Positions 1 through 64,000 of a stretch of 64,000 nt of DNA are shown here, piece after piece. Origin of the DNA: Polytrichum commune (taxonomy: Eukaryota > Streptophyta > Polytrichopsida > Polytrichales > Polytrichaceae); NCBI GenBank assembly GCA_950295325.1, contig OX485804.1:12648001-12712000 (forward strand), given 5' to 3'. The notes under the pieces are model-generated. The model had not been told where the DNA came from. It searched no databases and was given only the letters and a program-made list of their open reading frames with translations. The position numbers were made by a program, and so were the translations under genes. Each line of letters starts with the position of its first letter. Positions within the stretch are counted from its first letter, which is position 1.

Positions 1-1225
1 AAAACATCTGAGGATAGTCCATTTCTTGACCTCGAGAAGATTCCCAAGCGATCAATGCATGGGCCTCCAGACAAATCGGTTGGAGACAGGTTGATGGATA
101 TGGAGTTGTTCAAGAATAAGTACCAAAGGGTGTGGATATTCGGTGAAGGCGTGAATGGATATGTCAATATTGATAATATAAAGCGGGGAGATGCAGGGTA
201 TAATTGCCGACCCATATCCGAGGCGCATTTGAAGGAGATCAAGATATGGTTATTCAACTATGCCTTCATTCTGAAGATTCATCCCAACTTCTTGACAATC
301 GTTCCTTCGGATAGGCGAACTAAACCATTCAGTTTTGAGGAGGTGAAGGACAAATCGTTCCACGTGGTAAATGGACAGCACACGTTAGCAGCCTGTGTGG
401 AGTATGTGAATGACCCCAGCAACACAGATGAGGTGAAGAGGTTTTTCTCAAAATGGCCTTGTAATGTGGTCTGGGCCCCTGAAGGTGATGACGACCCTCT
501 GTTCCACCTCTCTGGCGTTCTGAACCTGGATAGTGAGTACAGGAAGCACTTTCCGTCATTTACGGAGTGCATTGAGCACGCTAGGAAGACTTGGATTAGG
601 CGAGGAAGACCTGACCGAACTGTACGCGAGAAGGCCAGCAATATGGAAGCTTTTAAGAAGTGGAAGGTATATTTCAAACCTGTGACTTTTGAATTTCTCA
701 TTTCTGTGACTCCCACGGGTGTTCACCCATGGGAGACTATCATGTTGTTGGTAATTGATAGAAATACATGGAGGTTTTTTTTTATAGAGATTGATACATT
801 GCCGGTGTTTGATACAAACATTCATTACGTGCGTCATGTGGACGTTCCGCGTGGAGAAGGAGACCAACCTGATCATGAAGCACGTCTTGCATGTATTGAG
901 TCATGACATATGAAGGAAGTGGGAGCGGATATTCAAGGATTACGAGAGTGGTGACTATGTAGATCCGAAGACCGGAATTCTTATGAAAGAGACAAAGGGG
1001 TTTAAGTCGAAGAAGGTGGTCAAGAACGACCTGAAACAATTTCGGGGTTTGACAGAGATGGAGCTCGACATGGCAGCGAATCAAATCCTCACCACCAGAG
1101 ATGGAGAGGAGCACCTTCGACATACCTTGAAGACTCTGCGCGATTGGGCGATGAATAGGAAAAAGAAGAATGAAACTTATATCGCGATGGCACAGTATTG
1201 TAGAGCCCACCCATCGAAGCCCTGA
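1..1225 (+). pseudogene. ParB/DGQHR-like domain gene, 5' part (open at window edge)
   Basis: The frame is open from base 1, so the gene starts outside the window. A first exon runs to about 705, where it meets a possible GT donor in front of a palindrome. From the ATG at 55, residues 52-61 (RPISEAHLKE) and the motif VVNGQHT at residues 104-110 resemble the start of ParB-type domains and the DGQHR box of ParB/DndB-like proteins. Coding resumes at about 820 in another frame and runs to 1223, rich in Lys and Glu, but it is broken by a TGA at 911-913 where the context (HD-x-x-RKWERIFKDY) suggests a lost Trp codon. I see no catalytic set that proves nuclease activity. The downstream exons at 3.57-4.43 kb look like the continuation. 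The ParB-like call is pattern recognition and needs a profile search. Confidence 0.4.
712..733. repeat. 22-bp hairpin palindrome, copy 1
   Basis: Arms CCCACGGGTG and CACCCATGGG flank TT, with one mismatch. The stem extends outward by TC/GA. It sits just past the probable exon 1 donor. Confidence 0.8.
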
Positions 1226-1315
1226 GAGTAACGCACAAGAAGTCACAGAGAGCTGGAGGCAGGGGAAAGAAAGCCACCGGAGAGGAAGCAAACACACGAA
1301 CCCCCGGTGAAACGT

Positions 1316-1570
1316 GTGAGTAGCTAAGGGAACGTTCGGGGAGCCGAGGGAACTGGGAGCAGCTAAGGGAACGTTCGAGAGCCAAGGGAACGCTCGAGGA
1401 GCCGAGGGAAACTAGGAGCAGCTAAGGGAACGTTCGAGAGCCAAGGGAACGCTCGAGGAGCCGAGGGAACCTGGGAGCAGCTAAGGGAACGTCCGAAGGA
1501 CTAAGGGAACGTTCGAGGAGCCAAGGGAACCTGTCAGCGGCTAAGGGAACGTTCGAGGACCAAGGGAATG
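1316..1570. repeat. Minisatellite, about 18-20 bp core (AAGGGAACGYTCGAG)
   Basis: About a dozen tandem units alternate between 'agctaagggaacgttcgag' and 'agccaagggaacgctcgag' types. They build a higher-order unit of roughly 60 bp that is repeated about three times with small changes. Confidence 0.85.
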
Positions 1571-1947
1571 ACTGAGGCCAGTAGAAACAGGGTCCAGTTT
1601 GAGAATGGAAGAGGCGGGCCGCCCCTTAAATATAGGGCATGTGGCCACATTTAGGGGATGAATGTAGTTACAAATGAATAGGTAACCAATAGGATACGAA
1701 GGGATATGTAAGTAGGAAATACATATTAGACGGAATAGATTTAGAAAATTTGGATTAAGACTTTCAAATCAGGCTATTTTTAGATACATGGCTAAATATA
1801 GCCGAAGCTAACATTTACAAAAATCCACAAATACCTAGATGTGAAACACTATAAAAGGAGGCCACTTGAGGGCCCTAATACACGTCATTTTGCATATCAA
1901 AATTCTACATGAGTGTCCGAGCTTGCAAAGCTTGTAGATAGAGAATC

Positions 1948-2101
1948 GGCACCCTCGGTGCATTAAGTCTAGGGATCGGAATTGGCACCCTCGGTGCACG
2001 TAGATAGAGAATCGGCACCCTCGGTGCATTTAGGTCTAAGGATCGAAATTGGCACCCTCGGTGCGGTAAAGCCTAAGACTCGAAATTGGCACCCTCGGTA
2101 C
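1948..2101. repeat. Five-copy short repeat with core GGCACCCTCGGTGC
   Basis: The core occurs at 1948, 1984, 2013, 2051 and 2088 (the last ends GGTAC). It is itself an imperfect inverted repeat (GCACC/GGTGC). The copies are spaced about 29-38 bp apart by related sequence (gatcgaaatt, taggtctaag). Confidence 0.85.
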
Positions 2102-3550
2102 GGTAATAAGTAATGCGGCGAAGCAAAGAGAAAGTTCTCACATAGGCCTATGCAAATTGATAAGACGTACAACGAGCGAGAGCTTTACGGAAAGGAGTCA
2201 AAATTAGAGGACTTACTTGCGGATTATTGGCGAGCACCACACAAAGAAAAATTCCATAAATATTCGTGATTTCAAATAGGATTGACTACCGGAGGAGCGA
2301 TCTCTTTACGCCATGTTTTGAGGTTATCCTATAAGCAAATTTGGAGTACACATGGCATCCGGTAAGGCTACCCGAACTTAGCCAATGTTTTAGGTAAGAA
2401 AATCAAGCTAAGTAAAGTCGATCACGTAAGTGGTAATCATGGGTAGAGATGGAGGCGAGGCCTCGAGCCGAAATTGACACCTAAGTAAATCCCTACATGA
2501 TTACCTCACATACACTCTCGGTCATGAGTTACCATGATTAGCTTGTTGATAGGACTTGGCAAAATCTAATCGGATAAGTCGACGCACAAAGGAATTGATC
2601 TAGCGAAGATTAAAGTATTGATCTTGTCATCAAATCCCCATTATGGCACCTAAAGGTGATTGTGGCTTGAGAGAATATTCTGGGAATATTTCCAACCTTA
2701 GCCATGGATTAGGTATGTTCTAGGGAATTAAACAATTAATGCATGGAACCTTAGAGATTTGGCATCGAGAATAAACACTGATGACTAAGGGAATGTAGAG
2801 GGATTTTGATCACGTGAAAGCATTTAAGCAAGTAGTTGAGACCTTGAACGGAATAGAAGTTATTACATTAAGGACTTGAGCAAATGAATATGGATTTTAT
2901 ATAGGTTTACGAATCAATATAAGATAAATTCAAACCATGAAAGAAATTGTAGGTAGAAGATTTTAGATGATTTCAAGTTACGAGGGTTATGAACTTGAAA
3001 ATAGGTTTTAGATAACTTAAACCATGAAAGATATTGCATGAGGGTGTTTCTCTCGGAGAAACACTTAACCTTGACATTACACGTTTAAGAAACATTAAAC
3101 TTAAGATCTAAGGTACCTATCCATTTAAGAAATGATTTAAAAGGAACTACATACTGAGAGATACTGTAGAGGTGTTCTCGTTAAGGGCACTTTCAGGAAA
3201 CATAAACTTGACAACTTGGACACTTTATCCCTAGGGATTTATAAAAGGGTCTTGAACACAATATTCTTGATTAAGAAAAGTATTGTGTTACTAAATCTAT
3301 TTAAAGGTTTAGGAACACCAAAACTGGACATTAGATTCAGGGAAACATAAACTTGTAACCTTAGACCAACTACTCTTAAGGATATTGGAACTGCATGTTA
3401 CGGAATTGAGACACAGAAGAATGCAAACACCTTCACGAGACTTAGAGAAAAGCAGATCTAATTTTGGTGGGAGTAACTTCCATGTAAACCGGTTCAGCAG
3501 CGGGTTACACCGTCTGAGGTTGGATAGTTGAAGGTGGCCTCCACAAGTGT

Positions 3551-4431
3551 CTAGACCCGACTCCATTGTACATTGTTCACGTCGATCAGAAAGAGACTAT
3601 TGATCGTGATTGTTGGAGAGTATGGAAGTATGCGAATAAGTTTGGTAAACTCCAGCGAGAACGACTTGTAGACTTGCTTAGAGCGGAGTATCTTCTTGGC
3701 GCTATGAACCCCACAAGGAAGAGAGTACCTATTCCGGACCGGTTTAGAGAAGGAATGAAGAACATATTAGGTACACATAACACCGAGGTTACACCCGAGC
3801 ATGTCGTGTTGTCTATTGACAACAACTACAACTTCAGTGGTGGGACAGTGCTTGCACCAGTCCTGCACGCGTACATGGACACAAGGTTTCTCCCCGGAAT
3901 CCAGGCGGGAATAGGCATTTGGGGGGCGTGTGAAGGAATGTATGGATTCCACTCTGCAAGGTCTTCGTCGTGATTTTCCAGGCCTTTTAAACTCCTCCCA
4001 ATTGTGGACTGTGATTTCGGAATATCCGGATCGGCATTTCATTCAAATGTACTGAAGGCGCACCTGCCGAGCAACATCAGATTTTATGACGCATTATACC
4101 ATGGCACTAAAGAGGAGAATATTGCATCTCGCGATTGCTTCTTCGAATCAAATGCTCTTCGGGTTACAACCTGCATTTTTAACAATAGGGGCGAGTCAAG
4201 TTCAGAGGTGGCTGTGCGGCTCTGTGGAGGCCGGAAGATGTTGGACGTCCATGGCCCAGGGCGGTATAAACGTTATTCAGTGAAAAGGGCGTATTCCAAT
4301 GAGGAGGTCAAGTATTTATTCAAGGGGGAGTTGAGGATGCAGACCTACATAGATATTATCAAGCCTTCATGTCTTGAGGGGTTTTTTTTCCTCAATATTT
4401 GTGGAGGCAATAAGGCACACATAGTGGCTCA
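3551..4431 (+). pseudogene. N4/N6 DNA methyltransferase-like exon, frameshifted
   Basis: From about 3555 to 3960 one frame encodes a Lys/Arg-rich segment followed by HVVLSIDNNYNF, which sits where beta-class DNA methyltransferases carry the DPPY motif (here DNNY). The frame then shifts twice near 3.95-4.05 kb. The second frame runs to a strong donor (CAT|GTAAGT) after 4431. Its end, IIKPSCLEGFFFLNICGG, resembles the segment leading into the AdoMet-binding motif I. Splicing to the exon at 4740, in phase, continues it as HALGMKVVNI...LEVAKTKM, which matches the 'LGR-k-v-v-G-i-E...A-k-k-r-l' pattern of the family. Both key motifs are degenerate, so catalysis is doubtful. Apart from motif I the call is uncertain. 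Confidence 0.38.
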
Positions 4432-4534
4432 TGTAAGTAATGAGCATCTTTTCCCCTAAATGGTTCTTGAATTTCAGAGTACTATTCCTGGTTTGGATGG
4501 TGTATTGGATAACCTAGCCATGAACCAGGTTGGG

Positions 4535-4562
4535 AGGCCCACGGGTGAACACCCGTGGGCCT
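4535..4562. repeat. Hairpin palindrome, copy 2 (13-bp arms)
   Basis: Arms AGGCCCACGGGTG and CACCCGTGGGCCT flank AA. It is perfect and lies inside the intron 4432-4739. Confidence 0.9.
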
Positions 4563-5180
4563 AGACATCCACGTGATTTATATCCACCTGGTTGCTAGCC
4601 ACCTGCTCGATAGCTTTCCTGACAATTAGTTGGTTGACAATCAACAAGTTGGGATTATTGGTTTATTGATTCTCTTTTCGCTTTTGGATGTAGACTAATT
4701 TAACTGAAAAGTCTTTTTCTCATTCCTTGGTTTTTGCAGGCCTTGGGTATGAAGGTGGTGAATATTGTGCCGGTAGAGATGCTAGAGGTGGCGAAGACGA
4801 AAATGGTTTCCGCAGTTGACTGGAGCCTACAAAGGTGGAATGAAGAGGGAAATGTCGCTGCCGTGGATATGGAAGAGGAAGAAGGGCGTATCGATGTGGA
4901 TTCCATCATTGAGCGCGAGATTCGAAGAAAGCGTGGAAATGACACACATGAAGAGGAGGTAGATGAGGAAGAGGAGGAGGAGGAAGATGACCCAGTTGTT
5001 GTTCTAGGGGAGTCTCCAGAGGAGGAAGAAGAGGCCGACGATGACGAAGAGGACGAGGACGAAGAGGACGAGGAGGTGGCCATGGACGATGTATTGGCGG
5101 AGGCCATGGCAGAGGCGGAGGAGGAGGCCTTCAATTTCAAGGTGTCTGCATCTGCGGAAGCCATGTCCCCGGAGCAGTTT

Positions 5181-5204
5181 CCCCACGGGTGTTCACCCGT
5201 GGGG
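5181..5204. repeat. Hairpin palindrome, copy 3, inside an exon
   Basis: Arms CCCCACGGGTG and CACCCGTGGGG flank TT. It lies in the acidic ORF and adds codons for PHGCSPVG without shifting the frame. Confidence 0.9.
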
Positions 5205-6680
5205 GAGGGTGAGGGTGAGGGTGAGGAAGAGCGGCAAGAGGAAGTTGAAGGACCACAAGCCGTGCACAGTGTCTATGACACTGTGGCATCTTTCTCGTCT
5301 GGGATCCCATCTACACCCGGCCGCGGGTTTGTACCATTTGAGGCATCTAGATGAAGTCAAGAACAACTAGATGTTCAACCTATGGAAGAATCTGAGGAGG
5401 ATGAGCGTCCGCAGTCAGCTAATCCTCCTGCAAGGTCTGGAGCGAAACCGACTGCAAGGAAGAAAATGAGAGCTCCTCGAAGGGGAAGGTCATCTCTACG
5501 TCCCCCTAGAGTTGGTGCCAACTTGCGGTCTTCGGAGGCAACGGAGCAATCTGGTCTTTGTCGCGAGGTTGAATATGGCCAAGTAGCGGATGTGGAGGAT
5601 GTTCCGCGGGATGCAATCATGTTTGAAGCTGTGCATGTTGAAGGGACAAGCACAGATTTAAACGTCAGCTCACCTGTGGAGGACGTTGCCGCTGCCGTTC
5701 TCGAGGTGCTAGGCCATGGGCGATCAAACCGTAGTTCCCCTGATGTTGTGGTTGCAGAAAAGCCTACTGTAGCGGCACCATCCAATGAAGCAGAGGAGGT
5801 TATTCGAACCGAAGTCATATGCTTGGATAGTGATGACGATGTGCCCGAGAGATGCGTAGAACTAGACGTGAGGGTGAAGGTCAGAGATCGAGTTCCACAT
5901 CGGGTTCGGGGGACGTTTGCTGACTACAGGACAGATGATTCCGAGGATGAAGATTATGGGAAGCCCGGGTACAACAGAGTGAAACTCAACTTTGTTGATG
6001 ACCCTTACCCGATGTTTGCTGAGAGACCTGACATGGGCAAGGAATCGGAGGGGAAGGACAAGGTGCATTTTGACCCGTTTGTGGACAAATACTTGGTAGA
6101 TGTGCCCGAGAACGTGCGATTGAATCTTGCGCATTTGTACAAGTCGTACGACTATCACAAGATGTTCGCTTATCTCTCCACACCAGCGTTTTGTGCAGCA
6201 GTGAAGGTGAAACATATTCTTCATGCCGCTGCATTAAAGAAAATGAGAAAGAGATGGACAACGTTCGAAGCTCCGAAACATCGTGAAGAACGAGGTCAAT
6301 TCGCGGGGTCCTCGGCCGCTCAAGCCGGCAGTGTTGTGGACTCGACGTTGGAGATCATTGACATTAGTGGAGTGCCAGAGTCTCCAAGGAGGGAAATCAA
6401 TGTTCCAGTTGCGGAGTCCTCAAGCCCTCATGTCGACCGGTATGCTGAGGGTCAACCGGCATCGTCCGAAATGGTACTACATACTTCCTTCCCAATTCAA
6501 TATTGTGTTCATCTTGGAAGCAAAGTCGTCAAGATTTCTAAAAGTGTCTTTGCAACAGGTGTTGGTTGCGGCAGAACGGATTGTCATCTCACGGAGTTCT
6601 CATGACGATCCTCCACATGCTGGGGATCCCCCCCTAAGCCAAGCTCAAGGTATCATATATAGTGTTATTTGAATGCAATT

Positions 6681-6708
6681 GGTCCCACGGGTGAACACCC
6701 GTGGGACC
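6681..6708. repeat. Hairpin palindrome, copy 4 (13-bp arms)
   Basis: Arms GGTCCCACGGGTG and CACCCGTGGGACC flank AA. It is perfect and lies in the intron after the exon ending at 6649. Confidence 0.9.
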
Positions 6709-6786
6709 ACCTGTGTATACTTTTCAATTTCCATACAGTTTGTTATCTCTCGAGTATTATTTATGTAAAGGTTTTTTGATATTGTG

Positions 6787-6808
6787 CCCACGGGTGTTCA
6801 CCCGTGGG
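6787..6808. repeat. Hairpin palindrome, copy 5
   Basis: Arms CCCACGGGTG and CACCCGTGGG flank TT. It is perfect, lies in the same intron as copy 4, and is in the opposite orientation as judged by the central dinucleotide. Confidence 0.9.
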
Positions 6809-7068
6809 AGAGTATGGGTTTGAGCGTGTGGATCTCATATGTCGTGTGTGCATGTGGTCACAGGTCATACAGCCACTGCCGGAATACCACCGTCGGTACG
6901 ATATTTTACCCGATCTCGCAAAACTAATCAATAAATGTGCAGGCATTCTTTTATCTTGCATACTCATGTGTACCCAACGTGTTGATTCATTCGATAAAAG
7001 TCATGTAGAATCTACTGTTTCCTTAGATAGAAATCCTTTACAATGACTTTCAATTTTGTCATCGCCAG

Positions 7069-10037
7069 ATCCTCACCTCTCCAACCACTGTTGTCCATCG
7101 GAGAGAGAAGATATGGTTAGTGCTGGATGTGAACGGGATCCTGGTGAGGTCAACAAAGTGCGACAATGTCAACACCAGGAAGACTCTTGAATCACAATAT
7201 AGCCCTCAGATAACTGGGGAGTTGGCTCCACTCTTTCTTCCATATAGTGCCCTCATACCTAGGAAAGGACTGGGGCGGTTTCTGCGTTTTGTTCTTGCAA
7301 ACTTCCATGTTGTCATCTGGTCGTCGAAACTTATGAAGAATCTTCAGCCAATTGTCCGACACTTCTTCAATGGTTGTAGACAGCCAGAGTATGTGTTTGG
7401 GCAAGAATTGTGTCACACTCTGAAGGATGAGAGAGGACAAATTCTTCCTAGTCCTATGAATGTTGATTCAAGCTTCTTCATGTAAGACCTGTGCGCATTT
7501 TTTGAGTGAAGCCGGACGCATCCAGTGCCGCTGTGAGCCCAAAAGGGTGCCCACATTTAGTCTTAGACCCTTGAAACGTTAGTTGATGCACTTTGAAGTA
7601 GCATGTTACTTCACAAAAATATAAAAAGAGTGAAATGTTAGTCTTAGAAGTACCATGTTGTAAGAGGCTAGGATGTGAGTTGTTATTGTGTTTTTACCTT
7701 CGGAAGGATTTGAGTGAATGAGGATAGGTAAGGAGAACTTGGATTGAGTAGTTAGTGAGTAGGCTAGTACAAATGGATGGAGACAACCAAAGTGACTCAA
7801 GAGGCAAGTGCATTCGAATTGGGATGAATGGAGGATCACATGGAGCGCACAAGTGGACCACCTCATCATGGCCACTTAATGGGGAAGGCCCAAGGAAGAA
7901 TGCAAGGTGGAGGATAAGCAAATTCTCAAAGCACCAATCAAATCACGAGTTAAGCATCGTGGTTTGAATTAAGTGGTGAGCGACGATTTGGGAAAGTAAG
8001 GGGAGAAAGTTATGGCGGCGGAAAGCGAAGGAGGCTAAGTTTGGGTTGAAGCATCCCAAGTTTGGTAAAGTGTGGTAGGTAGAAAGCCAAGGCTAGTTAA
8101 ATGTTCGAATTAGGATCCTTGTTGATCATTTGAGGGATGAAGGCTTAGAAGATAGGATTGGCGCCTACTAAGTAGGAGGAAATCTCAAGGGCTTATCGTG
8201 AGCCTTGAGGGTGCTCACCCCCTCAAGCTTACTATATAATCCCTCATTCTTCCCTCACTCATCCTCTCTTTCCTTTGTACTCCAAGGCACCCCACGAGTT
8301 ATAAGTGTGGGTGTGGGAAGCCATATTGGAGCACATGTGTGTGCTTAGTTTTTAGTTTGAGAGCCAAGGCTTGTTAGCCTTGAAGAGGGCTTGACCTCTT
8401 GGTAGAATTAGTGTTGACGTGAAGGATTTTAAAGTTAATTCATGATTCCAATTTGTGGTACTTAAAGTTCATGTTTTGAATACACGTGGTTGCAAGTTCC
8501 ATGTTTAAGAGTTGAGCACTTGATGTTGTGATGAGTGCAAAAATATACTTGTGTGGATTAGTTAGTCTTAGTGAAGTTAGGAAATTCTCTCTCTCCCTCT
8601 CTTCTCTAGGAAGTTGAGCTCTTAGAGCTCGGGAAAAAATGTGGAATTAGGTAGGGGACTTAGTGGGATTAGTGGAATTAGGTAGGTGAATTAGGGGGAG
8701 GCCTTGGAGAAGCTCTCTTTTGTTCATTTTCTGGTTTTTGTGGTTGAGGGTGGAGAAACTTAGTTAGAAGTAGCCGCAGCTAAGGAGCTGGGTTTATGAA
8801 GGAGCTGGGTTTATTTAATTAGAAGTAAGGAGCTGGGTTTATTTAGTTAGAAGTAAGGAGCTGGGTTTATTTAGTTAGAAGTAAGGAGCTGGATTTATGA
8901 AGGACCTGGGTTTGTTTAGTTAGAAGCTAAGAAGCTGGGTTTATGAAGGAGCTGGGTTTATGAAGGAGCTAGGTTTATGTAATTAGAAAGTAAAGAGATG
9001 GGTTCATGAAGGAGCTTAGTAAATAGCCTACCTAATTAGCTCATAGACAAGTAGTTAGTTACATTATGCTAGTTAGTGTTATGTGTGGCTTTCACAAGTA
9101 AATGTATTTGAGATTGACTATAGAGAATAGTGTTTTTTTTAACACTTGCATCCTCTCTTTAAAAATAAACCACGTGCACAACTTAATGGAGAATGTGGAG
9201 CACTCTCGCGATGGCAAGACAAAGGAAGCAAAGACCAAAGGTGCGAGGGAGAGATTGACATAAGTCACATAAGTATTTCTTAATACTTAAAGGCTTATGT
9301 ACGGTATGGAGACACCAAGTGAGACCTCTTATAGTAGCGATACGGAATACACAAGTGATAGTTCAAGTGGTAGTATAGAGTCAACGGCACGGACTCCATT
9401 TAGGAGAGGGATATCCTTAAGGGCTTGTGTAGCTAAAGCAGCCGGATGGACGTTAGAAGCAAACAAAGACAAAATAGCACCCGAGCATAAGGAGGTTAAA
9501 ATAACATAGTTAACTTGTGCATTCTCCACATACGTATTGAAATCGTACATTGAGTTGTTAAAAGTGAAATTCCAGTTAAATCCAAGACCACTTGAAGGGT
9601 GAACCTTGTACTATGGACTCATCCAAGTCCAAATCCAATACCGCGGAGGAATGTGAGCCCAAACCCACTACTCGGACTACGGACGCTTAAGGGTGGGGGG
9701 TTTGGCCTCACAGCCGCATACGAAGCAACCCAGTCATAGAACTACATTACTTGTTGATGACTCCCCTTACAAATGCATCCCAAACCCTCCTGGGAGCTAC
9801 ATTAACCCTCCCCCATTTATGTCAACCCAAAGCTTGGATACTCTGCATAGTTACCTGCAAAGGCTCTTGAGTGCTCAGCAGTATGTGCCAGATTTTGTGG
9901 GAAGCAACCCTTATCCATCAGGACAGGGACCCTTCAATCTAGAGCTGCCAAGTTCTCAGATTTATAAGCAATCATTAGCTAGACATAAATTACTGACTTC
10001 TGCTCGTATGGTTCCAGAGGTGCAGATGTCAATGTAG
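7069..10037 (+). CDS. FCP1-homology (HAD-superfamily) domain protein, two exons
   Basis: Exon 7069-7481 starts after TCGCCAG and ends ...TTCTTCAT|GTAAGA. Exon 9740-10037 starts after CATAG and ends at a TAG stop. The join is in phase across a 2.26-kb intron and rebuilds the FCP1/SCP-type fold. HAD motif I is LVLDVNGILV, motif II is the VVIWSS segment, and motif III is LLVDDSPYK, followed by the NPPGSYINPPPF region. In active FCP1-type phosphatases motif I is DxDG[T/V]; here the second Asp is Asn, so Ser/Thr phosphatase activity is doubtful, although I recall plant relatives with the same DxNG. Upstream exons in matching phase (6864-6895, 6559-6649, 4740-6473) suggest it is the C-terminal part of a larger acidic protein. 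No separate start Met is evident next to the domain. Confidence 0.65.
7482..9739. other. Large intron of the FCP1-like gene, repeat-bearing
   Basis: No convincing exon is seen. A Ser-rich ORF at 9297-9509 is not recognised. The stretch carries a minisatellite at 8772-9015 and pyrimidine-rich sequence near 8.24-8.28 kb. Confidence 0.55.
8772..9015. repeat. Minisatellite with AAGGAGCTGGGTTTAT core
   Basis: About nine degenerate copies of 'aaggagctgggtttat' alternate with the spacer 'ttagttagaagt' or with 'ga'. The period is therefore about 17 or 28 bp. Confidence 0.85.
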
Positions 10038-10272
10038 ATTCCCTATTGGGGCTGCCTATAGTGCACATTTGCACTATCGGTACATTGTATTTGTAACAAG
10101 TGGATCTCAAACTTTGTTGCCTTTCAACTTCATTTGAAACTTGTTTTGGTTTTGTGGATTTTCCTCATGCAAACATGTCATGGTCATGAATGTATCTCAC
10201 TGGGATTCTACTACTTTGCAACACTGCGGTGTTAGAGAATACCCGACTATTTCCAACCACAGTGAACGTTTG

Positions 10273-10305
10273 GCATTGTCCCACGGGTGTTCACCCGTGG
10301 CAATG
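10273..10305. repeat. Hairpin palindrome, copy 6 (extended stem)
   Basis: The core arms are flanked outward by CATTG and CAATG, with one extra base on the left side. It lies in non-coding sequence after the FCP1-like stop. Confidence 0.85.
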
Positions 10306-10448
10306 TGGTAGTTGATTCAATGAATGTATCATACCACTTGGACAGTGTTAGTTGTGTTTTTGGGAATTATGGTTGTTATAGCGAATTTTAATATGTAGGA
10401 CTTAGTCGGCTATAATTCATATGTTTTGAACATGTTCATCTTTACTAC

Positions 10449-11079
10449 AGGGCAACGGACGGGCTCCTCTTGCACATAATGTCCTTCCATGGACTCTTAT
10501 GTTCTTGTATCCTAACAGCATTCCCCATTCCAAACGCGACCTAAGAACTATATTGCCAGTCCACCTCGTCGACAACGTCTTCCGCATGCTAACGCCGACT
10601 TCGCCGAAGTGACATCTCCATGCCCTAAGGTAATTCATTTTCCACATGAATCCCAATTTTTTTAGTTGTGTTTCATCCCAGGGATTCTAATATCATTTTG
10701 TCGTTTGTTTTGTTAGACACGTATGCTCCAAACACGCGATGTTGCGGTTGCGGTTGCGGTGGCTGTTCCGGTCGCTGTTGCGGCTCCGGTTACACGCGCT
10801 CGGGTGAAGAGACACCTTTCTCTCCAAACCACTCACCCCAGTGAGCCCACGGGCTCGGGAAATAGTTCTGGATGTTGGAGGTGTAGTTCACCCAATACCA
10901 CCTCATCCATGTCTGATTACGTGGCTGCAAGGGTGAAACAACTTCGAGAAGCTACAGGTTTGATGGAGGAGAAGAAACGGCTTGAAGAAGTCAAGCGCAA
11001 GCAATGTAGTATAGCTCAAAGACAACCTCATGACAAGATGTTGAAAATGATTAAGGATTCATACTCCTCTTGTAGATAG
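10449..11079 (+). CDS. Hypothetical exons, Val-Ala repeat and coiled coil
   Basis: An open segment follows an AG at about 10448 and may end before GTAATTC near 10630. A second exon starts after TTTTGTTAG at 10716 and ends with a TAG at 11077. The second exon encodes a run of alternating Val and Ala from repeated GTTGCG codons, a Ser/Thr-rich middle and a charged helix (LMEEKKRLEEVKRKQ) of coiled-coil type. I do not recognise it. It could be the 3' end of the locus upstream or a separate decayed gene. The frame of the first exon is uncertain. Confidence 0.3.
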
Positions 11080-11103
11080 CCGGACCTTTATGGTGATAGA
11101 TTT

Positions 11104-11125
11104 TCCACGGGTGTTCACCTGTGGA
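11104..11125. repeat. Hairpin palindrome, copy 7
   Basis: Arms TCCACGGGTG and CACCTGTGGA flank TT. The outermost pair has changed from C-G to T-A on both arms. Confidence 0.85.
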
Positions 11126-11288
11126 TACAACAATTCATATACTTTGTTCACATTTTTTGTGCCCACTGTGGCATCTATGTTTCATTCAAATGATTTTTTG
11201 ACCCTCAGTTGTGTAGTCGGATATGACATGTAGACCTTCCTTCATGTGTTATGGATCTTGCATCGTGGTGTATAATGGTGTTGATTTG

Positions 11289-11309
11289 TCATGGGCGTTC
11301 ACTCGTGGT
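11289..11309. repeat. Degenerate hairpin palindrome, copy 8
   Basis: The sequence CATGGGCG TT CACTCGTGG keeps the centre and most of the stem but has several mismatches. Confidence 0.5.
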
Positions 11310-11476
11310 TAGATGTATTTGTATTCTCTGAGTAGTATTAAGTGCCCATGATAGCTTTTATGATTAGACCCATTATATTTGCATACATTTGTTGACATGC
11401 GCATGGTTGTTCCTTAGTGGTGTCGACTTATGTTGTATTATGGATATAGGCTCATCTGTTGCGGGGTGTTGGTTGG

Positions 11477-11500
11477 TCACGAGTGAACACCCGTGGTGAC
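11477..11500. repeat. Degenerate hairpin palindrome, copy 9
   Basis: GTCACGAGTG, AA, then CACCCGTG followed by GTGAC. The outer GTCAC/GTGAC pairs, with a small offset between the arms. Confidence 0.6.
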
Positions 11501-11634
11501 AACTAGGCTAAGTTTTAATGTGGGCAAGAATATGCATTATTGTAGCTTATAAATATACACCAATGTGCATGAAATAGTGTGTTAGTCTATGGTGATGACC
11601 TCCCTCTTGTTCTAAACCTTGTCAATGATGGCAA

Positions 11635-11656
11635 TTCACGGGTATTTACTCGTGAA
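11635..11656. repeat. Hairpin palindrome, copy 10, with paired stem changes
   Basis: Arms TTCACGGGTA and TACTCGTGAA flank TT. Three stem positions differ from the consensus on both arms so that pairing is kept. Confidence 0.75.
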
Positions 11657-12219
11657 CCACGTTCCCAATGCACGTTCCCATCGGTACGAATTGTCTCATA
11701 ATGGCCCAATTGGCTCATTTTAGTTAATATCCCCATTAAGTCCTTTGTCCCGAAAGTAGTACCCTGATCGTGAATGGCCCCTCATACTACATTCAACTGG
11801 GGTTTGAGAATATTTTGCATTCATACCATAATCGAGTTCTGGGTCATGTAGGATCACTGTCAATCAATCGGCAGCTTTCATGGCATTCATGATATGTTGG
11901 CAAGTTTCACGATCACCGTGATCATGTCCACTACAAGATTATAAAAGTGAAAGTGAGCGTGTCCAGGTGAGCTCATTCACATATTCTTCACATTCTGATA
12001 TCCTTCACATTGATTCGGTCTTGCATATGTGAGCTGGTCTTCCATATGGTATAGAAGAGTTGGCAAGAGGGTTGCAGTGTCAGTTGTGGACTCTGTAGCA
12101 ATTGAATAAGTATCACCAAATGTAGATGCCCACTACTGGTTAATAAGTGGTCACTGAGTTATAATCCATTCATGTTTGTCAAGGAGTCCTAAAACTATTT
12201 GGACACAATTTACTCTTAG
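11657..12219. other. Non-coding, nothing recognised
   Basis: Stop codons are frequent in all frames. I see no exon of the isocitrate dehydrogenase relic here, although upstream exons of such a gene would be expected in this position. Confidence 0.5.
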
Positions 12220-13090
12220 GTTTTTGTGAATGATGAGTGGGAGGCCAAGTTTAAGGATGCAGGAATCTGGTAAGCAACTCTATTGGTTTGTATTTCAAAC
12301 CATAATCGGAATCCCCTTGTCTGATGGCCTGTGTAAAGTATTTGTTAGGATAAATAGTCTGCAGGACACTTGGTGTAAGTCGTGATGGATCTTTGCGTGG
12401 TGTGCATATTGGTGACGTGTACGAGCACAGGCTGATTGATCACATGGTTGCATACGCCCTGAAGAGTGAGGGAGGGTATGTGTGGGCGTGTAATAACCAT
12501 GATGGTGATGTCCACAGGTACTCTTGCCATTTCTCAAAGTTGTATAAAGTTTCACTTGAATATAGATCGTTACAGTAGACAATCACTGGCAATCTTGTGA
12601 ACAATCTTGTCGTTCATCTGTTACTGTCTTTTCCTTCGTATAGTATGTTTGATCAGAAGTGTACACATATCTAATTTTGAAGCTTCTGTTATGAATGCAG
12701 ACGATTATTGGACGATTATTGGACGGGAAGAGTTCGTTGAAAAATTGGAAACAGCTTGTGTGTCCATCGTGGACTCTGGAAAGATGACGAAGGACCTTGC
12801 TATCTTGACTCATGGCCCAAAGTATGTAGACCCTAATTCTAAGAAGACTTCTGAAGATTGTTGTGCTTTTTGCTGCAAATTAGTCATCTCGCTAATAACA
12901 TCCGATGAGTATCATCACTATTGCATGTGACGTCCTGCCATTTCTACCAATTTATCATCAACACTATTACATTATCTCTCCTGGGTGCCTGACATGGTCT
13001 GTATTGGATTACAGAGTCACTAAGAAGGACTATCTCAGCACTGAAGAATTCATTGATGCAGTTGCTGAGGAACTTAAATCAAAGTTGTAA
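12220..13090 (+). pseudogene. NADP-dependent isocitrate dehydrogenase relic (C-terminal exons)
   Basis: Four pieces match the C-terminal half of plant NADP-ICDH, the enzyme that converts isocitrate to 2-oxoglutarate. Piece 12220-12269 encodes EWEAKFKDAGIW and has a GTAAGC donor. Piece 12420-12517 encodes [19 protein letters not shown] and onward, but its acceptor AG is lost (ACGTG). The piece ending at 12821 encodes KLETACVSIVDSGKMTKD and HGPK. Exon 13015-13090 encodes TEEFIDAVAEELKSKL plus a stop. The exon that should carry the AEAAHGTVTRHYR segment is absent between 12518 and 12690, and no N-terminal half is present. Splice sites in the last two pieces are intact. It is therefore a broken copy that kept its introns, not a processed retrocopy. 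Confidence 0.8.
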
Positions 13091-16000
13091 TTAACACAAG
13101 CCGTAATTGTAAGCATTCTGTCCCCAACCATTTCTGTGGGACATGGCCATTATGGAAATATTGTTCCTTTGGTGAAGGAAGAGACGTCTTACAAGCCAAG
13201 CATTTATGGGGCATCAGCAGCTTCCTTATATCGTAATGTGGAGAAACTTAGGGAAAAAAATCGACACATCAAAGTTCTCTTGGGACAAGTATTAGCTAAA
13301 TTATGGGACTGTAGTATACTATGTGCCATCTGAGAGATTCTCTTACCCCAGGCAATTGGACATCAGCACTAAGTTGTCCTCCCAACATAAACTGTACTTT
13401 TAGCATTATTATATAAAGTGGAATGGACTTGGTCGACAATTTATCCTGCACTTGTGATGTTGTGTGTTGTTTGTAAAACATTTCAGTTCATTATGCTTAC
13501 TCGATTGTCCCTGCATGAAACCTACATGTTTGTGAATAAACCAGCTAATCTACCTGCATACACAAGTCCAAAATATTTGGAGAGGGGGAATTATTGCATA
13601 CAAGTGTATATCTCATCCATCCAACATCAAAACTTGACCCCCTATAGGTTTGTTGTTGATTCACCTAATATCACTTGAACTAGACTAATTTGGGAAAGAA
13701 AGTTAGATAATAAGGAGACATTGATGTTGGTATGAATAGCATGAATGTTGTGAATAGTTTTGTTGTGAGTATATTATTTATAGTAAATAGTGTTGGTACT
13801 TTCAGTGAATAGTGCCAGGATGAACAATGCTTCCTAGATCTTATGGTGGCACTAATTTCATAGCATGAAGAAATTTAGTATCACCTTCACTAATTTCCCA
13901 CACGCACTATTATCCCACCCTCACTAAATGAGATAAATAGTGTAGTCAAGTGTTTGATTTTTATAACAAGCCTATGTTTATTTTACAAATATAAATTGTA
14001 GAAACACCCTACCACAGTAATTAATCTTCTTTTTACATGCTGGAAGGTTTCAGATTTCGGGTTTGGTGTGCATGAGATTCAAATGGAGTTAGCTTTGTGA
14101 TCCTCAAATACGTAACTTGTATTGTGTTCTTGATTTGATCATTTCATCTTGCACGAAGTCTTGGTAGATTCTCTTTTGTTTGTTGATGCTATCAATTACC
14201 TCCTTCGTGTAGTTCCAATTACCATCATCATTTTCCTATATATGATTGTGCTTTTAATGCACGATAGGGCCATCTCAAAATGTAAGTGGGATACCCCAAA
14301 GGAGTTACATTAAGTTACACTAATCATAAGTTAGCTCGAAATGGAAGCCTGTTGTGAACAATCTACGTTGCGTTTTTTGGATGAGGAAATGTGAAGATCA
14401 CAAAGCCAACATGTAATTATACCTCAAAGATATCAATGTAAGTTTTTTTTTAGTCACCCCCCCCCCTTCTTGAGCAGATCATGATTGACTTTGGCCTTAA
14501 CTTCACACCCGCATACCCTCGTTGCCTTCCATATGAACCGCCTCTCCTACGAGGGGCCTCCTCCTCCCCACCAACGGGGGGGCCTCGGCCCCGAGTGGCT
14601 CGTTTCTTTGTGAGACCTCTAAGTACAATCCGAGACCAAGTAAGTTTTGGTCAAAGAAGCTCTACCACCCGACCATAGGAGAGAGAGCTAACAATAAAAA
14701 AAGCCCCTCTCTCCTCCCCCGAGCTTCCTCTTATGCCAAAGGCACTACTTTTACTTTCTATCTTTACATATAGTAAAAGTATTCTATTCATATATAGCTC
14801 TATCTTCTAGTTCTACTATGAATCTTCTATCTTTGGTTCTTCTCAAACCTTCTTCAATTTGGAACTGTCCAACTCCAACTTAGTTTATCCATTCCATCTT
14901 CTAGTTGGAAGCTTCTAATTCCAACTAGTTCATCCATTCATTCTTTTAGTTGGAGCTGTCTATCTCCAACTAATTCATTCATTCAATCTTCTAGTTGGAA
15001 CTGTCTAATTCCAACTAGCTTTATCTATTCATTGAGAGTTGTCTAACTCCAATGAATAACATTCATCTTTCCAAATATGGAGTGGTCTAACTCCGTGCAC
15101 CCCATCGAGAGTTGTCTAACTCACGTGCACATGTTCTCAATTCGAATAGTCTAATTCCAATGCACTAAATGCGGAGCTGTCTAACTTCAGTGCACATGTT
15201 GTCAATCTGGAGTTGTCTTACTCCTATTCATTCATCTTCAACTGAGAGTTGTCTAGCTCTCATCTTTCTCTGCTTACACACTGGCACATGTAGTTAGAAT
15301 ATTCCTTAATAATTCTAGTTACATTACACAGATCCTACAAATTTATTATAAATTTATGAACTTCAACTTCAAATGTAAGGAATTCCGCGCTTGGATCGTA
15401 TTGGTGTTAAAATGAAGGGGATGTTACTAATACATAAGAGTATATTTATAATGATTGACATATTTTTCCAATAAAAATAAAATAAGAAATTATCATACAT
15501 GCATTCATTATATACTTGTAATTATACAAGTTAATATTACTTAAATTTTAATATACGTAAGCACATGTCCAAGTATGATCTCCATACTAAACTCCCGCCA
15601 TATAAGTAGGGCTAAGCGTATACTCTCTATAAACCCAATATTCTTTTTGATACACAATGCATCAGTTCAACCCCCAGTGAATTAGAAGAGGCATGAAATA
15701 TTCTATAATTTGGTAAAACCATCACGAGGTTATTTAATTATTTTGAATATATTATTATTATTATTAGAGAACATATGAGCCATCCAAATCATTTGCGGTT
15801 TGAATTAAGACTCACTTTCTAGTTAAGAAATAAAGTATATTGTTAAGAATTATAATAATGTCAATTATTTAGTATTTTTAGATGATTAGGTAATTCATGA
15901 AGATATGGCATAGTGTCTAAAAAAACAAATGACAAGTATATTAAAGAATATTGTTGATGAAGATGGTGCGGATGAAGGCGAAGGCCGTTGGATCAAGATG

Positions 16001-18947
16001 GCAGTGAGTGAAGACCTTAAGATTTAGTGATATTAAATTATGATAGGTAGTGTAGAGTTGGTTGTAGATGCTAACCATTGGATTTAGACTTGGCCATATC
16101 TATAGCTAGTAGGCCTTGTGGTTGGAAAAGGGGTGGTATGTTAGGGTTAGCTTAGGCTTATTTTGGATCTCTATTTCTCAGTTAGGATTTTTTCTCTAGT
16201 CCCCTCTATATAGATTGCAACATTTATTTTGGGCGTTTCTCTCCCTTGTTGTACATATACTATTGAAATTAATGTTAATCAAAATTATTTGTTAATTTTT
16301 TTAGAATTGTTGCGTGAATTTGCGGGTTGTTGGAGTTGAAGGCCACGGCTATTTATCCGATTCTAAGTTTTGTTGGTTGTATTGATGGTTGTATTGATGG
16401 ATATTGAATGTTTAAAAACATGAGGTAGAGTCAATAAGTAGTGGTTAGTTGCTAGTTGTTGAAGCTAAATGTACAACTTTAGCTTTAGTTTTAATTGGAG
16501 TACTAGAGTGTTGGCTTTGAGGATGGCAGTCATCCATCCAACTACTATTCTTTGGAAGAGTGGCTTAGCCCCTAATTCTTTGACCACTCAGGCACTCCAC
16601 CCAAAGGTGGCGAATGTAAAGATTGGTAAAAGTTAGGTACTAAGAGCCAACCTCTTTTGTTGTAGTAAGTCTGTTATAGATTTTAAAATGGTTTCACTAG
16701 TATTAATAATTTTATTGAATGATTTACTTCAATGACTTTCCAACGATACTTTATACACCCAATTCTGAGATAAAATGATATAGTTAAAATGAATCTTTGA
16801 AGTTGTGGTAGTGTTTAGTCGTAGTCCAGCTTTGATAGGATTTTTTTAAGATTTTGGAATTATTTTTTTGTATTTTTTTTTGAGTGACCTATATCAATAG
16901 CTTTCTAATGGTATATTACACATCCAATTTGTATTAATAACCAGGGATATATGAATTTATAACTCAAGTTATTGTAGATCGTAATAAATTCCTCAAATTT
17001 AACTTGGCAGTTAATAATTGATAGATGGTAATATGAATAAGTTAATTGTTCTTGGATGATCTACTGGATGAATGTATTAGGTTTGTTCATTGTTTTTCTT
17101 GCATGATAACATTCTCCTAGTTATATGTCAATCTTGGGGTCTATCGAAGATAGCTTACAACTCGTCAGAAAGGAAATATGAGCCCGATCATAAATCTTTC
17201 GTTATTTTGACCTCAATGGGGTGATGCTACACCATAACATAAAGAAGGAATTGGACAGCCAAATGGGAGCATAAGGAGGAACACCCAACATCAACAACCA
17301 ACAACCAACAACCAACGTCAATGAGTAATCAATGGGAACACCATGAAGGCCAGCTCAGTATTCAATTGAATTTGTTACCGGCTGAGCTTATGTAGATGTT
17401 GCAAATCTTGGGCCATGCTCATTATTGAAATATAGTCAATCTCCATTGACCATTTTGTCTACAAAGTTTGTTAGTCTAGGTGCCAAATTATTACAAGTGG
17501 AAGTATATTTCGGGAGGTTTCCATAAGTTCAAGCAAATGTATATGCAAGGCTTGCTTCTTCAAGCTAAATGATTTTGGAGTTTGTTCTCAATATTTCGAC
17601 AACATTCTATGTCACATTTGCGAGGCTTATGTGATCATTATTTACATAGTAAGAGAATCTTCAGTTTGGATTCTTATAACTTTAGCATCTCAATCCAATC
17701 TCAAGACTTGAAATGACAACAAACTTTGTGATTTGAGCTGCATTTGCTCAGTGGAGATGATTCCCGAGCCCATATGATAACCATGCATAAACATATGCGG
17801 AGTTGGAAGTGCTTACAAGAGGCCATGTGTCTTAAAGGTATTAACTCATGTCATGCTTCTGTAATTGTTTATAGGATACAAGTAATGACCTTTATAACAT
17901 TTTGCAAGATAAGAGGAGTTAATGACCGTTGCAAAAGCAGCCCATCATGAGCTGTGTGGAGGAGGATAGGGAGCCAACAACATAAACCCTGAACCCTTGC
18001 TCCCCAAATCAGATTCATGGTGTTGGCTCTCAAGCCTCCTCTTCATAGCTCATGGTTGGGTATGTCGTGCCACAGACACCCCTCTAGACTTGGAGAACGA
18101 TGAATTTGTTCATACCTTCATTTGATTCTATAAATTTGTCCCCATTTTCACTTACAAGGAATTAGCCTGCAGGTGCTTCATAGTTCAATCAGTGAGAACA
18201 ACAAATCATAAATCAGGCACCACTCGTAGTTGCCAATTTCATGGAGAACCACGTTGATTTCCTGTTTCCTGTTCATTTGACTACCCCCAGGGAGCATGCT
18301 CTTTGCATCAAATTGAGGGAGGTATACATGCGCGGCTTTCTCGACTACAGTCGCATCGAGACCTGGGGTTTATGGAATGAAATTATAAACTATTAATTGA
18401 AGCCCTTCCGATCTTAGGATGGGGAATGTCAAATATTTTTTGTAGTTTTCTTCAGATTCAAAACTTACTACGGGCTTTGAAGGAAATTCCACAGTAGCAT
18501 CTCGGAGGTGGGGTTTATGAAATATAATTATGTAGAAACCATCCACCTCAACCTCTCATAGAACGGGCAAGGAATGAACTTACAATCTCCTTCCAAGTGA
18601 CTGCGGAATTTGAAGAACATAATCTGCATCCTGGATCGTCGACCATACCTAGCGTCGGCTCTTCTGAACTTTCTGTAATTGCAAGATCACGTAAATCCCA
18701 TACTTATAGTGGAACTACCAAGATAATGGAAGTCAAACTCCAAGAAATATCACGTGCACCTCTGTAGAGTTGGACGCCGAGTCGCAGGTTGGTTGCACAG
18801 CCTACATAAGCCCTGCAGGTGATCAGTACCGCTGGAGAAGTTTAGACACATCACACTGGGAACTGAAAGGTCGATCGAGAGGAAGTCTATAAGCAGAAAT
18901 AGCAGTAACATCATTCCTCTGCTGGAATCATCGATCGAGGTTTCAAG
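13091..18947. other. Long non-coding stretch
   Basis: AT-rich sequence with no ORF that looks coding. It contains a C10 run at 14457-14466 followed by a CT/CG-rich patch (14.50-14.72 kb), the stem-loop array at 14.86-15.27 kb, and otherwise unrecognised sequence. The last 200 bases probably hold the promoter and 5' UTR of the TPD1-like gene. Confidence 0.5.
14860..15267. repeat. Array of about 11 degenerate stem-loop units (core GTCTA)
   Basis: Each unit of about 30-47 bp holds a small inverted repeat around GTCTA or a close variant, for example TTGGAG-CTGTCTAT-CTCCAA, TTGGAA-CTGTCTAA-TTCCAA and GAGAG-TTGTCTAG-CTCTC. The linkers are of two types, 'tcattcattcatctt' and 'gtgcacatgtt'. The stem bases differ between units but often stay paired. 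Confidence 0.8.
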
Positions 18948-19493
18948 ATGATGATGACGATGGGGCCGGGGTCGTCCACCCGGGCGTTGATGATCATAGC
19001 CCTGGGATGCATTGTGGTCACCCAAATTGCAGTAGCTGCAGAGGCGGCGGAGGCTAGCGAGCCCTTATTGGCTGCGTCGAGTGGAGTGGTGCTGAAGGAC
19101 TTCGGGCCCTCTGGCTATTTTGAGCTGCCAGGGATCACCAGAGTGAAGCCATTCTGGAGGGGAAGGAAGCTGCTGGCTGCGTGCAGTTTGGGCGATGTGA
19201 ATGTGTTTGTCCAGATGGCGGGACTCACCAATGGCTCCGACCATTACGAAATCGAGATCAACTGGGACGGCTGCCAAGACTCCAACTGCCGCATGAGCAA
19301 CATCCACGTCTCCTGCCCGGGGTTCGTGACCGTGGACGTCGGCCCCAACGTTTTCAAGCACGTGAGTGGCAGCGACTGCGTGGTGCTCAATGGGGGCTCG
19401 TTGGGGTGGCGCGCAAGGGTCAGGATGCAGTACATCTGCAACATCAGTCCTCCGCAACTGCGTGCAACTCGAGCGACGGTGACGAACTGCTGA
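18948..19493 (+). CDS. TPD1-like secreted cysteine-rich protein
   Basis: An intact single-exon ORF of 181 aa. In angiosperms TPD1 is the secreted ligand of the EMS1/EXS receptor kinase and sets cell fate in the anther; homologs occur across land plants. Residues 12-33 are a hydrophobic signal peptide ending in Ala-rich sequence. A basic site RGRK at 71-74 is placed where TPD1 proteins are thought to be processed. The mature domain has Cys at 79, 109, 114, 123, 144, 164 and 181, with the family phrases CSLGDVNVF, EIEINWDG, MSNIHVSCPGF, VFKHVSGSDCVVLNGG and a C-terminal Cys. The start is the first of four closely spaced Met codons. The coding sequence is clearly more GC-rich than its surroundings. 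No neighbour suggests a linked function. Confidence 0.85.
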   Translation: MMMTMGPGSSTRALMIIALGCIVVTQIAVAAEAAEASEPLLAASSGVVLKDFGPSGYFELPGITRVKPFWRGRKLLAACSLGDVNVFVQMAGLTNGSDHYEIEINWDGCQDSNCRMSNIHVSCPGFVTVDVGPNVFKHVSGSDCVVLNGGSLGWRARVRMQYICNISPPQLRATRATVTNC

Positions 19494-22330
19494 AAGACTA
19501 GTAGTTTGTCTAGTGAAGGCAGATAGAGGAATCGAGCCTGGAAGTAGTTCTAGTTGTCATGTGGTCCTTTGAGATGAAAAGAGGATGTTTTTCGCTCCTC
19601 TTGAAGTTGATCCAGGTTAATCATACGAGAGCTGTGCAATGGCAAATGTGACGCTGTGATTGAATACTCACTTTTATTTGCTCCAAAACGAGCAGATTAT
19701 TAAATATTGAAGTGTTGTTACGGAGTGTCTGATGATATATATACATATATGTTCGTTCACAGTTTGTGTCTGCTAATGAAGTTAAATTCTGGAGGTTTGC
19801 TACTTGTCCCATACATTTCAAGGTGGAGTTTGATGCTGAGGCGAAGTTGAATAGGATGATATTTTGGAGCATCCAAATGAACAAGGACGTATATAACCTG
19901 AATGCAGTACCATTAATTGGGAGGCTTTTACAAGCATATGAGAATATCTTTGAATTAGGATTTAAATAGCATACCTTGTTTGGCCTTTTGGCTAAGATCA
20001 AGTGTAGTGTCTGTTATTATCAGTTTAATATCTGATGCGAGTCTCATCGAGCCTGACGATATTAATCTAATTTTTCTTGGTTGCAAGCTCATCCGGGAGC
20101 TTGCTGTCTGAGCCTGAGCGTGGCCATTCTATTTCACTACATCCTTGGCAAGCGCAACCCGCCCTTCGGGGACCCAAATAAATTAAACAGTATACTAGTC
20201 CTGTGAACCTCCTGACAATTTCGGAATTTTTAGGAATGGACATACTTTCCATCCAAGAGAGATTTGGGGTGAATTTCATATTCAAACACATCGACCTCAT
20301 TCAGATCAAAATTCCAAAGGGTTTCTTACAAGGTTCCTCAGTGGTGTTGCATAATCTCTTCCCCAATGGGACGAATCCACCCAGCGGCCATTGTCTAGTT
20401 CATCTTTTGAATCACACTTTTGCACTGACGAATTGTAGGTCAGTCTCCAGCAATTTATGTTGTTTTACTTATAATCGTTGAAATTTCTTAGCTTATGGGT
20501 AGTAAGAACTTTTTGGGCGAACTGGAGACTGAAACAGTTGTTACAGGAATATTGCAATAGACCTTTGTCTCTAGAAAATCTCGGAGAGGATTCTCGTAAA
20601 GCACCGTTAAAGCAGGGGGGGTAAGTTAGCGTGAGGAATATGGTCTTGAAACTCATTAGCTGTGGAGATAGCTTGTGGGAGTTTAATTGGTATCCTCCGC
20701 TATGAATCATCATAGTGCTCAAGCCACTTGCGGTTTTGCTGACGACTCTATTCTTGATTGGATACGAGCCTGTACACTACACCTGATAATGAACGTTTCT
20801 CACCCTACCATTGGCTATAGCAGGCCAATACCTACCTCGCCGTTGAGCACATGTGCATACTATGGATGTGGACGCACCCAATACCAATTGTGTGGGAGAG
20901 GAACTAATTCTAGCCAGGACAAAATTGAATGATTGACAAGTTACAACTGCAAACCATGCATCGGGATGGACAATCATCACTCTGGACGGGTCTGATGCGA
21001 CACATGCACTCAAAGGCTGCAGATTTCCACTCATATCAATAGATCAGAGTGGTGTATCTGAATTATAAACATCTAAGGAGATCCCAGCTTCATGGATTAA
21101 CCCATGCTATAAATTTGTTCTTAGCTGAATTCCACGGTGCGTGAGATACATTAGTAATCACATTAGCCGGGGTGAATTCATGCTTGGACTGAGCATACCG
21201 AGGATCACCTTGGATCAGCCAAGCAACAAGTATCACTCACCACCACATTAGAGTAGGCAACTAAGACGAAGGGTGAACGGCTATGGACATTCCCCATCCG
21301 GCATTCTTTTGTTATTGACAAACGTACAGATACAATCAAGCAAGAAATCCAGACCTACAACTATTTGAATGGATATGCGATAGAAATGCAGGATTGAAGG
21401 TGTAATTTGATTTGGAATTGTAGTGCTGCTGCAAAAGACTGCGAAAATTGCCGAGCAGGGAATCCCCCGCTCTTGAGTTTTGACGTGCCCAGCATTCTCA
21501 CCTCGCCCTTGGAACTGTGACAGAGCTGGAATTTCACGGGAGTGCAAAGAACGCGTAGAGCAAGATGCATACTCAACAATGAACAACTCTGATTCCCAAG
21601 TGCACCATATCCCTCAATTCGGCACATGCTCCACGCAGGGAGGACACAGAGATATCTCACATGCCAAGATATGGTAGGTTAGATGGGCCATCTCTTGTAC
21701 CAACTCATCCTCTCCAACTGTGAACCCTGCAAAAACTACAACATGTCACCCGGGTAGTCAACTTGTGAGCTACTTCTGACAGATTAAAGGAACTTGAACA
21801 ATGTAGACGAATGTATGGCCAGGGCCCAGAGTGTTGGAGATAGAACAGACAATTGATTGAGACGAGTTTGCAGATGAGAGTCACACGCTCGTTAATATGA
21901 CATTGCAAATTCTAATGATTCAAGTCTTCTACAACGTTTACATCCAGTAGCTCTAATTAGACAAACTGAGTTTATTGAATCTGTTTGACCTGACTGTACA
22001 TAAGAGGAATGAGAAAATGTATGAAAGCTACGTGAACCAAATGTGTAAGGTCTACTTTCCCCTTGCTCCCTTATCCTTCTCTAAAGTCCATCAAGCACTC
22101 GAAACATAAACGTTATATGAACAAATTGTACCGGTCCTCAAAAAGAATGTGAAGATGTCTGTCTGATTTACCATTCTCCTCTTCAGCTCCCTACCAATGA
22201 CCATAAAGTGCAGGAAGTGTGTTGTTTGTGCCCAAGCTAGCTTGCATGGCAATGTCACTCGAGTGAGTATCGGACAATTTTACTTTCCGGATTAAGATAG
22301 AAGTGCGTCAATCGGACATAACAATACTGT

Positions 22331-22556
22331 GGACACCTACGTTTGAGTGGTACGTGGATCTAAACAGACACCAGAAAGGCATGTATTTAGAAGATATTGA
22401 ACTACATGCTCAAAATATGCTTACTATTCTAGGCTCAATAGTCAACATGGTTAGGAACCTATGTGGCCACTTAATGAGCACGAGATTCTTCACTTACAAA
22501 TGAATAAGATATTCATATGAGCTCAGAACATTTTGAGACAACCCAATATTGGAACA
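22331..22556 (+). repeat. Dispersed repeat family 2, copy 1
   Basis: Similar to 62468-62692 over about 220 bp, with shared phrases such as ggctcaatagtcaaca and aatgaataagatattcat. No terminal repeats were found. Confidence 0.75.
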
Positions 22557-24050
22557 AGTAGTGAGGCCAGATACGAAGTGTGTCTGAACAACATATTTTA
22601 CCTTTCAATCTCCTCCACCTTAAAGTTCCTTGGTTGGGCTCCGTCAGGAGCAGTCCAAAAACCAGGGTATGCCGGTACGGCGGTACGTGTACCCAGCACA
22701 CGGCATTCTTTAGTAAAAGGCGAAAGAATGGTTCGCTTTTTGCTCGGCACCCGACTCCATATTTACACTTCCACAGGCCTTGCACTATATGTACTGTTGG
22801 TTTAAGACTCTTTTCTAACGGTATGGTGTATATATGGTTTCATTTTGGTTAATTGCTGCTATAAAGCTATTCACTCAAGTCTCTCTTAATGTTGTTCTCC
22901 TAGAGCGGGCATGAAACACATTCAACTGCGGTCCTGCAGCAATGAAAATGAATTTGCCTTAAAACTTGAATTCCATAACTTACCCCGCTCCGCTATCTTG
23001 AGATATGAAATCTCTCGACAAATAGTGCACGATGTCTTGAAGTGGTGTCGGAAATTCGTTTCTGTGTCGGCGACCCTACTACTAGTGTTCTCCTTTGCAC
23101 AAGCGTGCTATCTGTTAAATTCAACGAGCGTTCTGTAGCAGATTACAAACAACCTCACTCTCGTCCATAGATTAAATCCGTTACGAAACCTACTAGATGA
23201 TCACATTCAATAATGTCACTCAAAGCATTCTCTGGTTATCATGCCGAAATTAAATTGTAATAAGCGCAAGACAAAGTTGTTTTATCTTTTTACATAAACC
23301 TTGTTGGAATTTACAGAGTCTACCGTAGCTCAATCCAAAAGGTCTCAAGTGACGTTATACATTCTGAATGAGTAGATGAACAACCAAGTGACAGGTGTCG
23401 TGGTATCTTGACACGGAGTGTTAAGAGACTAAAAGTGTAAATTACATATGAATAAACGAGGCTCGGGAGTGAGGAAGAACATCAGCTTATATGACTTCCT
23501 TGTCTAAGGTTTGGTGGATAGCCTTTCTCACAAATTCTCACAAAATCCACTGTCTCAAACAAACTTTGGAAATCGTTCCTTACACTTAAGCTTGATATAC
23601 CTACTTTGAATGTCACACCCGCACATCGAGGCTTAGTTACTTGAGCATGTAAACAAATCATGTGCAAGAGCTGGGATTTTGCCAGGGTTTCCGGTTGGCA
23701 CTTGCACATCAAATTTATATTCTCAAGTAACTGAGCCTCTGCGAGTCTTACACTCAAAATAGGTAGATCAAGCCATGTTTGCACACCAACCTTCGATGGC
23801 TTTTCCAACAGTATGTCACTCGCTAGTTGTTGCTCTCCTCTTCAGATTTGCACCCAGGGAACCTGCTCAGAGAAATTGATTACAACCGAAACAAGGAAGT
23901 CACTTCAACAAACAATCCTTCCAGCAGACCAATGCCGAATAGAAGCAGGGAAGCACACTCGCTCAGCGGGATATCTAACATTGGCTTTGATGATATTCGT
24001 CAGTTTGTGGTCACAAATGGTCAATCACTACTCCTCGTTACCATATAAGT

Positions 24051-24285
24051 AGGACAGGACCGCGCGAACGCAGGCCCCGCTGCCACAAATTATGACGTGC
24101 ATACCTCCCGTAGGAAGATACTACGGCACCCGCGTCCCAGGTGCAATGGACACAGTTGCCATAGGCCATCCACCTCGATGATCATGGATTCACCCCGCCC
24201 AGGTAAGTGACATGTGAGATTTCAACCATTGCTCTTGTATGCGCTTCCGGCCTCTTGATTGCCAACCCATACGGGATCTGAATGA
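24051..24285 (+). repeat. Dispersed repeat family 1, copy 1
   Basis: Begins near ggacaggaccgcgcgaacgc and ends near gccaacccatacggga. It is clearly related to the copies at 24.95 and 59.45 kb. All three contain the phrase ctgccacaaattatgacg and a CCAGGTAAGTGA string. Confidence 0.85.
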
Positions 24286-24950
24286 TGCTGTGGGTACTAT
24301 ATCACGGTGGTCTTTCTGTTTCATACAATCATATCTAAGGTGCGACGCTCCACTTCCTAATCGCATCGTGATTGGAGTGAGCGCCATTGCAGCTTTCACA
24401 ATCCTTCACTTCCTCAATTGTCCACCCACACGAGTATCTAAACGAGGAGGCTTCGATGTAAAATGCACGTGATGAAAGACCATCTTATTTCTGGTTATGT
24501 ATTGAACAGAATACAGTCACAACTACATAGGTACTCTATTGTATGATACGGAGCCGCAAACAACCTCTATGCACGAATCTTCACAAGCCTGTCTATTTTG
24601 GCATATCCTGGTGGTGCGGGTGCCGAAATGCACCAAGATATACAGCTGCAGCTATCGAGTGAGCATGATAAATTTTCGACCATGTCAGCTTAAAAACAAA
24701 ACATATGGATAAAACTCTCAATGCGTATTTTCTCCATAAAGAAGAACAGAATATGAGTCAATGACAAGCATCCATACTAATCCTCAGAAAGCAAAGATTG
24801 CTCTGAGTATTTTCATCCCTGCCAACAATCAGCGCTGAATGAGAAGATAGTTAAGGTGCTGTCATCGATGGGGAAGAGTAGTTTATCTGTCTCATTGGGA
24901 GATAACGCATTACCTCTGAGGCTGCCAGTCTCCTTATTTCGGTTAGTTTA

Positions 24951-25340
24951 GGAAGGGACCGTGCGAACGCGAGTCCCCGCTGCCACAAATTATGACGTGT
25001 ATGCCTCCCGTAGGAAGATACTAAAGCTTCCGTGTCCGAAGTGCAATGGAGACAGTTGCCCTTGGCCATCCACCTTACTGATCATGGATCCACCCCGCCC
25101 AGGTAAGTGAGGAGTCAGTCTTCCACCTGCCTTCTTGTATGTCAGCTCCCCTCCATAGATCGCCAACCAATACGGGATATGGATAGGCATTTGAACTATG
25201 TACTTGAACGATTCACTGCCAAGATTCTTATCATCCCGGACAAGTTATAAACCCATCACTCTCTTCAAATGATCAGGTCCAGCTGCTGCGTTCAGATTTC
25301 TCCAATTCGTGTGCTCACATGGTAGTTCTACGTCAGACGA
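24951..25340 (+). repeat. Dispersed repeat family 1, copy 2
   Basis: Related to the copy at 59445-59830 along its whole length, including the right part with acaagttataaacccatcac. It lies 0.9 kb from copy 1 in the same orientation. Confidence 0.85.
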
Positions 25341-26699
25341 CTGCAAATTTGGTAATCTTGAATGCTAAAGACTACATATGAGATATGGCGATATGATCCT
25401 TTCACATCCACGTGCCCGCTCCGTCCTTAACAAAACAACGAATATTTATCAAAGTGGAAACAGTCGTGGTGCATTTTGGCCTTGCTCCACAAACCAACCG
25501 GTGCACCACACGGGATGTTCCACAGGAGCCAGTAAGTAGTTCTAAGTAAGGACCAAGTACTTGAAACATAATTATTATTACTTGAAATTGAAGGCGATTG
25601 AGTGAAGGGATGTTCCTTCAGGGAACCAAGCCAAGGGGACAATTGAGGAATCCATTCTTCGTGAAACCTCCGAATCGAAGCAGTGTAGGGGTTGGCCAGC
25701 AGTAATATATAGGAAACAGTGAGACCACTTGATCCTAGAGACCCTTCTCGAAATTCTGACAAGTGAGTGCTGTCACTAGTTGTATCATTCTCTAATTTCA
25801 AGCTCAAGGTTACACTCCCATTACAGTGACATTACATTGATTAGTATTCAACTTACAAGTAGAAGAGGTCTTAATCCTTTTGATTCAAAAGTTTGCAATT
25901 AAGCATAGAGAACTTGTGAACACACAAGGTAGAATAGAAACAGTAGTTTATTATCAATTGAATGAGAATACATGAAACTATCTGTCTGTTGTTGAACAAA
26001 GTTTTCTGCAAGTACCATACCATGCTCTCTATTCTGGAAAACTAGACAGTGAATACTCCTAACTAACTATTTGTTGATGTTGCCGAGGTCACTGCGCAGG
26101 AGAGAAGGGAAGAGGCTTATGGAAAGGAGAGGAATTGAGGAAATACGTAGAAACATCTAGAAGTGTAAAGATAGAAGAGGAAAAACATTAGTGCAATAGT
26201 AACTTATGAGTTACTAGAAAACACAAACTATTAGTGAGTTACTAATTACTTGAATACAATTAATTACAACGCACTAACAAATCCTGTGCACGTCCAGGAG
26301 TTAGAGGGCATCGCTTAGATTTGCAGAATTGAAGAACAGAAAAACTGAGATAGAATTTCTAAGAGGAGTTAATACTGTCTATGCTGCACAGTCTTTGTTG
26401 TCTCTGGAAGGAGATATCAATTTGAATACACATTACTGTTGTTTTTCCTTCGAGCCCTCAAAATTAACTCCTTGCAAGCAGACTTTTCCTCCACGGCATT
26501 GTCTTGAACAATCGTGATACTCATTGGCATTACTTCGCCATCCAACGAATGCATTTAAGATGCTATGAAATTACTCTTAGCGAGAACATATTCTGGTATT
26601 TGCCACCAACATGATAGATGCATGCGTTTTCTCCTTTACACCGGCTTGCGAATCTTTCTCTTTGCTGGAAGCAACCGGAGCGACGTCAATACAGTTTCA

Positions 26700-29450
26700 T
26701 CAACCAGAGCGACTATGACTTCTTCAAAAGCTCAAGACATATTACTTAATGGCTGCAGTATCCACATCTGGAGGTCTAAATCCTCTTTGAGATAACTATT
26801 GCACAGTAAGTTCTGATGTATCCAACGCACATTGTTTCGGTATATAATATTTTCCGAATACTTACCTCGGAGCAATCTCCTCTGAACTGACTGGCGAACC
26901 TCTTCTTCTGATACGAGGAATACAGGTTCACTGGTACGCGGTTTGAACGGCTGACGAACCATCATGGAAGTTTGACTACCTGCGGACTTCGTACCAGAAT
27001 TAGTTATGCTTCCAGAGAAGACCAGTCATTTCGAGTGATACTATAATATGTCTCCGGAAGAACTTTCTGTGAAGAATAATAGTCTGATTTTTCATGTAGT
27101 TCGCTAGAGAACAATGAACAGATTAAATCTAATGCTCTCGTGTCTCGCCTTATACTGTTCCTCTGCATCTTCTAATTCCAAAACATGTTACACCTTGTAC
27201 TCCTTAAATTCGGTGACATGAAATGCGAATTATACCAGGCTCCTTGAAAGATGAACTGCTGTTGAGGTCAAAACCAAGATCCACAATGTTTGGAATCGCT
27301 ATTGCAAGATTATTATCCTCGCACGTCAGGTCCACAACATCCAGGTTTATCTTAATAGGTGCGGGTTTCGTTTCCTGTTCAAAGAAAACTTCAATCATTA
27401 CATCACGGGTACACTCATGGACATTCTAATGGTACTAGCTAGCTAGTAGACTCAATATTGATAACAAGGTAAGGAAATTTTTGTAAGCCTATCGACAAGT
27501 TCCTTGGAACCTGTTTCGAGTGTACGCTTTGAACGTTTGGAATGTCATCCACGATGTGACGTTGCTGCAAAGCTAAAGTTGATTCTCGTTGTTGAATCAG
27601 CTGCAGACTTGCTTTCACGTCTGCCGTGAGCTTCAGCATTTCCTCGCGGAATACTTCCATAAGGCTCTTGATTTCGGCCACCATATCTCTTTTCGTGGTA
27701 TCTTCTTGTTGCTGAATCACGTAGAGAACAAACAGAGAACGTGATGGAGGTGGTGTTCAAATTATTTTTCAGCCTGGATTGGCATATATGAGCAGGAGCA
27801 TATTAGGAAGGAGGAACACGTCAAAGTGAAAACAACTGTTACCCTGAGCCTCGTTGTCTCATCTCGAAGTGCTTCCTCTAGGCCTTTGATAGCGATTAGA
27901 ATACTTCTATTGGCAGCTTCTTCCTCTTTGAGCTGAGAAAAACGAGAGGAGAATATTAATATTTTCTTGAATTGAACATCTCTCCTAAATACATCCAGCT
28001 AGCTTTGAAAAGATGAAGGAGATAGAGTATACTCTTAAAAATTCAAATGCCTGCCCCCGAATCTCTGCATTATGGTACTACGACTTCCTAGTTAAGTGTT
28101 CCACAGGGCTGCGTCATATTAGTTACGAGGAGAGAGAGAGAGAACGAGTCAACTGACCAGTTTGTACAGGGAGTTCTGCTGGATGGTGACCTTTGACCTG
28201 TTATCTTTGCCTGCGATACACACGGTGAAGGCAATATAGCAAGATTTTGTACATAGTTTTAATTGTTATAACAAGCTTTAAAGTGCGATGAAGGTCTGCG
28301 GTCTTCAGTACTCGCTAGTGTACATATTAGTCTGAAAGTGTACATATTTCTCGCTAGTCGATTAACAATGTGCATGACAACAAGTTACAAAGAAAGGCAT
28401 AACACAAGACTTACTATCGAAGCAGGTTTCTTCGAGTAATGTTTTGATAGTTTGATAGTCATCACGAAGATTCTGAAGAGTATTGATTTCTTCAATGCGC
28501 AACTTCTCCATGTTACCAATTTTCTGCTCCAGATCCTCAGAAACATTGCCTGTTGAACAAATCAATTTGTGTCAATCTAATTAATTAATGTGCTTCCATA
28601 CCTCATTAATTGTCTGTCCACGGAATTGCACTTTGTCTGATGTTGAACCAGTTAGGTACACTTTCTACCACAAAGGATGTGTAAAAAGAGTAGAAAATGA
28701 GCTCTTAAGAATCATCAAAAATTCGACGATAACTACATTGAGGCCATGGGCGGGTCGTGCTCTTTTGAGCTCCGAGTAGAGTAATTCCTCCTGTGGTTGG
28801 TGAATTGTCTGCTCCTAATTTTTGACTTCCTCCTCTGCTAGTAGAGCTATCTCGACGTTGAACAGCAGTCCGAAATCCAGGAATCTGACTAGGTGGCACC
28901 TTTTGATGTTCTGCCATCTGCCTCTCGTGTTGAGACTTTAAGGTTTTCCACTGTGACCAACGTATAAGACTCCATCAGAAACATTTAAACATAATTGGAT
29001 CTCGAACTGAAAGCGGACTACCATTTTATACTTTCTAAGGATATTGAATTGAGATTTGATATGACGTCGGGTCACATCCTTGCTATAATTTGAGACTCGA
29101 AAACATTGAAGTGTTGTACCATATCATAAGCATTTACTAATCGATTTTCATATAATGAAGCGACAGAAGCACAAGGTTCAACAAAGAACTAATTCGATCA
29201 TAGTTCAGGTCGTATACCTGAGTCAAGTGACTCGTCATCACCTGATCGCCGAAGTCCTCAGGTTGTGAACTTTGTGAAAACCGAGACGCATTCTGAGACA
29301 GTTGTGTGAGAGAACCGTGAGGTATTGAAGGCTGACTTTGAGAGGAAGACATATTTGAAGACCGGTTGAGGAAGGGATGCTTCGATTGAGAATTATGCTG
29401 TAGTCCATTGCTACACTGCACGTCTAGTCTGGCCATATCCGATCTCGGTC
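26700..29450 (-). CDS. PRD3/PAIR1-like meiotic recombination-initiation protein
   Basis: Exons in phase on the minus strand are 29450-29218, 28950-28737, 28549-28415, 28210-28158, 27932-27843 and 27711 to about 27.5 kb. Likely further exons are near 27387-27238 and 26980-26861, with the end near 26.7 kb. The protein has a Ser/Gln-rich N-terminus (SSQSQPS, LTQLSQNASRFSQSSQ), then a coiled coil starting NVSEDLEQKIGNMEKL and continuing through KVTIQQNSLYKLLKEEEA and LEEALRDET. This order and spacing match PRD3/PAIR1, whose equivalent reads SEELEQRFGMME. In Arabidopsis and rice that protein is needed for meiotic double-strand breaks. A segment opening MKRQSL at 30175, containing LNHATM and PGGSSGS, may be the first exon, but its donor is unclear. 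The last two junctions and the stop are unresolved. Confidence 0.5.
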
Positions 29451-32400
29451 CTACAATGCCACTTCAGAATATTTGCAAAACAAGAACCAAGCAACTTGTC
29501 AGAAAAGATGAATTGTGAATCGCACATATCAGGAAAGACATTCATGCTTTTATACCGTCATCTATTGCAAATTTTCTTACTTAATTCATCTTCTTCAGAA
29601 GTTGGAGTTCAAAATATCAATGTAATTGCGTGTTCAGCAGCCGCTGTGGTAATTGAGAATGGATTTTTAAAGAAATCTGTAATACGAAATGCTCCAAGGC
29701 AGGAAAAAAAACATCTATTGAGATACAATGCTTAAATTTGGCCATTTACGAATCCTACACATTGTACCTGAGGTCGGCCACTGTACAACATCACAGTTGC
29801 AAGAAATATAAGGCACTACTATCTTTTCCAGGTAGAAGCAGATTCCGGAGTAGTATATAACGTATTCTGATGCATTAATATCTAAGCCTTCTGGTCAGAA
29901 AGTCAATGCAATTGAAGAAATGTTTAGTGCTTCACGAAGGCGGTATTGACTTTTTGGAATCTGCAAAGAGGGAAATGTTTGGTTCGCAGTTATGAAGTTG
30001 ACATTGCACTCAAACAAATCCGACCAGATTGACTATCTATAAGCAGAATTGAGCTCATAGATCGAAGGATCCAGGGAATGTGAGCGGACCCTGAGCTGCC
30101 TCCAGGCCGGGAGAAAGGAGTCTGCATCGTGGCATGGTTGAGTGCACCAGGCCTGGTTAAGCTCTGCCTCTTCATGAATCTCAGCTGCGCTGGCTGTGGC
30201 GGAAATCCGATTGGGGCTTCACAAAATAATGCATGTTCAATGGTCACTTTACTGTATTTCTTGACAACACAACGGGGTGACCCTCGAGGGCTGGGCACAT
30301 GGACTGGGCTTCCAAAGCCTGGGCAGCCCGAGAAGGGCCTGGGCTGAAACAGTAAAAAGTAAAAACCTGAACGTGACAGTAAACAAAATCGGTAAAAAAA
30401 AAGTTTTAAAACCATCGGATAGAACGCAGCCAATGTGTTTATTGCTCATGCAGCTTGTAAGGTGGCTTGCTTTGGTTGTAGCTGTTCTTTTGATGCACTA
30501 TATAATTGCTCACCCAGTTGTTTTGTTTTCCCAACGGCTAAAAACAGTAATTGGGTAACAAAGTTGGGCCATGTGCCTAGCCGTTTAGACTCGTTCGCGT
30601 TTCACAACTACGTTCTTGTGTGAACTCAATCCCATTAAACAAGATTTTTGTGGAAGGGACCTAACACCACGCACTTAAACCTAATCTTGAGCATAATATG
30701 ATGAGTTCGCACTAGGGTCCAAACCAGGGTTCGGGAGATTTTTGAGCTCAACTAGCTAAAATCCGTCCCTTCACAACTTCTACCGGTTTTTTCAGGATTT
30801 GACCGGTTGCAAACTTGTTGCCATTAAGTTGGACCGGCCAATATCCTATTAGTTTTTTCAAGTGCCGGCTAATTTCCTCTTAATTGTAATGACAACCGGC
30901 CAAAAACTTGGGCATTGATAAGTAAGCCGGTTTCTAATGAAGCAAAATTATATCTACAAACAACATATACCATTCAACAACAACGTCCAAAGAACATATC
31001 AACATACAACAATAATATGTAATGATATCAACATCCAACAACAATGATCAACAATTCATTACATACAACAAACAACAACAATGATCAACAATTTATTCAT
31101 AGTAGGAGTTGAACTTGAAATAACCCATCAACCGGTTGATGGCCATGGATTTACTCTTCTATCATACCTAGGTCTTAAAACCCCATATAAGATTTGAGGC
31201 CACAACATGATAAAAGAGTAACCTAACATACCATACTATATACAAAAATGAAATTTGTCAATTGTTCAAAATCAACAGTATCATCTTCACCTTCAAGAGG
31301 AAAACGCCCTGAAAGGTATCTCTGTGGATATGAAAACAACCATCTAAACTTTGTAGAGTTCCTCCATAAAGCTATGGCTTCCATTAGTACATTATCAAGA
31401 ACACCACGAAGATCTTTCATAGACACACACATAATACATTCTAAACACTAACCGTCAACAATAAAATGCAATAATGGAGCAAAAGCTTCACCTATTCACC
31501 ATTCACCAAATTGGTACAAGCCTGCAACGAACATATAGTCTAAACCCTAGAACCAGATGATATCTAGCCCTAGATGAATCAAACCAGATGAAATCCGCCT
31601 ATTTCACAATTCATCCCAGTAAAAATCCTCCTCCTGAAATTGATTGCCGGTTGACATCCGTTATTTTTTTTAAAGCACCGGTTTCACATCCTCCACTTTC
31701 CCAATTCAACCGGACTTTTCACAAAACCAACCGGCCGCCATTACACTAAATACCGGTTCTCCCCGGACATTGGTCTAAACCGAATAAACCCCAAAATGGA
31801 GCAAGCCTATTGGTTAAGACCAAAATGTTGGATCCAATGATTCAAACTAGGGGTTGGATCCAAGGTATTAAAGAAATGAAGTGGCGCTAATGTGACATCA
31901 CTATCCCATCAAATGTTGATTGTCCTCACTCAAGAAATTATACTTCTTAATTTGGGAGCCAATAGCTTGGGTCCAATATTGAGTTCAAAAGTAAGGTTCA
32001 TTAAGGGGTGTTTTGGACCCCAAGTTTATTGGATCCAAACACTTATGTAAACCCACCTTAAGTCTAGTCCCTTGAATTATTAAATCTAGTTAATCAATAG
32101 GATGTCCAGTGCCTAATCATTTTGATGTGGCAAAGACAGTGATCAATCCAACGTGGAAATTAGCTTTCGGCACTCAAATTCTTGAACCATACAACACCCT
32201 ACATTAGCCTATCCCTCAAGGTAGGATCAACCATGGAGTTCACTATGTAATAGAATTCATTATGTTATGATTAGTAAAAGTTTTCTTCCACTTGATACAT
32301 ACAACTAATGAAATCACTAACATGCAACACAAAACTCACTAAAGCTAAGGGCTAAGGGTCAAACACCAAAGTGAATGCAATGACATGCATGACCCAACAA

Positions 32401-34005
32401 ACCCTTACAAATAAAGTGTAATATTAATAAAACATTAGAGTGGAGAACATATAGTTACTTTTGAAGAATTTACCTCGGTCAAGAAGAAAAAAATATTATA
32501 AATTTGGACTTTGAGGCTAGCTATCACTCCCTCATCATGTAGTATGAAAAATTGCATAGAACCCAATGAACAATTTGCACATCTTACATCAAATTTTCCA
32601 CTTAATGATTTTTTAATACAACATGGTATAGTTCTATGTTACTACATTAGTATAAATAGTATAAATATGTTTTTTTGCGAATCCAAAATGGCATTTTTGG
32701 AGATTTTGTATGGTCGAGGACAGAGGTGATCTTCTTCAATATATAAGAGTTTAAGGGCTCTTTATAGCCAATCAACTAGGAGTGTTTAGTCGACAAGTGG
32801 TCCTTGTTCAAGCAATTGGATTGTTTCCCACCAATTCTTGTAAAAGAATCTATTATTATATTCCTTTTTTAAGTGGCCCTTGAGCCTTCATATGTTCACA
32901 ACATTATTCATATTCATAAGAGTGTTATGTGGGACATAATAATGTTAATTTGTAATGTGTATTTACTTATTTATTATTTATTTACTATATACAACCTCTA
33001 GTTCAACTAAACTCCTTTACTAGAAGACTAGAGGTGCCACCCTAGGTGCTCTAGCAATTCTAAAGGTAAAGGGAGTCACTACTAGTTGAGACTATGGTCT
33101 TACCCTAGGTTAATACCTCGTAAGAAACGACCATGAGTTAATTGTACTTAGAGTTATCCTAAAGGCATGGAAGGAGAGCTAGTTAAGATATCTGGAACTA
33201 CTAGTTGAAGGGAGGCTCAACTCATAGTAGTATCTAGTATATAAGCTCTAAGGTTGGGTGGAACATGCCTCTTGAATCTTATTATTGTGAGATATGTTAC
33301 ACAATCCCATATAACATTGTTATGGATAAGAATAATGCTAAGCTAACTATTGTACATTCATATACTTAACGTGTACAGATAGTATACCTTTATGCAAACT
33401 TTACAAGTGACATTACATTACATTACACCCGAGTCCAACACAACCACACAATACACGTGTTGATGATGAACTTGAACACGTGCTTTTATTGAAAAACGGG
33501 TTCCAATTCCGTAACAATACTCAGCACCTAGGTTGCATTTCGTGGGACCATGTATCGGACAAGCATAATCCTCCTTTTATAGTTCCAAGATTCATCAGTA
33601 ATGGAGAGCACTCAGGTTATGTACTATAAAGCTTTTGACAAGCAATCATACTTTATCATAGTTTTTTCTAATCAAGCCCCTTTTCTTTCTTTTTGAAAGA
33701 AACCATCATCTAGTTGCTTAGTAATGCTATATATGCATGTCAATGCAAACACAAACACCAATGTTAGTTTTTGGTTTTTTATATTATTCTTTGAAAGGAC
33801 ATTCATGTCTAACTGCGCATCAACAATAAAATGGTGTGGTAGAGACATTGAAGTATTTCTACAGCAAGATAAGCTTGCCAACATGGTATGTGGAGGTGTA
33901 CCATCCCCAATGCCTATGTAGTTTCCAACTATCCTCAAGCAATTGCTTCTAATCCATGCATCTCCCCCCCCCCCCCCCCCCAAAAAAAATGGCCAACAAA
34001 GGTAT

Positions 34006-34356
34006 GTGGATGTTATTTGGTTCGTTTTTTCATGTTCTCCAACTTCTACCGATTAGATTTACACAACAAACACTCATATTACATCAGCAAATCTACGATG
34101 GAAAATCTACAAGATCCGGATTGAAAATTGGACCTCCCCTAAGCTAGTTATGGTTACCAAAAGTGCACACCTGTTGATTTTTCATTGAATACATAGGTCC
34201 TACCAATTGTGTTCACTATTCAATGCAGAGTAGTTAATAATATCTCTTTCTGATCATGTGTCTTTGTGATGTTTGCTCTTTGATCCTCACCAAATCAAAC
34301 CACATACCAGTCCAATGTAGGAGTCCGATTAAGAAGAGGAACCAAATAACACCCCC
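34006..34356 (+). mobile_element. MITE with TGTTATTTGGTTC ends, copy 1
   Basis: The left end (gtggatgttatttggttcg) is the inverted complement of the right end (gaaccaaataacaccc). The interior matches 60223-60529. No target duplication could be fixed and no superfamily assigned. Confidence 0.6.
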
Positions 34357-35255
34357 AGGGTGTGCACTATTCATTAAAACCAAGCATCACGTGCGTGCAT
34401 GCCCCTTATTAAAATACCCCTGTATACATTTTATTTTTGCTAAAATCAAGCAATATACTTACAAATCTCATTGCTTCAAAATACATTTCCATACATACAC
34501 AAGGGTCCAAAAACAAATACAGAAATTGTATATAACATGTGTACAAATGTTTGGAAATGCAAAAATATGGCCCTATTATATGTATAATATCAAATCATGG
34601 ATTTTTAGTTATAAAGTCGTTACTTAGTGGATGAAAAAACACATGATTCTTGGTCCAGGTCTAACTTGAACGCGTAAACGCGTAAATGCGTACTTTACAT
34701 ATATTTTTCTATAGCCTCATGTATATCTACTTCTTGCTTAATAGCAATATGTCTCTTGTACGTACATTTTGTACATGCTTGTTTTAAATAATACCCCTTT
34801 TGTGCACCCACGTGTATAAATACAGTACTTGAACAGTGCACTCCCTGGGATAACACCCAAATACCTTAAACATTGAATGATTGTTTCACCAGTCAAACAT
34901 ACAAAATAATGACTCTACTTAGTTTTATGGTGCTTCTCATTTCCCTCCCATTTTATCCCTTTTGCTACAAGGTGGGACACATTACACTATAAGCATTCAA
35001 AATTAGCATAGACTACATATTTTGAAGTAACGATATTATAATGGCATTCTCAATGGTTGATTTGAATATATCATTTCAATACACTGAAAATGATTCACAA
35101 ACTCTAAATTAATGTCATGTTTAAGACATGGGCACCGAGAGAAAACATTTGAGCAGTCAACTCTAACTCATCCCTTAAATTGGTCAACCTTGGTTAGTCT
35201 TTTCCAGGCGTTGTGGACCATGTGAGATGAGTTAGCTAACACATTGGTTAGCTAA

Positions 35256-35722
35256 CGTCACACACAAGACTGAGAGCCCGTGACCATTACACTTCAAGCA
35301 CTCTTATTGGTGGAAAAGGCAGAGTTGGTCCAAGTTCGCTTCACACTACACTTGAGGGACCAACGGAGTATATGAATGCAATATGGATGTAAAGTCTACA
35401 TGGCATCAAATGGATCATGTTTCATGGTCACTTGGACTATTTTCACAAACCACCTCTTGGAGGTAGGCCTAACACAAAACCGGGAGACCACTCATAACCA
35501 TTGGTTTATTCTATTTTATCATGTGTGAGGACCCGCATGAATACAAATTCATTGAATTAGCATATGGTTGAGGGCCCGGTCACATATGACTTCACACTAC
35601 ACTTGAGGTTCCGTGACCATACTACATGATTTTGGAGGTGCCTTGGGATGGCTTTTGGACACTTTCGTTCGGGCTCTGACAATTTCATGATCATAGCTCT
35701 TGGCTCGTGTGTAAAGTGGCCC
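35256..35722 (+). mobile_element. Harbinger-like MITE, copy with eroded left end
   Basis: Direct copy of 40772-41268, sharing phrases such as actgagagcccgtgaccat. The right end TAAAGTGGCCC is followed by TTA. The left end has lost GGGCCACTT and begins in cgtcacacacaagac. Confidence 0.65.
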
Positions 35723-36765
35723 TTATTCACACTCACTCATATTGTCAGCCAAAATTTCTACATGGGACTACCCCAAGAAATCATATGTGTACCAAGTATG
35801 TACATATTTGTGTGCATGTTGTAGCCTTGTTATTTAAGTTTTTAAGTATGTTGTCACCCGATAAAGTTTCATTGATTTAAAAAACATTATGGTGTGCAAT
35901 ACATGTTAGGCCAACTCAATATGGAATGCACTTTATAAGCTCTTGTTGATTGCACTCAATGTATTCTCACTAGTAGCAAACTATGCCAAAAAGAACTACA
36001 ACCAAATTTAGTTGCAGTTCTTTGACCAACCTGATCTACAACCGCTAATTTCTTTTTTTTAATTTTAGCGACTAAAATTTTAGGAATCTGAGGCCATATA
36101 ATATACCGTTTGAAAGTCATTGAAAATACCTTTCCAAAAATATATTACATGCCCCCAAAAAATTAAAATTGAAATCAAAAAACGAAAAAGAAAAATTTGT
36201 AGTTGTTTAACAGCTGCAAATCAGGTTGGTCAAAAGAACCACAGCCAATGTTGGCTGTCATTTTTTGGGGCATATTTTTCTACTAGTGCCCGTACATTAT
36301 CACATGGGTGTACAAAAACTCGGTGTTTAGTGAGAATTTGGGTTACAAGGTGCACATATGGGATAGGTATTGTTCCATTTAGTTTTGTATAATTGAATAA
36401 GGTATTATAAATTATGAGGGAGAAATAATTATATTCTAAACCCACCTAAGGTTTATCACAAGAAGGCTTTATTTTGGATGTACCTTAGTACCCCTCCCCC
36501 CCAAAATAAATTTATATGTTTTCATCCACATAGTAATTTTTTTATCATCCCTTATGTCATATTTCAACATCTTTGTCAGTTGAAAGTGATTCATGAGCAT
36601 ATATACATGGAATGCTTATTTTGTTTCCAATTTACTTGTATTTCTTATACATAATTGAGGCTCATTACTCTAGGAAAGTTTTGAATTCATGTATGCATAC
36701 ACAAGTGTACTAAATGTGGTCCATGATGGGCGGGGATTCCTGGCACTCATGTATTTTCATTAGTG

Positions 36766-38033
36766 AGAGTTCATTCATCTTCGTGGATGAGATGAACCAC
36801 TTTAGACATTTTCATAAGTCGTCGGCTCCTTGTTTCAAGGGTTTCAAAAATACTAAGTTTTAGTAGTTTTAAAAATCCTAGTCTAATCTAATACTTAAGG
36901 CATCAATGTAAAGGGGTATAGACATAAAAAATAAATAATGCCTCATATAGAAGCAAGTGGGGGCATCATGTGTTGCCAACCTATCACTACTAATCTGGTT
37001 ATTTTAAAGAAAATTTAACATGGGCGGGCGGTAAATACCCCCTCACGAACTTTCGGAGGTATCAAATCCGGGTTGGGGCAACCCTTCAAAATTTTCTAAA
37101 CCTGACCGAAAATTTTTGTCCGCCTTGCCCAACTTCGAAAAAGACATTGCCCTTGCATTCTTGAAGGCCGCCTTATTACAAATCCCATATTGAATGCACT
37201 TCACCTTCAAGGTCTAAAATCCAATATATATGTGCACTTCCAATTAGTAAATAAGCAATTGATTGGGATTTCATTCCGGAAATGAAACTATCAATGAAGC
37301 ACGTAATTAACTTGGAGGTCAAAACATTACAAAATCCTCTTTAACATTGAGGTTATAATTTTGGTGACTTACCATTTAAAATTATATGTCATTCTAATGA
37401 TAAATTAGTGCAAGTATTCATAAGATGACCAAAATGAAACAATGAAGATAGAATAGAAAACATAGAACAAAAATATATATATATATATATATATATATTT
37501 TTTAGGTAATCTAATATAAGGTATAAATAAATGATATGTTATTTGGAATTAGACTTGTGAGACAACGTTATGGATGGGGTATACTCAGAAAATCATAAGT
37601 TTCTGACTATAGCCTATCTGAATTATTGTAATAATTTATCCTCATCACATGGTGTATATTAGTTATTTTAAAATAAATATCATATAATAATAATAATAAT
37701 GAATTTATTTTTTTAGTTCACCGATATATCATAAGGTGATATATATTATTTTGACATATTACAAATGTTTGAGCATTCACACCCGTGCAAAATAAATGAA
37801 TTGTGAACAAAAATAAATGTTCATGACAACACGTCATAATTATATATTGCAGACGTTGATATCTTGCAATATTTATCAAAATAACCATGTGGAATTCAAA
37901 GCCACATCATGGCCTTGGAAATAACTCATGGGAGGTTAGAAAATAGGCTTAGAGCATCCAAGGCCATATCATTGCCCCTTGCCAACTAATTAATATTTAC
38001 AAAATAGCTATAAGGGAGAAAATAGGTCTTACA
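36766..38033 (+). repeat. Arm A of a three-copy large repeat
   Basis: Collinear with 43215-45483 (arm A-prime, which has a MULE inserted) and the inverse of 41715-43190 (arm B). At 37024 it carries a diverged Mutator-type end (GGTAAATACCCCCTCACGAA), and it contains an (AT)n run at 37472-37499. Confidence 0.8.
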
Positions 38034-40201
38034 TTCCATAGTGTCACATGCTGCACTAAATCTATAGTATCACGCATCCATGTTAACACTACAAAACTCC
38101 GTAATATCACCTGCACTTTGGTTGCCACAGGTGTGATACTACGGAGTTTAGAGTGTATTGTCATGGATGATGGATGAGTTCATGCATTGGCCAAAACCCT
38201 ATCTTCTCTTGTCAGCAACTTGTCATGAAATATTGTCATGGATGATTGACATTTGGATGAAAAATCAAGAGCTCCGTCACCATTATCTTTCAGCCTTCTA
38301 GTTGGAATCCGATTGGAAACAAACTGTGTCAGTCAACAGTGTCGAACCACTCTGCACAAATTCCAGGGATCCTAAAAGCTGATCACATGGCTATTCTGGT
38401 TACCATAGCACCATAGCATGGTCGTGCACCTCGAAACGAATATTTACTTATTTATTGAAAAATAAAGTACGTCAACTAAAAATATCATTTATGAAATTTT
38501 GTAAGTCTTATGATCTAAAAAAAAAAATCGTTTATTTGGTAAGGTCCAACAGTACGCAAAGTAGGTTGGTGTTTTTTTCATTCATTCGTGGCGGCTTTTT
38601 GGTCTTAAACCTAAGTATCAACATTAACCTTAAGTAGTGTGGCTCTTGTTTGTCTTTGCATAATGTATGTGTTAGGTCTTTTGTATGTATTTGCACTTTG
38701 ACATGTGTGAGAAGAGTGTTAGAAATGGCACCAAAACAACAACGGGTTGATTTTGCTTTTATCCCTAGTAGCAAGGAGGAGAGGGAGATGAATATAGATA
38801 GAGAGTTTACCGCTTTGAGTGAGTTGGGTCATGTGTCATTAACGCGTTGGCATGCAACCTCTTATGGCGCGTTAATGTGGTTGGAGCTTAGAAGAGTCCA
38901 AAATCTCCATAAATCAATTGTTTTCCTAATATGTTTTCCCACTTATTTGTTTGATTGGGGTTCATAATTTTTTATTTTTTCATATTTTTATTTGGGAATT
39001 ATTTTTGCACGAACCAGCTATGGTGGTACGGTATGTGACCAACTTGCATAAATGGCAGAAATCCTAGAGAGAGAGAGAGAGAGAGAGGTTTTGACCTTAG
39101 TGGGATAAGTGTGATGAAAATGCCCGTTCAACCCACCCTTGGTATTATGTCCATTGGACATCATATCAGCGGTGCAAGACTACTAACCCCTCTCGGGGTG
39201 GGCACTGTAGTAACCAAGGTAAAGTGACCATGGGAACTTAGTGACTTGCGTGGTCTTTGTGTTGGTGGGGTTACCATGGTTGTGGTGTTGTAGAGGCATA
39301 TGATCACTTTTCTTTGTGAGGTGGCCACGAATCATAGGACTCTAAAGTCCGTAATATCACGCTCGTGGCAACCAAAGTCCACGTGGTATTGAGGAGTTTT
39401 GTAGTGTTCACATGGATGTGTGATAAAAGAAAATTAGTGAAGTAAAGTGACATTATGGAATAACACAAAGCCAACGTTGCAATATTGACAATACACCCTA
39501 ATCTTTGTAATGTCACCCTTTGTAACATCACTCCCTCTTCTGTAATCCCAAACCCTAGGGTATGGATGTGCTCAATTTAAGTCTCCCTCCTCGTTGTCAA
39601 CACTAGAAGGGATGCGGCTCTCTTCGACACAAGGATATGACACAAAAAAGCTTTTGTGTGGGAGTTTTAAGCTTTCGTTCGATTTTTGAGCTCCGCAACA
39701 CAATTCTTACATGCATGTAAGAATTGTGCGGCGGAGCTCAAAAATCAAGCGAAAGCTTAAAACTCATGTATCATGTCTTTTGACATTATAATACTCCACC
39801 AAAGAATTCAAACCACACACTCGCACACATCACATTGTCATCAATGTCATTATTGCAATGTCGACTTCATATTATTCCGTAATGTGTCAGACTATACTAA
39901 TTCTCTATTATCGTGCATCCATGTTAACATTGCAGACCTCCTTGATATCACGTACACTTTTGTTGCCACGTGCATGGTATTTGGGCGGGAAACATCGTAG
40001 CAAAGAGTGACATTAAGGAGGTTGCTTTTACGGAGTTTAGAATGTACCTCAAGACATGCAGTAAGAGACATAAAGAGACCGGTGGTCATCATGGAAAATC
40101 AGTTAAAGTTATAAGTTCATGTCTTTGGCTCGAGAAGTGCAACCTGCTTTTTCCGATACTCGCCACCAGTCATCCCTCACGTGAGCATACATAGTATCTA
40201 A
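38034..40201. other. Sequence between repeat arms, foldbacks and simple repeats
   Basis: Holds a hairpin at about 38093-38150, a GA microsatellite at 39066-39087 and a nested foldback centred near 39.7 kb. An ORF at 38650-38967 contains a 66-codon part beginning MAPKQQRVDFAFIP. It could be a transposon remnant, but I recognise no domain. Confidence 0.5.
39662..39765. repeat. Near-perfect 104-bp palindrome
   Basis: The arms mirror each other about 39713/39714 (ttacatgc|gcatgtaa region), from gagttttaagctttcg outward-in to its complement cgaaagcttaaaactc. Only a few mismatches and no real loop are seen. Weaker inverted arms lie outside at about 39.34-39.47 and 39.84-39.99 kb. Confidence 0.9.
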
Positions 40202-40733
40202 GGGCCGCTTTACACCTAGAGGCCAGGCCAATTCGTTGTGTAAGAGGCTTGAAATCCTCATTTGTGATTGGTCAAAAGGCTGAAATCGGTCCCAATCCCT
40301 TTACACCTAGAGGCCGGGTCGATTTGGTGGTATGAAATTTTTAATCAAAAAATGCCATGGTCTGACACAACCCAAACTCATTGAATTGGGTGCACCCAAA
40401 ATGAAGGGCCAATTCTTGGCCTCAGGACCAATGTCACATTTCAATAAAACATTTTTTTCATAAAATATGATTTTTTAGCAAACCATATCCATCAGATTAT
40501 GTGGAAATATGAACGGCTCTATGCTAGATTATGCTAGATCCGTTGGATTATGCTAGATTTATTGAATCGGCCTAACTTCTTGGCCCCAAGGCCTTTACAT
40601 ATGGGAAAATTGATTCCCATTATAATCTTATTATAATGTGTAGTTGAGACCGGCCTCCAACCCAAAAGGGGCTAAAATTTCATGCAATCGGCCTCAAGGG
40701 GAATTAGCCCGGCCTCTAGGGGTAAAGTGGCCC
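40202..40733 (+). mobile_element. PIF/Harbinger-like MITE with TAA duplication
   Basis: The ends are GGGCCGCTTTACACCTAGAG and the inverted complement of GGGCCACTTTACCCCTAGAG, and the TIR continues for about 33 bp. TAA flanks both sides (40199-40201 and 40734-40736). A 3-bp TAA/TTA duplication is the hallmark of this superfamily. No transposase is present. Confidence 0.75.
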
Positions 40734-40771
40734 TAAGAGAACGTACGGTGTCTTGAAGTTTCAAAACTTAA

Positions 40772-41268
40772 GGGCCACTTCACACACGAGACTGAGAGCC
40801 CGTGACCATTACACTTCAAGCACTCTCATTGGTGGAAAAGGCGGAGCCGGTCCAAGTTCGCTTCACACTACGCTCGAGGGACCAACGGAGTATGTGTATG
40901 CAAGATGGATGTAGAGATTACATGGATTCCTACATGGCATCGAATGGATCTTGTTTCATGGTCACTTGGATTATTTTCAAAAACCACCTCTTGGAGGTAG
41001 GCCTGATACAAAACCGGGAGATCATGACACTCCAAACGTTCACAACCATTGGTTTATTCTATTTTATCATGTGTGAGGACCCGCATGAATACAAATTCAT
41101 TGAAATAGCATGGGGTTGAGGACCTGGTCACATATGGCTTCACACTACACTTGAGGGTCCGTGACCACGCTACATTGTTTGTTTAGGTGTCTTGGGACGG
41201 CCTTTGGACACTTTCTTCCGGGCTCTCACAATTTCATGGTCACGCCTCTTGGCTCGTGTGTGAAGTCC
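40772..41268 (+). mobile_element. PIF/Harbinger-like MITE, second family
   Basis: The TIRs read GGGCCACTTCACACACGAG on the left and, on the right, ctcgtgtgtgaagtcc with three bases lost. TAA lies on both sides (40769-40771 and 41269-41271). The outermost bases match the neighbouring element at 40202 while the interior differs, so the two are related families lying 38 bp apart. Confidence 0.7.
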
Positions 41269-42094
41269 TAAGCTACACTAAACATAACATTTAGTGTCAC
41301 TAATTCTCATTGTCTTGCTCTATACTAACTGGAAACCACGGTAAAGCGTCACCGACACTAAATGTTAACCCAACATTATTTGTCATTCCTTGTAAGTTTT
41401 TTGGGGGATAATAGATTTCCGGTGTTGCAATTACTGTCACTTACCAAGTGATTTTTTCATCCATGACAATATTTCATCACAAGTTGTTGACAAGAGAAAG
41501 TAGGATTTTGGCCAACGGATGAACTCATCCATCGTCCATAACAATATTTTGGTCACTTATTCATGTGAGGTGTCATCCAAAAACTTACAATACTGACATT
41601 ATAAGTACAATATGACATTGTATCATATTTAGTATGATTTATGCTGACAACTCATCACAAGATACGTACCTACATAAGCCATGATGGGGATTCGTGGCAC
41701 TCAAGTAAATGTCATAGACTTCTTTTTTTGGTTCATAATTCATTTATTTTGCACGGGTGTGATTGCTCAAACATTTGTAATATGTCAAAATAATATATAT
41801 CACCTTTTGATAAATTGGTGAACTAAAAGAATCAATTCATTATTATTATTATCATATAATTATATTTATTTTAAAGTAACTAATATACACAATGTGATTT
41901 TAGAGATAATACAATATGTGATGAGGATAAATTATTACAATAATTTAGATAGGCTATAGTCAAAAACTTATGATTTTCTGAGTATACCCCATCCATAATG
42001 TTGTCCCACAAGTCTAATTCCAAATAATATATCATTTATTTATACCTTATATTATATTACCTATTTTTTGATATTTATATATTTTTTTGTTATA

Positions 42095-42314
42095 CTCCCT
42101 CTGGTCCAAAATAAAATGACTGTAACAAAAATGTGCGTCGATTATGAAGTGTCTTCCGGAATCGATGTCGGAATGATCTTCCGGTGGCATTGTCGGTCAG
42201 TTATGAGCTCATTGAACGTGCCAAACTTTTCATTTCATGCGAATAAAAGAAAAGAAAAACTTTTCGGACCAACAGTTAAGTCCCTACGGGCATTTTATTG
42301 TGGACCAGAGGGAG
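42095..42314. mobile_element. Stowaway-like (Tc1/mariner) MITE
   Basis: The ends read CTCCCTCTGGTCCAAAATAA and the inverted complement of CTCCCTCTGGTCCACAATAA, flanked by TA on both sides (42093-42094 and 42315-42316). Arm A-prime shows the uninterrupted site (acaTAtaacaaa), which confirms the insertion. It is 220 bp with no coding capacity. Confidence 0.9.
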
Positions 42315-42804
42315 TATGTTTTATATTCTATCTTCATTGTTTCATTTTGGTCATCTTATGAACACGTGCACTAATCTATCATTAGAATGACATATAATTT
42401 TAAATGGTAAGTCACAAAACTATAACCTCAATGTTAAAGAGGATTTTGTAATGTTTTTGATCTCCAAGTTAATTGCGTGCTTCATTGATAGTTTCACTTC
42501 CGGAATGAAATCCCAATCAATTGCTTATTTATTAATTGGAAGTGCACATATATATTGGATTTTAGACCTTGAAGGTGAAGTGCACTCAATATGGGATTTA
42601 TAGTCAAGCCGCCTTCGAGAATGCAATTTTTTTTCCAAGTTGGGCAAGGCGGACAACGGTTCTTGGTCGGGTTTAGAAAATTTCTCTAGAAGGTTGCCCC
42701 AACCCGGATTTGATACCTCCGAAAGTTCGTGAGGGGGTATTTACCGTTCGCCCATGTTAATTTTTCTTAAAAATAACCGGATTAGTAGTGATAGGTTGGC
42801 AACA

Positions 42805-43190
42805 CATGATGCCCCACTTGCTTCTATATGAGGCATTATTTATTATTTATGTCTATACCCCTTTATACTGGTGCCTTAAGTATTATATTAGAGTAGGATT
42901 TTTAAAACTACTAAAACTTGGTACTTTTGAAACCCTTGAGACAAGGAGCCGATGACGTATGGAATGGATATTACTGTTACTAATGAACTAGTGAGATAAT
43001 GCCCCACTTGCTTCTATATGAGGCATTATTTATTTTTTATGTCTATACCCCTTTATATTGGTGCCTTAAGTATTAGATTAGACTAGGATTTTTAAAACTA
43101 CTAAAACTTGGTATTTTTCAAAACCCTTGAGACAAGGAGCCGATGACGTATGGAAGGGATATTACTGTTACTAATGAACTAGTGAGATAA
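42805..43190. repeat. Tandem duplication of about 185 bp within arm B
   Basis: Two adjacent units each run from gccccacttgcttctatatg to ctaatgaactagtgagataa, with a handful of differences. Confidence 0.85.
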
Positions 43191-43214
43191 TAACTATTAT
43201 TACTAATAGTTATT

Positions 43215-45483
43215 ATTATTAGTGAGAGTTCATTCATCTTTGCGGATGAGATGAACCACTTTAGACACTTCCATACGTCATCGGCTCCTTGTCTCAAGGG
43301 TTTCAAAAGTACCAAGTTTTAGTAGTTTTAAAAACCCTAGTCTAATATAATACTTAAGGCACCAGTATAAAGGGGTATAGACATAAAAAATAAATAATGC
43401 CTCATATAGAAGCAAGTGGGGCATCATGTGTTGCCAACCTATCACTACTAATCCAGTTATTTTTAAGAAAAATTAACATGGGCGGACGGTAAATACCCCC
43501 TCACGAACTTTCGGACGTATCAAATCCGGGTTGAGGCAACCTTCTAGAGAAATTTTCTAAACCCGACCAAAAACCGTTGTCCGCCTTGCCCAACTTCGAA
43601 AAAAAATTGCATTCTAGAAGGCCGCTTGACTACAAATCCCATATTGAGTGCACTTCACCTTCAAGGTCTAAAATCCAATATATATGTGCACTTCCAATTA
43701 GTAAATAAGCAATTGATTGGGATTTCATTCCGGAAGTGAAACTATCAATGAAGCACGTAATTAGTTTGGAGGTCAAAAACATTACAAAATCCTCATTAAC
43801 ATTGAGGTTATGATTTTGTAACTTACCATTTAAAATTATCTTTGTCATTCTAATGTCAAGTGTTCATAAGATGACCAAAATGAAACAATGAAGATAGAAC
43901 ATAAAACATATAACAAAAATTACATAAATATCAATTTTATTTTTTTGGGCAATATAATATAAGGTATAAATAAATGATATGTTATTTGGAATCAGACTTG
44001 TGGGACAACGTTATGGATGGGGTATACTCAGAAAATCATAAGTTTCTGACTATAGCCTATTTGAATTATTATAATAATTTATCCTCATCACATATTGTAT
44101 TATCTTTAAAATCACATGGTGTATATTAGTTATTTTAAAATAAATAATAATATTGAATTGATTTTTTTAGTTCACCAATTTATCATAAGGTGATACATAT
44201 TATTTTGACATATTACAAATGTTTGAGCAATCACACCCGTGCAAAATAAATGAATTATGAACAAAAAAAATGTCTATGACAACACGTCATAATTATATAT
44301 TGCACATGTTGATATCTTGCGATATTTATCAAAATAACCATGTGGAATTCAAAGCCACATCATGGCCTTGGAAAGAACTCATGGGAGGTTAGAAAATACG
44401 CTTAGAGCATCCAAGGCGGGGGGACGTTAAATACCCCCCCACGAACTTTTCGGAGTGTCAGAGTTGGGTTGGGGCAGCCGCCCGGCCAGAAAATCTGAAT
44501 TTTTTGGACCCGACCGAAAACTGCTGCCCGCCCGCCCGATTTCGAAAAAACCATTGCCCTTGCATTCTTGAAGGCCACTTACTCACAAATCCCATATTGA
44601 GTGCACTTCACCTTCAAGGGCCAAAATCCAATATATATGTTCACTTCCATTGAGTAAATAAGCAATTGACTAGGGTTTCATTATCAAAGTGAAACCGTCA
44701 ATAAAACATGTAATTAACTTGGAAGTCAAAAATATTACAAAATTCCAGATATTAATTATTATAATTAACTCATTGGAATTAATTCCAATAATTAATTAAT
44801 TACAGTAAGTACATTTTATAATCAATTAGGTTTACTTAATTTGGTAAGCATAGTTTCTGATTTATTTGGGATTAATGAAGATTAATTAGACTTAATTATA
44901 TTTAATTCCACTTGATATTAATGAATGCATATGAATACTTGTGAAAGTAGACGGCATTACCTAAAATATTATAAAATACACCTACTAAATCAGCACACTA
45001 AATTTAAGTGTCATTTTAGATTTACAAAGACAATTTCAAATTGTGAGTCACAAAAAATTTAACCTTAGTGTTAGTGGGGATTTTGTAATATTTTTGACTT
45101 CCAAGTTAATTACATGTTTTATTGACAATTTCACTTTGATAATGAAACCCTAGTCAATTGCTTATTTACTCAATGGAAGTGAACATATATATTGGATTTT
45201 GGCCCTTGAAGGTGAAGTGCACTCAATATGGGATTTGTGAGTAAGTGGCCTTCAAGAATGCAAGGGCAATGGTTTTTTCGAAATCGGGCGGGCGGGCAGC
45301 AGTTTTCGGTCGGGTCCAAAAAATTCAGATTTTCTAGCCGGGCGGCTACCTTAGCCCAACTCTGACACTCCGAAAAGTTCGTGGGGGGGTATTTAACGTC
45401 CCCCATCCAAGGCCACATCATTGCCCTTGCCAACTAATTAATGATTATAAAATAACTATGAGGGAGAAAATAGGTCTTACATG
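43215..45483 (+). repeat. Arm A-prime of the three-copy large repeat, MULE-interrupted
   Basis: Direct copy of arm A. It abuts arm B head to head at about 43.2 kb, so B and A-prime form a long inverted repeat with almost no spacer. The insertion at 44418-45404 splits it. Confidence 0.8.
44418..45404. mobile_element. Non-autonomous Mutator-like element with 9-bp duplication
   Basis: Terminal inverted repeats of about 325 bp begin GGGGGACGTTAAATACCCCC, and a spacer of roughly 340 bp has no ORF. ATCCAAGGC is duplicated on both sides (44409-44417 and 45405-45413). Arm A at 37.95 kb has the undisturbed site with one ATCCAAGGC. Long TIRs plus a 9-bp duplication define the Mutator superfamily. Confidence 0.92.
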
Positions 45484-48400
45484 CCAACTCGGAGGTGTTT
45501 CACTAAAGTAAGCTCCATCCGAACTTCTTGGTGGACTCATCCAATTTTCGTTACCGGATGACTTTACTTGAGTGCCACAAATCCCCGGCCGTATTGACTA
45601 TCTCCAATACTTCTGCTATGGTTTTTTTTAAGGTATTGGTGAAATGTAATGGTGATGAAACCTAGAACACAACTTGTCAAAATGTGTGATTTGTCTTGAC
45701 TCAACACGAGTCTTTAAAATGATTTTCAATTTTGAGCAAGAATGGTGCAAGTGTTTTATCCTCCTCGAACAACGTTAAGTATAGTAAATAACCTTGATTT
45801 TGCAAAGACTGAGAAACGGCAATGGGCAGTTGGCAATCTTGTGATGGAAGTTCACTTACTCCTTTGGTAAGATGGAATTCACGGAAGTGCAAACTCGATT
45901 TCATGATTTTTCAAACCAATTTAGTAATAGGTTCTATTATTTTCATCGGAATCATGCACCAAGTTCACTCTATATATATAGACGACCAATTTAACTTGAA
46001 CTTTGATCTAGTTTCACTACATGTTGTGAACAATTTCATGTTTTGGTACTCATGTTCTTAACTACATAAAATCAGTTTCATGAACTATACAATTTTATTT
46101 CACAAAGAATGGTACATCATGTATAAGATTCTCTTCATTGCTTCCCATGATTAGCTCTAAAACCACGTAGTACCAAAAGATTTATGAAATTGGTTTGGAA
46201 GATTCATGGAGTTGCTAGTGGTAAAGGTTCCCTATCATGAAATCAAGGTGTGCCACATGTCCGATTGGTTTTAAAGAATCATGAATTCACTTAAAAGGTT
46301 CATGAAATTGGTAGAACACTTTGATAGCATTGGTTGGAAGGTTCATGAACCAACTTGGAGCTTTCATGAAATTGAGTTTGCAATCACGAGAAGTCATCTT
46401 ACTCAAAAAAGTAAATTCCACGTCTTTACTAAGCCTCACCCTCATGATGGAAACCACTTAAGGATTTTCATTGTACAATTATGTGTTTTCCATACTACTT
46501 TTATTAAAATCCCATGTCCATTTTGCCATTTCATTCCTATATTGTGTTTTCGATGAATGGAATTGGTTTTAAAATCCGGGAAGTCAAAAAATCCGTGAGA
46601 CTAAAAGTCATAGATTGAACTCAACACTTGTAAATGGGGTAAAGTGAATTCTACAGTACAAGTGGATTTAGCATTATTGTACTAGTATTGTGGGGCCTAG
46701 AACACACTTCCCATTTGATATGTCAATCATTGCAACATGACCCCATTATGAGTCCAATCTATGACAATATAGATTGGACTCAATACTTGTAAACGGGGTC
46801 ACGTCTTAATGGCTGCCCTTGCCAAATGGGAAGTGTGTTATACGCCCACATTTCCTAGTAGTGTTCCCTAGAGTAATGGAGTCCAATGAACTTAGGGTGA
46901 GTTTCCATGTAGGCCACTCGCCCACTATATTCTAGATAATAGTGGGTTGGAGGTGTTCACAAGCTGCCAAACAACAACATTTGGGTGGCCTACTAGGATG
47001 TGGAGGACCATGAACACGGCCACTAGACCTCCATGTGCTCATGAGAGTAGAGGCACCCATAACTAATCACTTTAGAGATTATGCACCAAATCTGGAGAAG
47101 TATAAGGAGGTGCAATTTTTTTCCCTGTCTAGGAAGATAGAATTTAGGAGGATTGCAATTTTTTTTTGGTAATTTTATTCCTTAACTTGAAATTACTGTG
47201 AATAATTGAAGCCAAAAGCTATTGTCACTTACCAAGTAATTTTTCATCCGAAATTTGATCATCCATCATAATATTTCATCACAAGTTGCCGACAAGAGAA
47301 GGTAGGGTTTTAGCCAATGGATGAACTCGTTCATCATCCATGACAATTTCGGTTCACTTATACATAAGAAGTGTCATTGGAGAAGTCACCACAGTGACAT
47401 AAATACCATATGACACTAAATATGAAATTTAGCGTAGTTGGCACATACGAACCCCCCCCCCCCCCCCCGCCCACCAGGATCCCTTTTACATTTGAGCGGG
47501 TTTGTTCTTAACCACACTAGAATCTAGAGGGCAAGCGGCCTACATGAAAACTCACCCTTAATCCCTTATGTCAAGCAAAAGAAGTAGAAAAAGAAAAGAA
47601 AAGAAATCGAATTCTTTAAAGAGTTTCCGACCTAAATTTAGGAGTGGAATGACAAGAAGGAACTCCCTGCAAAAATGGGAGGATAAACATTTGGAAGGCG
47701 GGACCACTCCTCACCATGACAACACAACACACAGCGTATGCATTTAACTTCATTTAATACTGCTGGGAGACCAGCCCAACGGTCGCCGCCCAGTGCGACC
47801 GCCACTAACTACTTAGCAAGCAAACAGCAGAATCTGAGCTGGCAATCCTACGTAGACCCGGATTCTAGTCAGCGAGGGGCGTTAACAATAGTACACTCAA
47901 ACTGCGTACGTGGCACCTTGTCAGGAGTCGCTTCATCCTGCCGAGATCCAAGTGGCAACGTGGACAGCCCTTGGATTCGGATCCAATCCAAAGGTTGATC
48001 CTGCTCGCTTGACCCCTCCCTGGCGTACGAGCTCTATAACTTCGTTGCAAACCGTGGCCGTCGATCACCTGATCCGACGGCCACAACGACCTGGAGAGCC
48101 TCCAAGGGCCGGTTCTGCATAGAACGGTCGTGGTGCAGTGTGTGGCGGCCTGGAAAGCGAATGCACGCTCGACTTGCGTAGTGGCTGGATTAATTGAGTG
48201 TTGCCGCGACTTAAATCTTTGTTGTCTGTGGACCTCAGAATCTTGTGATTTGAAATTTCGGGAAAGCGGTTCCGGGCAGCATAAGGTCAAAAGTTTAAGG
48301 GATTGGTGTGCGGAGGTGTCTGAAAAAGTGGAGATGAGTTGCAGAGAAATTGGAGGAGTTTATGGTAGAGTAGCGGCTTGGCGTAGGTATGATGGAAGTA

Positions 48401-50043
48401 CGTCTCGACGAAATGAGAATGTAATAAGTACGTAGCTTTTGCAAACCTGGGAAATCGCGAGGGAATCACCAAGATAAGCTGAGTGTGAGTGCCTGACTAA
48501 AATGCACTTCTCGAGAGGTATTCGGGTGTTTTGGCCCCGGATAGGTACTGCCTGGAGGTAGCATATGCTGGAGTCGATCTATTACTCGAGCTTCTAAGAT
48601 TGGAGGCAGGCGGAGGAGGATCTGGCCGGAGAGCGTTGATGAATTCGAGATCGAGCTTTGGAACCCGCGGACTGAGTGTGTCGGGGTGCACCAAATTTGA
48701 CATTAAAATATCACTTGATACAGCTATGGAGAGTTTTCGTCGTTGCAGATGGGACAGTCTGGAACCTGTGATGCACAGATCCAAAGTCTTTCTTGATCTT
48801 ACTTGTGCCGCGCGAGGGGGCGAGGCGAGGAGGAATGGATTCAGGATAGAATCAAGAGAAGCGTTTTGCTGAACCTCTTGATGAAATCTGGTGCCACTTA
48901 GAAGACAAAGTGATCATGGTGTGAGATAGATATATAGGCAGGAGTTCTTTCAAAAACTCCGGGATTGGTCAGATTTCGGCTTCAACTTCATTTGTCCGCA
49001 ATCGCTTCGAGAGAGAGGAGCCAGAGCTTCGGAGGTAGACTTGTTGTCAACTTAGTCGAGCACTTTGCGAAATGCTCCAGTCTTGAGCATATGTTTTGAC
49101 AGAAACATATTTAACAACAACAAAAGGCTGCCTGCAGAAAGCTGTCAAGATGCTCCTGAACGCTATGTAGGTCTCTTTTAACATCAACTCCTAAATGTTC
49201 AAAAGTGTGAATGCAAATGCCATACGAAGTTGAGAACATTTGTGCAGTCTCAATGTGGTCATGGTGCCTCTCTGGGTGTTTCTTTAGTCTTGAGATAATT
49301 GTGTTGCACTGTTTCAAGCACGCCTCTCAAGTACGAGACCGCTGACGGAGAGGTCAAAACGGGCTGAATCTGGGATTATATTTCAAGAATTGCAAATTCA
49401 ATTCATCCTATGGTGGTTGATTTCTAGAGAATAGGTTCTATTCAGGCATATTGTTTTCTCTTTCAGCTTCCTATGGCAATTGCCGACGTCTATTCTTGAT
49501 CCCTGAGCGTATAAAAGTAGGTTTCTCGCTCTAAGCGATTCACCAACTCAGACTTTCGTGTACTTTCTAGTATAAGTTGGTGCGCAAATTTTTCGTAGGA
49601 CTTTCTGACTTGTTACAATGTCGCGTAATTTCTCTCTCTTCTGCTTGAATATAGGTAATACTAGGGATCAGTGAATCTTGTAAGTGTATTATCTGCAAAT
49701 GTTGATACTTCTTAAAGAAACTCGTAGTAGCAGCAAACTGATATCCGATACTTCGAATTTGTGATTGTCAGATGTGCAGTTGTAAGTGGATGAGTATGAG
49801 TATAAGCTGCAAGGTGATGTTCTAGTTGTACTGCAACAGATCTTTGTTTGCAGCACATCATAGTATCAAAGCAGAGTCATCAGTTGGGCAAATTTAAGGA
49901 TGGTACCTGTTCGTGATAGAGAAAAATTCTGATTTGGTGTTGTTCTTGAATACTCAACTGAAAGAGAGAGTGGGAGAAAGCGACCTCATATCCCTTTTCA
50001 CTGATAATTGTGCAGAGGATCCCGGCAGGAGCAAGTAAGAAAT
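45484..50043. other. Non-coding, upstream region of the channel gene
   Basis: 45.5-47.5 kb is repeat-like. A segment at 47.24-47.42 kb matches 41.44-41.64 kb and the inverse of 38.16-38.27 kb, and a C17 run lies at 47452-47468. 47.74-48.87 kb is more GC-rich with overlapping short ORFs on both strands, none recognised. It could hold the promoter or a 5' UTR exon of the channel gene. A possible 3' splice site (TTGTGCAG) lies 30 bp before the channel ATG. Confidence 0.45.
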
Positions 50044-53000
50044 ATGGCCAATGAAGGCCAGGATGATGGGAGGAGATCGCTTGAATCTCCGAGAAGACGT
50101 TCAGGTGCATCCAACAGTAATGACTCCATAGCCAAACGAAACAAACACGATTTCAGAGGCAGCGACCCATACGCAATGGAATCAACAAAGTCCTTAATTA
50201 AAATTCTCTTTGATGCATTGTTGTCTCTTAATAATCAGCATCGACAAAAGAAAGTTGACGCCAGCAAGCATGTGTTGGAGACTTACCATGACTCATTTCT
50301 TTATGGCAAAGTACCCCCCACTGTGATGGTTCGCGCAGCTCTTCGGACCGGCATTGTCGGCCACTTATGGCATTTTGTAAGTATACATCACTAAGCTTGC
50401 AAGCAAAATCACCCACGGCCTTTAATGCGGAAGTTTGAGAAACAGAAGTTGCACTGCTGGTTTGGTCATTGTTCTCTTCCTATTTATGCTTCAGATGAAA
50501 TGGAACACAGACTGCTATTGCAGAATCATCGAAGTGTTTACTTCATAAGGAATCTCTCTAGCTCAATGGCCTACAAATGCAAGCAAACTGAAACTTGCAT
50601 ATGTTCAACTTTGCTTTTAAACCCGTTCATCAAATCAACATCAGCTTCAATTAGTCAGACTTCTAAGATTTATGTTGTGGTATTCAATGCAGCTGGAATT
50701 TTTCTTTGCTCTCTCTTCAGGCGTATTATATGTTTATTCGACGTGAGTTTCAAGTTCCTGGACTCATTTTTGACAAATATACGAAAAGGACTTCTGTAGT
50801 TTTTTTCATAGGATGCAACCCTCATAACTTTGGCTAAAAACTTTTCTGTTACTAATCGAGCCAGACAACAAGATAAGGAACTGTTTGGCAAGCTGAATGA
50901 TCATTTGATTATGTGAATTTGAGCAGGTATAATACTACAACCCCATATAATTGGGTCACTCGAGCTCAAAACTATGTGAGTGTTGCGTTTCTTGTCGATT
51001 ATATACTGCGTGTATACAGGTATGCGGTCTATGTCCAGTTCACAACAACATTTTTATTTTCTTCTCTTCTGAAACAAACATTAAACTCGAATGCTTTTAC
51101 GTCAAGTTTGCACCGATGCAGTAGTACTTGCATTTATAGTTGATCATAAGAATTGCCAGTAGATCAAGATTAGGGCTTTTCTTAACGAACTATTATATTG
51201 GTTTGAAGATGACATGTCTGAAAGTTTTATGTAACAGTTGGTATAATATATATTTTGAAAATTTCTTGCAGTGAAGCACTACGTCTCACCTACATCTTTT
51301 CCTTTTGGGGTCTCATCGACCTGCTCAGTGCACTGCCCATTATATTTTTGTTTAAGTAAGGCAATCTCTCTACCTTCTTCAATCATTTGGGAGATATTGT
51401 TAAGAAACCCGAATTTAGAGGTTTGTTGGAGCATATTGTTCGTCCACGATGTGTATCTTCACTGTCTTTTGCTTCAAGCAGCATTCTAAGTGATTGCTAG
51501 AAATGCTGGTTGTATCTGCGTTGGCTTTCCTGTATGATCAATTTTGTTGTCCTAGGAAAATGCCTCAAATTTAGCCGTTGAGCTAGTCTATCTGCTGAGG
51601 TCCTTCCGGTGTACTGGGTGCCTTTAGAACTGCAGTCTAGCTTATCCTTCAGTTGTAAAGACGTCTTTAAGTCCAATAAACGGTGTCTGAATTCCATTGC
51701 ATGTAGGTCAGCAGTGACTGGTGGTCGGATACTTCGGCTTCTACAATTTCTACGCATAATAAGGTGAATGATAATTGACGAATATCTGGACTAGATTTCC
51801 TTGCCTGCAAGTCAATGTCCGATAATGGTGCTGCTTTGATCTGCCAAATGTGTTTAAATTGTCATTTGGCCAGCCTTCATTTGCACTGCTTAAACTTGTC
51901 CCACTATGTAAAATGACGCAGGATAATAAGTCTGATGAGTAAACTTGGAGTTGTTGGAAGTACAGTGGCGCAACAGATTCTCTTGCTAGTTATTTCAACA
52001 TTTGGAGCTGGTAAGGAAAGGGTTTTATGGTTCCTTCTCTGTTCTATTATGTTGGCTCATAATTGGCCTATAGCAATTATTAATTTACACCCTCAAATTT
52101 TCTTGATTACTTTTTTAAGAGATAATCATGGCGAGATGTGTCATCCTAATGTGTTCTGAGATTTAGTCTATTAATCTGCTTCAAATTCTCTCGATCAGGT
52201 AAATGTAAAACCACTACAGGATATAAACCACAATAAGAATGTGTGTCAATGTATTATTGAATTCCTCTGCAAATAACAAGATACTTGTGGGATACTGCAG
52301 TTTTCCTTACTGCAGGGCTTATTCAGTTTGTGGAATATTATGGAGCAACACCGAGTCAGCAATGTCCTGAGGAGGGATGTATTAACTTCTGGGACGCGTT
52401 TTACTTCACAATTGTCACTGTATGTATCATTTTTTTTTGACGTTCAGCCTTCTAATCATGTAACTTTGCATCTACTTGTGAGATTGAAGTTAGATTTTAC
52501 TATCAGCTCAGGGAAAGAGAGGTGATCATGTTGCGTCATATCAACTTGGAATCAGCATTTACTGAACCCTTCATTGTGGAATAACATGATATTTATGTGC
52601 TTTGGTTGCAAAGACAAGGTTTGTGTCCCAGATTCATGTCTGTAAGGTCCTGCTTCACTTGTCCTGCAGTTTATAAACATCCTGATTTGGGCTATTATCT
52701 TAATTTGATGATGCTAATTGCAACCACAGGCACTTCTACCTGTCCTTTCTTTTGCAATGAATTTCTTTGATTACTTTAGAAAACAACTCTGCACTGTCAA
52801 TCTCTTTATTTCTTGCTTTTCTCGCTCTCTGTTTGGCAGATCTCTACAGTCGGATATGGAGATATAACCCTGAAGACACAGGTTGGACAACTGGTAGCTA
52901 TGATTGCAATCATCTTAGCTTTGACCATCCTTCCTATCCAAATTGGTCGCATCACTTACCTTGCCTCCCGGAGGTATCCCATGGATCTAATGAAGTGATT

Positions 53001-56000
53001 TGCTTGTGCTGACAAAGTGTATCCATTGGTGCATGTTTGCCCATGTTCTTGCATTTAATAACCCTGAGTTAGATCTCATAATAGGATGATAGGGACCCTA
53101 TCAATTCCTTTCACAGGTTGACATCAAGAAATGGGTGCGTAAAGATTCAATATTCACTCTTGGCATCGTCCATCTTTAGTGACAAGTCGTGCTCCCGCAC
53201 AGGATGGTTGCCAGAATTCTTCTTTTCCGATTTTGTCTAGTTAGGTAAGTGTGTCACCCATTTAGGTTGGCATCTAAAACCTAACTATCTCCTTTCTTGT
53301 GTATTGCAGGCCTTATGGAGCAGCGTTTAGTGGCAAGAAGGTGGTTGATTCTCGATATCTAATCATCAGTGGAAGCATCTCGTTCCAAGCTATTCAAGAA
53401 TGTCTGGCAGAGTTTTACAATCCTACGCATTGTGAAGGTGTAATGACTAACTAATTCTTAAACCTGCCCTTACAAATCTCAGAATTGCCTTGATTTAAGT
53501 GACACGTAATGATGCTGGGGGTTCTAGGCTTGTTATATTGCCTAAATTAGTGATTGTTTGTACACTTCATACCTCATTCTGATAAAATTGTTTTTACTTA
53601 GCCAACTAGTAGTCAGCTTGATTATGAATTTTCCAGGGCTGAAGTTCTTGTTCTGCACAGATCTGGAGGTATACCCTTTACGAGTTACAATTTTGGCACC
53701 ATTCAGCCCTTCGTGAGTATATTTCCTTTTGAATCCAAATTACAGATTCACAAAAAGTCAAATTTTGTGAACTTACGTGTTTTTTCATCTCCAGTAATTC
53801 ACAGGTTTGAGAATCATGAATTTAATGCACATTACTTGCAAGAAGATAGTGAAGAATCGGTAACTTGATATTGTTTTCATTGCAAATTGGCAGGTTTGAG
53901 CTCAAGCAACTGATATCACTTTATTACGGTCTAGTGGAGTTCATAGAGGGGTCTCCAATTCGACAATCAGATTTGGAAAGAGTTGCTGCAAAACGAGCAG
54001 CTGCCTTCTTCTTACTTGCTGACAAAGAAGTGGAGGTACTGTTCTTTGGCATCTGATAGAAAAAGTAAACCCAGTTCATGTTGTATTTGCAGCAGTTAAC
54101 TGACGATCTATATTGGCGGGTGATATCTGATTTGCAGGAACCTGCTGTACTGATCTTGTGAATTCTTAGATCACTTGATGTTGGAATCACGTCAACCTAG
54201 GTCTACTCTTCTTATCTGGTTCATTCAATTCTTACATGGCTTTAGTTTGTAACAGGACCGGGCTGTGGAAGATGCAGCCCAGATTGTGAAGGCACTTGCA
54301 GTTCACCGTTTCTGCGAGGATAAGGTGCGGATAATTGTGGAAGTACTGGAGCCAGAGACACAGAGCAGTGCTGTCTGGGATGAGACGGATAGCGGAGGAA
54401 TTGAAATTATATGTCCCATTAAAGTACACTACAGGATGATTGCACGCAGGTACACTACAGATTGAATATTCTGCAACATCCGTAATCGCATCACTGGTTG
54501 TTCATACTTTCTGTAAATTGGCAACTTGACAAGGCCATGTGAGGTTGGGACTGATGCTTTACATGGTGATTAAAGTATCATTTGAACCTGGTCATGTATC
54601 TGAACCTGGAATTGGCGATATTTGAATTCAGGTCTAGAGAGATTTTCATGATCAGAATATAACATCAGATTATGGTAGATATTAAGTTGCACTGCAAAGT
54701 GCTTCTCGAAAGGTAGACTATATTGGCTTTTTGGTTGGTATCTGTAGTTTTCCTTTTCGATTTATGGATCACCTCTAGTCTTACTCTTCTAACAACGTCC
54801 CATTCCTGTCTGCTCGCACATGTCAAAAGAGTTTGTATAATCTTAACATTGGAAAATACGAGCTTGAGGGCCAGGAGAACCCACGATTTTGTCAAGACTC
54901 CCAATAAGAAAAATAAAATATAATTTGATGTGCAATTAGAGATTAGGCTGTTTCAGAGTAATCAGAGGATCCCAAAATTTATCACTCTACTTTCGTGGTC
55001 TATACAGATATGTAGCAAAACCCTCTCACTGTGATTGTTTATCATCTAGAGGTTGACATTAATGCATGCTGGTGATTGATTGTGGATGATGAAACAGCTG
55101 CCACGTGAAGGGGTTGTACACATTCATTACCAACCTGTTTACTTCCGAGATAAAGATGAAGAAAATGCCCGACCATTTTTTCATGTCAGAGTACTTCCAC
55201 AGTTATGATAATGAGGTTTATCCCCTAATTTTCCCAAAAGCGTGTTATGGCATGCTGTTTGAAGAGGTACACCACATGTTCATCACTTCCAACTGTCTCT
55301 TGATTGTGACGATGTAGTGAGATATACAAGGGCTGTTTTATTCAAGTCAAAGGTTTTAAATTGGTGTAATAATTCAACAATAATTTTGTGTTTCTCCAGG
55401 CTGTTGATGGTGCTTCGTGCCCCAGAAAGAACAGGAAATTTTGAGCTCAATGTCAGTAATGCACTAGTGTTTGAAGAACTCGCAGTCAGTCTGTTATCAA
55501 TTGAAAGTTTCCATCTCGTCCTCAATTTAAAATCATCACCTTCGTTTTCCTTTCCAACATGTGATCTTCTCCTGAACATCTTCCTAGTAATTATGTTTTT
55601 GTCTTCCTTTTGATGCCTGTTTTGATGCATATGCCTGTTTGACAGGTTGTTGAATTTATATTTGACAATTTCAATGTCGTGCTTTTCGCACTGGATGTTG
55701 ATGTGCTACACAAGGAGAAGGGTCATAATATCCGCAAGGTATTATCTCGTTTTCCTCTATTTATGGCATTGAATTCAAAACTGCTGTTATTCCATAACTT
55801 GTCAGTGAGAGTCTACTTTGTGAGTAACCTTAATCTGAATCTACTGTACATCATCTCAAGTGCATGGGTTCTGGTATGCCTTCCTTGTTGTATGCTGGGA
55901 AAGAATGGATACAAGAACACAGCTTGTATGTTAGATTTGACTGACATAAGTCGCACATAACTACGACGCACCCAAAAAAAGTCATCCTAAATTATTAATA

Positions 56001-58308
56001 TAAATATAAATATTATTAAAAAATTTCTTAATTTGGTTCTGCCATTGCCATTGTCATTCTCTTGAGCAATCCATGAGGATCAATACACCATAACTTTCTG
56101 GTTAAAAGCAAAGACTCAAGAAAAGACGAAGCCCTGTTTTTTTAATCAAAATTCTAAAAATCTTCAATAGTGTGCAATGCCCTAGAGCGCAACTCTGAGA
56201 CAAACGATTGTTTAATTGGTTTGATGCCTCTTTGATGCAGGTATTACTGCACCCTAAGGGACACATTATTCAGGCTGATGACGTTGGCTTAGTCATATCC
56301 TGGGACTTGCGTAGTGCTTATGCAATTTCCAAAACTGGAGATGAACAGATGGAGCACAAGAAATGGAAAAAAAGGAAAGATCGTTCAGCCATTGAGCTTC
56401 AAAAATACCGGAGAAGAGCGCCCACTAGTGTCAGTGGCCGTGGACTGAATGGAGGGGACGGTAGTGTGGTGTACAAGGCAGATACCGGCATCCAAGAAGA
56501 ATCAATTGAAACACGGATGAGATCTGCCATCTGCAGTAGGTATGAATGGAGCACCCATGGGGCGGATGAAGAAGTTGAAGAAGGTATATGTTGATTCTTG
56601 TTCAAAGCATCATTTTAAGGTTTTCAATGCTTTTATGAGTCTCGGCTATACAATGGTTTTGTTGCATACTGTAAGCATATCTGCAATAGAACTACTGAAT
56701 TCAACACATCCAATGGTTTGAAACCTTTTATTTTTCCTGCGAAACTTTGTGGTGCTTGTGATTAGACTGATGTGCCGTCAACGCAGGCTATGGGAAAAGC
56801 CGCAGCTTAGACCGTGAATCTGATTCATCCAAAAATAGTGGTTCTGAAGATGAAGGTTCTTATCCAAAAGGGATGTCATTGGAGAAAGCAACGGAAAGTT
56901 TATTAGCATGGCCGCCTATTCCAGCTCATGCTCATCCTCATGCATCAGTTTTGGAAAGAAGAGCAGATATCATACTTGAGAATCTCAAGGAACGAACTGT
57001 CCCTGTGGTAAATCTGATGATACCACACATCCTAGTCTGCTGTCAGAGCCACTGGCCACAACATATTTATTACTTTCTGAAAGAGTTGCGGAAGCCAAAT
57101 TTCCCAAACCCTCCAATAGTAATTTTGCATCCGAATGATCCCACAGCCAGCGAGTGGGGCACCGTGGGCATATTCGAGGATGTCTTCTTTCTCAAAGGCT
57201 CTCCTCTCTACGAACTTGACCTCATGAGAGGTGGAGTTCTTCAAGCAGGTCTGCAATTCTTTATGCTCCCACCCGTCCACAAAGTGAAGAATTGTTAAGT
57301 AGCCATCTACCTCATGACATGTAATGGTGGCAAGCCAAGACATAAACTTGGAGCTACTAGCCTGAGAATATAGGTGCAACATAAACTTCTAGATTTGAGG
57401 ATTGTAGCTGTTGCGAACATGGCAGCCATGGAAAATGACAGTGTTCTTTGTGTCTCAAATTGACCCCTGAGGTGCTCCCTCATTTTCCACTTCAAGCACT
57501 TGACATGACTTGTTTGCTAAGTTGTTGCAGAAAAAGTAGTTGTTCTTGGGTTCCAGGACGCACCTGTTGACATCAATGGCGAGGGAGTGCAAGATCGAGC
57601 AAGGGCACAAAGAAGGATTCCGTCAACACAAAGAAGCGATGTTGATAACATTGTGGTGGCTGCCAATGTGGAAAGACTTGTGGGCCACAAGGCGGAAATT
57701 CTGATTATTGACATGCAACATACATTTGCATTTTACTACCTGCGACCCAAGCTCGAGATCCACAAGAAGCAAATCTTACGGACAGATTATCAAAGAAATC
57801 CGGATGCATTGGTTCACTTTGGACCTCCATTCATGGAAGGCAAAGCAGTTTCTCCAGTTCTCCTCGGATTCCTGTTGTAAGAACCACTGACAAACTTTTT
57901 GATCAAAAGTGAACCCTTTCAAATAATATGTCCTATCCTTTCCTTCTATGTTAAGGACTTGAGAATCCACATCTCAACTCTGCTCGTGTGTTTTGCAGAC
58001 GTTCATCGTTCTATAACCGAAACACAATCTCCATAGTGGAACAGCTAATTGAAGGTGGGTATGTGGAGATTGATGGCACTTTGAGTTACGATGAAGTGCG
58101 AGTTTTGAACCAGATTCCTGTCCCACAGGAGTATTGCAACAGAAGTTACAATGACCTTTTCATTGGTCTCCTGCGAGATAAAGGCATCCTCCCTTTGGGC
58201 TTATACCGAGCTCGTGGAACTTTAGGGTCCCCAACTGCATATGTGTTTACCAATCCTCCAAAGGAGACAATTGTAAATGCTTCGGATCTAATCTACGTTC
58301 TATCCTGA
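50044..58308 (+). CDS. BK (Slo)-type calcium-activated K+ channel, 18 exons
   Basis: Exons: 50044-50376, 50693-50742, 50927-51019, 51272-51355, 51707-51763, 51922-52010, 52301-52419, 52840-52973, 53310-53437, 53637-53712, 53894-54035, 54256-54449, 55098-55266, 55646-55738, 56241-56583, 56787-57248, 57531-57876, 57999-58308. All introns are GT-AG and every join keeps phase, giving 1073 codons plus TGA. S1 lies at about 112-128, S2 143-158, S3 166-186 and S5 220-246. S4 has R194, R197, R203 and R206 at three-residue spacing. The filter is TVGYGD (278-283) and S6 is 289-318. RCK1 begins near 335 and is followed by an acidic/His-rich linker (about 640-770). RCK2 begins with HILVCCQSHWPQ at 782 and runs to the C-terminus. 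No animal-type S0 segment and no Asp-rich calcium bowl are visible. It probably forms a tetrameric, voltage- and ligand-gated K+ pore. Confidence 0.93.
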
Positions 58309-59444
58309 TTGCTTATAGATCTGCTTTGCCTTGCCTCTTGAGCTTTGCCTCCAAGATTATTTAGCGAGGAAAATAAACCGCTGTAAACTATGATACTTAC
58401 TGGAATGTTTTTATATTATTGGTCAAGAGTTCGTCCTCAACTGCATTATTGTTGCAGCAGTAAGTAGGACGTTGATTTCAAACCAGGCGCAAATACTCCC
58501 CCAGCTGAACATACTTAGTTCCAAAGTATTCCACGCGGTTAAGTCTGAAGCTGTCGGGAGGTTTTCCAATATTGCAATGATGCCGGTCCTATGTCAGTGA
58601 ATATGTTTTTTAGTCTCTGTCATGGCTCAGTGACTCCTTGGAGTATATGTCCTATCTTTGTTTTTTTTTTTCATGTCCCCCTTACAAAGAGAAGGGTGTG
58701 CAGTTATACATTCGATCAATCAATATATACACATTGAATCATGTCCAGTCACCGAGATCAATGCATTAGGACAGGAGCTTTACTTTTTTTTTTAAAATTC
58801 ATAGAGGCCTTTGCATTTGAGTAATTTGATGTTGAGTGGTTGCATTGGAACGGACTGAGTTTACATAATGTGGTTCACTCCTGCACTAATATGATTTCAT
58901 GTTCATCAACTCTTGGTCGGACCCAGCTTACCTTGTTCGAGGTAATCTCATCACGCTGTTACAGGGCTACGGATGGCAACAACTTGAATTTAATGGCTCT
59001 ACCTATTCTAGTTATTGGAATTTAGTGTTCCTGATTGTATGAGACTTTGGAAACCAAATGAATTTACCTGTACTAGTCAATCTTCAAAGGGCTCAAGCCT
59101 CCGTCTTTTAATCATTTCCACTTTGATTAACTATATCGTTACTGTAGAAAGTTTGCCTTGAGGAGATTCTTTCCACCATATCGATATCAATGGCATAGAA
59201 AGTTCGAATTCCAGTCACAGCTGATACAGGGAAAATGCTTCAACAACGGATCCTTCCTGCAGACCGAGACCTAATCCTCGAGAATCCATACACGAATAAT
59301 GTGCCCGTGTCCTTCCTGACTGCAGATTCGTCTGACAGAGAGAACTACCTCCAAAGCCGCCATGCCAAAACTCCGATAATCGAATATACATCTGATATAA
59401 AGCTAGTAAATATTCCTAACTTCTCCGGATGTTCGATTCAACTC

Positions 59445-59830
59445 GGAGAGGGCCGCGCGAACGCGAGCCCCCGCTGCCACAAATTATGACGTGTATGCCT
59501 CCCGTAGGAAGATACTAAGGCTTCCGTGACCCAAGTGCAATGGAGGCAATTGCCCTAGGCCATCCGCCTTGCTGATCGTGGATTGACCCCGTCCAGGTAA
59601 GTGAGGAATCACTCTTCCACCTGCTCTCTTGTATGCCCGCTCCGCTCCCTGGATTGCCAACCGATACGGGTCATGGACGGACATTTGGACGATCTACTTG
59701 AACGATTCACTGCCAATACTCTTTTCACCCCGGACAAGTTATAAACCCATCACTCTCTTCAAATGATCCGGCCCATCTGCTTCTTTCAGAATTTTTCAAT
59801 TTGTGCTCACATGGTACTTCAGAGTCCAAG
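59445..59830 (+). repeat. Dispersed repeat family 1, copy 3
   Basis: Related to 24951-25340 end to end. A few hundred bases upstream, cttcaacaacggatccttcc also resembles the sequence before copy 1 (about 23.9 kb), so the duplicated block may be longer. Confidence 0.85.
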
Positions 59831-60222
59831 GCGATTCGATTTCCCTTGCGGGCTGTAACTCCAATACTGTCAGACAATGACTTAGGACTTCTAATAATCC
59901 TGTACAATTGCAGTCGTACCCGTTTCACTACCTCGTGAGTGGAGCAACAAGTTCGACACTTTGCGTGGCGGAGATATGTTTTCAGAAAAGGAAACACAAC
60001 TAGAAGCATGTTGAACACTGTCTACATACGAGATGTAATGTTGAGCATTAGACTTCCAGGAGTAGACCCTGAGCCAAGTAGCAGTCGATCATATAACAGA
60101 GCTGTTGCAAGATGATTTTTTGTGAAATCAGGTGGATGTGCGCTGAAACAGAGTGAAGGGGCTTTGCAGGCTCAATTAGCAGCGCACCTTCTTCCACTTG
60201 TATGTGCACAGTTTAGGTATGT

Positions 60223-60529
60223 GGGTGTTATTCGATTCGTTTTTCATGTTCTCCAACTTCTACCGAATAGATTTACACAATGAAACTTGTGCTGCATTAG
60301 CACATCTATGATAAGCATCAGCAGAAATTGGATTGAAAATCGGACCTCCCTTAACATAAGTTCTCTCAATTGTGTTCACTATTGAGTGTGGAGTAATTGA
60401 TAAAATTTGAAGATGTAGTCCAATCTCTTTGAAACAAGTGTCTTTATGGTGTTTGTTCTTTGATCCTCACCAAACCACACACCAATCAAATATATAGGTG
60501 TCCAATTAGAAAGTAACCAAATAACACCT
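60223..60529 (+). mobile_element. MITE with GGTGTTATT ends, copy 2
   Basis: Left end gggtgttattcgattcg and right end aaccaaataacacc are inverted complements. The interior matches 34006-34356 with a few indels. Confidence 0.6.
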
Positions 60530-61898
60530 GGATATCTTATACAAGTTTTGTGTTACAAATTGAAGCAACGATCACTGCTTAGACATTCCTCGCTAATTAT
60601 TTACTTTGCAGGGTGGAGCTTCAGTTGGGAAATGAATCTTATTTCCACTAACAATGGGAAGTGAGAAGAGGAAGAAGCATGCATTTGTACATTACCTCTG
60701 GCCTTTTTTAAGGGAGTGAGGGAAGGCTCAAGTAACAAAAGCTCTGCTTCAGGTTGAATAAATAGTGCAGATGTGCCTATTAGACTTTCTCATAAAGTCT
60801 CAGCATTCAGTACTTGGTTGGGATACCTTGAGGATTGGATATTCACAACCAGGATGGGTGTAATACTCTCTGAGAATATAGAAAGAATTTCTTCTCTGAG
60901 AGATAAATACATCTAATTTGCAGATATTTGAAATCAAAGGTATCGTGTTCTGGTATTTTCTTACTGCTGGCTAGTATTATTCTCATACCTTTTCCTCAAC
61001 TTGTGGGTGGAGAGTGCTTTAATCAGGAACTTCCATGAACAAAACACTTGTTCCTGGTTCCAACGTAGATTTGGGGCACAGCATACCATGGGTTAAACTT
61101 GTACCTAATGAAAATGTGATGAACCATTTAGTACTTGTCGGAAGGCTCACAAACTAGTTGACCAAGCCTTTGTATTAACTGCAATTTGGACTGCTAATGA
61201 CCTGAATTTCTTCATCGATAGACACATGAGATTGAGCCCATTGCAGCTCATGCTGACAGATGTGAACCATGCGTGACTTTACAAAGCTTTGGAATCCTGC
61301 AAGCTATGATAATGTCCCATTAATGAGTTAAATATCGGTGCAGATCAATGCCATTTTGTGTATAAGTAAGAGATTTCAAGTAACAAGCACCCTTGAACAG
61401 TACAGAAACTGCAGATATTGAAAGCTTTGGTAGGAGCAAAAGAAGGACCCTGCACAAGATATACAACAGTGGGGTAAATTCTCAACGAACTTAGATGTTG
61501 TAAGAGCAAAGTTGAGATTCTTGAGTTGAGGAGCAAGGCACATACACAGAGCTCGTCAGCATTGCAAGCAACAGTGTTGAGTTTGAGACGTAACTGGGGG
61601 CGGTTCTATGACAAATTCTGTGTATTGGTCAGACGAGTCGGTGGGAATCATTTATTTGCAGGTCTGAAGTTTGATCAAGAGCAGGTTGAACCAGATTGGG
61701 TTGAACCATTTCCTTGTTCCCAAACAGGATGCTGATGCTAGATCAGGTTAGGTTAGGGGCTCCGAGGTTAACATACAGGATATAAAGTCAAAAACCACTC
61801 AAGAGTTGCTGAAATTTGACTTTGATCTAAAGTACACTGTTAGGCAGGGGCAAACCTCTATTCTTTTAGGAGAACGCAGGTAGCAGTGGGTTAGATGT

Positions 61899-63562
61899 TC
61901 AAAGTTGGATTTGCCTGCAAAGAGAAATAGTGGTCTCAGATGGGCAGTAGGGACACTTGAAAGTTCGGTTATGGCCTTTGGCAAGCTTCTGGATAGAATG
62001 TTTACAGAGGACATGGCCACAGGGGAGGAGCATGGGAGGGTTCTCAGCAGTGCTTTGATCGCGTGACACTGGGCATGCAAAAATGGAGTGAAACTGGAAT
62101 CCTTTGTCAAGCTCAATCTCAACTGGCAGCTGCCTCATCAACTGCCATTCGTGTTTCTTGTTCGCCATGAGCGTCGATAGTTTGAGTAATGTGGGGAGAG
62201 CCTGCACCAGAACGGAGTATGTCAGAAGTTTGTCTGGAAAGATCAGGCCCTGTACGCAAATGACTAAGGTAAGTGGACCTAAAACAGACACCTTTTGCTT
62301 TGCAATCACTTCTCCTAGGATATTAAACACATGATTAGTACCAAATGATTACGAAATCCAAATCAAGGCCGTAGCAATTCTCATTATTTTGGGAGCCGTG
62401 TTCAGTTCAATCACTTCAGTGAAGGATTTATAAGGTAGACAACCTTTATTCAATAACTTTACTTAGTAGGACACTATATTTGAGTGGTATGTGGTTTGTG
62501 GCTCCAATAACAGGTAAAAGATGTGTGTTTAGAAGATAAGGGAGTGCGTGCTCAAAATACATTAACCATTATAGGCTCAATAGTCAACATAATTGGGGGG
62601 ACCTATATGACCATATAATGAGCACAAGAATCTTCACTCTGATAATGAATAAGATATTCATATGAGCTCCAGACATTATGAGGAACGCGACTATGGACTC
62701 AATTTGGATTTGCTATCCATCTTGTACTAATTGTGCGCTTCATATCCTAGGATAACTGGGCTGCTTGTAAAAATTAACCATTTAAGACCCATCTACCTTA
62801 CTGATGAAGTGTTACAAATTTCCAAAGTGTATGAGGAGCAGGTTAATGAAAGTTTTGGCGCTGAATGATGAGATACAAGGCGACAGTGCTCACCTGAGAA
62901 CCAGCAGAGATTGTAACCAACAACGGACTCTCATACGACTGCCCTAACAGAGCACAGCATTCACGCATAAACTTGAGAGCAATGGCATCCCAATGTGCAG
63001 GAGACAGGAAATCCGCATACGGGGAAGATTGAAGCCTCCCAGCCCACAGCATACATCCCATCAATCTTTGTATTTCTGGCATGTGTGTATCTGCAAACTG
63101 CTTGAATGAGCCTCGGGCATACTCGAGTGCTGACAACCTGTCCCCTCTCTGCAAGAACTGGAGGAATTGTAGCCTCTGGAGCTTAAATTCGAGCGACGAA
63201 TTCCGTTGTGTTAAAGTCCTGCGGTTCTCCTGTGCCCAATGGAGTGCTGGACCTAAATTCCCCGCGCGCATCTGCTCCAGAATTTGATACATCTCGTAAA
63301 ACTGGACCTTCAATGTTGAGGGATCCTCTCCTTGCGCCTCGTTCACAAAGCAGTCACCCAGGTTGAAGAGCCCCTGTCTGTAGAAATGCAAGGCCACAAT
63401 CTGGTTCATGAGGTGGGTGTCGAATTCAACATCTCGATATGCTTTTGCCAGGTCAGGATTGAAACACTTGTCAATCAGCTTCCCACACTTGTTGATTGCA
63501 AGATTTGTATCCTTCATTGGAGCTGCCGCATGGTTATGTGGACAAACCTCCTTCAACCTCGC
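61899..63562 (-). CDS. RMD5: RMD5 homolog, E3 ubiquitin ligase of the GID/CTLH complex (5' end outside window)
   Basis: Two coding exons, 63562-62894 and 62201-61899, join in phase across a 692-bp intron and give 323 residues to the stop. The first carries the CTLH/CRA helical region (VEFDTHLMNQIVALHFYRQG; SSLEFKLQRLQFLQFL; SPAHWDAIALKF). The last carries the degenerate Gid-type RING (CPVSRDQ...LLPCGHVLCKHSIQKL...FKCPYCPSE). In yeast, animals and plants RMD5/RMND5 pairs with GID9/MAEA as the catalytic RING heterodimer of a multisubunit ubiquitin ligase. The exon at 63562 starts at a clear acceptor (TTATGCAG), so the N-terminal LisH part must lie beyond base 64000. Order and length fit plant homologs well and no lesion is seen. 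Confidence 0.92.
62468..62692 (+). repeat. Dispersed repeat family 2, copy 2, inside the RMD5 intron
   Basis: Related to 22331-22556, with several small indels. Confidence 0.7.
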
Positions 63563-64000
63563 CTGCATAATTCATAATATTACTCAGCATAGTATATATG
63601 TGTGTTCTCTTACATGAGAATACATATGTAGATAATTCTCTCACAATGCTCAATCTCACGTTGATCTTGAATTACTTTCCTTGTTATAATTCATCTTAAA
63701 TAGGGTTGACATGTGGAACATCCTATCACGTTTCTCGTGTGTCAGGTAAATCATGATATAATTTGGTGTAAGATTCTGTGAATCTCAAAATTAGAAAGAG
63801 AACGCATGCACTCTGTTGAGTAATGTTATGAGTTCGAAGGCAATGATCGGAAGTAATCAAACTAATCACTACACTAATGCCTCGTGACTGCAGCAAACCA
63901 AGATTTCCAAGTACAAGGGTAAAACCAGATGTGTCCATGCCAAGAAAGATGCATTTAGGGCTGGTAAATCTTGGAGATGTATAATAGGGCTTCTTGCATT
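63563..64000 (-). other. Partial intron of the RMD5 gene
   Basis: No exon is visible in this stretch. The upstream RMD5 exons are expected beyond the window edge. Confidence 0.6.

Follow-up and report, generated by a model that had tools for sequence, protein, structure and literature searches.

Does a moss, in the stretch of Polytrichum commune DNA analysed here (64,000 nucleotides, hereafter the window), carry a complete gene for a BK/Slo-type K+ channel and, if so, what kind of channel would it encode and how did the lineage come by it? The reading that we favour, with considerable confidence, is that the gene specifies the alpha subunit of a plant Slo channel, predicted to release K+ on depolarisation without BK's main Ca2+ sensor and to have been inherited from streptophyte-alga ancestors. 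It adds another intact gene to a channel class lacking in the flowering plants examined, and it bears on K+ release in early land plants.

Judged by its sequence, the encoded protein is a Slo-family K+ channel. A transmembrane pore with a K+ filter is followed by two RCK domains, and the Slo-specific Pfam domains all score above their curated cut-offs: PF03493 BK_channel_a (57.3 bits), PF22614 Slo-like_RCK (two stretches, 118.5 bits, E 1.6e-34, bearing out the two RCK domains of the preliminary description) and PF21014 Slowpoke_C (28.9 bits), as do PF00520 Ion_trans (59 bits) and PF07885 Ion_trans_2 (51.4 bits). When the protein was compared with PDB chains using phmmer, Drosophila and vertebrate Slo1 topped the ranking (E about 4e-49), with Slo2 (5e-24) and Slo3 (2e-23) coming after them, among the best 60 of 119 distinct sequences; identity to 7ynz_A over S2–RCK1 was 122/442 aligned residues, or about 28%. 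The Pfam E-values and the PDB matches at this level exclude chance similarity. The label BK/Slo-type given to the gene previously is therefore upheld by Pfam and PDB as far as Slo membership goes, but not in the sense of an animal-type BK, since no S0 was found by hydropathy, the Ca2+ bowl, D367 and E321/E324 are replaced, and the pore–S6 part is nearer to Slo2, as detailed below.

S4 is positively charged, as in Slo1, through R186, R189, R195 and R198, so that the regularly spaced arginines noted earlier are present at four of five regular positions (R186, R189, Q192, R195, R198), the remaining one being Gln. In the alignment, this Gln occupies the position of BK R213, the main voltage-sensing residue of BK (PMC4319557). 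The selectivity filter, STVGYGD at residues 264–270, contains the TVGYGD motif as described, and together with the charged S4 it supports voltage-gated K+ conduction, although the R213 position is Gln. The N-terminal region of moss and Selaginella BK-like channels has been described as exceeding that of plant Shaker channels in length, and a seven-segment topology with S0 was speculated upon in the same paper (PMC3410407). Here, hydropathy does not support S0: for windows starting at residues 1–70, the best 19-residue mean was 0.97, in a stretch that carries charges, although the test is also weak for S0 because S1 itself is weakly hydrophobic, reaching a best 19-residue mean of 1.15. The negative conductance ring of BK, E321 and E324, accounts for as much as half of its outward unitary conductance (PMC4319557). 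Here these positions read R299 and Y302, and the unitary conductance is probably below that of animal BK.

The Slo1 ligand sites given in PMC4319557 were mapped onto pairwise alignments at about 28% identity, the Ca2+-bowl comparison being made on the Drosophila chain with Drosophila-to-mammal numbering matched by motif. The bowl, QFLDQDDDDDPD in Slo1, reads QILRTDYQRNPD in the moss protein (residues 929–940), with D892, D895 and D897 changed to R, Y and R; the side-chain ligands D895 and D897 are missing, their positions being occupied by Y935 and R937. In RCK1, D367 reads T adjoining a 12-residue gap, the position of R514, which in Slo1 contributes to the RCK1 Ca2+ site via its main chain (PMC4319557), reads E. 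Of the other Slo1 ligand positions, E374, H365 and H394 read R, N and Y respectively. E535 is conserved, as E532, and the Mg2+-site residue E399 is kept, so some divalent-ion sensing may remain. From these pairwise alignments we infer a gating ring that makes no use of the animal Ca2+ bowl; the predicted loss of bowl and conductance ring is directly testable.

Affinity to Slo1 or to Slo2 depends on the part of the protein considered. The piece spanning the pore, S6 and the start of RCK1 finds its best match in Slo2 (KCNT1, Slack), at 49.5 bits versus 37.5 with the best Slo1, including the LP[IL]Q that closes S6, whereas the RCK1 body is much closer to Slo1 (59.1 bits versus 20.8 with Slo2). 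The moss protein also differs from Slo2 in its charged S4, the S4 of Slo2 not being known to carry such charges. With Slo1 (BK, KCNMA1) it shares S4 arginines at R207/R210, the TVGYGD filter, two RCK stretches, BK_channel_a and Slowpoke_C, but it lacks S0 by hydropathy, has lost the Ca2+ bowl, D367 and E374, has Gln in place of R213, and has the E321/E324 ring replaced. Because the pore part favours Slo2 and the RCK1 body Slo1, we file the protein as Slo family, neither Slo1 nor Slo2. Plant Slo proteins may even form a third branch that diverged before or around the Slo1/Slo2 split, a tentative idea to which we give somewhat less than even chances. It would accommodate, in one protein, a pore exit like that of Slo2, an RCK1 like that of Slo1 and a voltage sensor that carries charges, together with the replacement of most animal Ca2+/Mg2+ site residues and a positive residue at BK's negative conductance ring.

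As the alpha subunit of a plant Slo channel, the protein would have six transmembrane segments followed by two RCK domains, and four such subunits would assemble around a K+-selective pore, the tetramer being expected from the family and the filter and pore match being evident in the protein itself. Depolarisation would move S4, as its arginines suggest, and open the pore, while the RCK gating ring would relay a cytosolic signal, probably one other than Ca2+ at the animal Ca2+ bowl, the side-chain ligands there being replaced. Judging from the literature on relatives, the channel would serve the cell by releasing K+ on depolarisation, either at the plasma membrane or at the vacuole. A Marchantia Slo channel is termed depolarisation-activated and pH-recognising in the title of a 2021 preprint (cited in PMC11617655), Chara vacuoles show a K+ channel of large conductance that cytosolic Ca2+ activates and that a review attributes to the BK gene of Chara (PMC11617655), and in moss vacuoles the opening of fast, K+-selective channels is raised with 0.1 micromolar Ca2+ (PMC3722460). 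If they come from the Slo family, these Ca2+-raised channels of Chara and moss would speak for an effect of Ca2+. The Chara channel would also suit a true BK (Slo1), with large conductance and cytosolic Ca2+ gating as in animals, as would the first place of Slo1 in the whole-protein PDB search (best 60 of 119), the Slo1-like RCK1 body and the conserved E535 and E399; but with S0 not found by hydropathy, R/Y/R at D892/D895/D897, T at D367 and R/Y at E321/E324, we consider this alternative unlikely.

The favoured plant Slo channel belongs to a class that has already been described, and the novelty implied by the preliminary description is not supported, since plant BK-like genes were published in 2012 and counted across streptophytes in 2024. 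Both Physcomitrella (Phy-pat-BK1/2) and Selaginella (Sel-moe-BK1/2) have two BK-like channels according to Gomez-Porras et al. (2012; PMC3410407), who found no counterpart in Arabidopsis, rice or poplar and did not decide on an origin. The BK gene counts in the 2024 New Phytologist review are 2 in Klebsormidium, 1 in Chara, 3 in Marchantia, 3 in Physcomitrium, 4 in Selaginella and 1 in Picea, against 0 in Amborella, Arabidopsis and rice (PMC11617655), and a slowpoke-like gene appears in the legend of an expression figure from Physcomitrium infection RNA-seq (PMC8401727). The earlier statement that the class is absent from angiosperms agrees with these two accounts for the flowering plants they cover (PMC3410407, PMC11617655). 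Like the channels of Physcomitrella, Selaginella and Marchantia, with which it was compared by description, the moss gene comes from a non-flowering land plant, and it is an ordinary member of the known plant Slo family.

Between the two origins proposed previously, survival on this lineage or acquisition by it, survival is favoured because Klebsormidium and Chara have BK genes in the review's count (PMC11617655), and a Slo-type channel surviving on the non-flowering plant lineage is plausible. The published counts would then point to inheritance from streptophyte-alga ancestors followed by loss in flowering plants. It seems improbable that the plant lineage acquired the gene horizontally, whether the donor were a protist, a fungus, an animal or a bacterium. 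The 2012 authors could not exclude a fungal or protozoan source, and beyond animals, Selaginella and moss their best match was a Phytophthora channel, at about 28% identity over about 500 residues (PMC3410407); however, the Klebsormidium and Chara genes fit vertical descent (PMC11617655), the moss gene has 18 introns, and its relatives in prokaryotic contigs, five confirmed loci among 41 candidate stretches, are all short and distant, each matching between 19 and 143 residues of the query from the pore to early RCK1. In viral contigs, four stretches fitted a pattern but none was confirmed as a relative.

The gene model behind these comparisons was obtained by splice-site reading and a phase test. 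The gene lies on the + strand at 50044..58308, complete as claimed from the start at 50044 to the stop at 58306–58308. It comprises 19 exons and 18 introns, not the 18 exons and 17 junctions counted earlier, and its coding length of 3201 bases corresponds to 1066 codons plus a single terminal stop, in place of 1073 codons. At introns 1 and 2, two phase-compatible solutions exist, equal in length and differing only within residues 112–120; in both, all introns (122 to 648 bases) are GT-AG and no stop precedes the last codon, and the exons do join without phase error. An exon 1 end at 50380 with exon 2 at 50721–50742 scores 10.2 bits versus −0.95 for the alternative when donor sites are rated with a weight matrix derived from the remaining 16 donors of the gene, and S1 hydropathy is higher in this model (1.15 versus 0.89), while the Ion_trans profile on the membrane part does not separate the two (62.8 bits preferred, 63.5 alternative). 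We favour the 50380 end on this basis, the choice there being uncertain; the whole-protein PDB and Pfam searches were run with the model ending exon 1 at 50376, from which the preferred one differs within nine residues. A decaying or non-expressed copy, which the uncertain splice choice at introns 1–2 might suggest, is very improbable, given a frame intact across 19 exons, GT-AG at 18/18 introns and conserved domains that reach the C-terminus.

Exons of the Slo-type channel gene, with positions in the window and the parts of the protein they encode
Feature	Position	Strand	Content and remarks
Exon 1	50044..50380	+	start codon, long N-terminal region without evident S0, start of S1; alternative end 50376
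Exon 2	50721..50742	+	end of S1; extends to 50746 in the model with exon 1 stopping at 50376; chosen on donor score and frame
Exon 3	50927..51019	+	S1–S2 linker, S2
Exon 4	51272..51355	+	S3
Exon 5	51707..51763	+	first part of S4: R186, R189, Q192, R195
Exon 6	51922..52010	+	end of S4 (R198, codon split with exon 5), S5
Exon 7	52316..52419	+	turret, pore helix
Exon 8	52840..52973	+	STVGYGD selectivity filter, S6 with LPIQIGR
Exon 9	53117..53134	+	18-base micro-exon, S6–RCK1 linker; placed on phase
Exon 10	53310..53437	+	start of RCK1
Exon 11	53637..53712	+	RCK1
Exon 12	53894..54035	+	RCK1
Exon 13	54256..54449	+	RCK1; BK_channel_a domain begins
Exon 14	55098..55266	+	BK_channel_a domain; E532, equivalent of Slo1 E535
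Exon 15	55646..55738	+	later RCK1, end of BK_channel_a domain
Exon 16	56241..56583	+	end of RCK1 match, RCK1–RCK2 linker
Exon 17	56787..57248	+	start of RCK2; Slo-like_RCK 774–863 begins here
Exon 18	57531..57876	+	RCK2; lost Ca2+ bowl region QILRTDYQRNPD, residues 929–940
Exon 19	57999..58308	+	Slowpoke_C / TrkA_C-like end, stop codon

Three candidate exon features were set aside. An extra exon at 55400–55492 was dropped: exon 14 ending at 55266 and joined to 55646 aligns with Slo1, and the extra exon placed after the full exon 14 brings stops into frame. The exon start at 57522, the acceptor tried first, was superseded by 57531, and a candidate small exon near 53203 is not needed by phase. 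The 55400–55492 segment (+), which lies within intron 14, is bounded by AG and open in one frame, and is possibly a cryptic or alternative exon. A tblastn search of the window with the protein (E up to 1) matched its own exons only, indicating that there is no second gene copy within the 64 kb at that sensitivity.

Ten neighbouring open frames in the window were scanned with Pfam, and four of the ten gave a match. At an E-value limit of 0.01, Pfam matched none of the long frames 1–903, 3518–3970 and 5355–6602, which may code for mobile elements or repeats, whereas the frame at 7027–7482 (+) matched NIF (NLI-interacting factor-like phosphatase) weakly, with E 2.6e-06. In the open frame at 18909–19490 (+), the domain matched (E 2.2e-12) is TPD1_C (Tapetum determinant 1), a plant family, and such a neighbour fits a land-plant origin of the DNA. 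Downstream of the channel gene, frames at 61902–63571 (−) with CTLH/CRA and RING-type zinc-finger domains resemble an Rmd5/GID-complex E3 ligase subunit.
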